The notes below the pieces were generated by a model that was not told the DNA's origin, ran no database searches, and worked only from the letters and a program-made list of their open reading frames with translations. Shown here piece by piece: positions 1 through 33,497 of a DNA stretch of 33,497 nucleotides. This DNA is from a virus: positions 1-33,497 of the IMG/VR virus record IMGVR_UViG_3300025137_000009. The stretch is one strand, 5' to 3'. A program made the translations under genes and the position numbers. Every line of letters begins with the position of its first letter. Positions within the stretch are counted from its first letter, which is position 1.

Positions 1-99
1 TCTTCTGGCTCACTAATAACAGTGTTTATCTTGAATGTAGATAGCCAGTTAGTTTTTTCATCTGCCCAGCTATACTCACCGCCTGTAGTTTGGTTTATT
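1..99. repeat. Terminal overlap, left copy
   Basis: These 99 bases are identical to 33399-33497. A coding frame runs through the join without interruption, so this is most simply a k-mer overlap of a circular assembly. A genuine short terminal repeat cannot be excluded by sequence alone. Confidence 0.95.
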
Positions 100-2279
100 G
101 CTTGAGTAGGTATGCCAGCACCATTTACAAATATCTCATAGGCTACATCGTCAATCGTTGAGCCTGTAGCAGAGTTTCCATAAGTGCCAAAAGCCAAGCA
201 TTTCTGTATAGAGTCATCTACATCATAAGCGTCTGTGTTGCCCTCAGTACCCCAATCGTTTCTTGAAGTAATATCTAAAGCGGCCTCGCTACCGCTTACA
301 TCGACCCTATACCCTAAAATCTCCTCATTAATCCTAATAAATCCTGTAGCATTATCAGCACCAAAATAATCAGTCACCTTATTTTTGTCAGCCGATGCAC
401 TGCCGTCTAATGCAACGCCTTGATACCTTAGGTTAATGTGGCTGGGAGTGCCTGTATTTAATATCTCACCTAAAGAAAACTCAGTTGGAACTGGAACTTT
501 TGATTTCAAGTCGTCTGCTAATGACATAGGGTCTTTGCATTTTATCGTGCAAATATCATTATCTAAATGTAGACTCTCAATGATGTATTCTCTTTTCCCA
601 TCGTGTACCTGTGGAATACCATCAAAGTCAAAGAAGCCATCATAGATTTCTATTGGCCTACCGTAGTAATGTGGGTTTCTAGCTAATAACTTCTGAAAGA
701 ATGTGCCGTTTTCCAAAGCAATAACACTGCGAGTAGCAAAGTAGGGGTCAATGCCTTTATCATCAGAGATAAAATCTCTCAGTTTAATAGTAATGTTTGA
801 CCTAACAGAAACGCCCTTAGTAGGTTGTATCTCACTAGGTGCAGATGTAACAGAAATTAGAGCAGGGTGGGCGGTTGGTTCAAATCCAGCAAGGTTATTT
901 CCTTTCTCCTGAGAGAATGTTAACTCTTTTTTCCCATTAGTGTTTACTCTGTATTTGCTTAAATTTAAACAAGTATGTTTAGTGTTATAGCACTCATTGC
1001 CTGTGCTTGGTGTAGCGTTGCAATTTGACGAACCCGTAGTTACACCAAATACATTATCGCACTCATCAAGATACATCTTGACCATCTGCAACGGCTCTCT
1101 AGGGTTTAATTTATGCGCCCCACCATATAAATAACCATCAGCTGCTGGTGCTACTGTCTTGTAGGGGTGTCCATCAACTAAAACCAGCCCAGTGTCGTCA
1201 TATTTATGTGCAAAATACCCATGATACAATTGTCGTTCTGCAAGAGTTAAATGCCTTGCATCTTCATCAATCATTATCATTTCAAAAAATTCAAACCTTG
1301 TACCATTCCCCATCTTAATTTTATAATTTGTAGGAAATTGTATGGCTGTAGTGGTTGCAGTTGAATCTGTCGCAGTGCCGTTTAAGAACTCAGAAACAAA
1401 AGAGCTAGTAGAGTTAAATTCAAACTCAAATAAAGTGTGCTGATTTGGGGTAACTGTTGCATCTCCAGAGCTTTCTCTGTCTGTTCCACCTGAATCTTTA
1501 TACTTAACTTTCATTGCAGTTTTTGCGGTGTATTTTCCTAAAGACCCAGCTTGTACTTCATAAATCAACTCAATATGATTAGAGCCGTCTTGATCAACAA
1601 ACTCTAAAAAAGCCTCATCAAGGTCAGATGAGCCGCCATCATCAACTAAAACGCACATCACAAATAATCTAAAATTGCTCGGAAAACCAGACCTAGCGGC
1701 TGTGGAGAATGTTCCATTACCAATTAAACCGCCATATTCCCTAACACTTGAAACAGTCAATACTACATTGTTTGATGAACCAGTCCCTAAGTCTGCATAA
1801 AATGTATCACCAATATGCCAGTTGCGGCTTCTAGTCGCGCTAGTAATACTTGTAATAGCATCATTAGAATAATTAGCATTAACAAAACCTCCAACTGGGG
1901 TAAAACTACCATTCCTCGGAGCTAACCAATTACCGCCTACTAAATCCCCATTAAATGCCTGTTGGTTTATATATGTAGTATCAATATTTGCAATTAACCC
2001 AGTTGCCACACCGCCATAAGCTCCAGCAGTACCGCCATTAGTAACAGTCACATCATTTATTTGATAATAAAGTGTGTCCCAAAGAGCGTTTGATTCACCA
2101 GCAAAATCAGACCGAGAAATTGATTTATCTTTTATAACATCTGTTACTGCTAAACCAACATCATCATTAGAGCCAGAGCCTGTGGGATAAGACAGACCAT
2201 TATTAGCGAATAAATCTCTACTATCCCACCAACCTATAATATTGTTATAGAGATTGTAAGGCGACCACAACTTGCTCAC
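1..2279 (-). CDS. Tail hub/tip protein with N-terminal LamG-like domain (5' part; continues at 33398-32387)
   Basis: This is the first 759 or so codons of a 1,096-residue protein that crosses the contig join. The GTG start at 2279 overlaps the previous stop as GTGA, with an AGG about 9 bases upstream, and I read the frame with no stop to position 1. Residues 1 to about 385 look like a concanavalin/LamG-type lectin fold: they open with LWSPYNL and IGWWDSRDLF and close with LAERQLYHGYFAHKYD then DGHPYK, the usual C-terminal signature of such domains. From about residue 400 a tail-hub-like region follows, including CYNTKHTCLNLSKYR. It lies downstream of the distal-tail gene, as expected for a hub. 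The lectin domain probably binds host glycans; that is inference. Confidence 0.75.
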   Translation of the reverse strand, partial: MSKLWSPYNLYNNIIGWWDSRDLFANNGLSYPTGSGSNDDVGLAVTDVIKDKSISRSDFAGESNALWDTLYYQINDVTVTNGGTAGAYGGVATGLIANIDTTYINQQAFNGDLVGGNWLAPRNGSFTPVGGFVNANYSNDAITSITSATRSRNWHIGDTFYADLGTGSSNNVVLTVSSVREYGGLIGNGTFSTAARSGFPSNFRLFVMCVLVDDGGSSDLDEAFLEFVDQDGSNHIELIYEVQAGSLGKYTAKTAMKVKYKDSGGTDRESSGDATVTPNQHTLFEFEFNSTSSFVSEFLNGTATDSTATTTAIQFPTNYKIKMGNGTRFEFFEMIMIDEDARHLTLAERQLYHGYFAHKYDDTGLVLVDGHPYKTVAPAADGYLYGGAHKLNPREPLQMVKMYLDECDNVFGVTTGSSNCNATPSTGNECYNTKHTCLNLSKYRVNTNGKKELTFSQEKGNNLAGFEPTAHPALISVTSAPSEIQPTKGVSVRSNITIKLRDFISDDKGIDPYFATRSVIALENGTFFQKLLARNPHYYGRPIEIYDGFFDFDGIPQVHDGKREYIIESLHLDNDICTIKCKDPMSLADDLKSKVPVPTEFSLGEILNTGTPSHINLRYQGVALDGSASADKNKVTDYFGADNATGFIRINEEILGYRVDVSGSEAALDITSRNDWGTEGNTDAYDVDDSIQKCLAFGTYGNSATGSTIDDVAYEIFVNGAGIPTQAINQTTGGEYSWADEKTNWLSTFKINTVISEPE

Positions 2280-3184
2280 GATATATAACCTATAGCGTTG
2301 ATACTCCAGGTAAGAGTTACCGGGGTGTTAAACTTAGGTTGTTGTAATGATTTATCAATAGTGCAAAAGTAAACCTTGTTCCTATCAGATAGTTTCTCTG
2401 CATTTGTGCCTGAACCACCGTCATCGTGTAAAACAAAGAATGGAAACCTTGAGACAAAGTGTCCTAGATAATCAATAAAAGAATAGTTAGCGGCTAAACC
2501 GTTTATTGTTGTATTTGTTATATCCGTCTGAGTAGCATCAAGGTCTGACTCTTGTAAAGTATTTAGCTTTATATTTAGCTTTTGCGGTATTTTTCTGACA
2601 TCAGAGCTTAATAAATTACCTTGATTATTTCTCTTAATAGATACCTCTTGTGGTGTGAAACTAGGCATCGTGTATGGTGCGGATATATTCACATTATCAA
2701 CAAAAGTACCAGCTGAGAATGTTGTTATAAATGTGCTATCAGTCCAGTTGACAGTTGTAATCCTTAAATGTCGAACATCAAATAAAGTACCTTTTACATA
2801 ACAGCAAAATGCTTGATTAAAGTTATCAGGAACGCCAACTTGACCATTAGCTAAGTAAACAGCGGAATCTGTAAATGTAGACCAACTACCGTCAACAGCA
2901 GGTAAACTACTAGCGTTTGAATACTCCACAATTATTTTTTGAGTAGAATTTAGGTTGTGTCCGTAAACAGCAAAACCGTTCATTTTTACACTTGATGCAA
3001 ACGAAAAAGCTATTTTTGTTTGATCATTCGATGAATTTTTAAATGATGTATGAGCGTTATTATCAAACATATTAACAAACTCAAAACCTGTGGCCTGAGT
3101 GCTTGTCTGCTGTGTGATAGTTGGCTTAGAGGCAGACCGCCAATAAGCGTGATGTAATTTATTCTCTGCTAATATTGCGCCCAT
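2276..3184 (-). CDS. Distal-tail-like protein
   Basis: A 302-residue protein directly after the tape measure gene, its ATG sharing one base with the tape-measure stop (TAATG). In siphoviruses this position normally holds the distal tail protein that joins tube to hub. The N-terminal half (about 1-170) is rich in beta-forming and Asn/Ser/Thr residues and resembles discoidin-like carbohydrate-binding folds (HAYWRSAS near residue 12, then MNGFAVYGHNL). The C-terminal half (about 175-302) has a different composition and ends TWSINAIGYIS. Domain naming is by pattern only; the position-based call is firmer than the fold. Confidence 0.6.
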   Translation of the reverse strand: MGAILAENKLHHAYWRSASKPTITQQTSTQATGFEFVNMFDNNAHTSFKNSSNDQTKIAFSFASSVKMNGFAVYGHNLNSTQKIIVEYSNASSLPAVDGSWSTFTDSAVYLANGQVGVPDNFNQAFCCYVKGTLFDVRHLRITTVNWTDSTFITTFSAGTFVDNVNISAPYTMPSFTPQEVSIKRNNQGNLLSSDVRKIPQKLNIKLNTLQESDLDATQTDITNTTINGLAANYSFIDYLGHFVSRFPFFVLHDDGGSGTNAEKLSDRNKVYFCTIDKSLQQPKFNTPVTLTWSINAIGYIS

Positions 3185-5442
3185 TATGTACCTACCAATG
3201 CGTTAATTTCTAAGCCATCTTCGGTGGCTTCGTTAATAGCCTCTATGATTCGTCTTGCCCCTGTAGGGTCAATAGAGCCATCTACCGTTACGTTGATAGG
3301 TTGAGGTGCAGCCATTACTTCGTCCATAGGTTCAGCTTGTATTGGTGCGGAAGCCGCTGCCGCCGCTCCACCGCCACCGCCACCGCCAGCACCTCCAGAA
3401 GAAACAGATCCACCGCCAAACTTTTGTGCTTTGATCTTAGCTAATTGTGCCATACCAAAAGCTAATTCAACACCTGCCATAGCAGCAGCTAAAGGAGGAT
3501 TGGCAGCATAAGTAGCTCTCGCAAGCTGTACTGCTTTATATGTGTTTACAGCCGTATCAGCAGCAGCAGCCATTTGAGATATTCTAAACATTCCCTTGCC
3601 CATCCCGGCCATAGCCGCAGTTCTTTGAGCCAGAGTGCTTGTTATTTGCTTTGTTTGAGCAATTCCTGTTAGCTTTTCAAATTTTTGTTTAGCTAATGCT
3701 GCTTTAGCATCAATGTCACCTAGTTTAGCTTTATGTCTCAATTCCTCTTGCTCTGTAGCCTGGTTCTGCTCAGACAAAATATCCATTTTTACAGCGTGTT
3801 CTTCTTGTAATTTTGCAATCTTTTCTTCCCTGTAAATATCATCCGCTTCAACTTCACTCAACTTTCTCTGAAACTCAAGTGCAGCAACGGCTGTAGCGTG
3901 TTCAGTTCTTTTTTCTATAATTTGTTCAAACAGCAATGTTTCTGAATCTGCATTTGCCTTTTGCATTTCTAAAACTTGCAGTTCAGAAGCCATAATTGCA
4001 TTGTTAGTTTCTAATATGCTGGGAAGCTTATCAAATGCTACTGGAGCTTCTTCTGCCGCTGGCGCTGATGGTTGTGGTTTTAAAACTGTTCCTGTACCTG
4101 CTGGGGTTGGCGTTTGGCCAGACGTCAATAATGCAACACCGCTTAAAGGCTGCTCTGTAGCTGGTGTAGTAAGCCCAGCCATATCTGCAACAGACTGACC
4201 ACCAAAAAGTGGTTGTAAAAGCTGTGGATCTTGCAGTTCTTGTAATTGTGCTTTTAGTCTTTTAAATTGCTCCTCTGCCTGTGTAAATGCTGGATTACTA
4301 AATGCAGCGTTGCCATATGTTTCTAACAAGCTCTCCATTTGCTCTTCAGCTCTTTTAATTGAAAGCTCTAAAAGATCCGCATCACTCATAGCGCCTGTAA
4401 ATATATTCGATGTTTTTACTTTTTCTGTAATTTTTGCAAGAAGCGCTGTTGCTTCATTTGTCCTATCAGCAATGAAGGATGCAAATCCTGACTCTTGTAT
4501 AAATGCAATTCTTAAAAGGTCTGCTTGCTCTGCTAGACCATCAAAAGCCCCGGCTAGACCCTTACCAGCACCAGCACCTGCGCCACCTAGAGATGCTTCT
4601 AATTTTTTAATAATAAAATCTTGAGCGGCCATCTTGTCGCTAGCAAGTAGCATACCGTCAATCATATCTCGCTCTGTTGCAGTAAATATAACACCTGCGC
4701 GAGACAAGCTAGTCAAATTATTAACAGGGTCTTCTATCGCTTTACCTAAAGTCTTAGCTGCACTTGCGGCAGTAATACCCATAACTTGAGCTAAATCTTG
4801 GGCTAAAACAGTTGTACGTTTAAACTGATCACCAGCAATAGAGCCAAAAGTAAGAAGTATTCCCTCTGCTTGTCTAATGTCGCCAGCAGAAGCAAGCGTA
4901 GCTATACCTACTTCAGTAGCTAAATCTTGTAGCTCTTGGGAAGTTAAACCAACACGATGCCCGGTTGTCTCAAGCATCTGCTCAAGCTGTAATACCTGTG
5001 CTTCAAATTCTGAAAATGTATCTAATGCGCTTTTAAGAGCAAAACCAAAGGCAGCAAAACCAGCACTAGCAATTAATCCTAGTGGGCCAATTCGTGCTAA
5101 ACCAGTTGCTATAAATGAAAGTCGGCCTGAGACACCGTTAAGTGGGCCTTGAAGTGTTGCGGTAGCTGTCGCAGCGTTCTTAAAAGACTTAGCTAATTTT
5201 TCATTAGCAGTAGTAGCCTTTTTTGTTTCTTTTGTATTATCTTTCTTGCCTTTTGTGTCCTTACCTGTTGCGTCAGTGCCTTTCTTTGTTTCTGTGTTTG
5301 TCTTTTTCTTCTGAGTGCCTTCGTCCTTAATGGCCTTAGCGGCTTTACCAGACTCTTTGGCAAGCTTTTTAAGCTCTTCATTAGCTTTTTTAAGTTGAGC
5401 AGTGTTAGCCTCAAATATCAGTCTTGCGATTGTGTCTGCCAT
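3184..5442 (-). CDS. Tail tape measure protein
   Basis: At 752 residues this is the longest gene wholly inside the window and sits just after the frameshifted chaperone, the standard place for a tape measure. Residues 1-95 are charged, Lys/Thr-rich and probably helical. Residues about 108-145 are hydrophobic (SFIATGLARIGPLGLIASAG) and could enter membrane on DNA ejection. Residues 475-580 are predicted coiled coil, 600-675 an Ala-rich helix, and 680-705 a Gly/Ala-rich linker. At roughly 0.15 nm per residue it implies a tail near 110 nm (inference). Its start lies 25 bases inside the end of the frameshifted chaperone frame. Confidence 0.9.
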   Translation of the reverse strand: MADTIARLIFEANTAQLKKANEELKKLAKESGKAAKAIKDEGTQKKKTNTETKKGTDATGKDTKGKKDNTKETKKATTANEKLAKSFKNAATATATLQGPLNGVSGRLSFIATGLARIGPLGLIASAGFAAFGFALKSALDTFSEFEAQVLQLEQMLETTGHRVGLTSQELQDLATEVGIATLASAGDIRQAEGILLTFGSIAGDQFKRTTVLAQDLAQVMGITAASAAKTLGKAIEDPVNNLTSLSRAGVIFTATERDMIDGMLLASDKMAAQDFIIKKLEASLGGAGAGAGKGLAGAFDGLAEQADLLRIAFIQESGFASFIADRTNEATALLAKITEKVKTSNIFTGAMSDADLLELSIKRAEEQMESLLETYGNAAFSNPAFTQAEEQFKRLKAQLQELQDPQLLQPLFGGQSVADMAGLTTPATEQPLSGVALLTSGQTPTPAGTGTVLKPQPSAPAAEEAPVAFDKLPSILETNNAIMASELQVLEMQKANADSETLLFEQIIEKRTEHATAVAALEFQRKLSEVEADDIYREEKIAKLQEEHAVKMDILSEQNQATEQEELRHKAKLGDIDAKAALAKQKFEKLTGIAQTKQITSTLAQRTAAMAGMGKGMFRISQMAAAADTAVNTYKAVQLARATYAANPPLAAAMAGVELAFGMAQLAKIKAQKFGGGSVSSGGAGGGGGGGAAAAASAPIQAEPMDEVMAAPQPINVTVDGSIDPTGARRIIEAINEATEDGLEINALVGT

Positions 5443-6112
5443 TGTTTACGCCTTTCGTGGTCTAAACCCATAATAGCATCTATCTGCCAAGGGTCTAATT
5501 CATCTCTATAAAGATCGCAGTAAGCAGCAATATCTTGCAAAGTAATCGATTCAACGCCTTGTGCAATAATCGAGTAAATATGCCAAACTTGAATTAAGCA
5601 ATCATCCAGATAAGGTTGACTAGCTAACTCTCCCGGAGGCTTTCCAGATATTCTTTCAACAGCCTTCCATTGTTCAAGCCTGGTGCTTTTACTACCCTTG
5701 TTTCTGCCGTTGGCATAAAAAACCCATTTACCAAACTCGACTATTTTTTCGGTTTGGCTTTCGTAAAATTTGCCCTATCACCCATAAAGGTGTCAATTTG
5801 ATCTTTGATGTAAGGTGCTTGACTATAAAGCTTCTCACATAATTTCTTACTGAACTTCTCATCAACGCCACGCCAAGATACAGTGCAATCAACTAAACCT
5901 TGTATGCTTAAAGAATCTTCGTCAAACTCCTTATTAGATCGTAAAGCCTCTAAATAAGCTTTTTGATATCTTTTGGTATGCTTCCTAAAAGCCGTTGAAT
6001 CCATACCAACTACCTTAATATGAAGGTTAGTCTTGTTACCATTCTGATCTAATATTTGTACTTCTGATCCTTCGTTATGTAAGTCGGTTGTGTAAAGTTC
6101 AGTAATTTTCAT
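5418..6112 (-). CDS. Tail assembly chaperone, -1 frameshift product (gpGT-like)
   Basis: The 123-codon frame ends CCG AAA AAA TAG. Stepping back one base at the A run opens a second frame that reads on to a TGA at 5418-5420, giving 231 residues by arithmetic (695+1 bases, divisible by 3). The added segment begins KIVEFGKWVFYANG and ends with LDPWQIDAIMGLDHERRKQW, the Trp-containing tail typical of gpT-type extensions. The extension has no obvious start of its own. In lambda, gpG and gpGT recruit tube subunits to the tape measure and leave the finished tail. Seen: the frames and slip run. Known: the family arrangement. Inferred: that slippage occurs. Confidence 0.75.
5741..6112 (-). CDS. Tail assembly chaperone, unshifted product (gpG-like)
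   Basis: A 123-residue protein between the tail tube and tape measure genes. It is charged and helical in its middle (residues 35-60, HTKRYQKAYLEALRSN) and carries SIQGLVDCTVSWRGVD, a pattern seen in siphovirus tail chaperones. It ends in a Lys-rich stretch (FTKAKPKK) whose codons form the slip run. It should be the major product, with a minority of ribosomes making the 231-residue form. Non-virion assembly factor by analogy with lambda gpG. Confidence 0.8.
   Translation of the reverse strand: MKITELYTTDLHNEGSEVQILDQNGNKTNLHIKVVGMDSTAFRKHTKRYQKAYLEALRSNKEFDEDSLSIQGLVDCTVSWRGVDEKFSKKLCEKLYSQAPYIKDQIDTFMGDRANFTKAKPKK
5744..5749 (-). other. Candidate -1 ribosomal frameshift slip run
   Basis: Six A residues (minus strand) immediately precede the UAG stop of the short chaperone. 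It is not a full X XXY YYZ heptamer, because the base before the run is G. A lysyl-tRNA on the second AAA can still re-pair perfectly one base back, and the stop codon in the next position would cause a pause. The GC-rich stretch about 60-70 bases downstream (near 5630) is a weak stimulator candidate. Confidence 0.6.
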
Positions 6113-6134
6113 ATATCCCCCAAGGATTAATGAT

Positions 6135-6151
6135 GCCCCACCCAGTGGGGC
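6135..6151 (-). terminator. Hairpin between tail tube and chaperone genes
   Basis: A perfect 7-bp stem GCCCCAC/GTGGGGC with a 3-base loop lies in the 51-base gap after the tail tube stop. No U-tract follows on the minus strand, so it is better seen as an RNA-stabilising or attenuating hairpin than a full terminator. Confidence 0.5.
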
Positions 6152-6163
6152 TTAGGTTAAAAA

Positions 6164-7081
6164 TTATGGTGTAGTATCAAATTTTAATGCTGAAGTTCCA
6201 TCAGTAGATACTAAAGCAGTGTAATCCATTGATACAGAAAGTAAACCCTCTCCACCAACTTCAACAGCACCTGTAGTATAGATTACATTTGGCATCTCAA
6301 AAGACATATCAGTTGAGCCAGTTCCTAAAACAATTTTCAAAGATGTCGCTGTTTCAGCAACAAACTTATCTAATAAAGCCCCACTGTCAAAGTGAGCAGT
6401 TAAAGACCCTGTAACACGACACTTACCTTGAGCGCCTTGAACAGGAATATCAGTACCTACTCTGTAAACTGGAGACATACCATTGTCTAAGCTCATTGAT
6501 AAATCAGTGATAATTGTTTGAGCGCCACCACCTTCAGTAATAACTGCATCATGAGAAGTGTAAGGAGCATTAGCAATAGTCTCGGATGTAACAGTACCCT
6601 CAGCGTGATCGTCAACGTGAGTCATAGTAGTACCTATAAGACCAACTGAGCAGTCAATAAAACCATCACTACTAATATTCATATTGAAAGCGTTAACCTC
6701 AATACCTTTGAAAACTTGCTCATCTTTTACTGTAATATCAGTAAATTTACGAACTATAGTATAGCTACGTCTTTCTGTACCAATGCTAAATACATCACTT
6801 GAACCTGTAAAGTCGCCCATAGCAGCTTTGATAAATTCAATATGTGAAGCCTGGTAACCTAAGTCAAAAGCTATGTCACCTGCAACAGAGTGCTGGCCAT
6901 GTATCATGCCCTCAACTTCTCTGTCACCACGCAGCTTTTCATCTTCATACGTTGTTTTTGCTAAAGATAAGCTGTTACTTTTATGCTCAAAAACACTAAA
7001 CCCAGAACTTGTATCAGCGTCACCATAAGTAGAGGCTACGTCAAAGGTTAATATTTGATTCTGTCCACTTGCAATTGTCAT
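6164..7081 (-). CDS. Tail tube (major tail) protein
   Basis: A 305-residue protein upstream of the chaperone pair. It opens with ASGQNQILTFDVASTYGD and carries KSNSLSLAKTTYEDEKLRGD and GMIHGQHSVAGDIAFDLGY, typical of the phage tail tube family in which two related beta-barrel halves occur in one chain. The second half (about residues 185-300, from ITDLSMSLDNGMSPVYRVG) repeats the tube-like pattern. It polymerises around the tape measure. A following hairpin fits with high expression relative to the chaperone. Confidence 0.85.
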   Translation of the reverse strand: MTIASGQNQILTFDVASTYGDADTSSGFSVFEHKSNSLSLAKTTYEDEKLRGDREVEGMIHGQHSVAGDIAFDLGYQASHIEFIKAAMGDFTGSSDVFSIGTERRSYTIVRKFTDITVKDEQVFKGIEVNAFNMNISSDGFIDCSVGLIGTTMTHVDDHAEGTVTSETIANAPYTSHDAVITEGGGAQTIITDLSMSLDNGMSPVYRVGTDIPVQGAQGKCRVTGSLTAHFDSGALLDKFVAETATSLKIVLGTGSTDMSFEMPNVIYTTGAVEVGGEGLLSVSMDYTALVSTDGTSALKFDTTP

Positions 7082-7083
7082 TT

Positions 7084-7593
7084 CTAACTCCTAGCGGTTG
7101 TGACCGCGAAATAAGATACATCTATATTACGAACGAAAAATGCACCATCTCTGCGCCCCACGCCTAGTGATACGTTACGGACATTTACAGTTGTATCATT
7201 AACAACAAGCTTATGTCCTTTTTTAAAAGCATTGGCAATGCTATCTATTTTGTCGCTGTAAGCGCCTATGCCAACACGATTATAATAGTCTATCTGAAAT
7301 ATACCTTGGTGCAAATCTCTACCAGTTGTACCGACACCTGCACTCAAAGTGTCGCCCGGCAATATTGTTCCTCTAACGAACTCGTTGGTTAGATTACTCT
7401 TTTCCAGCGAGGAAAAATCAAAATCTACATTCTCAAAAACTCTTGTGGTAATGCTTGCATCATCAGCCATTGTTTTAAACTGAGATTCTAAAGCAATACG
7501 AATATTACGAAAGAACTTTGAGTTATCATCGGTAGCGCCACCAACTACAGTTGTATCGGTGCTTTCTGTTATTAAACCGTAATCAACACTCAT
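7084..7593 (-). CDS. Tail completion/terminator-like protein
   Basis: A 169-residue protein two bases from the tail tube gene and overlapping the upstream gene by 4 bases (ATGA). The body (FRNIRIALESQFKTM near residue 28, then QIDYYNRVGIGAYSDKID near 100) looks like the DUF4128-type phage proteins that occupy the tail-terminator slot. Such proteins cap the tail tube and dock it to the head. The family assignment is from pattern and position only. Confidence 0.65.
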   Translation of the reverse strand: MSVDYGLITESTDTTVVGGATDDNSKFFRNIRIALESQFKTMADDASITTRVFENVDFDFSSLEKSNLTNEFVRGTILPGDTLSAGVGTTGRDLHQGIFQIDYYNRVGIGAYSDKIDSIANAFKKGHKLVVNDTTVNVRNVSLGVGRRDGAFFVRNIDVSYFAVTTARS

Positions 7594-7976
7594 TTAAACT
7601 TTGCAACCGCATTCATCATCGATAATCGCATCATACCTTGTGGTGCTTTACCACTCTTACTACCTGTTTCAATGTCATTTGCATAATCAAGAGAATTAGT
7701 AAGCCAAAGACTCTGACCCCAATCTGATTTTTTATATGCCTTAACTACTGTATCAATACCATCAAGACTATCCCCGGCTGATTGATCTGGCAGCCGCTTA
7801 CCCATAAACATGGGTGATCCTATTGACGCAAACCAGTTATTAGCTAACTGCCCAGTGTCAACTGGTGTCTTTTTTACAGTGCTAGTCATAACATCATTAG
7901 TTACCTGCTTGACAACCTTATTGGCTTGATCAAGCGAAATCTCTGTAAACTTCTTAACCTCTGAGTCTAAGCTCAT
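7590..7976 (-). CDS. HK97 gp10-like neck/connector protein
   Basis: The frame is open from 8021, but the ATG at 7976 is preferred: it is preceded by GGTGG about 8 bases upstream and gives MSLDSEVKKFTE, the normal N-terminus. The product is 128 residues with TVKKTPVDTGQLANNW, the hallmark of HK97 gp10-like minor structural proteins that assemble at the head-tail junction. The start overlaps the upstream gene by 23 bases. Confidence 0.75.
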   Translation of the reverse strand: MSLDSEVKKFTEISLDQANKVVKQVTNDVMTSTVKKTPVDTGQLANNWFASIGSPMFMGKRLPDQSAGDSLDGIDTVVKAYKKSDWGQSLWLTNSLDYANDIETGSKSGKAPQGMMRLSMMNAVAKFK

Positions 7977-8307
7977 AATAAACCACCGATGATCCTGGTT
8001 GTATTGGGTTAATCTCAACAATTCTCAGTTTTTCTGAGTTTATTGTAGCTGTGTCACCTATCAAAGGGACTGTGGTCGAATGCATTGATGCAGGAAACTC
8101 TTTAATCTGCATATTTGTATCGCCATCTTCATTCTTTATTTGATCAAAGAGTACAATCTGAGCTGAATAAGTAGATGTGCTGCTAGACGCAATTCCTGAT
8201 GCCGGGTTGTAATTAATACTTGAAAATCGAGTAAAAGTTACCGACTGACCAAAGTTGGTAATTAAATTCTTTGCTGTTGTGCTTAAGGGGGAGTAATCAA
8301 AGGCCAT
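7954..8307 (-). CDS. Head closure/head-tail connector protein
   Basis: A 117-residue, beta-rich small protein between the adaptor-like and gp10-like genes, the usual slot of a head-closure (stopper) protein. Features include FGQSVTFTRF near residue 18 and a C-terminal SSVVYYELRLRG strand. Its ATG at 8307 abuts the upstream stop at 8308. No motif proves the call; it rests mainly on length and gene order. Confidence 0.55.
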   Translation of the reverse strand: MAFDYSPLSTTAKNLITNFGQSVTFTRFSSINYNPASGIASSSTSTYSAQIVLFDQIKNEDGDTNMQIKEFPASMHSTTVPLIGDTATINSEKLRIVEINPIQPGSSVVYYELRLRG

Positions 8308-8793
8308 CTAAGCTCTCACAATCCGCATAGGGTTCTTTACGAGCTTTCTTAATGCCCTAGTAGCTGCTGGCGTTAAAGTTCTGTCAGCGCTTGATGATTT
8401 GTACTCAACCTCTATCTGCCCAACCTTTTCTTTTAGGGTAGATCGGTCAATTGGAGCATCAGGACCATAACCCTGCTCATAGGCATAAGCTATCTCATAA
8501 AGAGAAGTCTTTACTTCTTTTGGTATCTCATCAGAGTTGATTCCATATCCATCAATAATCAAACCAGATCGAGGGAATTGCAGAGCTTGCTCTTCAGATG
8601 CTTTTTCACTACGAAAAGGAAGAGCCTCAAAAAAACTCATAGCCTGATGGATATATGAGGTAATTTGATCGTTCGATGGACTATTTCTCGCGCCATGACG
8701 ATCTGTGATGTAAGTAGAATACTCACTCACTGTAATATATGAGTTCGCAGTAGTACTCTGCGATCCAGTTTCAACACTTAGTGCAGTAGGCAT
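8308..8793 (-). CDS. Head-tail adaptor (DnaT-like fold family)
   Basis: A 161-residue protein that follows the coat gene. It opens with SQSTTANSYITVSEYSTYI and has AMSFFEALPFRSEKASEEQALQFPRSGL cut here at its core: FFEALPF, then QALQFPRSG near residue 70. This pattern is characteristic of the phage adaptor family annotated as putative DnaT-like ssDNA-binding proteins, which in gene order act as connectors fitted under the portal. A role in DNA binding is not supported by context. Confidence 0.7.
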   Translation of the reverse strand: MPTALSVETGSQSTTANSYITVSEYSTYITDRHGARNSPSNDQITSYIHQAMSFFEALPFRSEKASEEQALQFPRSGLIIDGYGINSDEIPKEVKTSLYEIAYAYEQGYGPDAPIDRSTLKEKVGQIEVEYKSSSADRTLTPAATRALRKLVKNPMRIVRA

Positions 8794-8812
8794 AACTTAT
8801 CCTCAAAGTTGA

Positions 8813-8836
8813 AGCCCCAAGGTTTCCCAAGGGGCT
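8813..8836 (-). terminator. Hairpin after the coat gene
   Basis: AGCCCC and GGGGCT form a 6-bp stem that can extend across an internal loop (AAGG/CCAA) in the 60-base gap after the coat protein stop. There is no clear U-tract, so read-through to the connector genes is expected. It may stabilise the 3' end of the coat message. Confidence 0.5.
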
Positions 8837-8853
8837 ATAAGTTTCAACTAATA

Positions 8854-10020
8854 CTAGCCGAGGATAGTGTGAACAAACTCACCTTTCCAGACTTTAACAC
8901 CGTATACCGCAGTAACTTCGATCAATGACTTGTGGTAGCCACGATAAGTAGATACTTGGAATACTAATCCAGAGTGTGGGTCTTGAACAGTGATTGACTC
9001 AGAAGCCATATCACCACCTAGAGGCATAGCTGGCGCTCGCATAGCTAACTCAACTGCATTCCTGTGGAATACAAAGCTTGGCAAGTAGTTAGCTGCTATT
9101 GCTACAGCGGTGTCATTAGCAACTGCTTCTTTAAGGCCTGCATTCAGTGTAATAGTGCCACCTGATGCATCACTTGTACCAGTTCCAACGATATGGACAT
9201 TACCTGCACCGCCAAACTGAACGGCATCACCAACAAGGATAGTACCAGTACCACCGTTGACTGCGATTGAAGTTGCATCTACCGCATCAGTAACATCAGT
9301 TAAAGGACTACTTCCTAAAGTACCTTTTGTGTGAGTAGAAATGTTGCCTGACTCACGCAAGTTGATACCAGCGATAGGAATTAAGATGCCTTGCTCACGC
9401 AAACTACCAGAGTTAGAGAAACTTTGATCTAACAGTTTTAAGTTAGAGCGCAAGTTAGCACCAGCAGTAGTGTTTAAAACAGCAGCAACATCATTTGTTG
9501 GCATACCATCATCAACAAGGATTCTTCGTGCTTCAAGCAACTCTTCAACGCCTGACTCGTTAGATCCTACAGCAAAAGGAGTTGTTCCAGCCGTACCAGA
9601 TGCAAAATGAGCGCCTTGTTTAAGATTAGTAGCAATCTCAACTTCGATCTCATTAGCAAGAGTACGCATTGCTTGAGTAATTAAGTCGCCATAAACAGAG
9701 GCATATTGACCAGTGTTTTGAAGTTGACGAGTATCTTCACCACCAAGAGGGATTTGAACTCTTCGAGCTTTATCAAGCGTTAAGGTTTTAGAGTCAACAG
9801 TTAAGCTGTTATCAGCTTCCTGCATATCCATACGCTCAACAATGTCTGCCGCTGAAGCTGCTCGCGTGAACGCTGCTTTGATAGTATCGCCTTTAGAAGC
9901 CTGAGATGACTCAGCATTCATAGTGACGGATGGGATGAAACCGTTTAATTCGCGGCCAACGATGTCTGCTGATACATAAATATCATTCGTCAAGGCCGAA
10001 ATGTCTAATTGATCTGCCAT
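8854..10020 (-). CDS. Major capsid protein, P22 coat family
   Basis: A 388-residue protein that opens DISALTNDIYVSADIVGREL and contains KAAFTRAASAADIVERMDMQ and LTLDKARRVQIPLGGEDTRQ, the standard early region of P22 gp5-like coat proteins with the HK97 fold. Residues about 230-315 (IAVNGGTGTILVGDAVQFGG) form a Gly/Thr-rich beta insertion comparable to the insertion domains of this family. A scaffold gene lies directly upstream and no protease gene is present, as usual for P22-type heads, which expel rather than digest the scaffold. Confidence 0.85.
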   Translation of the reverse strand: MADQLDISALTNDIYVSADIVGRELNGFIPSVTMNAESSQASKGDTIKAAFTRAASAADIVERMDMQEADNSLTVDSKTLTLDKARRVQIPLGGEDTRQLQNTGQYASVYGDLITQAMRTLANEIEVEIATNLKQGAHFASGTAGTTPFAVGSNESGVEELLEARRILVDDGMPTNDVAAVLNTTAGANLRSNLKLLDQSFSNSGSLREQGILIPIAGINLRESGNISTHTKGTLGSSPLTDVTDAVDATSIAVNGGTGTILVGDAVQFGGAGNVHIVGTGTSDASGGTITLNAGLKEAVANDTAVAIAANYLPSFVFHRNAVELAMRAPAMPLGGDMASESITVQDPHSGLVFQVSTYRGYHKSLIEVTAVYGVKVWKGEFVHTILG

Positions 10021-10038
10021 TTTTAAATCTCCAAAAGA

Positions 10039-10722
10039 TTATTCAACAATACCGCCAGACTTAATGAACTCCATTTTTTTGGTTGCGTTCATATTTTCAA
10101 AATCTGCACGACTTTTCATTTTGGAAACCTCAGCCCCACTGCTATTTCCACCAGTTGCGCCACCCCCAGCAGCTTTAGATCCGTCAACTAAGAATGGATA
10201 TTCATCCTTAATTGAAGTTGCTAATTCGTTCACGGTGCTAACGGTAAGGTTACCGCTTGCATCCAACACCCTAGTCTCACCATCAACGACAGTTAACCTA
10301 GACTGTAATTGTTCAGTCAACAACTTAGCTCTAGCAGTATCTTTAGTCATCTGACCTGCAAGACTACTAGCTTCAGTCGTTAATTTTTGACGCTGTATGG
10401 TTGATTTAAGATCATTCAACTCTTGTGCTGCTTTCTGCCTCTCCGATTCAGAACTGTTGTACAGTTGCTCAAAGTCGTTGGCTTTTCTCAGCTTTTCAGC
10501 AGTTTCAGCTTTGGCTTTTTCCTCGGCTTCAGTTGCTTTTTGTTGAGCGGTCTTTTTTTCGCCTAACAGTTTGTCAATTTTCTGTTTCAAGCCACTTACA
10601 TCTTCTTGTGGCACACCCTCAACATTTAATGTGTAGCCCGACTCACCCTGTGAGTACAAACCTTGTTGCGATTCATCTAATGTTGAAAATTCTTCTTCAC
10701 TTACTGAGTATTTAATGCTCAT
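10039..10722 (-). CDS. Capsid scaffolding protein
   Basis: A 227-residue, strongly charged protein just before the coat gene. Residues 45-125 form a long predicted coiled coil (KIDKLLGEKKTAQQKATEAE and onward), the C-terminal third has a Gly-rich linker (GGGATGGNSSG near residue 185), and the end is helical with basic residues (ADFENMNATKKMEFIKSGG). A helix-rich body with a basic C-terminal coat-binding helix is the classic scaffold design. It acts inside the procapsid and is absent from the virion. Confidence 0.8.
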   Translation of the reverse strand: MSIKYSVSEEEFSTLDESQQGLYSQGESGYTLNVEGVPQEDVSGLKQKIDKLLGEKKTAQQKATEAEEKAKAETAEKLRKANDFEQLYNSSESERQKAAQELNDLKSTIQRQKLTTEASSLAGQMTKDTARAKLLTEQLQSRLTVVDGETRVLDASGNLTVSTVNELATSIKDEYPFLVDGSKAAGGGATGGNSSGAEVSKMKSRADFENMNATKKMEFIKSGGIVE

Positions 10723-10739
10723 CTATAACCCCTAGTTAT

Positions 10740-10760
10740 AAAAAAGAGTCGCCCTGCGAC
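10740..10760 (-). terminator. Short intrinsic terminator/attenuator between portal and scaffold
   Basis: On the minus strand GTCGC-AGG-GCGAC is followed after two bases by six T residues (10740-10745). The 5-bp stem is short, so partial termination is likely. It would keep portal message separate from, or lower than, scaffold and coat message. Confidence 0.55.
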
Positions 10761-10767
10761 AATTTAG

Positions 10768-12213
10768 TTATATACCATCATCCTCATCTTCTGTCAAAGG
10801 ATTTTCTTCAATTGGTGCAATTTGTTGATTTTCAGGCTCTTCTACATCATTTTCTCCCTCAATATCAGCATCGATGTCCTCATTTAGACGAAGTTCATTT
10901 ACCACGCCCTGAGATCGTGCCAGGTTTTGCATATCCGATTTAGCTAAAATTCCAGCCTCATTAAGTTGCATGGCGGCCATTAACATCTGTGGATCAGCTA
11001 CCTCATCGAAGAACTTAGTAGAGAGGGCAAATTTAGGCATATTGGTAGCGCCCATAAACATTCCGCACCATTCGATGCACTTCTCAACGCCCTCAGAGAC
11101 GTTTCTAGAGATGGTAGACATGATTGAGGTTTCGCCAGCAGCTTCAATTAAACTTTGCGTAGCGGTCTTTGTAGCGGTTAGAGAGATCATTCTAGCGCCT
11201 AGTTTGCGCATCTGATCCTCTTTACGCTCCATTAGGCGGTCTGCTAGTTGATTTTCAGACGCTTGCACGAAAGAAAAGCCGCCTGACTCACCTAAAAAGT
11301 GTCCAGCCATTGACCCTACCGTTATTCCCTCTGGGTTGGCTTCCTGAAACTGTGCCAGAGACATAGACGAACTAACACCAAGGGTAAGTTGACCATGAAC
11401 AAAACAATTTTCTTCAAGGTCAGCAGAATTACGGTAATGAGCAATGTTAATGTTAGCAATATCGCCAAGAGGAGGAATATCCACAGTAGGATCGTTATTT
11501 TCACTTCCAATAATAAATAATGGTATAAACTCAAAAGGCTCTCCATTTGCTTTAGTGGGTATGTACTCTTCAGTTATAGGATCTAGCTCTTGATATAACT
11601 GTTGAGTGTATACACCGTTTCTAAGACGTAAAACTCGATACTGTTTACCTTCTTCATACTCGAATTCATCGTCATTCATGTCATATTTTTCTTGTAAAAC
11701 CGCCAATGTGAGCAGTTTTTGTCCATTTATGACCTCTACACGCCAGTTAATGAAGTTTTCGCAGGTATATCGGTTAATTGTGGCTTTTGGAGACAGTTCA
11801 TTTAGCTCTTCTAGGCTTAAACCTTGAGCAACCTGTGGATAATCGACTAAAAGAGCGTGTCGGCCCTTAGCAATCACCTCGCCAGTAACGTCTTTAGCGA
11901 GAGAAATGAGAGATTCTCCAGCGCCATCGGCATTTTTCTCTAAATATTCGGTTTGTGAGGGTAAATCGAGGTCAGGGGTGTTACGGAATATCGCTCCAGT
12001 AAGCCCTTCTCTCGTTTTACCTGTGAAATTAACGAATACAGCGCGATTTAGGTAGTTACGATACCGATTATCGATGCTTGAAACGCCTTCCATCGGTCGG
12101 AGATAGCGTATATTCTTCTCTTTGATCGCTCGTTGGCCGTCACAGCAGTCTTGGATGGACTGCCATTCTTGGATGAATCTGTCGTATTCTGGGTTTCTGA
12201 GTTCTACAGTCAT
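10768..12213 (-). CDS. Portal protein (DUF4055 type)
   Basis: A 481-residue protein between terL and the scaffold, the fixed portal position. It carries NPEYDRFIQEWQSIQDCCDG near the start, YLNRAVFVNFTGKTREGLTG at about residue 55, a middle with IPLFIIGSENND and IAHYRNSADLEENCFVHGQ, and an acidic C-terminal tail (EGENDVEEPENQQ). These match the DUF4055 portal group that forms the dodecameric DNA channel at one capsid vertex. Its ATG is two bases from the terL stop, so the two are translated together. Confidence 0.8.
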   Translation of the reverse strand: MTVELRNPEYDRFIQEWQSIQDCCDGQRAIKEKNIRYLRPMEGVSSIDNRYRNYLNRAVFVNFTGKTREGLTGAIFRNTPDLDLPSQTEYLEKNADGAGESLISLAKDVTGEVIAKGRHALLVDYPQVAQGLSLEELNELSPKATINRYTCENFINWRVEVINGQKLLTLAVLQEKYDMNDDEFEYEEGKQYRVLRLRNGVYTQQLYQELDPITEEYIPTKANGEPFEFIPLFIIGSENNDPTVDIPPLGDIANINIAHYRNSADLEENCFVHGQLTLGVSSSMSLAQFQEANPEGITVGSMAGHFLGESGGFSFVQASENQLADRLMERKEDQMRKLGARMISLTATKTATQSLIEAAGETSIMSTISRNVSEGVEKCIEWCGMFMGATNMPKFALSTKFFDEVADPQMLMAAMQLNEAGILAKSDMQNLARSQGVVNELRLNEDIDADIEGENDVEEPENQQIAPIEENPLTEDEDDGI

Positions 12214-12215
12214 AA

Positions 12216-13454
12216 TTAGATCGCAAATTTGAACGGCACAGCCGCTATGGGTTTAATGATGGGTAATTCAAAGGCAATAGGATAGGTTGCGGCATCGATT
12301 AAGTGATCTAAACCACTCGTTTTATCAGGCATACCGTTATTATCGTAGGTTAATTGCTCTAGGTTGCTCGCTAGTTCCGGGCATTTCTCTGAATTTACCA
12401 TGACTTGATGGGATTCAAAGGCTGCATTAGCGGCCATGACCCTATCTTTGATAAATGGGTTCTTTCTAGGGGCGCGACACTCGAATCCTGCCGACTCCAA
12501 GAGTGTTATATCGGAGATACTGGCATTCACCGTCTTACGAGATGCGCCAGAGGCATCAGGGTAGATGCAAATATTGTGGTTAGGGTATTTAGTTTTGAGT
12601 GTATGGATCATATTGGGGGTGTCGTATATCCCCGTCAGTTCTTTAACTGCGTGATAAACGCCTTCACGATAGACGAATACCACAGCGGACATATTGGTTA
12701 CGTTAAAGTCCATCCCTACCATAAGGAAGTCAAAAGGTGTAACTTTCTCTTCAGATTGGTTAGTGTCTCGATTATATCCATTGTAAACAGTGCCTTGGGT
12801 TAAGTTAACGAACTCACCATTCAGATAGGCATTTAGAAGGTTACTAGGATAGATAGCCTTTAAGTTGTCCACATAATCCTCTGGAAGGTGTGGATTAGAC
12901 TCCGTAGGTGCTTGAATTAGCTCAAATCCTGGTTGTGGATTCTTCTTCCACGTTTTATAGACAAACTTAAAGCCTTCAGGCGTAGTGGTTACTCCGATGG
13001 TGTTCTTCTCACCGTTAGGTTTGATTTCCCTGTTCCGGGCGACTATAGCCCTGAATGCCTGTGCAGCTATCGGTTCTTTCAGGGTGTCTAATTCGTCTAT
13101 ATCCGCATCAGCGTGGGCATAACCGATGATTCGATTCACATCATCCATTGAGCGGAAGATGATTTGTCCATAAGCCCCTAGATCGATGTAATTAAGGGGT
13201 GACTTGTGGAGTTTATAGGGGATGTTTAATTCTGTGAGTATCTCTTCAAATCGAGGCCAGGCAATCATTCTGATTAAATCGTAGGTCGGCTCATAGAAAC
13301 CCCTGTTAGTAGTGGGATTCCTTAACTTCCCGATGATGCATCTTTGTACAGCGGCCTCAGTCTTACCCGCACCGAAACCTGCAACTAACGCTGGGAACTT
13401 GGCCGTAGAGTTGATATACTCGAACTGAGGTTTTGTGGGGTTTAATCTAGCCAA
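12216..13454 (-). CDS. terL: Terminase large subunit
   Basis: An ATP-driven DNA packaging motor and nuclease. The frame is open to 13469, but a TTG at 13454 preceded by GGGAG and a 7-8 base spacer is the better start, giving 412 residues. Visible motifs: Walker A GFGAGKTEA near residue 26, Walker B/coupling DADIDELD near 116, and nuclease acidic residues in MVGMDFNV (about 245), IYPDASG (about 300) and GLDHLIDAATYP (about 385). The TTG start and leader are shared almost base for base with the lysozyme gene, which is unusual. Confidence 0.92.
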   Translation of the reverse strand: MARLNPTKPQFEYINSTAKFPALVAGFGAGKTEAAVQRCIIGKLRNPTTNRGFYEPTYDLIRMIAWPRFEEILTELNIPYKLHKSPLNYIDLGAYGQIIFRSMDDVNRIIGYAHADADIDELDTLKEPIAAQAFRAIVARNREIKPNGEKNTIGVTTTPEGFKFVYKTWKKNPQPGFELIQAPTESNPHLPEDYVDNLKAIYPSNLLNAYLNGEFVNLTQGTVYNGYNRDTNQSEEKVTPFDFLMVGMDFNVTNMSAVVFVYREGVYHAVKELTGIYDTPNMIHTLKTKYPNHNICIYPDASGASRKTVNASISDITLLESAGFECRAPRKNPFIKDRVMAANAAFESHQVMVNSEKCPELASNLEQLTYDNNGMPDKTSGLDHLIDAATYPIAFELPIIKPIAAVPFKFAI

Positions 13455-13473
13455 GGAAAAAGCTCCCAAAAAT
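13451..13473 (+). repeat. Dispersed 22-bp repeat, copy A
   Basis: CCAAGGAAAAAGCTCCCAAA lies across the ribosome site and TTG start of terL. It matches the tandem copies at 17942-18007 and the lysozyme-start copy at 26008, all in the same orientation. Confidence 0.7.
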
Positions 13474-13487
13474 ACCGCGAAGCGGTA
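13473..13487 (-). terminator. Hairpin with T-tract between terS and terL
   Basis: TACCGC-TTC-GCGGTA (minus strand) followed by five T residues fills the gap between the terminase genes. It looks like a weak intrinsic terminator or attenuator that would limit terL relative to terS. Confidence 0.5.
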
Positions 13488-13492
13488 AAATT

Positions 13493-13849
13493 TTAAATTG
13501 TACCATCAGGGTTTACGATTTCGATAGATATAGGCTCTACCCTAGACAATTGATCCACATCAACACGATCAGTCTGTCCAAGTAGCTGCTTACCAAGCCA
13601 GATAGCCATTTGGGTGTTACCATCCATCGCTAATTCTAACTGTCGTCTACGCAACCCCTTAATAGCCTCAAAGCGACCTCTATCAACCGCTATTTTAAAT
13701 TCGGGGTCGTCACGATAACGATCATTCATCGTAGTCTCAGAACAGTTAAAGAACTTAGCTAAGTCTACAAAGGAGCAATGAGTCTTTGATAGCTCATATA
13801 ACTCATCATAATCAAACTCTAGTTTCGGTCTTCCTCTCTGCATAGTCAT
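13493..13849 (-). CDS. terS: Terminase small subunit
   Basis: A 118-residue DNA-recognition subunit directly before terL. It opens RGRPKLEFDYDELYELSKTH and has a helix-turn-helix at about residues 27-48 (FVDLAKFFNCSETTMNDRY) followed by DDPEFKIAVDRGRFEAIKG and LRRRQLELAMDGNTQMAIW, the oligomerisation region found in this group. It should bind the packaging site, often located in or near its own gene. A second ATG two codons in is an alternative start; neither has a strong ribosome site. Confidence 0.85.
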   Translation of the reverse strand: MTMQRGRPKLEFDYDELYELSKTHCSFVDLAKFFNCSETTMNDRYRDDPEFKIAVDRGRFEAIKGLRRRQLELAMDGNTQMAIWLGKQLLGQTDRVDVDQLSRVEPISIEIVNPDGTI

Positions 13850-14102
13850 TTATCCAATAAAAAATTATGAGGTGTATTCCTCGCGGCATTTATCGATTTT
13901 GATTCTGGTGACCCCCCCGGTAAACATATGCTGGGACCTCCCAAAATTGCGCGTATGCGATTTTATCGATAATCCTTGCGCCCGGCACAGACTTTCCTGG
14001 TTGCTTGTACGCGCTTATTTAGGGGCATTACAAAGCACCGCGACAAATAATATATTTATCATTTTGGATTGTAGTTCTTAATTGAAATAAAAACAAGCGG
14101 AC
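13850..14102. other. Intergenic region before the late operon
   Basis: This gap has no convincing gene. It must contain the leftward late promoter, but I see no clear -35/-10 pair; the AT-rich stretch at 14046-14060 (minus strand TATATTATTT) is the best -10 candidate. It also holds repeat copy B, a TGTACGCGC motif at 14006, two GCGCGTA-like motifs and a run of seven C at 13913-13919. A 69-codon plus-strand frame here has no ribosome site and looks spurious. Confidence 0.5.
13936..13948 (+). repeat. Dispersed 22-bp repeat, partial copy B
   Basis: ACCTCCCAAAATT repeats the right half of the dispersed motif about 90 bases upstream of terS. The left half (CTGGG) differs, so this may be a degenerate copy or chance. 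Confidence 0.4.
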
Positions 14103-14128
14103 AAAAAAAGACCAGCGATTAGCTGGCC
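14103..14128 (-). terminator. Intrinsic terminator of the leftward small-gene operon
   Basis: On the minus strand GGCCAGC-TAATC-GCTGGTC forms a 7-bp stem (one G-T pair) followed by seven T residues (14103-14109). It lies about 50 bases after the last small gene and separates that operon from the terminase and structural genes. Confidence 0.8.
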
Positions 14129-14178
14129 TGAAGTGTATTACTATATAGGGGAATAGGTAATAAACCCCAAAAGGTAGG

Positions 14179-14421
14179 TTAAATAATAAGCTTATTACAA
14201 TCCTTGGCTATAACAGTACAAAGCTTAAGCGCGTTAAAGAAATCCCTTTTGGTGCTATAGGATGCTATAGATTCCATACGGCTATTAGTCTTAAGCACTA
14301 GCCAATAGCAACGGCCCTGCTGTTTAAATTGGTAATGATCTTCGTTGGCATCCTTTAGGCTGTAGAAATTAAGACTACTAACCAATTGCTGACAGTCATC
14401 CAAAGTGATTCGCTTACTCAT
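14179..14421 (-). CDS. Small hypothetical protein, last of leftward small-gene operon
   Basis: The frame is open upstream to 14448, but the ATG at 14421 (or 14424) overlaps the stop of the preceding gene and has GGTG just upstream, giving 80 residues. The protein starts MSKRITLDDCQQLV and has CYWLVLKTNSRMESIASYST in the middle, suggesting a small alpha-beta fold. No family recognised. Last gene before the terminator at 14103. Confidence 0.6.
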   Translation of the reverse strand: MSKRITLDDCQQLVSSLNFYSLKDANEDHYQFKQQGRCYWLVLKTNSRMESIASYSTKRDFFNALKLCTVIAKDCNKLII

Positions 14422-14569
14422 CATGATCACCAATGGCGACCATTTCACGCAATCTTTCTATAACTTCAGCAGATGAGTAATCTTTGTTAATTGCATCATC
14501 ACCAAAAGCTAACTCAAAAACGTCCTCTAAAAATTCCATCAATTGGATTTGATTATTAAAGATAAGCAT
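14414..14569 (-). CDS. Small acidic hypothetical protein
   Basis: A 51-codon gene with the operon's standard ribosome site (AAGGGGAATAAA then ATG). The product opens MLIFNNQIQLMEFLEDVFEL and ends AIGDHDE. It is acidic and helical, and its end overlaps the next start by 8 bases. Function unknown; small acidic early proteins are often inhibitors of host enzymes, but nothing here shows that. Confidence 0.6.
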   Translation of the reverse strand: MLIFNNQIQLMEFLEDVFELAFGDDAINKDYSSAEVIERLREMVAIGDHDE

Positions 14570-14579
14570 TTTATTCCCC

Positions 14580-15443
14580 TTATTGTATAACGGTTGATTG
14601 ATTGAGATAACCTTTTAATTCTTCAATGGTCGTCTGATTAAAGAAAAAATTATTTCTTTTTTCATCTTCAGCGCGATCACTTTTGTTTGATCCTTTTCGT
14701 TTAAGAGTACCAATAGATCCAGCCTTATCTAAAAAACGATAGTCGTCTTTGTCCATATCAACCAATGGAATTAGATTTAAATCGGTCGGCCTTTTATATT
14801 CGCTTTTGCATTCTTTAGTATTAATCGCTAATACTGTATTCATATTATTATTAATTGCTTTAGCTGTTTGTTTGATTGTGCGCGTATTGTTAGCCGATCC
14901 GCTGAAGGTTAGATGATAATTTTTAAGCTTATTATTTTTTACGCGGAAAAAGATTTTAGAATAATCATAAAATTTTATGTGACTATGCATCGCTATAACA
15001 GAATACCAATTGATATCACTTGTTCCATTCAAGCGTACGCGCAATTGATCGCCATGCTTTTTATAATGCCTTTCTAATTCGCGTGATAATTCTTTTTCAA
15101 AGGCTTCACGATCTAAAGCGAAAAGAATTGTTCTTTTTATTTTCGCATTGTCGCCAGTCTTCATACCTAGTTGACCTGATCCCTCTAAACAATCTTTTTC
15201 GCATCCGAAAAGTTCGGCAGCGGGGCATATTGTTTCAGTGGTTATCATGTTACTTGGCTTTAAATAAAGGATTGCTACTTTATAGCCTTCTCCTTTTTCA
15301 AGCTTGGCCGATGGATCAATATTCGTTAATGGCGTATTGACTTTGGTTAAATACCGCCAATTTTGAAAAGCCCAATTTTTGGCATCTTCATTTATTGCGT
15401 CACTTTTTACTAATTGAAAAGCATTCATATTTTCTAATTTCAT
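14580..15443 (-). CDS. Gp88-like conserved phage protein
   Basis: A 287-residue protein resembling the Gene product 88 family found in many phages. Matching landmarks are VAILYLKPSNM near residue 54, the cysteine cluster CPAAELFGCEKDCLEGSGQ at about 73-91, RLNGTSDINW near 137, FYDYSKIFF near 158, NYHLTFSGS near 175 and YRFLDKAGSIGTLKRKG near 236. The three spaced cysteines suggest a metal or Fe-S site. Biochemical role unknown. It is the largest gene of the leftward small-gene operon and has its AAAAGGGGATCAAA ribosome site. Confidence 0.7.
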   Translation of the reverse strand: MKLENMNAFQLVKSDAINEDAKNWAFQNWRYLTKVNTPLTNIDPSAKLEKGEGYKVAILYLKPSNMITTETICPAAELFGCEKDCLEGSGQLGMKTGDNAKIKRTILFALDREAFEKELSRELERHYKKHGDQLRVRLNGTSDINWYSVIAMHSHIKFYDYSKIFFRVKNNKLKNYHLTFSGSANNTRTIKQTAKAINNNMNTVLAINTKECKSEYKRPTDLNLIPLVDMDKDDYRFLDKAGSIGTLKRKGSNKSDRAEDEKRNNFFFNQTTIEELKGYLNQSTVIQ

Positions 15444-15455
15444 TTTGATCCCCTT

Positions 15456-15737
15456 TTAATGATGAATGTAAACGTCAAAGTATTGCGCGTATTTTTTCGG
15501 GCAATGTTGCGTTTTTACTTTATGGATATTGTTATAACCTTTTCGGCCTTTTTGTCTCACGGTGAAGGCTGAATTAGTATGCTCAAGAATTGGATTTAAA
15601 AAGCGAATGACATCCCTTATCTTTTTAATATCATTTTGCGCGTCTTCATATTGATCCGCGTCAAAAGATCCAATATATGAGGGGCTGAACCTTGTACCTC
15701 GTTTTTTAATTACCTCAAGTTTCAATTGTTCTATCAT
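15456..15737 (-). CDS. Hypothetical basic protein
   Basis: A 93-residue protein, basic, with a predicted helix at about 30-48 (YEDAQNDIKKIRDVIRFLN) and a lysine/arginine patch (RQKGRKGYNNIHKVKTQH). Ribosome site AAAAGGGGATAAAA. The end, AQYFDVYIHH, is strand-like. Nucleic-acid binding is possible from charge alone. No family recognised. Confidence 0.6.
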   Translation of the reverse strand: MIEQLKLEVIKKRGTRFSPSYIGSFDADQYEDAQNDIKKIRDVIRFLNPILEHTNSAFTVRQKGRKGYNNIHKVKTQHCPKKYAQYFDVYIHH

Positions 15738-15739
15738 TT

Positions 15740-16288
15740 TTATCCCCTTTTATATTTACTAATAAAATTTTCTAGTGCTTCCATGCTTTCAGTTAAGCCA
15801 AGATCAATCGGCATAACTTCGCCAGTTAAATTTTTATTTTTCTTTGATTTATGTAAGTCGTTATACCAGCCAGTTATATTATATTTTTTATCGATTTCTT
15901 CCAAAATCTCACAAATAGAATTGACGTTAATTTTCCAATCGTTAGGTTCTTCGCCACAATGAATAATTAATTTTTCACCATCCCGAAAAAAACTATTAGC
16001 ACCGTCTTTAATTTGATTTATGTCAAATATAGCGTTCTTTAGATATTCGCCCAGACCATGAATATCACAAGGCATACGATCATAATTTAGCGGAAAATTT
16101 TTATTTTTTCCCGGCTCAATATAGATTCCACGATCGGTTAAATGTTCTTGATGAAGATAGCCGTCTAAATCATTACAACGGCATTCAAGCGAATCCTTGC
16201 AAGCTATATAATCCTCGGCTGTTGGAAAAATGCCGATTAAAGTTTGATGATAAGGTTTAGAAAATTCTTTTGCATAAATGAAAATCAT
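15740..16288 (-). CDS. Hypothetical early protein
   Basis: A 182-residue protein with no family I recognise. It opens MIFIYAKEFSKPYHQTLIG, has a Cys-containing segment (CKDSLECRCNDLDGY, about 30-44) and an acidic C-terminal half. It follows a hairpin (16326-16349) and has an AAAGGGAG ribosome site 9 bases before ATG. The context of short early genes suggests a host-takeover or anti-defence role, which is inference only. Confidence 0.6.
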   Translation of the reverse strand: MIFIYAKEFSKPYHQTLIGIFPTAEDYIACKDSLECRCNDLDGYLHQEHLTDRGIYIEPGKNKNFPLNYDRMPCDIHGLGEYLKNAIFDINQIKDGANSFFRDGEKLIIHCGEEPNDWKINVNSICEILEEIDKKYNITGWYNDLHKSKKNKNLTGEVMPIDLGLTESMEALENFISKYKRG

Positions 16289-16325
16289 TTTTTGGTGCTC
16301 CCTTTAAAGTTAAGTTAAAACATAG

Positions 16326-16349
16326 AAGCCGACTATTGCTAATCGGCTT
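16326..16349 (-). terminator. Hairpin inside the leftward small-gene operon
   Basis: A perfect 7-bp stem AAGCCGA/TCGGCTT with a 10-base loop follows the 58-codon gene. The minus strand continues CTATGTTTT, so the T-tract is poor. Likely an attenuator or processing site rather than a full stop. Confidence 0.5.
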
Positions 16350-16357
16350 TATATCTT

Positions 16358-16534
16358 TTAACTGTATTCTTTTAATGACTGTTCAAGCTTTTCAATTTGA
16401 GCAGTTCTTTTATTAATATAATTTTGCGCGTTTGCTTCTACACTTTTCCAATGTAAAAGATTAGACCTTAATTCCCTTAATTCATGCCTTATCAATCGCG
16501 GATCAATTGTCTTAATTGGATTATCAAATTTCAT
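16358..16534 (-). CDS. Small coiled-coil protein
   Basis: The open frame reaches 16585, but the ATG at 16534 has the operon's AAAAAGGGGAAAAAA leader, giving 58 residues. Most of the protein is one predicted helix or coiled coil (LIRHELRELRSNLLHWKSVE then RTAQIEKLEQSLKEYS). No family recognised. The 144-base gap before it has a direct repeat of ACCGCTAAAA-type sequence near 16622-16640 and no clear promoter. Confidence 0.6.
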   Translation of the reverse strand: MKFDNPIKTIDPRLIRHELRELRSNLLHWKSVEANAQNYINKRTAQIEKLEQSLKEYS

Positions 16535-16678
16535 TTTTTTCCCCTTTTTGATTGTTGAAATAGGCCGTTTTTGTGTTGTTAGCAAGTGAACAGCCTTGAT
16601 TTTTTTATTTAACGCAACGTACGAGCGCGGTTTTTAGCGGTTTTTTTGATTTTTCCGATGGCTGCGATCAGTCATCTT

Positions 16679-17182
16679 TTAGCTAAAGGTTCTTTTGTAA
16701 ATTGGAAAAGCTTCATTAAAAGGAAGGCTGTTAAGAACTATAAAACCTCTCGGTTCGTAAATATCCCGCGTTTTTTGTATCAATCTGGCTGTTGGATCAT
16801 CTTCTATAACGTACAGTTCATTATCTACGACTAAGCATACTTTCTTTTTCAAATTCTTTTTTAGTAATCTTTTTATTTCATAATCTTCAATCAAATCCTG
16901 AACTAAACCCTCTAGACAGACATCAAGTTCAAGATCTTCATCATTTAATTTAGCTGGTATCTTTGGCAATGTTTTACAATAAGATTCAAGCTTTTTTAAA
17001 TCTTGATTCATTTCATCACTAGAAATGCTTTTTTTGCTTGGCCGATATTCATCGCATCCACCGTGTCCCCTATTACTAACAATCATTCTGGACTGGCCGT
17101 CAATGTATAAAGTACATTGAAAACATAATGTTTCTTCGCTTGCAAAATCGCATACATTTAAATTTTTAATTTCTAGTTTCAT
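16679..17182 (-). CDS. Conserved phage hypothetical protein
   Basis: A 167-residue protein. It begins MKLEIKNLNVCDFASEETLC and has IVSNRGHGGCDEYRP near residue 33, a pattern I associate with a widespread phage family of unknown function. The middle (about 50-110) is acidic and helical; the end holds VCLVVDNELYVIEDD and a basic C-terminus. Ribosome site AAAGGGGAATAAA. No catalytic motif seen. Confidence 0.65.
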   Translation of the reverse strand: MKLEIKNLNVCDFASEETLCFQCTLYIDGQSRMIVSNRGHGGCDEYRPSKKSISSDEMNQDLKKLESYCKTLPKIPAKLNDEDLELDVCLEGLVQDLIEDYEIKRLLKKNLKKKVCLVVDNELYVIEDDPTARLIQKTRDIYEPRGFIVLNSLPFNEAFPIYKRTFS

Positions 17183-17193
17183 TTTATTCCCCT

Positions 17194-17361
17194 TTAATTA
17201 TTAATTTGATTACTTAAAAAACTAATTCCTACAATGCTGGCCATAACCAGTAAAATAATATTTTCTGAAATTGTCACGCCATCAATCAGCGCAAAATAAA
17301 CAATAAAGCCATAAAAAAATATCATTATAAAAAATAAAACGCTTTGTATGTATTTATCCAT
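17194..17361 (-). CDS. Small inner-membrane protein with two membrane segments
   Basis: A 55-codon gene with AAAGGGAAGCAAGAA before its ATG. Two hydrophobic segments are clear: residues 7-26 (SVLFFIMIFFYGFIVYFALI) and about 34-49 (IILLVMASIVGISFL), joined by a short acidic loop. It probably sits in the host inner membrane. Early membrane proteins like this may exclude superinfection or alter the envelope; no direct evidence. Confidence 0.6.
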   Translation of the reverse strand: MDKYIQSVLFFIMIFFYGFIVYFALIDGVTISENIILLVMASIVGISFLSNQINN

Positions 17362-17413
17362 TTCTTGCTTCCCTTTGATTTGTATAGATTTTTTTTTGTC
17401 GTCTGAAGAATTT

Positions 17414-17623
17414 CTAAACTTCGCCTATTGGGTAATGCTCACTGATTAAAATATCTAAAGGGTCAGATGCCACATTACATCCGTGTTCTGGTGACCATGT
17501 TTCATGTTGCGCCAAGTCGCATATTGAGGCGCGATACCATGCTTCTTCAGCCCATTGCTCTTTATCATTCATTTTTTGAATCATTCTTTGTAAGGTTTCT
17601 TGATCGCATGTAATCGTTTTCAT
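17414..17623 (-). CDS. First gene of leftward small-gene operon, hypothetical
   Basis: A 69-residue acidic protein led by AAAAAAGGGGAACAAA then ATG. It opens MKTITCDQETLQRMIQKMND and continues WAEEAWYRASICDLAQHE, a mostly helical pattern with a Trp/His-rich middle. It lies 44 bases after the candidate leftward promoter -10. No family recognised. Confidence 0.65.
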   Translation of the reverse strand: MKTITCDQETLQRMIQKMNDKEQWAEEAWYRASICDLAQHETWSPEHGCNVASDPLDILISEHYPIGEV

Positions 17624-17666
17624 TTTGTTCCCCTTTTTTAAGCGCGTGAATTCGCGTCTTATTCAA

Positions 17667-17695
17667 ATTATAGACCAATAAACCGTTAAAAACGA
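17667..17695 (-). promoter_or_regulatory. Candidate leftward promoter
   Basis: A consensus TATAAT (17667-17672 on the minus strand) lies 44 bases upstream of the first leftward small gene. The -35 region is poor (TCGTTT at 17 bp), so an activator may be needed, or a different -35 reading applies. Confidence 0.6.
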
Positions 17696-17735
17696 TCTAT
17701 TTTTTCTATTTAATAGGTATTTTTTCGGCTTCAAT

Positions 17736-17966
17736 ATGGCCATTATTAGCACTGATCGCGAACTGGTCCTATTACTTTTTGATCTAAAGAGCCGGGTTTA
17801 TATGCATCCAGGTTATAATTCAAACTTTGTACGATTTGGTCAATTTTCGGCCTTATGTCAAAAATATGACGCTGATCAATTTCTGATCGATAAAATCGTC
17901 AAAATATTGACATCGATGCTTGTGCCGGGCCGGGGTCAATCCAAGAAAAAAGCTCCCAAAATCTAA
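17736..17966 (+). CDS. Possible small protein at the divergence point
   Basis: A 76-codon frame with amino-acid content that looks protein-like (ELVLLLFDLKSRVYMHPGYN, then FGQFSALCQKYDADQFLIDK) but no clear ribosome site. Its C-terminus (QSKKKAPKI) is encoded by the first unit of the 22-bp tandem repeat. It could be a small regulator acting at the nearby repeats, or a chance frame in a control region. No family recognised. Confidence 0.4.
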   Translation: MAIISTDRELVLLLFDLKSRVYMHPGYNSNFVRFGQFSALCQKYDADQFLIDKIVKILTSMLVPGRGQSKKKAPKI

Positions 17967-18007
17967 GGGAATACCTCCCAAAATTTAAGAAAAAAGCTCC
18001 CAAATTT
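17942..18007 (+). repeat. Three tandem 22-bp iteron-like repeats
   Basis: CTCCCAAA occurs at 17953, 17975 and 17997, exactly 22 bases apart. Each is preceded by AAGAAAAAAG or AAGGGAATAC, giving a unit close to AAGRRAAWASCTCCCAAAAT. Two 10.5-bp helical turns between copies puts all three on one face of the helix, as for protein-binding iterons or operators. The array lies between the divergent arms and has further single copies at 13451 and 26008. Confidence 0.75.
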
Positions 18008-18058
18008 TTTGTCAAGGGGGAAAATAACTATCGTTTTTGAAAGTGATTTTCAGTTTGA

Positions 18059-18090
18059 CTTTCGGAGAAGTCACCCAACTTCTCGGAAAG
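18059..18090. promoter_or_regulatory. 13-bp inverted repeat
   Basis: CTTTCGGAGAAGT (18059-18071) and ACTTCTCGGAAAG (18078-18090) are inverted with one mismatch and a 6-base spacer. No T-tract follows in either direction, so an operator for a dimeric repressor is more likely than a terminator. Confidence 0.55.
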
Positions 18091-18115
18091 ACATAGCAAT
18101 TGATTTGTGCTAGAT

Positions 18116-18152
18116 CCCACTTTTAGGTAGTAAATTAGGGTATGAAAGTGGG
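18116..18152. promoter_or_regulatory. 8-bp inverted repeat upstream of rightward promoter
   Basis: CCCACTTT (18116-18123) and AAAGTGGG (18145-18152) are perfect inverted arms 21 bases apart, ending 6 bases before the -35 of the rightward promoter. They could be a split operator or form a long-loop RNA hairpin. Confidence 0.4.
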
Positions 18153-18158
18153 GGAAGC

Positions 18159-18186
18159 TTGCAAATGCGCGTACAGCGGTTATACT
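18159..18186 (+). promoter_or_regulatory. Rightward promoter
   Basis: TTGCAA, 16 bases, TATACT, followed by a gene with TCGGAGG ribosome site. The reverse strand of 18159-18175 reads TGTACGCGCATTTGCAA, nearly the same sequence as in the spacer of the promoter at 19598, suggesting one regulator controls both. Confidence 0.65.
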
Positions 18187-18206
18187 CACTGTCTCGGAGG
18201 ATCAAT

Positions 18207-18398
18207 ATGCAAAAGACAACAGCAAGTCAGGTAGCAAAAGCCTACGGTTTAAAGTCACTTACTGAAGCAGCTAAGATGACTGAACTATCAACAGTAACTC
18301 TCAGAAATTGGTATCTCAGAAAATACGACTTATTTTTGGTCGTCATTTTAGGGTGCGTTGTAAAGAAACAAATGAATGAGAAAAATAATGGGAATTAA
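18207..18398 (+). CDS. Small helix-turn-helix phage protein
   Basis: The frame is open from 18159, but the ATG at 18207 has GGAGG 6 bases upstream, giving 63 residues. It begins MQKTTASQVAKAYGLKSLTE and continues MTELSTVTLRNWYLRK, a helix-turn-helix with the recognition helix near residues 29-38. Similar small proteins head early or replication operons in many phages. It may regulate its own promoter or the repeats just upstream. Asn/Lys-rich C-terminus. Confidence 0.7.
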   Translation: MQKTTASQVAKAYGLKSLTEAAKMTELSTVTLRNWYLRKYDLFLVVILGCVVKKQMNEKNNGN

Positions 18399-18819
18399 AA
18401 GGGATGCCGCAGACAATTGGTTTTCAAAATGTGTCAGAGAAAGAGCGAATTACACCTGTGAAGTATGTTTTACGCAGTATGATAGGTCGTCAACTGGCCT
18501 TCATTGCTCTCACTACTGGGGTCGCGCTAACAAGTCAGTCAGGTGGCACGGTGACAATGCCTTCTCTCACTGTTATGGGTGTCACCAAAAGCTATCAGCC
18601 AATCCACACGACTTTACTCACTGGGTGAGCGCCTCTTTAGGTGAAGCACGTTATGAGTGGTTGATGGATCGTAAAAACGATACCAACATGGCTAAACAGT
18701 TAGTAAAAGATAATAAGGCTGGGCTAATTGCCAAGCATTACAAAGAGCAACACAAGATCCTGGTTGAAAAAAGGCAGGATGGCGAGACACTTTACACTGA
18801 CTTTGAGAGCTATATATGA
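18376..18819 (+). CDS. HNH-like zinc-binding nuclease (NinG-like)
   Basis: A 147-residue protein with the metal-ligand spacing CEVC (28-31), CSH (44-46) and SHCYGCH (64-70), followed by KLSANPHDFTHWV. The order Cys pair, His/Cys, then N-x-H-C-x2-C-H resembles small HNH/NinG-type phage recombination nucleases. It probably cuts branched or packaged DNA. The ATG at 18388 is an equally likely start. It overlaps the upstream HTH gene by 23 bases. Exact family is not certain. Confidence 0.6.
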   Translation: MRKIMGIKRDAADNWFSKCVRERANYTCEVCFTQYDRSSTGLHCSHYWGRANKSVRWHGDNAFSHCYGCHQKLSANPHDFTHWVSASLGEARYEWLMDRKNDTNMAKQLVKDNKAGLIAKHYKEQHKILVEKRQDGETLYTDFESYI

Positions 18820-19001
18820 AAAACAACTTTCGTGAAAAACAAAATGCTAAGGGTAATTATGAAATTAGGGGTATTTATGCGCCTAGAGAGCTACACCCGG
18901 AGCTTAAAAGAGAATTAAAAACATATTTAAGGGAGAAGGATGAACAAGCTAATAGATTGGTTAGAAGCGATTTGGACAGCGGAGCTACCGAGCAACAGTA
19001 A
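18816..19001 (+). CDS. Small hypothetical protein before the initiator gene
   Basis: A 61-residue charged protein whose ATG overlaps the previous stop (ATGA) and whose last 62 bases overlap the initiator gene in another frame. It reads MKNNFREKQNAKGNYEIRGI and then helical ELHPELKRELKTYLREKDEQ. No family recognised. The tight overlap suggests translational coupling with the initiator. Confidence 0.55.
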   Translation: MKNNFREKQNAKGNYEIRGIYAPRELHPELKRELKTYLREKDEQANRLVRSDLDSGATEQQ

Positions 19002-19584
19002 ATACGTTGCCAGTTACCTGAGAACTTATATGAATGCCAAGAGGGATCTTTGCTGGCCTTCTATTGGCCGTATAAGCCGAGAGACAGGTTTATCCGAGCA
19101 AACTGTAAGGAAGCATTTAAAGTGCTTAGAAGACTCTGGGTGGCTTGCTATTGAGCGGTCAGAAGGTGGCCATTCTGGGACAACAAATAGGTATCAGGCA
19201 GTTATACCTAGTGAAATTGCACCCCTGCAACAGTTAGACCCCACCCCTGCAACCATTGCACCCCTACCCCTGCAACCATTAGAGGGGAATAAACAATTAA
19301 ATAAACAAGTAAATACCCAATTATTAAGTAAAGGGTTATCTGATGAGCTGAGGGTGGCCGCAACCACCTATTGGTTTAACAAAACCGCAGAGCTTGATGC
19401 AGATGAGCAGTGGCTTTTGTTTACAGCCCACCATGAATCTAAGCCTAATAACAAAATTAAGAATTATGCCGCCGCATGGAGAACTTGGTACGTTAATGCT
19501 GTTAAGTTTAACGAGGGAAGGCCAAGGAGAAAAAAAGATGCTTTTGCTCGTTTAACAGACACATCTTGGGCTGATGGAATTTAA
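18940..19584 (+). CDS. Replication initiator, lambda O-like arrangement
   Basis: A 214-residue protein with an N-terminal winged helix at about residues 15-90: WPSIGRISRETGLSEQTVRK, then LEDSGWLAIERSEGGHSGTT and NRY, as in HTH-type replication proteins. Residues 90-128 are a Pro/Gln/Leu linker encoded by the repeats that make the candidate origin. The C-terminal part (KIKNYAAAWRTWYVNAVKF) looks like the domain that recruits helicase or its loader. No helicase gene is visible, so host helicase is probably used. Ribosome site GGGAGAAGG. Confidence 0.75.
   Translation: MNKLIDWLEAIWTAELPSNSKYVASYLRTYMNAKRDLCWPSIGRISRETGLSEQTVRKHLKCLEDSGWLAIERSEGGHSGTTNRYQAVIPSEIAPLQQLDPTPATIAPLPLQPLEGNKQLNKQVNTQLLSKGLSDELRVAATTYWFNKTAELDADEQWLLFTAHHESKPNNKIKNYAAAWRTWYVNAVKFNEGRPRRKKDAFARLTDTSWADGI
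19213..19330 (+). repeat. Candidate replication origin inside the initiator gene
   Basis: CCCCTGCAAC occurs at 19222, 19244 and 19267 (22 and 23 bases apart), followed directly by an AT-rich stretch (19286-19330). Iterons then an AT-rich melting region inside the initiator gene is the lambda ori design. A low-complexity protein linker could produce the same repeat, so the two explanations must be separated. Confidence 0.6.
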
Positions 19585-19597
19585 TTAAAAAAAAAGC

Positions 19598-19625
19598 TTG
19601 ACTTGTACGCGCACTTTGCTAAAGT
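19598..19625 (+). promoter_or_regulatory. Internal rightward promoter with operator-like spacer
   Basis: TTGACT, 16 bases, TAAAGT, 13 bases after the initiator stop. The spacer is exactly TGTACGCGCACTTTGC, matching the element in the 18159 promoter on the opposite strand. Confidence 0.55.
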
Positions 19626-19656
19626 TACATCATCATTACTTAAAGGGAGAAATGAT

Positions 19657-19962
19657 ATGTCAAACACTTACCAACCGTGGTCTGTAGAAAAAGCAGCAAC
19701 CGCACTCCGCGATAACTTCTTATCCGGGGATAACATCACTCCAACAACCTCATGGATTCCAGAGCTAATCATTGATGATGGCTCAAAAGACATCTGCCGA
19801 CTAATCGTCCAGGTTCTAAAAGGTCATGATGTTGACATGACTGACACTGCCGAGCAGATCCTTATGGATGCCTGTACATCAATCGCAGTGACTCATTCTG
19901 ATCAAATCCAGCAAGAACTTGATATTGATTATCCTGAAGCAAGCGGGGTGGTTTTCTCATGA
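19657..19962 (+). CDS. Hypothetical protein
   Basis: The frame is open from 19603, inside the promoter, but the ATG at 19657 has AAGGGAG 8 bases upstream, giving 101 residues. It begins MSNTYQPWSVEKAATALRDN and has PTTSWIPELIIDDGSKDICR and a helical acidic end. No family recognised. First gene after the internal promoter; overlaps the next by 4 bases. Confidence 0.65.
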   Translation: MSNTYQPWSVEKAATALRDNFLSGDNITPTTSWIPELIIDDGSKDICRLIVQVLKGHDVDMTDTAEQILMDACTSIAVTHSDQIQQELDIDYPEASGVVFS

Positions 19963-20243
19963 ATTTACCTAATTTATCTGAATCTGAAATGATGAGTCTT
20001 TTCTTAAAGCAAGAGCAGGAAAGCGCGATAGGTGATATGCACTCTCAGCAGTCATATCGTGAGCATTTAGACCATGAGGCTTTATCCGTTTCTACAGCTA
20101 TGTGGGGCGAAGTTCTGGCAGAAAAAGGATTTAAAGCAACTCGACAGGATCTGGAAAATGCTTTTGCTGTTTTTTTTGATCTTGTTATGGCTAAACATAA
20201 ATCTGATTCGTCAGACGAACTACCGTTTCCACTGGAGGATTAG
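19959..20243 (+). CDS. Hypothetical acidic protein
   Basis: A 94-residue acidic helical protein started by an ATGA overlap. It contains SESEMMSLFLKQEQESAIGD and FKATRQDLENAFAVFFDLVM, and ends DELPFPLED. The acidic hydrophobic tip resembles SSB-type interaction tails but is not a clear match. No family recognised. Confidence 0.6.
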   Translation: MNLPNLSESEMMSLFLKQEQESAIGDMHSQQSYREHLDHEALSVSTAMWGEVLAEKGFKATRQDLENAFAVFFDLVMAKHKSDSSDELPFPLED

Positions 20244-20245
20244 TA

Positions 20246-20404
20246 ATGAGCAATTCAATGGGCGAACTTTATGTAGTATATGTAAATGGTGAAGAAAAAG
20301 GCTACTACACCATGTTAGATGCCGTAAGGATTGGTGAATGGTTTAGAGTCAACGATCCAGAAAAAACAGTAGAAGTCATTGAAACAGAAACGAGTGATTA
20401 TTAA
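20246..20404 (+). CDS. Small hypothetical protein
   Basis: A 52-codon gene with GGAGG 7-8 bases before its ATG. It reads MSNSMGELYVVYVNGEEKGY and ends VEVIETETSDY. Its beta-rich, Tyr- and Glu-rich composition suggests a single small sheet. It ends one base into the next start (TAATG). No family recognised. Confidence 0.6.
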   Translation: MSNSMGELYVVYVNGEEKGYYTMLDAVRIGEWFRVNDPEKTVEVIETETSDY

Positions 20405-20535
20405 TGGCTATCTATACTTGTGAAAACTGTGATCAATTCAAGGATGACGATTGGTCACCTTGCACTGCAACTAAAAATTTAATTTGGGTCTGCGAAGAAT
20501 GCTTGCCTGAAGTGGAGGAAGAAGAAAATGAATAA
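20404..20535 (+). CDS. Small zinc-ribbon-like protein
   Basis: A 43-codon gene starting by TAATG coupling. It has CENC at residues 6-9 and CEEC at 30-33, with a further Cys at 20, the arrangement of a minimal zinc ribbon, then an acidic tail (EVEEEENE). It overlaps the ERF gene by 8 bases, so it may work with recombination or replication. Function unknown. Confidence 0.6.
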   Translation: MAIYTCENCDQFKDDDWSPCTATKNLIWVCEECLPEVEEEENE

Positions 20536-21163
20536 ATCAGAAAGTATTGCCAATCTTGCGTTAGCACTCAATCTGGCGCAACAACAAATGGGTGGCGCTG
20601 TTAAAGACAGCACAAACCCCTTCTTTAAATCATCTTATGCCGACCTGACATCTGTCATCAAGGCAGTCAAAGACCCCTTATGTGCAAATGGCCTTAGCTA
20701 TGTCCAGTTTCCAATTACCAGCACTGGCGGTAACGGTATCGGTGTTGAAACAGTGTTGATGCATAAAAGCGGTGAGTGGGTAAGTAATGAGTTTACTATG
20801 CCAATGGTTAAGTCAGACCCTCAGGCAGCGGGCGCTTGCCTCTCGTATGCTCGCAGGTATGGATTATCCAGCGTCCTGGGGCTTCCAGTTGCAGATTCGG
20901 ATGCAGAGGCCGCGATGATGCGGGGAAAGCCAGTTGAGCCTTCAGAGGCCGAGCTATGCGCTGAAGCAGTATTTAGAAACAAGCCATCAGTTGATGCGGT
21001 TGTAAGTTATTTAGCTGACCCAACCCCTGAGAACGTACTGTTAGCTAAGGAAGCATTTGGCGAGATCAGTGAAGATGATCAAAGGGCTATGTGGAAAGCG
21101 CCAACAAAAGTATCTACTGCTCCATTTACAACTGAAGAGCGAAAGCTTTTGAAGGGGGCGTAA
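20528..21163 (+). CDS. erf: ERF-family single-strand annealing recombinase
   Basis: A 211-residue protein with landmarks of ERF: NPFFKSSYADLTSVIKAVKD near residue 30, NGLSYVQFPI near 55, TVLMHKSGEWVSNEF near 75 and DPQAAGACLSYARRYGLSSV near 98. ERF proteins form rings on ssDNA and anneal complementary strands; in P22 it circularises or recombines incoming DNA. The C-terminal third (about 135-211) is variable. Its TAA overlaps the next start codons as TAATGTG. Confidence 0.85.
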   Translation: MNKSESIANLALALNLAQQQMGGAVKDSTNPFFKSSYADLTSVIKAVKDPLCANGLSYVQFPITSTGGNGIGVETVLMHKSGEWVSNEFTMPMVKSDPQAAGACLSYARRYGLSSVLGLPVADSDAEAAMMRGKPVEPSEAELCAEAVFRNKPSVDAVVSYLADPTPENVLLAKEAFGEISEDDQRAMWKAPTKVSTAPFTTEERKLLKGA

Positions 21164-22464
21164 TGTGGATATTGCCGAAAACATTAATCCCCTTAGAACC
21201 ATCAGCCTCTGCTATGGATATGGCGGTGTCGAGCTTGGAATCGAGTCAACAGGACAACCTATTAGAAACATCCTTATTAGTGAGATCGAAGCCTATCCCG
21301 TTGCAGTCGCACTTAAGAAAATGCAAAAGGGACAAATGGTATCTTGCCCTGTGTGGACAAATCTCAAAACATTGGATGCCAGACCCTACAAGGGATGCGT
21401 GGATTTACTCACAGCCGGGTTTCCTTGTCAGCCATTCTCAGCCGCAGGAAGTCGAAAAGCCGACAAAGACCCAAGACACTTATTTCCAGACATCCTTAGA
21501 ATTATCGATGAGTGCAGACCAGGAAGAGTCTTCTTTGAAAATGTCGAAGGAATCATCTCAGCAAAAATGCATGACAACACCCCAGTATTGCTCTATGTCC
21601 TTAGAACATTGGAAAGCCGAGGTTACCGAGCAGCGTGGTCTATATTCAGCGCGGAAGAATGTGGCGCACCTCACCGAAGAAAAAGAGTCTTTATCATGGC
21701 CGACTGCAAGGACTTCCGATGCGGAGGGGGGCAGGATAGACACAGTGATAACGGATCAGGGATTCAAGTCGATCAGGAAGACCAGCAATCAATTCTTTGG
21801 GGCGAAGCTCAGGGATGCGGTGGAAACCTCGGAAGAGAAGAAATGGTTGACACCATCGACAGTGGACATCGACAGAACGCCAGAAGGGATGGAGAAGCGC
21901 AAGCAATACAGGGAGAGCATCGGTCGGAAGTATGTCGAGGGATGCCTGACGGAGCAGGTGAAGAATCAAGAGCGAAGCCAGAAATGGGCTACGCCACGAA
22001 CTTGCTCGGCAATGACCGCAAACATAACCGAGAATACTGCCAAAGCGAAACACCCCAATCTGGAAACTCAGGTAGCCAAACAACAGTCTTGGCCGACACC
22101 GACAGCGAGAGATCACAAGGGCGTGAGCGGATCAGGAAGGCAGGAAAGGAAGGGCAATCCATCGGACACTCTGCCGAATGCAATACACAATCTATGGCCG
22201 ACACCAGATGTAGCGCAAGCACAGAAGGTCAGCAACAGGCCGAACTACGGCCAACTGGGGTTGGCGAATCATCCACAAGTACATGGCAAGGAAGTGGATC
22301 GAGAGCCGATGAAGAAAGACCGCGCTGGCCAGCCGGGGCAGGACAATACCAGCATGAATGGGAAGAACCAAGAGTCATATGGAAAACTGAACAGTGCGTG
22401 GGTGGAGCAATTGATGGGTTTACCCACAGGGTGGACAGACTTAGACTTTTGGGAAATGGAGTAG
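21163..22464 (+). CDS. Long overlapping frame within the methyltransferase gene
   Basis: A 433-codon frame, one base offset from the methyltransferase, open over 95 percent of it with an ATG sharing the same ribosome site. Its second half has a recurring W-x-T/P-T element (WPTARTSD at 179, WLTPSTVD at 228, WATPRT at 275, WPTPTARD at 310, WPTPDV at 345) and ends LNSAWVEQLMGLPTGWTDLD. As I recall, phage-associated proteins with PTPTA and LNP-WVEWLMG-P-GWT signatures exist in databases. Either it is a real second protein or the residue pattern follows from the repeats in the methyltransferase frame. Confidence 0.4.
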   Translation: MWILPKTLIPLEPSASAMDMAVSSLESSQQDNLLETSLLVRSKPIPLQSHLRKCKRDKWYLALCGQISKHWMPDPTRDAWIYSQPGFLVSHSQPQEVEKPTKTQDTYFQTSLELSMSADQEESSLKMSKESSQQKCMTTPQYCSMSLEHWKAEVTEQRGLYSARKNVAHLTEEKESLSWPTARTSDAEGGRIDTVITDQGFKSIRKTSNQFFGAKLRDAVETSEEKKWLTPSTVDIDRTPEGMEKRKQYRESIGRKYVEGCLTEQVKNQERSQKWATPRTCSAMTANITENTAKAKHPNLETQVAKQQSWPTPTARDHKGVSGSGRQERKGNPSDTLPNAIHNLWPTPDVAQAQKVSNRPNYGQLGLANHPQVHGKEVDREPMKKDRAGQPGQDNTSMNGKNQESYGKLNSAWVEQLMGLPTGWTDLDFWEME

Positions 22465-22535
22465 TACCAGCAACAGCAGCAGTAGCATGGAAAACTTTAA
22501 GCAATCAATTAACTAAAGGGGTTTGTTATGAGTAA
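21165..22535 (+). CDS. C5 cytosine DNA methyltransferase
   Basis: A 456-residue enzyme that transfers methyl from SAM to cytosine C5. Motif I is SLCYGYGGVELG (14-25), motif IV GFPCQPFSAAG with catalytic Cys88, motif VI FFENVEGI (123-130), motif VIII APHRRKRVFIMAD (168-180) and motif X RLLGNGVVPATAAVAW near the end. Residues 180-400, the target-recognition part, are hydrophilic and carry a repeated (M/L)ADT element. Start is GTG after AAGGGGG. Probably protects phage DNA from restriction. The region is visibly more GC-rich than its neighbours. Confidence 0.88.
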   Translation: MDIAENINPLRTISLCYGYGGVELGIESTGQPIRNILISEIEAYPVAVALKKMQKGQMVSCPVWTNLKTLDARPYKGCVDLLTAGFPCQPFSAAGSRKADKDPRHLFPDILRIIDECRPGRVFFENVEGIISAKMHDNTPVLLYVLRTLESRGYRAAWSIFSAEECGAPHRRKRVFIMADCKDFRCGGGQDRHSDNGSGIQVDQEDQQSILWGEAQGCGGNLGREEMVDTIDSGHRQNARRDGEAQAIQGEHRSEVCRGMPDGAGEESRAKPEMGYATNLLGNDRKHNREYCQSETPQSGNSGSQTTVLADTDSERSQGRERIRKAGKEGQSIGHSAECNTQSMADTRCSASTEGQQQAELRPTGVGESSTSTWQGSGSRADEERPRWPAGAGQYQHEWEEPRVIWKTEQCVGGAIDGFTHRVDRLRLLGNGVVPATAAVAWKTLSNQLTKGVCYE

Positions 22536-22749
22536 TAAGCAATGTGCAAGAATTATGGAATATCTTGAAAGTGGTAAAAGACTTGATAGAAAAAAAGCTT
22601 ACATTGATCTTGGAATAATGAATGTTACGGCCAGGATTACTGAGTTGAGGGCTGAAGGAATTCCAATATTGACTGAGATGAAGACGGTCAAGAACCGATG
22701 GAATGAGAAGTGCCGGGTGGCAGATTGGTATTTAGAAAACGATAGTTAG
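22528..22749 (+). CDS. Winged-helix DNA-binding protein
   Basis: A 73-residue protein reading QCARIMEYLESGKRLDRKKA, then LGIMNVTARITELRAEGIPI, the pattern of small phage winged-helix proteins whose recognition helix is T-A-R-I-x-E-L-R. It overlaps the methyltransferase end by 8 bases, and its AAAGGGG ribosome site lies inside that gene. It may regulate this operon. Confidence 0.75.
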   Translation: MSNKQCARIMEYLESGKRLDRKKAYIDLGIMNVTARITELRAEGIPILTEMKTVKNRWNEKCRVADWYLENDS

Positions 22750-22772
22750 GCATCGCCTCCCTTTACGCTGCC

Positions 22773-22812
22773 GCTGGTCAGTTAAGCCTAACAACCAGCA
22801 CCTAATTTTTTT
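22773..22812 (+). terminator. Terminator-like hairpin in the rightward operon
   Basis: GCTGGT and ACCAGC form an outer stem, GTTA and TAAC an inner stem with AGCC loop, followed after six bases by seven T residues. It sits in a 73-base gap after the winged-helix gene. Partial termination would lower expression of the genes to the right. TTAGGC/GCCTAA (22746/22786) offers an alternative pairing. Confidence 0.55.
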
Positions 22813-22822
22813 GGAGATTATT

Positions 22823-23014
22823 ATGTGGATTAGCTTAGATTTTCACCCTATGGACGATTATTTTATTGAAGATATTCATATCAATATGGATTTGATTGTT
22901 CATATGCACAGAAATGAAAACTTAACGGTCCTTACCGATATATGCGGTAATAAAGTTGAAGTGATACAGACTGTTGAGCAAATTTTTGAGGATATGAAAC
23001 GTGCAGTATCTTAA
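22823..23014 (+). CDS. Small hypothetical protein
   Basis: The ATG at 22823 has GGAG 8 bases upstream and gives 63 residues: MWISLDFHPMDDYFIEDIHI and a C-terminal helix QTVEQIFEDMKRAVS. The strand-strand-helix layout and the sentence-like VLTDICGNKVEV segment suggest a small alpha-beta fold. No family recognised. Confidence 0.6.
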   Translation: MWISLDFHPMDDYFIEDIHINMDLIVHMHRNENLTVLTDICGNKVEVIQTVEQIFEDMKRAVS

Positions 23015-23072
23015 AGGTCATTTAAACCACGACCCTGTTTGGCATAAGGGTCTAAAAAAGAGGAAAAAAAGT

Positions 23073-23339
23073 ATGGAACAGTATGATAATACCAATAAAG
23101 GCGTTTTGTTCAAAGAGCAGGGGCAGAAAGCTGAGGAATGGCATGACGATTATAAAGGCACGATTGATATTGAAGGTGTCGAATATTGGATTGGTGCAGC
23201 AGTTCGTAAATCAAAAGCTGGCGTACCCTACATGAAGTTAAATGTTCGTTTAAAGGAAAGTAAGGCGGCAGAGATTAAAGAAAATCTTAAAAAGCCAGAA
23301 CCTGCTGAGACTTTTCCTGAAGACGATATACCGTTTTAG
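23073..23339 (+). CDS. Putative single-strand DNA-associated protein with SSB-like tip
   Basis: From the ATG at 23073 (GAGG upstream) this is 88 residues; a GTG at 23001 would add 24. It begins MEQYDNTNKGVLFKEQGQKA, has DYKGTIDIEGVEYWIGAAVR and a conserved-looking KSKAGVPYMKLNVRLKE, and ends FPEDDIPF. The acidic DDIPF end is the hallmark tip by which SSB-type proteins recruit partners, and the short beta body fits an OB-like or DUF736-like fold. Position next to recombination genes agrees. Fold not proven. Confidence 0.55.
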   Translation: MEQYDNTNKGVLFKEQGQKAEEWHDDYKGTIDIEGVEYWIGAAVRKSKAGVPYMKLNVRLKESKAAEIKENLKKPEPAETFPEDDIPF

Positions 23340-23348
23340 GGAGGGGTC

Positions 23349-23822
23349 ATGGGTATTCTAGCTGAATGCGAACAAAAGATAAGCCACTTGAATAGCTATA
23401 AGTTCAATAGCAAGTTTAAGCCTCGCGTCAAAGATACAGACAATTGTGTTGGGTCTTACTTTCTATTTAAAGGTAGTAAAAGAAATCATCACCTGGCTCA
23501 AAGATCTGGAAAAAATGGTGAATTTAACATCATAGCGACAATACAGTCACTATCTACACTTGCAACAATGGTTGATATTTTGTGTGATGTTTTGTTAGAT
23601 AAAGACAGGGAGTTGGATTTTGAGTTAATGAGTCTTCAGGGTAAGCATAATTCCGAGGTTGGAGTAAAAGCCAAAGACTTGATGCTAGCCAATCAAAGTC
23701 AGTTGATACAGGAACATAATGCGATGACAGTGTCATTGGCTAACATAAAAGATAAATACCATATCTTAAAAGCTGAAAGGGCAAAAATGAAAGCTTATGT
23801 TAGAAGACATTTTAAAATTTAG
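23349..23822 (+). CDS. Hypothetical protein with helical C-terminus
   Basis: A 157-residue protein with GGGAGGGG before its ATG. Residues 1-60 are basic and Lys/Asn-rich (KFNSKFKPRVKDTDNCVGSY), and residues about 60-157 form long helices (LATMVDILCDVLLDKDREL, then LANIKDKYHILKAERAKMKA). No family recognised. The basic head and coiled tail would allow nucleic-acid binding as an oligomer. Confidence 0.6.
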   Translation: MGILAECEQKISHLNSYKFNSKFKPRVKDTDNCVGSYFLFKGSKRNHHLAQRSGKNGEFNIIATIQSLSTLATMVDILCDVLLDKDRELDFELMSLQGKHNSEVGVKAKDLMLANQSQLIQEHNAMTVSLANIKDKYHILKAERAKMKAYVRRHFKI

Positions 23823-23831
23823 GGTGTTCAA

Positions 23832-24296
23832 TTGAAAGAATTTATAGTCAATCCAATCAACGAAGGTACAGTACAAGATTTCTTGCACCAACTTGAAGAA
23901 ATCTTGAAGTTAAAAGAACCTGTAAAGATTACTATGAAGAAGTATACGCAGTCTTCCCTGCCCCAGAAGGCCCTGTTGCATATCTGGGTAAGGGAATACG
24001 CTGCATATCATTATAAGAAATCAATCAAAGAACTGTCAGATTCAGAACAAACAAACATGAAGGTCACTTTAAAGCAAAGAGCATACAAAGAGTATGGCTG
24101 GGACTTTCTGACTAAAAAAGTAACTAACGTAGAGACAGGCATATCGGCCCATATATTAGAATCAATATCTGAATACGATAAGGGCGAGTGCTATATGTTT
24201 ATGGAATTCATGCAGGATTATTGTGCAGCCAAGGGTTTAATTTTAGAAAGCTCTGGCGAGTTTAAGAGATTAAAAGATGAGTCAATGGGACAGTGA
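23832..24296 (+). CDS. Hypothetical protein, possibly NinB-like
   Basis: A 154-residue protein with a TTG start after AGGGTG. It has SSLPQKALLHIWVREYAAYH near residue 41, which recalls the NinB-type pattern in recombination genes (basic residues then a Gln-aromatic helix), and SEYDKGECYMFMEFMQDYCA near 112. NinB binds ssDNA and acts in recombination in lambda. The resemblance is partial and I could not confirm it. Confidence 0.5.
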   Translation: MKEFIVNPINEGTVQDFLHQLEEILKLKEPVKITMKKYTQSSLPQKALLHIWVREYAAYHYKKSIKELSDSEQTNMKVTLKQRAYKEYGWDFLTKKVTNVETGISAHILESISEYDKGECYMFMEFMQDYCAAKGLILESSGEFKRLKDESMGQ

Positions 24297-24453
24297 ACCA
24301 GTAAAAATTATCGATCATTTGCCTGCAACCCCGGCAGAACTTGAGCTATTACAGCTAGAGAAGCTGACTGAGGGCGAGCTTGAAATGGTTGGTTATACTT
24401 CAAGTAAAGAATTTTGGGATAGATACGGTTATGAGAAAATCAGAGAAGCTTGA
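24277..24453 (+). CDS. Small hypothetical protein
   Basis: A 58-codon gene overlapping the previous gene by 20 bases. It reads MSQWDSEPVKIIDHLPATPA then ELELLQLEKLTEGELEMVGY, acidic and helical, ending GYEKIREA. There is a weak ribosome site (AAGAG) inside the upstream gene. No family recognised. Confidence 0.5.
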   Translation: MSQWDSEPVKIIDHLPATPAELELLQLEKLTEGELEMVGYTSSKEFWDRYGYEKIREA

Positions 24454-24562
24454 AAAAGTAAACACATTATCAAGAAGTGAATTGAAAAGACAAAAAAAAA
24501 GAATAAGATCTTCATCAAGACAAGAAGCAAAAAAACAAATTATTCATGAAGGGGGAGCGTGA
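24431..24562 (+). CDS. Very basic tiny protein before the TGT-like gene
   Basis: The ATG at 24431 gives 43 residues, mostly Lys, Arg, Ser and Glu: LSRSELKRQKKRIRSSSRQE then AKKQIIHEGGA. It ends with TGA directly followed by the ATG of the next gene, so it is probably coupled to it. Its GGGGGAG end is the next gene's ribosome site, which could alone explain the open frame. Moderate support. Confidence 0.4.
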   Translation: MRKSEKLEKVNTLSRSELKRQKKRIRSSSRQEAKKQIIHEGGA

Positions 24563-25333
24563 ATGATACATTATCATGGGGGGCAGTTAGGCGGTGGGGC
24601 AGATAATTCTCTGTCAATGCAGGGTAAACACGCTTTTATTTCTTATACAGCGACAAAGAATTGCTACACGCAACTGGCTGCCGAGTTGTGTCAAAGCTTT
24701 GCAATAGACAACGGCGCTTATTCTCTGTGGCGGTCAGGAAAAGAATATAGTGTTGAGGGTTATGTTGAATATTTATTGAATTGGTATCGACACCCAGGAT
24801 TAGATTTTTATTTATTGCCAGATGTCATTGATGGTGGTGAAGAGGAAAATATTAAAATTCAAGCTGAGTTTTTTGTTTATGCACAACATCATAAAAGATT
24901 GATGGACTTAGCCGTACCAGTCTGGCATTTAGATGAAAGTCTTGATCACCTGCAATATATGAGTGTTTGTTATAAAAGAATTGCTATTGGAAGCGCTGGA
25001 GACTACGCGGTTGTTGGCAACAAAAAGTGGTGGCATCGCATGGCTGAAGCCATGGAGGTTGTTTGTGATGAGGATGGCCGACCAAAATGCAAGCTTCATG
25101 GACTAAGAATGCTTGATAATACAGTTTTTTCACATCTGCCTTTATCTAGCGCAGATAGTGCTAATGTTGCTAGAAACATCGGAATTGATAAAGCCTGGGA
25201 CAAAGCGCCATACGCGCCAGCTAGTAATCGCACCAGGGCATTAGTGATGATGGAAAGAATAGAACGCCATGCATCTGCTGCAAGATGGAATGGTACAAGC
25301 TTTTCAAAGCCTAACTACGAGCTATTTGGATAA
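24563..25333 (+). CDS. TGT/DpdA-superfamily-like transglycosylase
   Basis: A 256-residue protein I recognise as a phage family resembling tRNA-guanine transglycosylases. Landmarks: MIHYHGGQLG at the start, FAIDNGAYSLW with Asp49 (like the DSGG substrate Asp of TGT), LLPDVIDGG with Asp87/Asp90, IGSAGDY (142-148), and LRMLDNTVFSHLPLSSADSA then NVARN, where Asp198 sits where TGT has its nucleophile Asp. DpdA proteins of this superfamily swap guanine in DNA for 7-deazaguanines. No queuosine-pathway gene is present, so a host precursor would be needed. Ribosome site GGGGGAG. Confidence 0.55.
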   Translation: MIHYHGGQLGGGADNSLSMQGKHAFISYTATKNCYTQLAAELCQSFAIDNGAYSLWRSGKEYSVEGYVEYLLNWYRHPGLDFYLLPDVIDGGEEENIKIQAEFFVYAQHHKRLMDLAVPVWHLDESLDHLQYMSVCYKRIAIGSAGDYAVVGNKKWWHRMAEAMEVVCDEDGRPKCKLHGLRMLDNTVFSHLPLSSADSANVARNIGIDKAWDKAPYAPASNRTRALVMMERIERHASAARWNGTSFSKPNYELFG

Positions 25334-25337
25334 AAAA

Positions 25338-25604
25338 ATGACCAATGAAGAAGTAGAAAACATGATTTTAGACTGTCTAAAAGAGCGTGACGGGCAAGGC
25401 AGCACCAGCATAATAAGAAACATAATGCTGGATAAAAACACTGTAGGCCGGGCGCTAAAAAGATTAGATCATAGGAATGCTATCTATGCAGCTAAAGGCG
25501 TGGGTAGCACATACAGAGGGCAAACCTGGTATATCCAAAGGAACAAGGATGCGCCAGCGTATAGGCTCAAGACCAGAAAATGGGACTTGGACCTATTTAC
25601 TTAA
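25338..25604 (+). CDS. Small winged-helix protein
   Basis: The frame is open from 25269 inside the upstream gene, but the ATG at 25338 gives a sensible 88-residue protein. It reads MTNEEVENMILDCLKERDGQ, then DKNTVGRALKRLDHRNAIYA, a winged helix with the recognition helix near residues 33-46 and a basic C-terminus. It ends the rightward arm, overlapping the lysozyme stop by 3-4 bases in tail-to-tail orientation; no terminator hairpin is visible. Confidence 0.6.
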   Translation: MTNEEVENMILDCLKERDGQGSTSIIRNIMLDKNTVGRALKRLDHRNAIYAAKGVGSTYRGQTWYIQRNKDAPAYRLKTRKWDLDLFT

Positions 25605-26011
25605 CCATCAGCGAGCATATTGGCAACCCTGATACTGCGATTACCTACCTGCCGGGCGTAGTTAGAATCAAGTAATTCAGTGCCAGCTAATTCAAATAAA
25701 CCCTGCTCAATATAGGAAATAGTCTTTTTGAACTGCTTAAACTTAGACAGGCCCATATTAAAGACCAGGTTTATAATGGCCTCTCTACGCTTCTCAGTGA
25801 GGTCAGAGAACCAAGCGAACTCAGCCATACATTCACCTGCTACTCTGGCTATATCGTTCTTTAAGAGGTATCTAGCCTCTTCATCAGTGATTCCGACAGA
25901 AAGATTTCGACCCACTCCAATCGTGGGATGCCCCATGCTGCAATGGTACATTTTCAATTCTAAGCCTTCATCGATAATAAGCTGATCTGTCAGCCGTTCT
26001 AGGTTAACCAA
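25601..26011 (-). CDS. GH24 endolysin (T4-type lysozyme)
   Basis: Cuts the glycan strands of peptidoglycan at lysis. The TTG at 26011 follows GGGAGG with a 7-base spacer, giving 136 residues; no signal peptide is seen, so a holin is needed. The catalytic region reads IIDEGLELKMYHCSMGHPTI with the glutamate in DEGL and the Thr in PTIGVG. The position of T4 Asp20 is Cys (HCS), a substitution common in GH24 phage enzymes and known to keep activity in T4 lysozyme. C-terminal helical part has AIINLVFNMGLSKFKQFKKT. Confidence 0.85.
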   Translation of the reverse strand: MVNLERLTDQLIIDEGLELKMYHCSMGHPTIGVGRNLSVGITDEEARYLLKNDIARVAGECMAEFAWFSDLTEKRREAIINLVFNMGLSKFKQFKKTISYIEQGLFELAGTELLDSNYARQVGNRSIRVANMLADG

Positions 26012-26030
26012 GGAAATACCTCCCAAAATT
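26008..26030 (+). repeat. Dispersed 22-bp repeat, copy D
   Basis: CCAAGGAAATACCTCCCAAA across the lysozyme start. The minus strand provides GGGAGG and the TTG start, just as at terL. Confidence 0.7.
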
Positions 26031-26031
26031 T

Positions 26032-26505
26032 TTAGTCTTTAGCGTGACTCGCACCAAAGTAAAAGGCACTTATGCCTGAAACAAGTCCACCGAGATACCC
26101 CAAGACAAGAGAAACAATAGTATCGCTGTTAGCGTCAGGGGGCTGAACAGTAACGAGAAAGATATACCCAATGAAGCCAAAAAGACTAACCAATCCAAAT
26201 ACTCTTGGTGTCCAATCTCCCTTGTGAGCTTTCCTAGCATCCTGAACATCAGCAGTCTCCAAAGCAAAAATATCAACTTCCATCTCTGCAAGTTTAGCTT
26301 CAAATTCTAATTCTGCCTTTTTTATTTCAAGTAATTGCTCTGGAGATGCTGTCTGCATCGCAGTAGAAATAGATTTGGCATCGTTTTTGCAACCTAGTAC
26401 CGCTGAAATTGCTTGTGCCGCAGTTCCCCCTAGAGGACCAGCTAAAGCAGTACCCAGAGTAGGGGCAACAGCACCAATAATGCCTTTTAATGCACCAAAG
26501 TTCAT
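26032..26505 (-). CDS. Holin, 3TM type
   Basis: A 157-residue protein next to the endolysin. It opens with a Gly/Ala-rich hydrophobic stretch (about 3-37, LKGIIGAVAPTLGTALAGPL), has a charged helical middle (55-95, LEIKKAELEFEAKLAEMEVD) and two clear membrane segments at about 102-119 (RVFGLVSLFGFIGYIFLVTV) and 131-150 (IVSLVLGYLGGLVSGISAFY). It matches the GTA_holin_3TM layout that includes gene-transfer-agent holins. It would form the inner-membrane holes that release the endolysin. Confidence 0.8.
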   Translation of the reverse strand: MNFGALKGIIGAVAPTLGTALAGPLGGTAAQAISAVLGCKNDAKSISTAMQTASPEQLLEIKKAELEFEAKLAEMEVDIFALETADVQDARKAHKGDWTPRVFGLVSLFGFIGYIFLVTVQPPDANSDTIVSLVLGYLGGLVSGISAFYFGASHAKD

Positions 26506-26514
26506 TTTTGACTC

Positions 26515-26640
26515 CTATTTTCTTACAAAACGCCTAAGTGAAGGCACTCTCACAGCTTTGACAGGTTCTGCTTTTGGCTTTGCAGCTTCCTTTTTTTTCA
26601 CAGGTTCTTTTTTAGATGGAGTTTTTACTTCATCATTCAT
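26515..26640 (-). CDS. Tiny basic protein
   Basis: A 41-codon gene overlapping the previous one as ATGA. It reads MNDEVKTPSKKEPVKKKEAA and then VRVPSLRRFVRK, built of Lys/Pro/Ala/Glu repeats with a basic tail. Disordered; no family recognised. One of six short basic genes in this block. Confidence 0.5.
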   Translation of the reverse strand: MNDEVKTPSKKEPVKKKEAAKPKAEPVKAVRVPSLRRFVRK

Positions 26641-26732
26641 TTCTTTTTACCTTTTTTGACTGGCTTTTTTTTGCCCTTTTTCATTGGTGGGCGACCCATT
26701 TTTGATCCGTATGTACCTTTACCTTGTGGCAT
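26637..26732 (-). CDS. Tiny Lys/Gly-rich protein
   Basis: A 31-codon gene with TAATG overlap to the gene before and ATGA to the one after. It reads MPQGKGTYGSKMGRPPMKKG then lysines. GKGTYGSKMGRPP-type tiny proteins recur, as I recall, in marine phage genomes. Function unknown, perhaps nucleic-acid binding. Confidence 0.5.
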   Translation of the reverse strand: MPQGKGTYGSKMGRPPMKKGKKKPVKKGKKK

Positions 26733-27001
26733 TACTTTTTCCTCTTGGTTGGTTTTTTCTTAGCTATATCTGCATCAGCCTTTCTAGCACCGCCTTTACC
26801 TGAAACAAAACTATTAACCCGGCCCATAGCCCATGCAGCCATAGGAACATTACGAGAGCCACCACTTAAATAAGCGCCTTGACCCCTGCGATATACCTTT
26901 TCAAGCTGACCAGCAGTAAACTTACTGCCCTCTGCTTTTTTCTTTAAAGTCGCCTTAACGCTTGCGCTTAGGGGTTTTCTTGGTGGTTTTTTTGCGGCCA
27001 T
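26732..27001 (-). CDS. Small basic conserved phage protein
   Basis: The ATG at 27001 follows GAGGG by 9 bases and gives 89 residues; an earlier TTG is less likely. The core FTAGQLEKVYRRGQGAYLSG then NVPMAAWAMGRVNSFVSGKG recalls the DUF5824/DUF5872-type small phage proteins; I cannot tell which. Ends in a KKKPTKRKK basic tail. It overlaps the upstream gene by 47 bases. Confidence 0.6.
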   Translation of the reverse strand: MAAKKPPRKPLSASVKATLKKKAEGSKFTAGQLEKVYRRGQGAYLSGGSRNVPMAAWAMGRVNSFVSGKGGARKADADIAKKKPTKRKK

Positions 27002-27176
27002 CTTGTGCAACCCTCGATTTCTGTACTGCTTTTACGTCAATAAATTCACCACGTTTGTATGCGGCAGATGTTTTTTTAATTTCAGCGGCCTTTTTAGATT
27101 TGTTTTTAGCGCCAGATAGATACTTTTTAGCAACGCCTGTTTTCTTATCTTTAGCCACCTTTCTAAACTTAGCCAT
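26955..27176 (-). CDS. Small basic conserved phage protein
   Basis: The ATG at 27176 has GGTGA 7 bases upstream and gives 73 residues. It reads MAKFRKVAKDKKTGVAKKYL then SGAKNKSKKAAEIKKTSAAY, a pattern repeated across small late phage proteins in aquatic phages. The C-terminus is KKTTKKTPKRKR. Likely DNA- or RNA-binding by charge; role unknown. Confidence 0.6.
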   Translation of the reverse strand: MAKFRKVAKDKKTGVAKKYLSGAKNKSKKAAEIKKTSAAYKRGEFIDVKAVQKSRVAQDGRKKTTKKTPKRKR

Positions 27177-27295
27177 TACCACTTCACCTTAAATAAAAAA
27201 GTTGAGGTTTTAGATAGTGAGAGAGTAAATTTTATGCTCTTGCTCATGCTATTCCTAAATTAATACCTTTGCTAGCGTGTACCTCAGCTAAAACT

Positions 27296-27580
27296 TTACC
27301 ATTTTACCTTGTCAGCCCAGTAAGCAGCAGACATTTTACCCTTGGCTATATTCTTTGCATGACGCGCCTTAAAAGACTTTCTTTTGGCTTTTACTGCGTC
27401 AGATTCACCTGCTTTTGGCTTACCTGCGGTCTTAGCACCTTGTTGACCAAAACGTATAGTCTTTACCTTGTCACCTACCTTAGCAACAACAATATGAGAC
27501 TTTTTGTCGTGACCTGGTGTTCTTTTCGGTTTATTAAAACCCTCTACGCCAGCACGTTTTAATCTAGGATCTTTAGCCAC
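27296..27580 (-). CDS. DUF6321-like small basic protein
   Basis: The frame is open to 27652, but the GTG at 27580 gives VAKDPRLKRAGVEGFNKPKR, the usual start of this family, for 94 residues. It continues TPGHDKKSHIVVAKVGDKVK, TIRFGQQG and ends KARHAKNIAKGKMSAAYWAD then KVKW, a strongly conserved ending. It overlaps the upstream gene by 8 bases. Function unknown; a structured basic virion or DNA-associated protein is plausible. Confidence 0.7.
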   Translation of the reverse strand: MAKDPRLKRAGVEGFNKPKRTPGHDKKSHIVVAKVGDKVKTIRFGQQGAKTAGKPKAGESDAVKAKRKSFKARHAKNIAKGKMSAAYWADKVKW

Positions 27581-27746
27581 TTTTCTTAGCCTTTTTCTTA
27601 GCTTTAGGCGCTGCTTTAGGTGCAGGTTTTTTAATAAAATTAGCCCAAGCAACCTGTATAGCGCTCTTTAATGCTGTAATTCTAGCAGATGCTATAGCTT
27701 TATATTTAGCTATTACATCTCTTATTTCATCGATAAAACTTTCCAT
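27573..27746 (-). CDS. Tiny protein with histone-H1-like tail
   Basis: A 57-codon gene. Residues 1-40 form an amphipathic helix (SFIDEIRDVIAKYKAIASAR), and residues 40-57 are PAPKAAPKAKKKAKKSG, similar in composition to histone H1 and bacterial HctA/AlgP tails. No ribosome site is strong. Not in a recognised family. Confidence 0.55.
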   Translation of the reverse strand: MESFIDEIRDVIAKYKAIASARITALKSAIQVAWANFIKKPAPKAAPKAKKKAKKSG

Positions 27747-27749
27747 AAT

Positions 27750-28247
27750 CTACCCCAGTGGTGAACTTGCCGCATCTAAACCTTTCCAGAGATCATCTAC
27801 CTCTGCCTTAAATTTAGCTACTTGAGCCTCAAAAGATTTAATGGCATCTGCCATTGATTTGTACTCATTTCTAACCTCAATCCAATCTTTTTCCATTGCA
27901 TTGACTTTAGCTGTAGATTCTGAGGCATTTGACAAGACTTCAGCCTGTCGCTCTTTTATACTAAGGAGTAGTGTGTCAAGTTCAGCGAGCTTGCCTTGCA
28001 AATGCCCTAAATCATTATCCTCTATTTTAGTCCGAATACTAGCTAATTCTAGCTCAATTGGCTCTATATTGGGTATAGATTCAGCAGTTTGCTCAAGATT
28101 TGACTCAATATTATCAATTCTTGACACAAATTCACTAGCTGCCCATATACCACCGCCTATCGTAGTGGCAAAAGACATAAGGATAGCAATGTAAACACCT
28201 TTAAACTTAGTGCCACCTACGTCTAATTCTATATCTTCAATACCCAT
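27750..28247 (-). CDS. Membrane-anchored coiled-coil protein
   Basis: A 165-residue protein with one membrane segment at about 18-37 (GVYIAILMSFATTIGGGIWA) and then a long coiled coil (about 40-155, with MEKDWIEVRNEYKSMADAIK). The layout suggests an inner-membrane anchor with a periplasmic rod, as in spanin or tail-ejection accessory proteins. Such proteins occur in marine phages before the lysis genes. Function not proven; an i-spanin is one option, but no lipoprotein partner is seen. Confidence 0.6.
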   Translation of the reverse strand: MGIEDIELDVGGTKFKGVYIAILMSFATTIGGGIWAASEFVSRIDNIESNLEQTAESIPNIEPIELELASIRTKIEDNDLGHLQGKLAELDTLLLSIKERQAEVLSNASESTAKVNAMEKDWIEVRNEYKSMADAIKSFEAQVAKFKAEVDDLWKGLDAASSPLG

Positions 28248-29320
28248 TATAAACCACCTAAGTTACCGTTCTGATTGTTGTAATTAGTGGTTGGGTTTTC
28301 GTTTGTAACATCAATAACATCTTCCATTAATTGTACGGGGTCATAGAGTTTAGCATTTATTTGATACCCAGACCCCATAGATGCCACCGTTTCGCCTGAA
28401 CCATAGCTGTAAGCGCTGTACATTTCATTGATGCTAACAGGAGGGGTATCACCGTAAAAGCCGTCATAGACCTCTGTAGTGGCTTGTGTCCACCCTATAT
28501 TGTCTGCGTTATTAAAAAATACACCCTGTAAGACAGTATCAGTAGCATTATCCCATGTTATTGTCATTTGATCTGACCAAGCATCATACGCAACCGTAGA
28601 ATTAACCATGTTGGATAATGTAGCAATACCATCGTGATTTATCATTGCAAGGGTTGAGCTATCTTGGCTTGCCCATAAGCTCGCTGTAGCCGCCTGTGCT
28701 TTATCCTCAATAATATCAAGTGATTGATTGAATGTTTGGACTGTTGATTGGTCAATCTGTACATCGTTCGCACGAATATAATTCTGTAGTTGGATACGCT
28801 CATCGTCAGTTTGAGCATTAACAGCCTCTGTATATATTGCTTCTGCCTTTGAAATCTCAGTTGCTGCTCCTGAAAACATCTCAATAGCCGCTTCCATTTG
28901 ATCCATATTCTCTTCATAACTATCCACCAGTAAATGTTCAGCCGAATAATAATTAGCATTCGCTGTATCTAAGATAGATTGATTATAGTACGCGACCTCA
29001 AGAAGATCTATTTTGTGGCTGTCTGTTCTACCTGCTACCGGGACAACTAATCCATCCACTGAATCAGCAGATCCTGGTACACCTAGAGACATTTCAACGA
29101 CACTTGCTTGCGCGTCACTGACCTGTGTATTGATGTAATTAGCGGTATTGACTAACTCTTGTATCTCTACAAAATCACCAATTGGCCGTAAAGGGTTAAT
29201 ATTAGGATCAATAAGACTGCCGAAAGTAACAGCTTGAGGATAGTAGACACCAGTATCACCACTCAGTTGTGCGGAAGCGCTCAGAAACAGACTTAGCATC
29301 GCCATTTTCTTTATGTTCAC
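28247..29320 (-). CDS. Secreted protein with signal peptide
   Basis: The upstream ATG at 29335 lies in the ribosome site itself: the GTG at 29320 follows GGAGG with a 7-base spacer and gives MNIKKMAMLSLFLSASAQLS, a clean signal peptide, for 357 residues. The mature part has INPLRPIGDFVEIQELVNTA near residue 40 and mostly helix with acidic residues (about 95-185). It overlaps the previous gene by 65 bases. Export to the periplasm or outside is predicted; role unknown. Confidence 0.65.
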   Translation of the reverse strand: MNIKKMAMLSLFLSASAQLSGDTGVYYPQAVTFGSLIDPNINPLRPIGDFVEIQELVNTANYINTQVSDAQASVVEMSLGVPGSADSVDGLVVPVAGRTDSHKIDLLEVAYYNQSILDTANANYYSAEHLLVDSYEENMDQMEAAIEMFSGAATEISKAEAIYTEAVNAQTDDERIQLQNYIRANDVQIDQSTVQTFNQSLDIIEDKAQAATASLWASQDSSTLAMINHDGIATLSNMVNSTVAYDAWSDQMTITWDNATDTVLQGVFFNNADNIGWTQATTEVYDGFYGDTPPVSINEMYSAYSYGSGETVASMGSGYQINAKLYDPVQLMEDVIDVTNENPTTNYNNQNGNLGGL

Positions 29321-29900
29321 CGTTTGTACCTCCATTGATGCCTAACGCGACATCAAAATATTCCTTGTTGTCTTCATATCCCCTGACAAATAAAGTAGGT
29401 TTTCGTTTCATCATTAAGTAAGCATTCTTACCTGCTACCACCTTACCGCCTACAATAAGGGGACACGGTGTCCCTGATTCAAACATAGACATCCAGTTAT
29501 CATCATGCTGGCACATTCTGGTAATTGCCGCTATCTTCATGTTTAGCGTAAATAGCATTTGAGCATCTTTACGCCTGTTACAGTCTTCATCTTCTACATA
29601 CTTGCCAGAGCTTATACCTATTTGTAAGGTAGATACACCCCCACTGGTAGACTTTAAGCAGCTATCATTACCACCCGACATCAAGCTTGGCGCGACTGCT
29701 GAGGCTACTGGTATCTCACTAGCACTACCAGCTCCGTTGTACTGATTGGTGTTAGTGGTCGTTTCATTGTTACTGTCAACTGTAGCACCCTGCTGGTTAG
29801 TATTTAAGTCACCAGATTGAGTAGAGCTGTTGCCACTGTCCGTATCTTGCGCGTAACTAGATGAGCCTATCAGCAAAAGCACTAACAAAAATAGCCGCAT
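29256..29900 (-). CDS. Secreted Cys-containing protein of a marine-phage type
   Basis: A 214-residue protein with a signal peptide (MRLFLLVLLLIGSSSYAQ, cut after YAQ). Residues 20-75 are a Ser/Asn/Thr/Gln linker, then SCLKSTSGGVSTLQIGISSG, DEDCNRRKDAQML, ITRMCQHDD and GTPCPLIVGG, giving four spaced cysteines that could form two disulfides. I recall similar linker plus four-Cys proteins in pelagic phages, where their role is unknown. Exported late protein; the C-terminal third is in charged loops. Confidence 0.65.
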   Translation of the reverse strand: MRLFLLVLLLIGSSSYAQDTDSGNSSTQSGDLNTNQQGATVDSNNETTTNTNQYNGAGSASEIPVASAVAPSLMSGGNDSCLKSTSGGVSTLQIGISSGKYVEDEDCNRRKDAQMLFTLNMKIAAITRMCQHDDNWMSMFESGTPCPLIVGGKVVAGKNAYLMMKRKPTLFVRGYEDNKEYFDVALGINGGTNGEHKENGDAKSVSERFRTTEW

Positions 29901-30036
29901 ATATCCCCCAGATATAATACTCTAGCCTAACAAACTTCTTAGACCCCTCATCAAGACGCTTGTCAATGGCCTCTAGCCTAACAGCGCAGATTTCTTCGTG
30001 CTTTTCTAATCTTGCTAGTAATTCTTTAATAGTCAT
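29857..30036 (-). CDS. Small membrane protein (possible second holin or anchor)
   Basis: A 59-codon gene with TAATG coupling to the upstream gene. Residues 1-37 are a charged amphipathic helix (MTIKELLARLEKHEEICAVR) and 40-56 a membrane segment (YYIWGIYAAIFVSAF). This N-terminal-coil, C-terminal-membrane layout resembles XhlA-type accessory lysis proteins. It overlaps the next gene by 44 bases. Lysis involvement is inference. Confidence 0.55.
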   Translation of the reverse strand: MTIKELLARLEKHEEICAVRLEAIDKRLDEGSKKFVRLEYYIWGIYAAIFVSAFADRLI

Positions 30037-30527
30037 TAGTTAAACCTTGCTGTTTTTATAACGCCTGTGTTTTCGTTAACAGTAATTTCTTCTGCTGTAA
30101 CTGTTACATTACTTCTTTCTGCATCTCTGCTTTGAATAAAAGTTTCATAATTTCCTAAAGGAGAGTTGTTTACAGCGTTAGAACACTGCTCATTAATACC
30201 CTCTGAACGAATGAAAGTAGCAAAACTATCGCTCCAATCTTGGTTGTAAATGTAAGATTTACTGCCGTTAATATCCTTGCCAAATAAAGCAAATTGCCAA
30301 CCTATTTTTGCACCTGTTCTTTTGCCTATATACATAGCAAGCAAATAACCATCTTCTCTATTTAAACAAAAATAATTCGACCGAGAAAATATTAACTTAA
30401 TAAACTCTGTTGATGAGCCTTCAGTGCTTCCATCGAAAGTGGATAAAACGGGATTCATACTATCCGCAACAAGCCTGCTGTATTCTTCTTCTGTCCAATC
30501 TTTGCTATTTTCAAATGTATAAGCCAC
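30036..30527 (-). CDS. Hypothetical receptor-end protein
   Basis: A 163-residue protein that starts by TAATG overlap. It has DWTEEEYSRLVADSMNPVLS near residue 10, SNYFCLNREDGYLLAMYIGK near 50 and IGWQFALFGKDINGSKSYIY near 75. The alpha-beta mixture recalls acyltransferase folds but no catalytic motif is clear. By position it belongs with tail-tip and fibre genes. Confidence 0.55.
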   Translation of the reverse strand: MAYTFENSKDWTEEEYSRLVADSMNPVLSTFDGSTEGSSTEFIKLIFSRSNYFCLNREDGYLLAMYIGKRTGAKIGWQFALFGKDINGSKSYIYNQDWSDSFATFIRSEGINEQCSNAVNNSPLGNYETFIQSRDAERSNVTVTAEEITVNENTGVIKTARFN

Positions 30528-31129
30528 TAATATCCCCTAAACTCTACCGTAATCTCGTCATTCAATGCCCATTTCAACAAATCGCCAGATGAATTATTAA
30601 CTCCTGACCCCAGCAGTCTGCGAAATTGAACTCTATGGTTATCTGTCTCACTGCTAACAGCGCTCTGGTCAATTGGATCGCCATAGGGGTTATTTGTGTA
30701 CCAAGTAGATGCTGGAAAACTTGCCGTTACTAATCCTGAATTTGCCGCAGTATGATTGATATATCTAACATTATGCCAGTAATTGTCTTTTATCTCTTGC
30801 TCAGTATCGCCAGAAGGTGGCGCACCCTGACCTAGATATTTTAAATCTATGACGAAAGCGTTAGATGTAATGCCAAATCCATTAAAGTTTTCATCAAATA
30901 TACCTGTGCCAACCGAGTTTGCATTACTGGGGGCAACTAAGCTTACTGTAAGGCCATTAATCAATCTAAAATCACTAGATATGGTGCTTGTTTTGCTTGA
31001 ATCATTAATATTATTAAAAGTGGAAAGAGAAACCCCTGCGTTAGTTTGATAATTTGCAGTAGTACCAGCATCGCAGGTAAAACTAACCCTAGCAATCAAA
31101 CCTGAATCTGCAACAGCACCAGAACTCAT
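30527..31129 (-). CDS. Hypothetical tail-fibre-associated protein
   Basis: A 200-residue protein joined by ATGA to the Mtd_N-like gene. It is beta-rich and low in Lys: LIARVSFTCDAGTTANYQTN near residue 9, LINGLTVSLVAPSNANSVGT near 57, and IKDNYWHNVRYINHTAANSG. The end HRVQFRRLLGSGVNNSSGD then LKWALNDEITVEFRGY looks like a fibre module. No family recognised. Confidence 0.55.
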   Translation of the reverse strand: MSSGAVADSGLIARVSFTCDAGTTANYQTNAGVSLSTFNNINDSSKTSTISSDFRLINGLTVSLVAPSNANSVGTGIFDENFNGFGITSNAFVIDLKYLGQGAPPSGDTEQEIKDNYWHNVRYINHTAANSGLVTASFPASTWYTNNPYGDPIDQSAVSSETDNHRVQFRRLLGSGVNNSSGDLLKWALNDEITVEFRGY

Positions 31130-31626
31130 ATCACACCAGAACCAAATATAATGATTTCATTATCAGCAGTAACCGTTAGCTCGGCAACACCGCCCTTAGA
31201 TAAGGTAATTGTATTAGCTAAACTTGCAACCGTAGAGCCGTTTAATTGTTTAAATTGACTTGCGCTTACTCTGTCAAAGGTTAAAGTGTCTGTCCCTGCA
31301 TTTACAACAACCCAAGTATTGCCTAGATTGCTTGATGCTGTGACATTAGGAAATTTCAAAGTAACAGCACCACCAGTATGCACATATTTCTTGCTAATGT
31401 TAGAAGTCATATCATTGATTGCGGATGAACCTACAACAGTAGTTTGTGCAACAAATCCAACATCAGAAAATTTAGCTAACCTATGACCGCCTTTAGTAGA
31501 GTTATCGTGTACCCTAACAGTGTCATTAGTGGTATCTACTGTTATTTCGCCCTCAAGCCCAGTAAATCCAGCACCGTCATCGTGTTGTGCGCTAGTGCCG
31601 CGTCTTTGTTGAACTGCTGTAGCCAT
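31126..31626 (-). CDS. Tail fibre protein with Mtd N-terminal-like domain
   Basis: A 166-residue protein. Its start, TAVQQRRGTSAQHDDGAGFT, then GLEGEITVDTTNDTVRVHDN, matches the Mtd_N pattern: an RRGT-A-x motif and E-G-E-x-x-x-D-T-x-x-x-x-x-V-H-D, the attachment domain that fixes receptor-binding proteins to the tail. The remainder is beta-rich (FPNVTASSNLGNTWVVVNAG). No variable C-lectin domain or reverse transcriptase is present, so it is not a retroelement target. Confidence 0.7.
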   Translation of the reverse strand: MATAVQQRRGTSAQHDDGAGFTGLEGEITVDTTNDTVRVHDNSTKGGHRLAKFSDVGFVAQTTVVGSSAINDMTSNISKKYVHTGGAVTLKFPNVTASSNLGNTWVVVNAGTDTLTFDRVSASQFKQLNGSTVASLANTITLSKGGVAELTVTADNEIIIFGSGVI

Positions 31627-31627
31627 T

Positions 31628-32386
31628 TTATAGCCTCACTATTGTTCTTTGTCGCAATTGACCCGGATCAACTATGCCTTCACCGTAAGAATCGCTTGCC
31701 AACATTATTAAATCTAATCTATCAATTTGATTAATTAATGTTACGTCACTAGATAGCTCAAAACCTGCGCCAGTAAATGATATAGGCTCTTGAGATACTG
31801 CTAAACCAAATAAAATTCTTAAATCTTGGTCGCTTGCCTCGTGGTCAGCATTTACAGTTACGATTAACCTATCGTGCTTTGCAAATGTTAAATCTGAAGT
31901 ATATGTATTATCAGCCCTAGCGTCATCATTAGGCGCTTCTGCTCTGACAGTATCTATAATTTTAGTTAACCCTATAGCATTATCACCACCATCAGCGTGT
32001 ACACTATCATTAGTGGCCTCAGTAAGATCCGAAGTTGGGAACTGACTAACAGTCAGTTTGTTTAAATCAACAAGCGTATTTGATTCTCGTCTTGCAGGAT
32101 AAGAAACCAACATAAACGCTCTGTAAGTACCAGCTGCCCTAACATATATTGGAAATGACCTATGCTCTCGCCTTGTGGTATTACCCCTAATTACAATAGC
32201 ATCCATAGCTACAATATTATTGCCAGCTAGAGGGGCGGGTACATTTATCTGCTTACCAGCCGCTATTACCGTAGGGTCGCCTTCCTGCAATGCGAGAGCA
32301 TTATTCTTTAATGCTTGCATTAATTGCTGAGTTATAGGGGCATCGACTGCAACTTCAGTATCGTTTATTTCTCTATAATCTGTCAT
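31628..32386 (-). CDS. Hypothetical tail protein after the hub
   Basis: A 252-residue protein directly after the hub gene (start one base from its stop). It begins MTDYREINDTEVAVDAPITQ, then QLMQALKNNALALQEGDPTV, and residues 60-250 are beta-rich (RSFPIYVRAAGTYRAFMLVS and more). The N-terminal helix pattern is seen in tail-tip attached proteins. No motif identifies an enzyme. Likely virion component. Confidence 0.6.
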   Translation of the reverse strand: MTDYREINDTEVAVDAPITQQLMQALKNNALALQEGDPTVIAAGKQINVPAPLAGNNIVAMDAIVIRGNTTRREHRSFPIYVRAAGTYRAFMLVSYPARRESNTLVDLNKLTVSQFPTSDLTEATNDSVHADGGDNAIGLTKIIDTVRAEAPNDDARADNTYTSDLTFAKHDRLIVTVNADHEASDQDLRILFGLAVSQEPISFTGAGFELSSDVTLINQIDRLDLIMLASDSYGEGIVDPGQLRQRTIVRL

Positions 32387-33497
32387 CTAAACTATCCTGT
32401 ATGGCTCTGAGCCATTACTCATTTCAAAATCATTATCGCAAATGTAGCTTTCTGTTAACCTTGCAGTGCCATACGGGTCTTCAGTTGTACCAGTGCCTGT
32501 ACCCTCGCCTAAAAAGTATTCTCTACCTATGGTAACTTGACAACCTGTACCGCTATTTGTGCCGCCACCCTCAGTTAAAACATCACCGACAACATACTTA
32601 CTTGCTGTGTTCAAATCGCCTATCGCGGTAATCTCAACACCAGTAACGCCATTTGACCCATCAACAGAAGTAACCTTACAAGTTAAGCCTGTCGCACTGT
32701 TACTACCGCCTGTAAATGTCATTGTATTATCTACAGCATAACCACTACCAGCCGCAGTAACACGTAAAACATTGGCTGTAATTTGGCCAAAGTTAGCACC
32801 TGTAAATTTAAACTGCTGAGCCTTTATCTCATACGCTTGTAGTTTATCATTGAATTTACTAAATATGCACTGCATCTCAGTACGCGCAGTTATACCGCCA
32901 TCTAAGTTAACTATAGATTTAGTCTGTAAATAGAAGTGATCGCCTGTTTTAATCTGCTTAGAGCCAACATCTAACTTAAATGATACTGTTTTAGGTAAAT
33001 TTTTAAATCTGTTTAGAATTCTTTGTGAAATACTCGTTGCAGTAGATGAATTAATTACACCCCAGCCGTAAATTACTTTATTAGATTGCTTGGCATATTC
33101 CTCTGAACTCTCAGAATCAATGTCAATATTAACGTATAAATTTCTAAATGATTTCTTTTTATCCCTATCTTCAACACCATTCTTTCGATTGTAGTAATAA
33201 TAAACTCGACTAATTCTGTCTTTTTCTGAATTCATTATCTTTAACGAATCTTCAACTATATCAACATCTGTAATGGTTTGAATAGTTGCGGGATTGATAA
33301 TTGGCATCTCAGCTCGCATAACAATCTTTGAAGATAGGTCATCATAGAAAAAATTAGTGCCGACCATAGAGCCTAGCTGGTTGACTAGCTTGTTTGCCTC
33401 TTCTGGCTCACTAATAACAGTGTTTATCTTGAATGTAGATAGCCAGTTAGTTTTTTCATCTGCCCAGCTATACTCACCGCCTGTAGTTTGGTTTATT
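32387..33497 (-). CDS. Tail hub/tip protein, 3' part (starts at 2279 through the join)
   Basis: The final 337 codons of the hub, whose N-terminal part is at 1-2279. Bases 33399-33497 duplicate 1-99, so the true 3' part is 32387-33398. An ATG at 33367 gives only a false 326-residue start; the frame is open upstream with no start codon and no ribosome site. Residues from about 770 to 960 look hub-like (SKIVMRAEMPIINPATIQTI, RVYYYYNRKNGVEDRDKKKS), and a Gly-rich beta insertion (GSGYAVDNTMTFTGGS and ASKYVVGDVLTEGGG) lies near the C-terminus, as in tail-tip extensions. Confidence 0.75.
   Translation of the reverse strand, partial: INQTTGGEYSWADEKTNWLSTFKINTVISEPEEANKLVNQLGSMVGTNFFYDDLSSKIVMRAEMPIINPATIQTITDVDIVEDSLKIMNSEKDRISRVYYYYNRKNGVEDRDKKKSFRNLYVNIDIDSESSEEYAKQSNKVIYGWGVINSSTATSISQRILNRFKNLPKTVSFKLDVGSKQIKTGDHFYLQTKSIVNLDGGITARTEMQCIFSKFNDKLQAYEIKAQQFKFTGANFGQITANVLRVTAAGSGYAVDNTMTFTGGSNSATGLTCKVTSVDGSNGVTGVEITAIGDLNTASKYVVGDVLTEGGGTNSGTGCQVTIGREYFLGEGTGTGTTEDPYGTARLTESYICDNDFEMSNGSEPYRIV
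33399..33497. repeat. Terminal overlap, right copy
   Basis: Identical to 1-99. Removing one copy joins the hub gene into a single frame of 1,097 codons with stop. Confidence 0.95.

Follow-up and report, generated by a model that had tools for sequence, protein, structure and literature searches.

A compact gene for a proposed DpdA-type transglycosylase on an optional cassette of a marine-type phage that probably borrows its 7-deazaguanine from the host

Can a phage that carries a gene resembling the DNA guanine transglycosylases, and no recognisable genes for making a 7-deazaguanine, exchange guanines in its own DNA, and where would the base come from? The question is raised by a gene in the 33.5-kb stretch of DNA analysed here (33,497 nucleotides; hereafter the window), a linear IMG/VR virus record that is possibly a fragment. 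The window belongs to a tailed phage whose minus strand encodes portal, major head, terminase and tape-measure proteins; judged by the portal protein, Oceanospirillum phage vB_OliS_GJ44 (39%) is the closest isolate, and the window phage is a marine-type bacterial virus. On the plus strand, an Erf-like gene, a C5 methyltransferase gene and a NinB-like gene lie in this order upstream of the gene under study. The features at the locus are:

23832 to 24296, plus strand: NinB-like recombination gene (phrog_72, E 5.3e-11), left neighbour of the cassette delimited below
24380 to 24562, plus strand: basic 60-residue frame of the ORF list (Pfam-scanned) that ends at the transglycosylase start, a possible leader that may be non-coding
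24563 to 25333, plus strand: compact gene assigned to the DpdA/TGT transglycosylase superfamily, 256 residues (PHROG 887, TGT fold match, silent-only changes against sister contig L001)
25338 to 25604, plus strand: helix-turn-helix gene (MarR-like; Pfam MarR E 2.8e-4, under the cut-off), immediately 3' of the cassette, whose start in the ORF list, 25269, probably lies too far upstream

The transglycosylase frame begins with ATG, just 3' of a GGGGGAG stretch. Scans for promoters and terminators stayed at chance level. An earlier note had pointed to three landmarks in the protein, FAIDNGAYS, LPDVIDGG and SSADSANVARN, and all of them were found, at residues 46-54, 85-92 and 195-205, respectively. 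In alignments of 26 to 33 homologues, which share only 29-56% identity with the 256-residue protein, the core residues of these landmarks are constant or almost constant, so the landmarks are not a product of chance. The sister contig L001 is 96% identical to the window over 9.8 kb, and within the transglycosylase gene the two differ at five bases; each of these is a third codon position and leaves the protein unchanged, indicating that the frame is under selection. Judged by these sequence comparisons, the frame is a real, conserved and selected gene.

Which family does the protein belong to? PHROG 887, named queuine tRNA-ribosyltransferase, matches residues 1-240 with an E-value of 1.5e-58, whereas no model of Pfam, NCBIfam or PADLOC matches the protein, and phmmer and hmmsearch against PDB sequences returned nothing meaningful. 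Since neither sequence nor direct profile comparison links it to E. coli TGT, the connection to TGT comes through the fold and through DpdA. An AlphaFold2 model built from a 33-row alignment (pLDDT 87.7, pTM 0.86), which replaced a weaker one from 26 close sequences (pLDDT 76), predicts eight strands alternating with helices. In the structural comparison with TGT that the earlier note had suggested, the best solved matches were bacterial and archaeal TGT (Z 15.9-15.5, 3.3-3.9 Å, about 230 residues), with the top one at Z 15.9 and 3.8 Å over 233 residues. Foldseek ranking by E-value alone put generic TIM barrels ahead of TGT, and it was only the second look with VIA-align that separated TGT, together with Cap10 of the type IV CBASS system (PDB 9ntn), from other barrels. 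In a viral structure library, several relatives were named queuine tRNA-ribosyltransferases, and protein R9TGF0 of Vibrio phage nt-1, a phage with a DpdA2, was also matched (E 1.9e-4).

Cap10 has a TGT-like fold and a score equal to that of TGT for the window protein (Z 15.6); with the weaker model it even came first (Z 14.9). It acts on the N-terminus of a protein, and proteins of the QueC family participate in such chemistry. The phage protein might by analogy handle a deazaguanylated protein, perhaps to undo or block a Cap9- or QatC-based host defence. We consider this very unlikely, given that TGT and Cap10 are tied in score, that identity to Cap10 in the structural alignment is about 10%, and that the relatives of the window protein are linked by sequence to DpdA and by neighbourhood to QueE, queD-like and Vut_1 genes for making or importing the base.

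The nearest characterised relatives of the window protein are phage DpdA enzymes. The DpdA of CAjan is matched at 26% identity (E 2e-12; profile probability 97.4%) and that of 9g with E 5e-7 (profile 96.8%), and Salmonella phage 7-11 has a DpdA that is matched more strongly than that of CAjan (30%, E 6e-24). With the 9g and CAjan enzymes the window protein shares the TGT superfamily, aligned D49, D198 and H179, and the PxxH, K(L/V)HG-type and SxDS motifs, and its family too is linked to queC, queE and queD-like genes; it is, however, shorter (256 versus 306-317 residues), only 23-26% identical, unlike them at the N-terminus (MIHYHG), and encoded in a window where pathway genes were not found. 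The 7-11 protein is similarly compact (234 residues) and a lone gene without a pathway, but it is distant within the family and comes from a 90-kb phage whose modification has been measured. Members of PHROG 887 at 33-48% identity occur in lambdoid and other temperate phages (BTP1, SfI, SPN3UB, HK106, AH07, Epa33), where they are annotated as queuine tRNA-ribosyltransferase or hypothetical; their neighbours differ from those in the window, and no pathway gene is annotated in the regions inspected.

Five residues, D49, D87, H122, H179 and D198, are present in every row of the 33-row alignment, in which the other sequences are 29-56% identical. Three of them can be placed against known enzymes:

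24707 to 24709, plus strand: D49 (IDNGAYS), counterpart of 9g D72 and CAjan D63
25097 to 25099, plus strand: H179 (KLHGLRML), aligned with H196 of 9g DpdA
25154 to 25156, plus strand: D198 (SADSAN), counterpart of 9g D215 and CAjan D206

By motif order D49 would be the base-binding aspartate of TGT (D102 in Zymomonas mobilis), and from the alignment we propose D198 as a nucleophile like TGT D280. In the predicted model the two residues sit where strands 3 and 8 end, as putative counterparts of D102 and D280. H196 of 9g DpdA is, according to Hutinet 2019, the conserved histidine that DpdA2 lacks (PMC6884629); the window protein has it as H179, and differs in this from the DpdA2 of nt-1. Fold, kinship with phage DpdA and the conserved D49, D198 and H179 together support the earlier assignment: by sequence and model, the protein belongs to the transglycosylase superfamily. 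DpdA3 and DpdA4, with which a comparison had also been proposed, are reportedly subfamilies of Cui 2023.

The database names and the fold matches, which are tRNA-guanine transglycosylases, would also suit a phage-borne TGT that modifies tRNA and alters host translation, leaving phage DNA as it is. This is distinctly unlikely in our view: the CxCxxC motif of the TGT zinc site (CxCxxC...H) is absent from all 13 aligned members, 9g and CAjan DpdA included, the protein has 256 residues against 375 in E. coli TGT, to which it shows no sequence match, and its nearest characterised relatives, in CAjan, 9g and 7-11, act on DNA (PMC6884629).

If the substrate is DNA, the source of the base has to be considered. 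The earlier note had described the gene as standing without a 7-deazaguanine pathway, and this holds for the 33.5-kb window: profile searches for FolE, QueD, QueC, QueE and YhhQ/Vut_1 gave no match, and a Pfam scan of 47 other open reading frames revealed no pathway gene, in a linear contig that may be incomplete. The base for a DNA modification, if there is any, would therefore be the host's. With 76 of 182 viruses, phages that have DpdA only outnumbered every other group of 7-deazaguanine phages; host-made intermediates have been suggested as their possible supply, and their modification status has been called difficult to predict (PMC6884629). Deletion of dpdA abolished all dPreQ0 in CAjan, and 9g dpdA alone in E. 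coli led to 790 dPreQ0 per 10^6 nucleotides in plasmid DNA (PMC6884629). Phage 7-11, with DpdA only, carries a trace level of 50 dADG per 10^6 nucleotides, and DNA of Mycobacterium phage Orion, which has a lone DpdA and a host without the pathway, is unmodified (PMC6884629).

The neighbourhoods of relatives bear on this question. Among 69 clusters of relatives at 90% identity, drawn from viral and prophage loci with 9g and CAjan left out, 27 have a queC, queE, queD-like or Vut_1 gene within 2 kb, often overlapping. In 30 control loci retrieved by way of the Erf gene, a narrow phage group that was not deduplicated, there was no preQ0-related gene at any distance (Fisher p 1.2e-5). Four relatives at 51-55% identity (L002-L005) have the order TGT-queC-queE, in which TGT and queC share 4 bp; QueC of L002 scores 172.6 bits against an NCBIfam cut-off of 150.3 and that of L003 138.6, under the cut-off, while the QueE proteins reach 292-307 bits against a cut-off of 240. 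The order is TGT-queE in L115, L117 and L118, queE lies just upstream of the transglycosylase in L123, L125 and L133, and in another lineage a queD-like gene follows TGT. Vut_1, which we take to be the family of the YhhQ preQ0 transporter, is encoded near the gene in other relatives, and neighbours gave Pfam matches above cut-off to Vut_1, PTPS and QueC. The queD-like (PTPS) proteins beside the transglycosylase (L008, 3216-3581, and about 20 similar ones) have Ser in place of the active-site Cys in CxxxHGH, and the three tested score under the QueD cut-off. The close relatives L111, L112, L116, L119 and L122 have no preQ0-related gene in the available stretch. In a tree, the window falls beside the queC-queE relatives; owing to long branches (0.82 for the window, 6.27 for 7-11) and midpoint rooting, it is compatible with gain as well as with loss of the partner genes. 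What is new here is that the compact clade is tied to partial pathways, namely QueE alone, QueC with QueE, a queD-like gene, Vut_1, or none in the available stretches.

Homologues occur at three further loci. The cyanophage Pam5 of Pseudanabaena (L179, 3989-5468) has a homologous transglycosylase with a Vut_1 gene two genes later. The homologue of Pantoea phage AH07 (L082, 4682-6756) shares 4 bp with the end of a gene that is annotated as ParB-like. A ParB-like protein is also encoded in bacterial dpd clusters, so the one in AH07 may be a partner of the homologue. In Pseudomonas phage Epa33 (L084, 7001-11468) the homologue is followed directly by a C5 methyltransferase and, after it, by an ASCH-domain protein and a DUF1643 protein within 4 kb.

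Comparison with near-identical phages revealed that the gene comes on a removable unit:

24432 to 25340, no strand assigned: presence/absence cassette of 909 bp with the transglycosylase gene, not present in L180 and L181

On both flanks the contigs L180 and L181 match the window at 94-97% identity, and they lack exactly this segment. By blastn, window 20039-24431 and 25341-27190 abut at position 4424 of L180, and the empty site of L181 is at 4171; the helix-turn-helix gene has an orthologue in L180 (78% identity) right at the empty site. There is no copy of the cassette elsewhere in the 29-kb L180 record, and no target-site duplication is evident at its ends. These contigs provide a natural empty site for the cassette, which is new as an observation. 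The cassette, present in the window phage and L001 and cleanly absent from L180 and L181, probably brings a benefit in only some of the hosts or encounters. A separate segment of about 105 bp (window 27191-27295) is missing in both L001 and L180, where the flanking matches overlap by 15 bp, as if it lay between short direct repeats.

The polymorphism, the Orion precedent and the pathway genes not found in the window would also suit a genuine DpdA that is idle in a host without preQ0 synthesis, as part of an inherited cassette that is being lost. This reading is unlikely, given the purifying selection evident in the silent-only differences between the window and L001 and the complete conservation of the motifs.

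The earlier note had further placed the gene in one operon with a C5 methyltransferase and suggested modification of two bases:

21165 to 22535, plus strand: C5-cytosine DNA methyltransferase (PF00145, E 3.4e-35), a neighbour kept in L180 and L181, which are without the transglycosylase

The methyltransferase gene is real, on the same strand, and ends 2.0 kb upstream with about six genes between, but a functional link to the transglycosylase was not borne out. It is retained where the 909-bp cassette is absent, so the two DNA-modifying genes segregate independently, and its proximity in relatives is no closer than random placement; of the 14 clusters with Dcm, 8 have it at a distance of up to 2 kb, close to the 54% of the sequence that is in reach by chance, and an operon link was rejected. 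The proposed two-base unit is thus not supported, though one genome could still carry both marks.

The methyltransferase region has a peculiarity of its own. A second plus-strand frame of 433 residues (window 21163-22464) overlaps almost the whole gene, and phage C75C1 matches both frames nearly full length (35.0%, E 1e-46, and 35.8%, E 2e-70). Of the 12 differences from L001, eight are at third positions of the overlapping frame, which are first positions of the methyltransferase frame, and in its C-terminal part the hidden frame is similar to the C-terminal part of other phage methyltransferases. This suggests, as far as sequence can tell, a dual-coding gene pair. We found no paper on an overlapping methyltransferase frame, and the pair may be more unusual than the transglycosylase itself.

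Taken together, we put at roughly three in four the probability that the gene encodes a compact DpdA-type phage DNA guanine transglycosylase that uses a host-derived 7-deazaguanine, most likely preQ0. After replication, the enzyme would cleave guanine from phage DNA, with D198 as nucleophile and D49 holding the base, and would put a 7-deazaguanine, most likely preQ0, in its place. The base would be taken from the queuosine pathway of the host, since the phage, as far as sequenced, makes no 7-deazaguanine. Modified guanines would blunt host restriction enzymes, and the swap is probably a way to hide the genome from them. Indirect support for the part of the earlier claim that concerns a host precursor comes by analogy, from the que and Vut_1 neighbours of relatives and from 9g dpdA acting alone, and the window phage would fit the described DpdA-only class that appears to borrow its base. 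Counted against this role are the unmodified DNA of Orion, the mere traces in 7-11, the Foldseek ranking, the Cap10 tie, and the Ser and sub-cut-off scores of the queD-like proteins; the readings as a tRNA enzyme, a Cap10-like protein or an idle DpdA nevertheless fit the neighbourhood and the DpdA kinship less well than the DpdA reading does.

More speculatively, the compact clade might be a modular, host-complementing system, in which a mobile transglycosylase cassette is joined by only the step that the host lacks or limits, be it QueE, QueC with QueE, a queD-like gene, a Vut_1 importer or none, and the inserted base could vary with the partner. We regard this as doubtful; if it were true, phages with QueE only could insert 7-carboxy-7-deazaguanine, the QueE product, and not always preQ0.

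DpdA-only phages and PHROG 887 are already known, and the window gene adds a member. The que and Vut_1 neighbours of the compact family are a reason to expect real DNA modification, and the presence of the family in such well-studied lambdoid phages as BTP1, SfI and HK106 makes this testable in laboratory phages. Comparison of the window and L001 with L180 and L181 indicates that this trait is gained and lost as a unit of 0.9 kb, independently of the methyltransferase.
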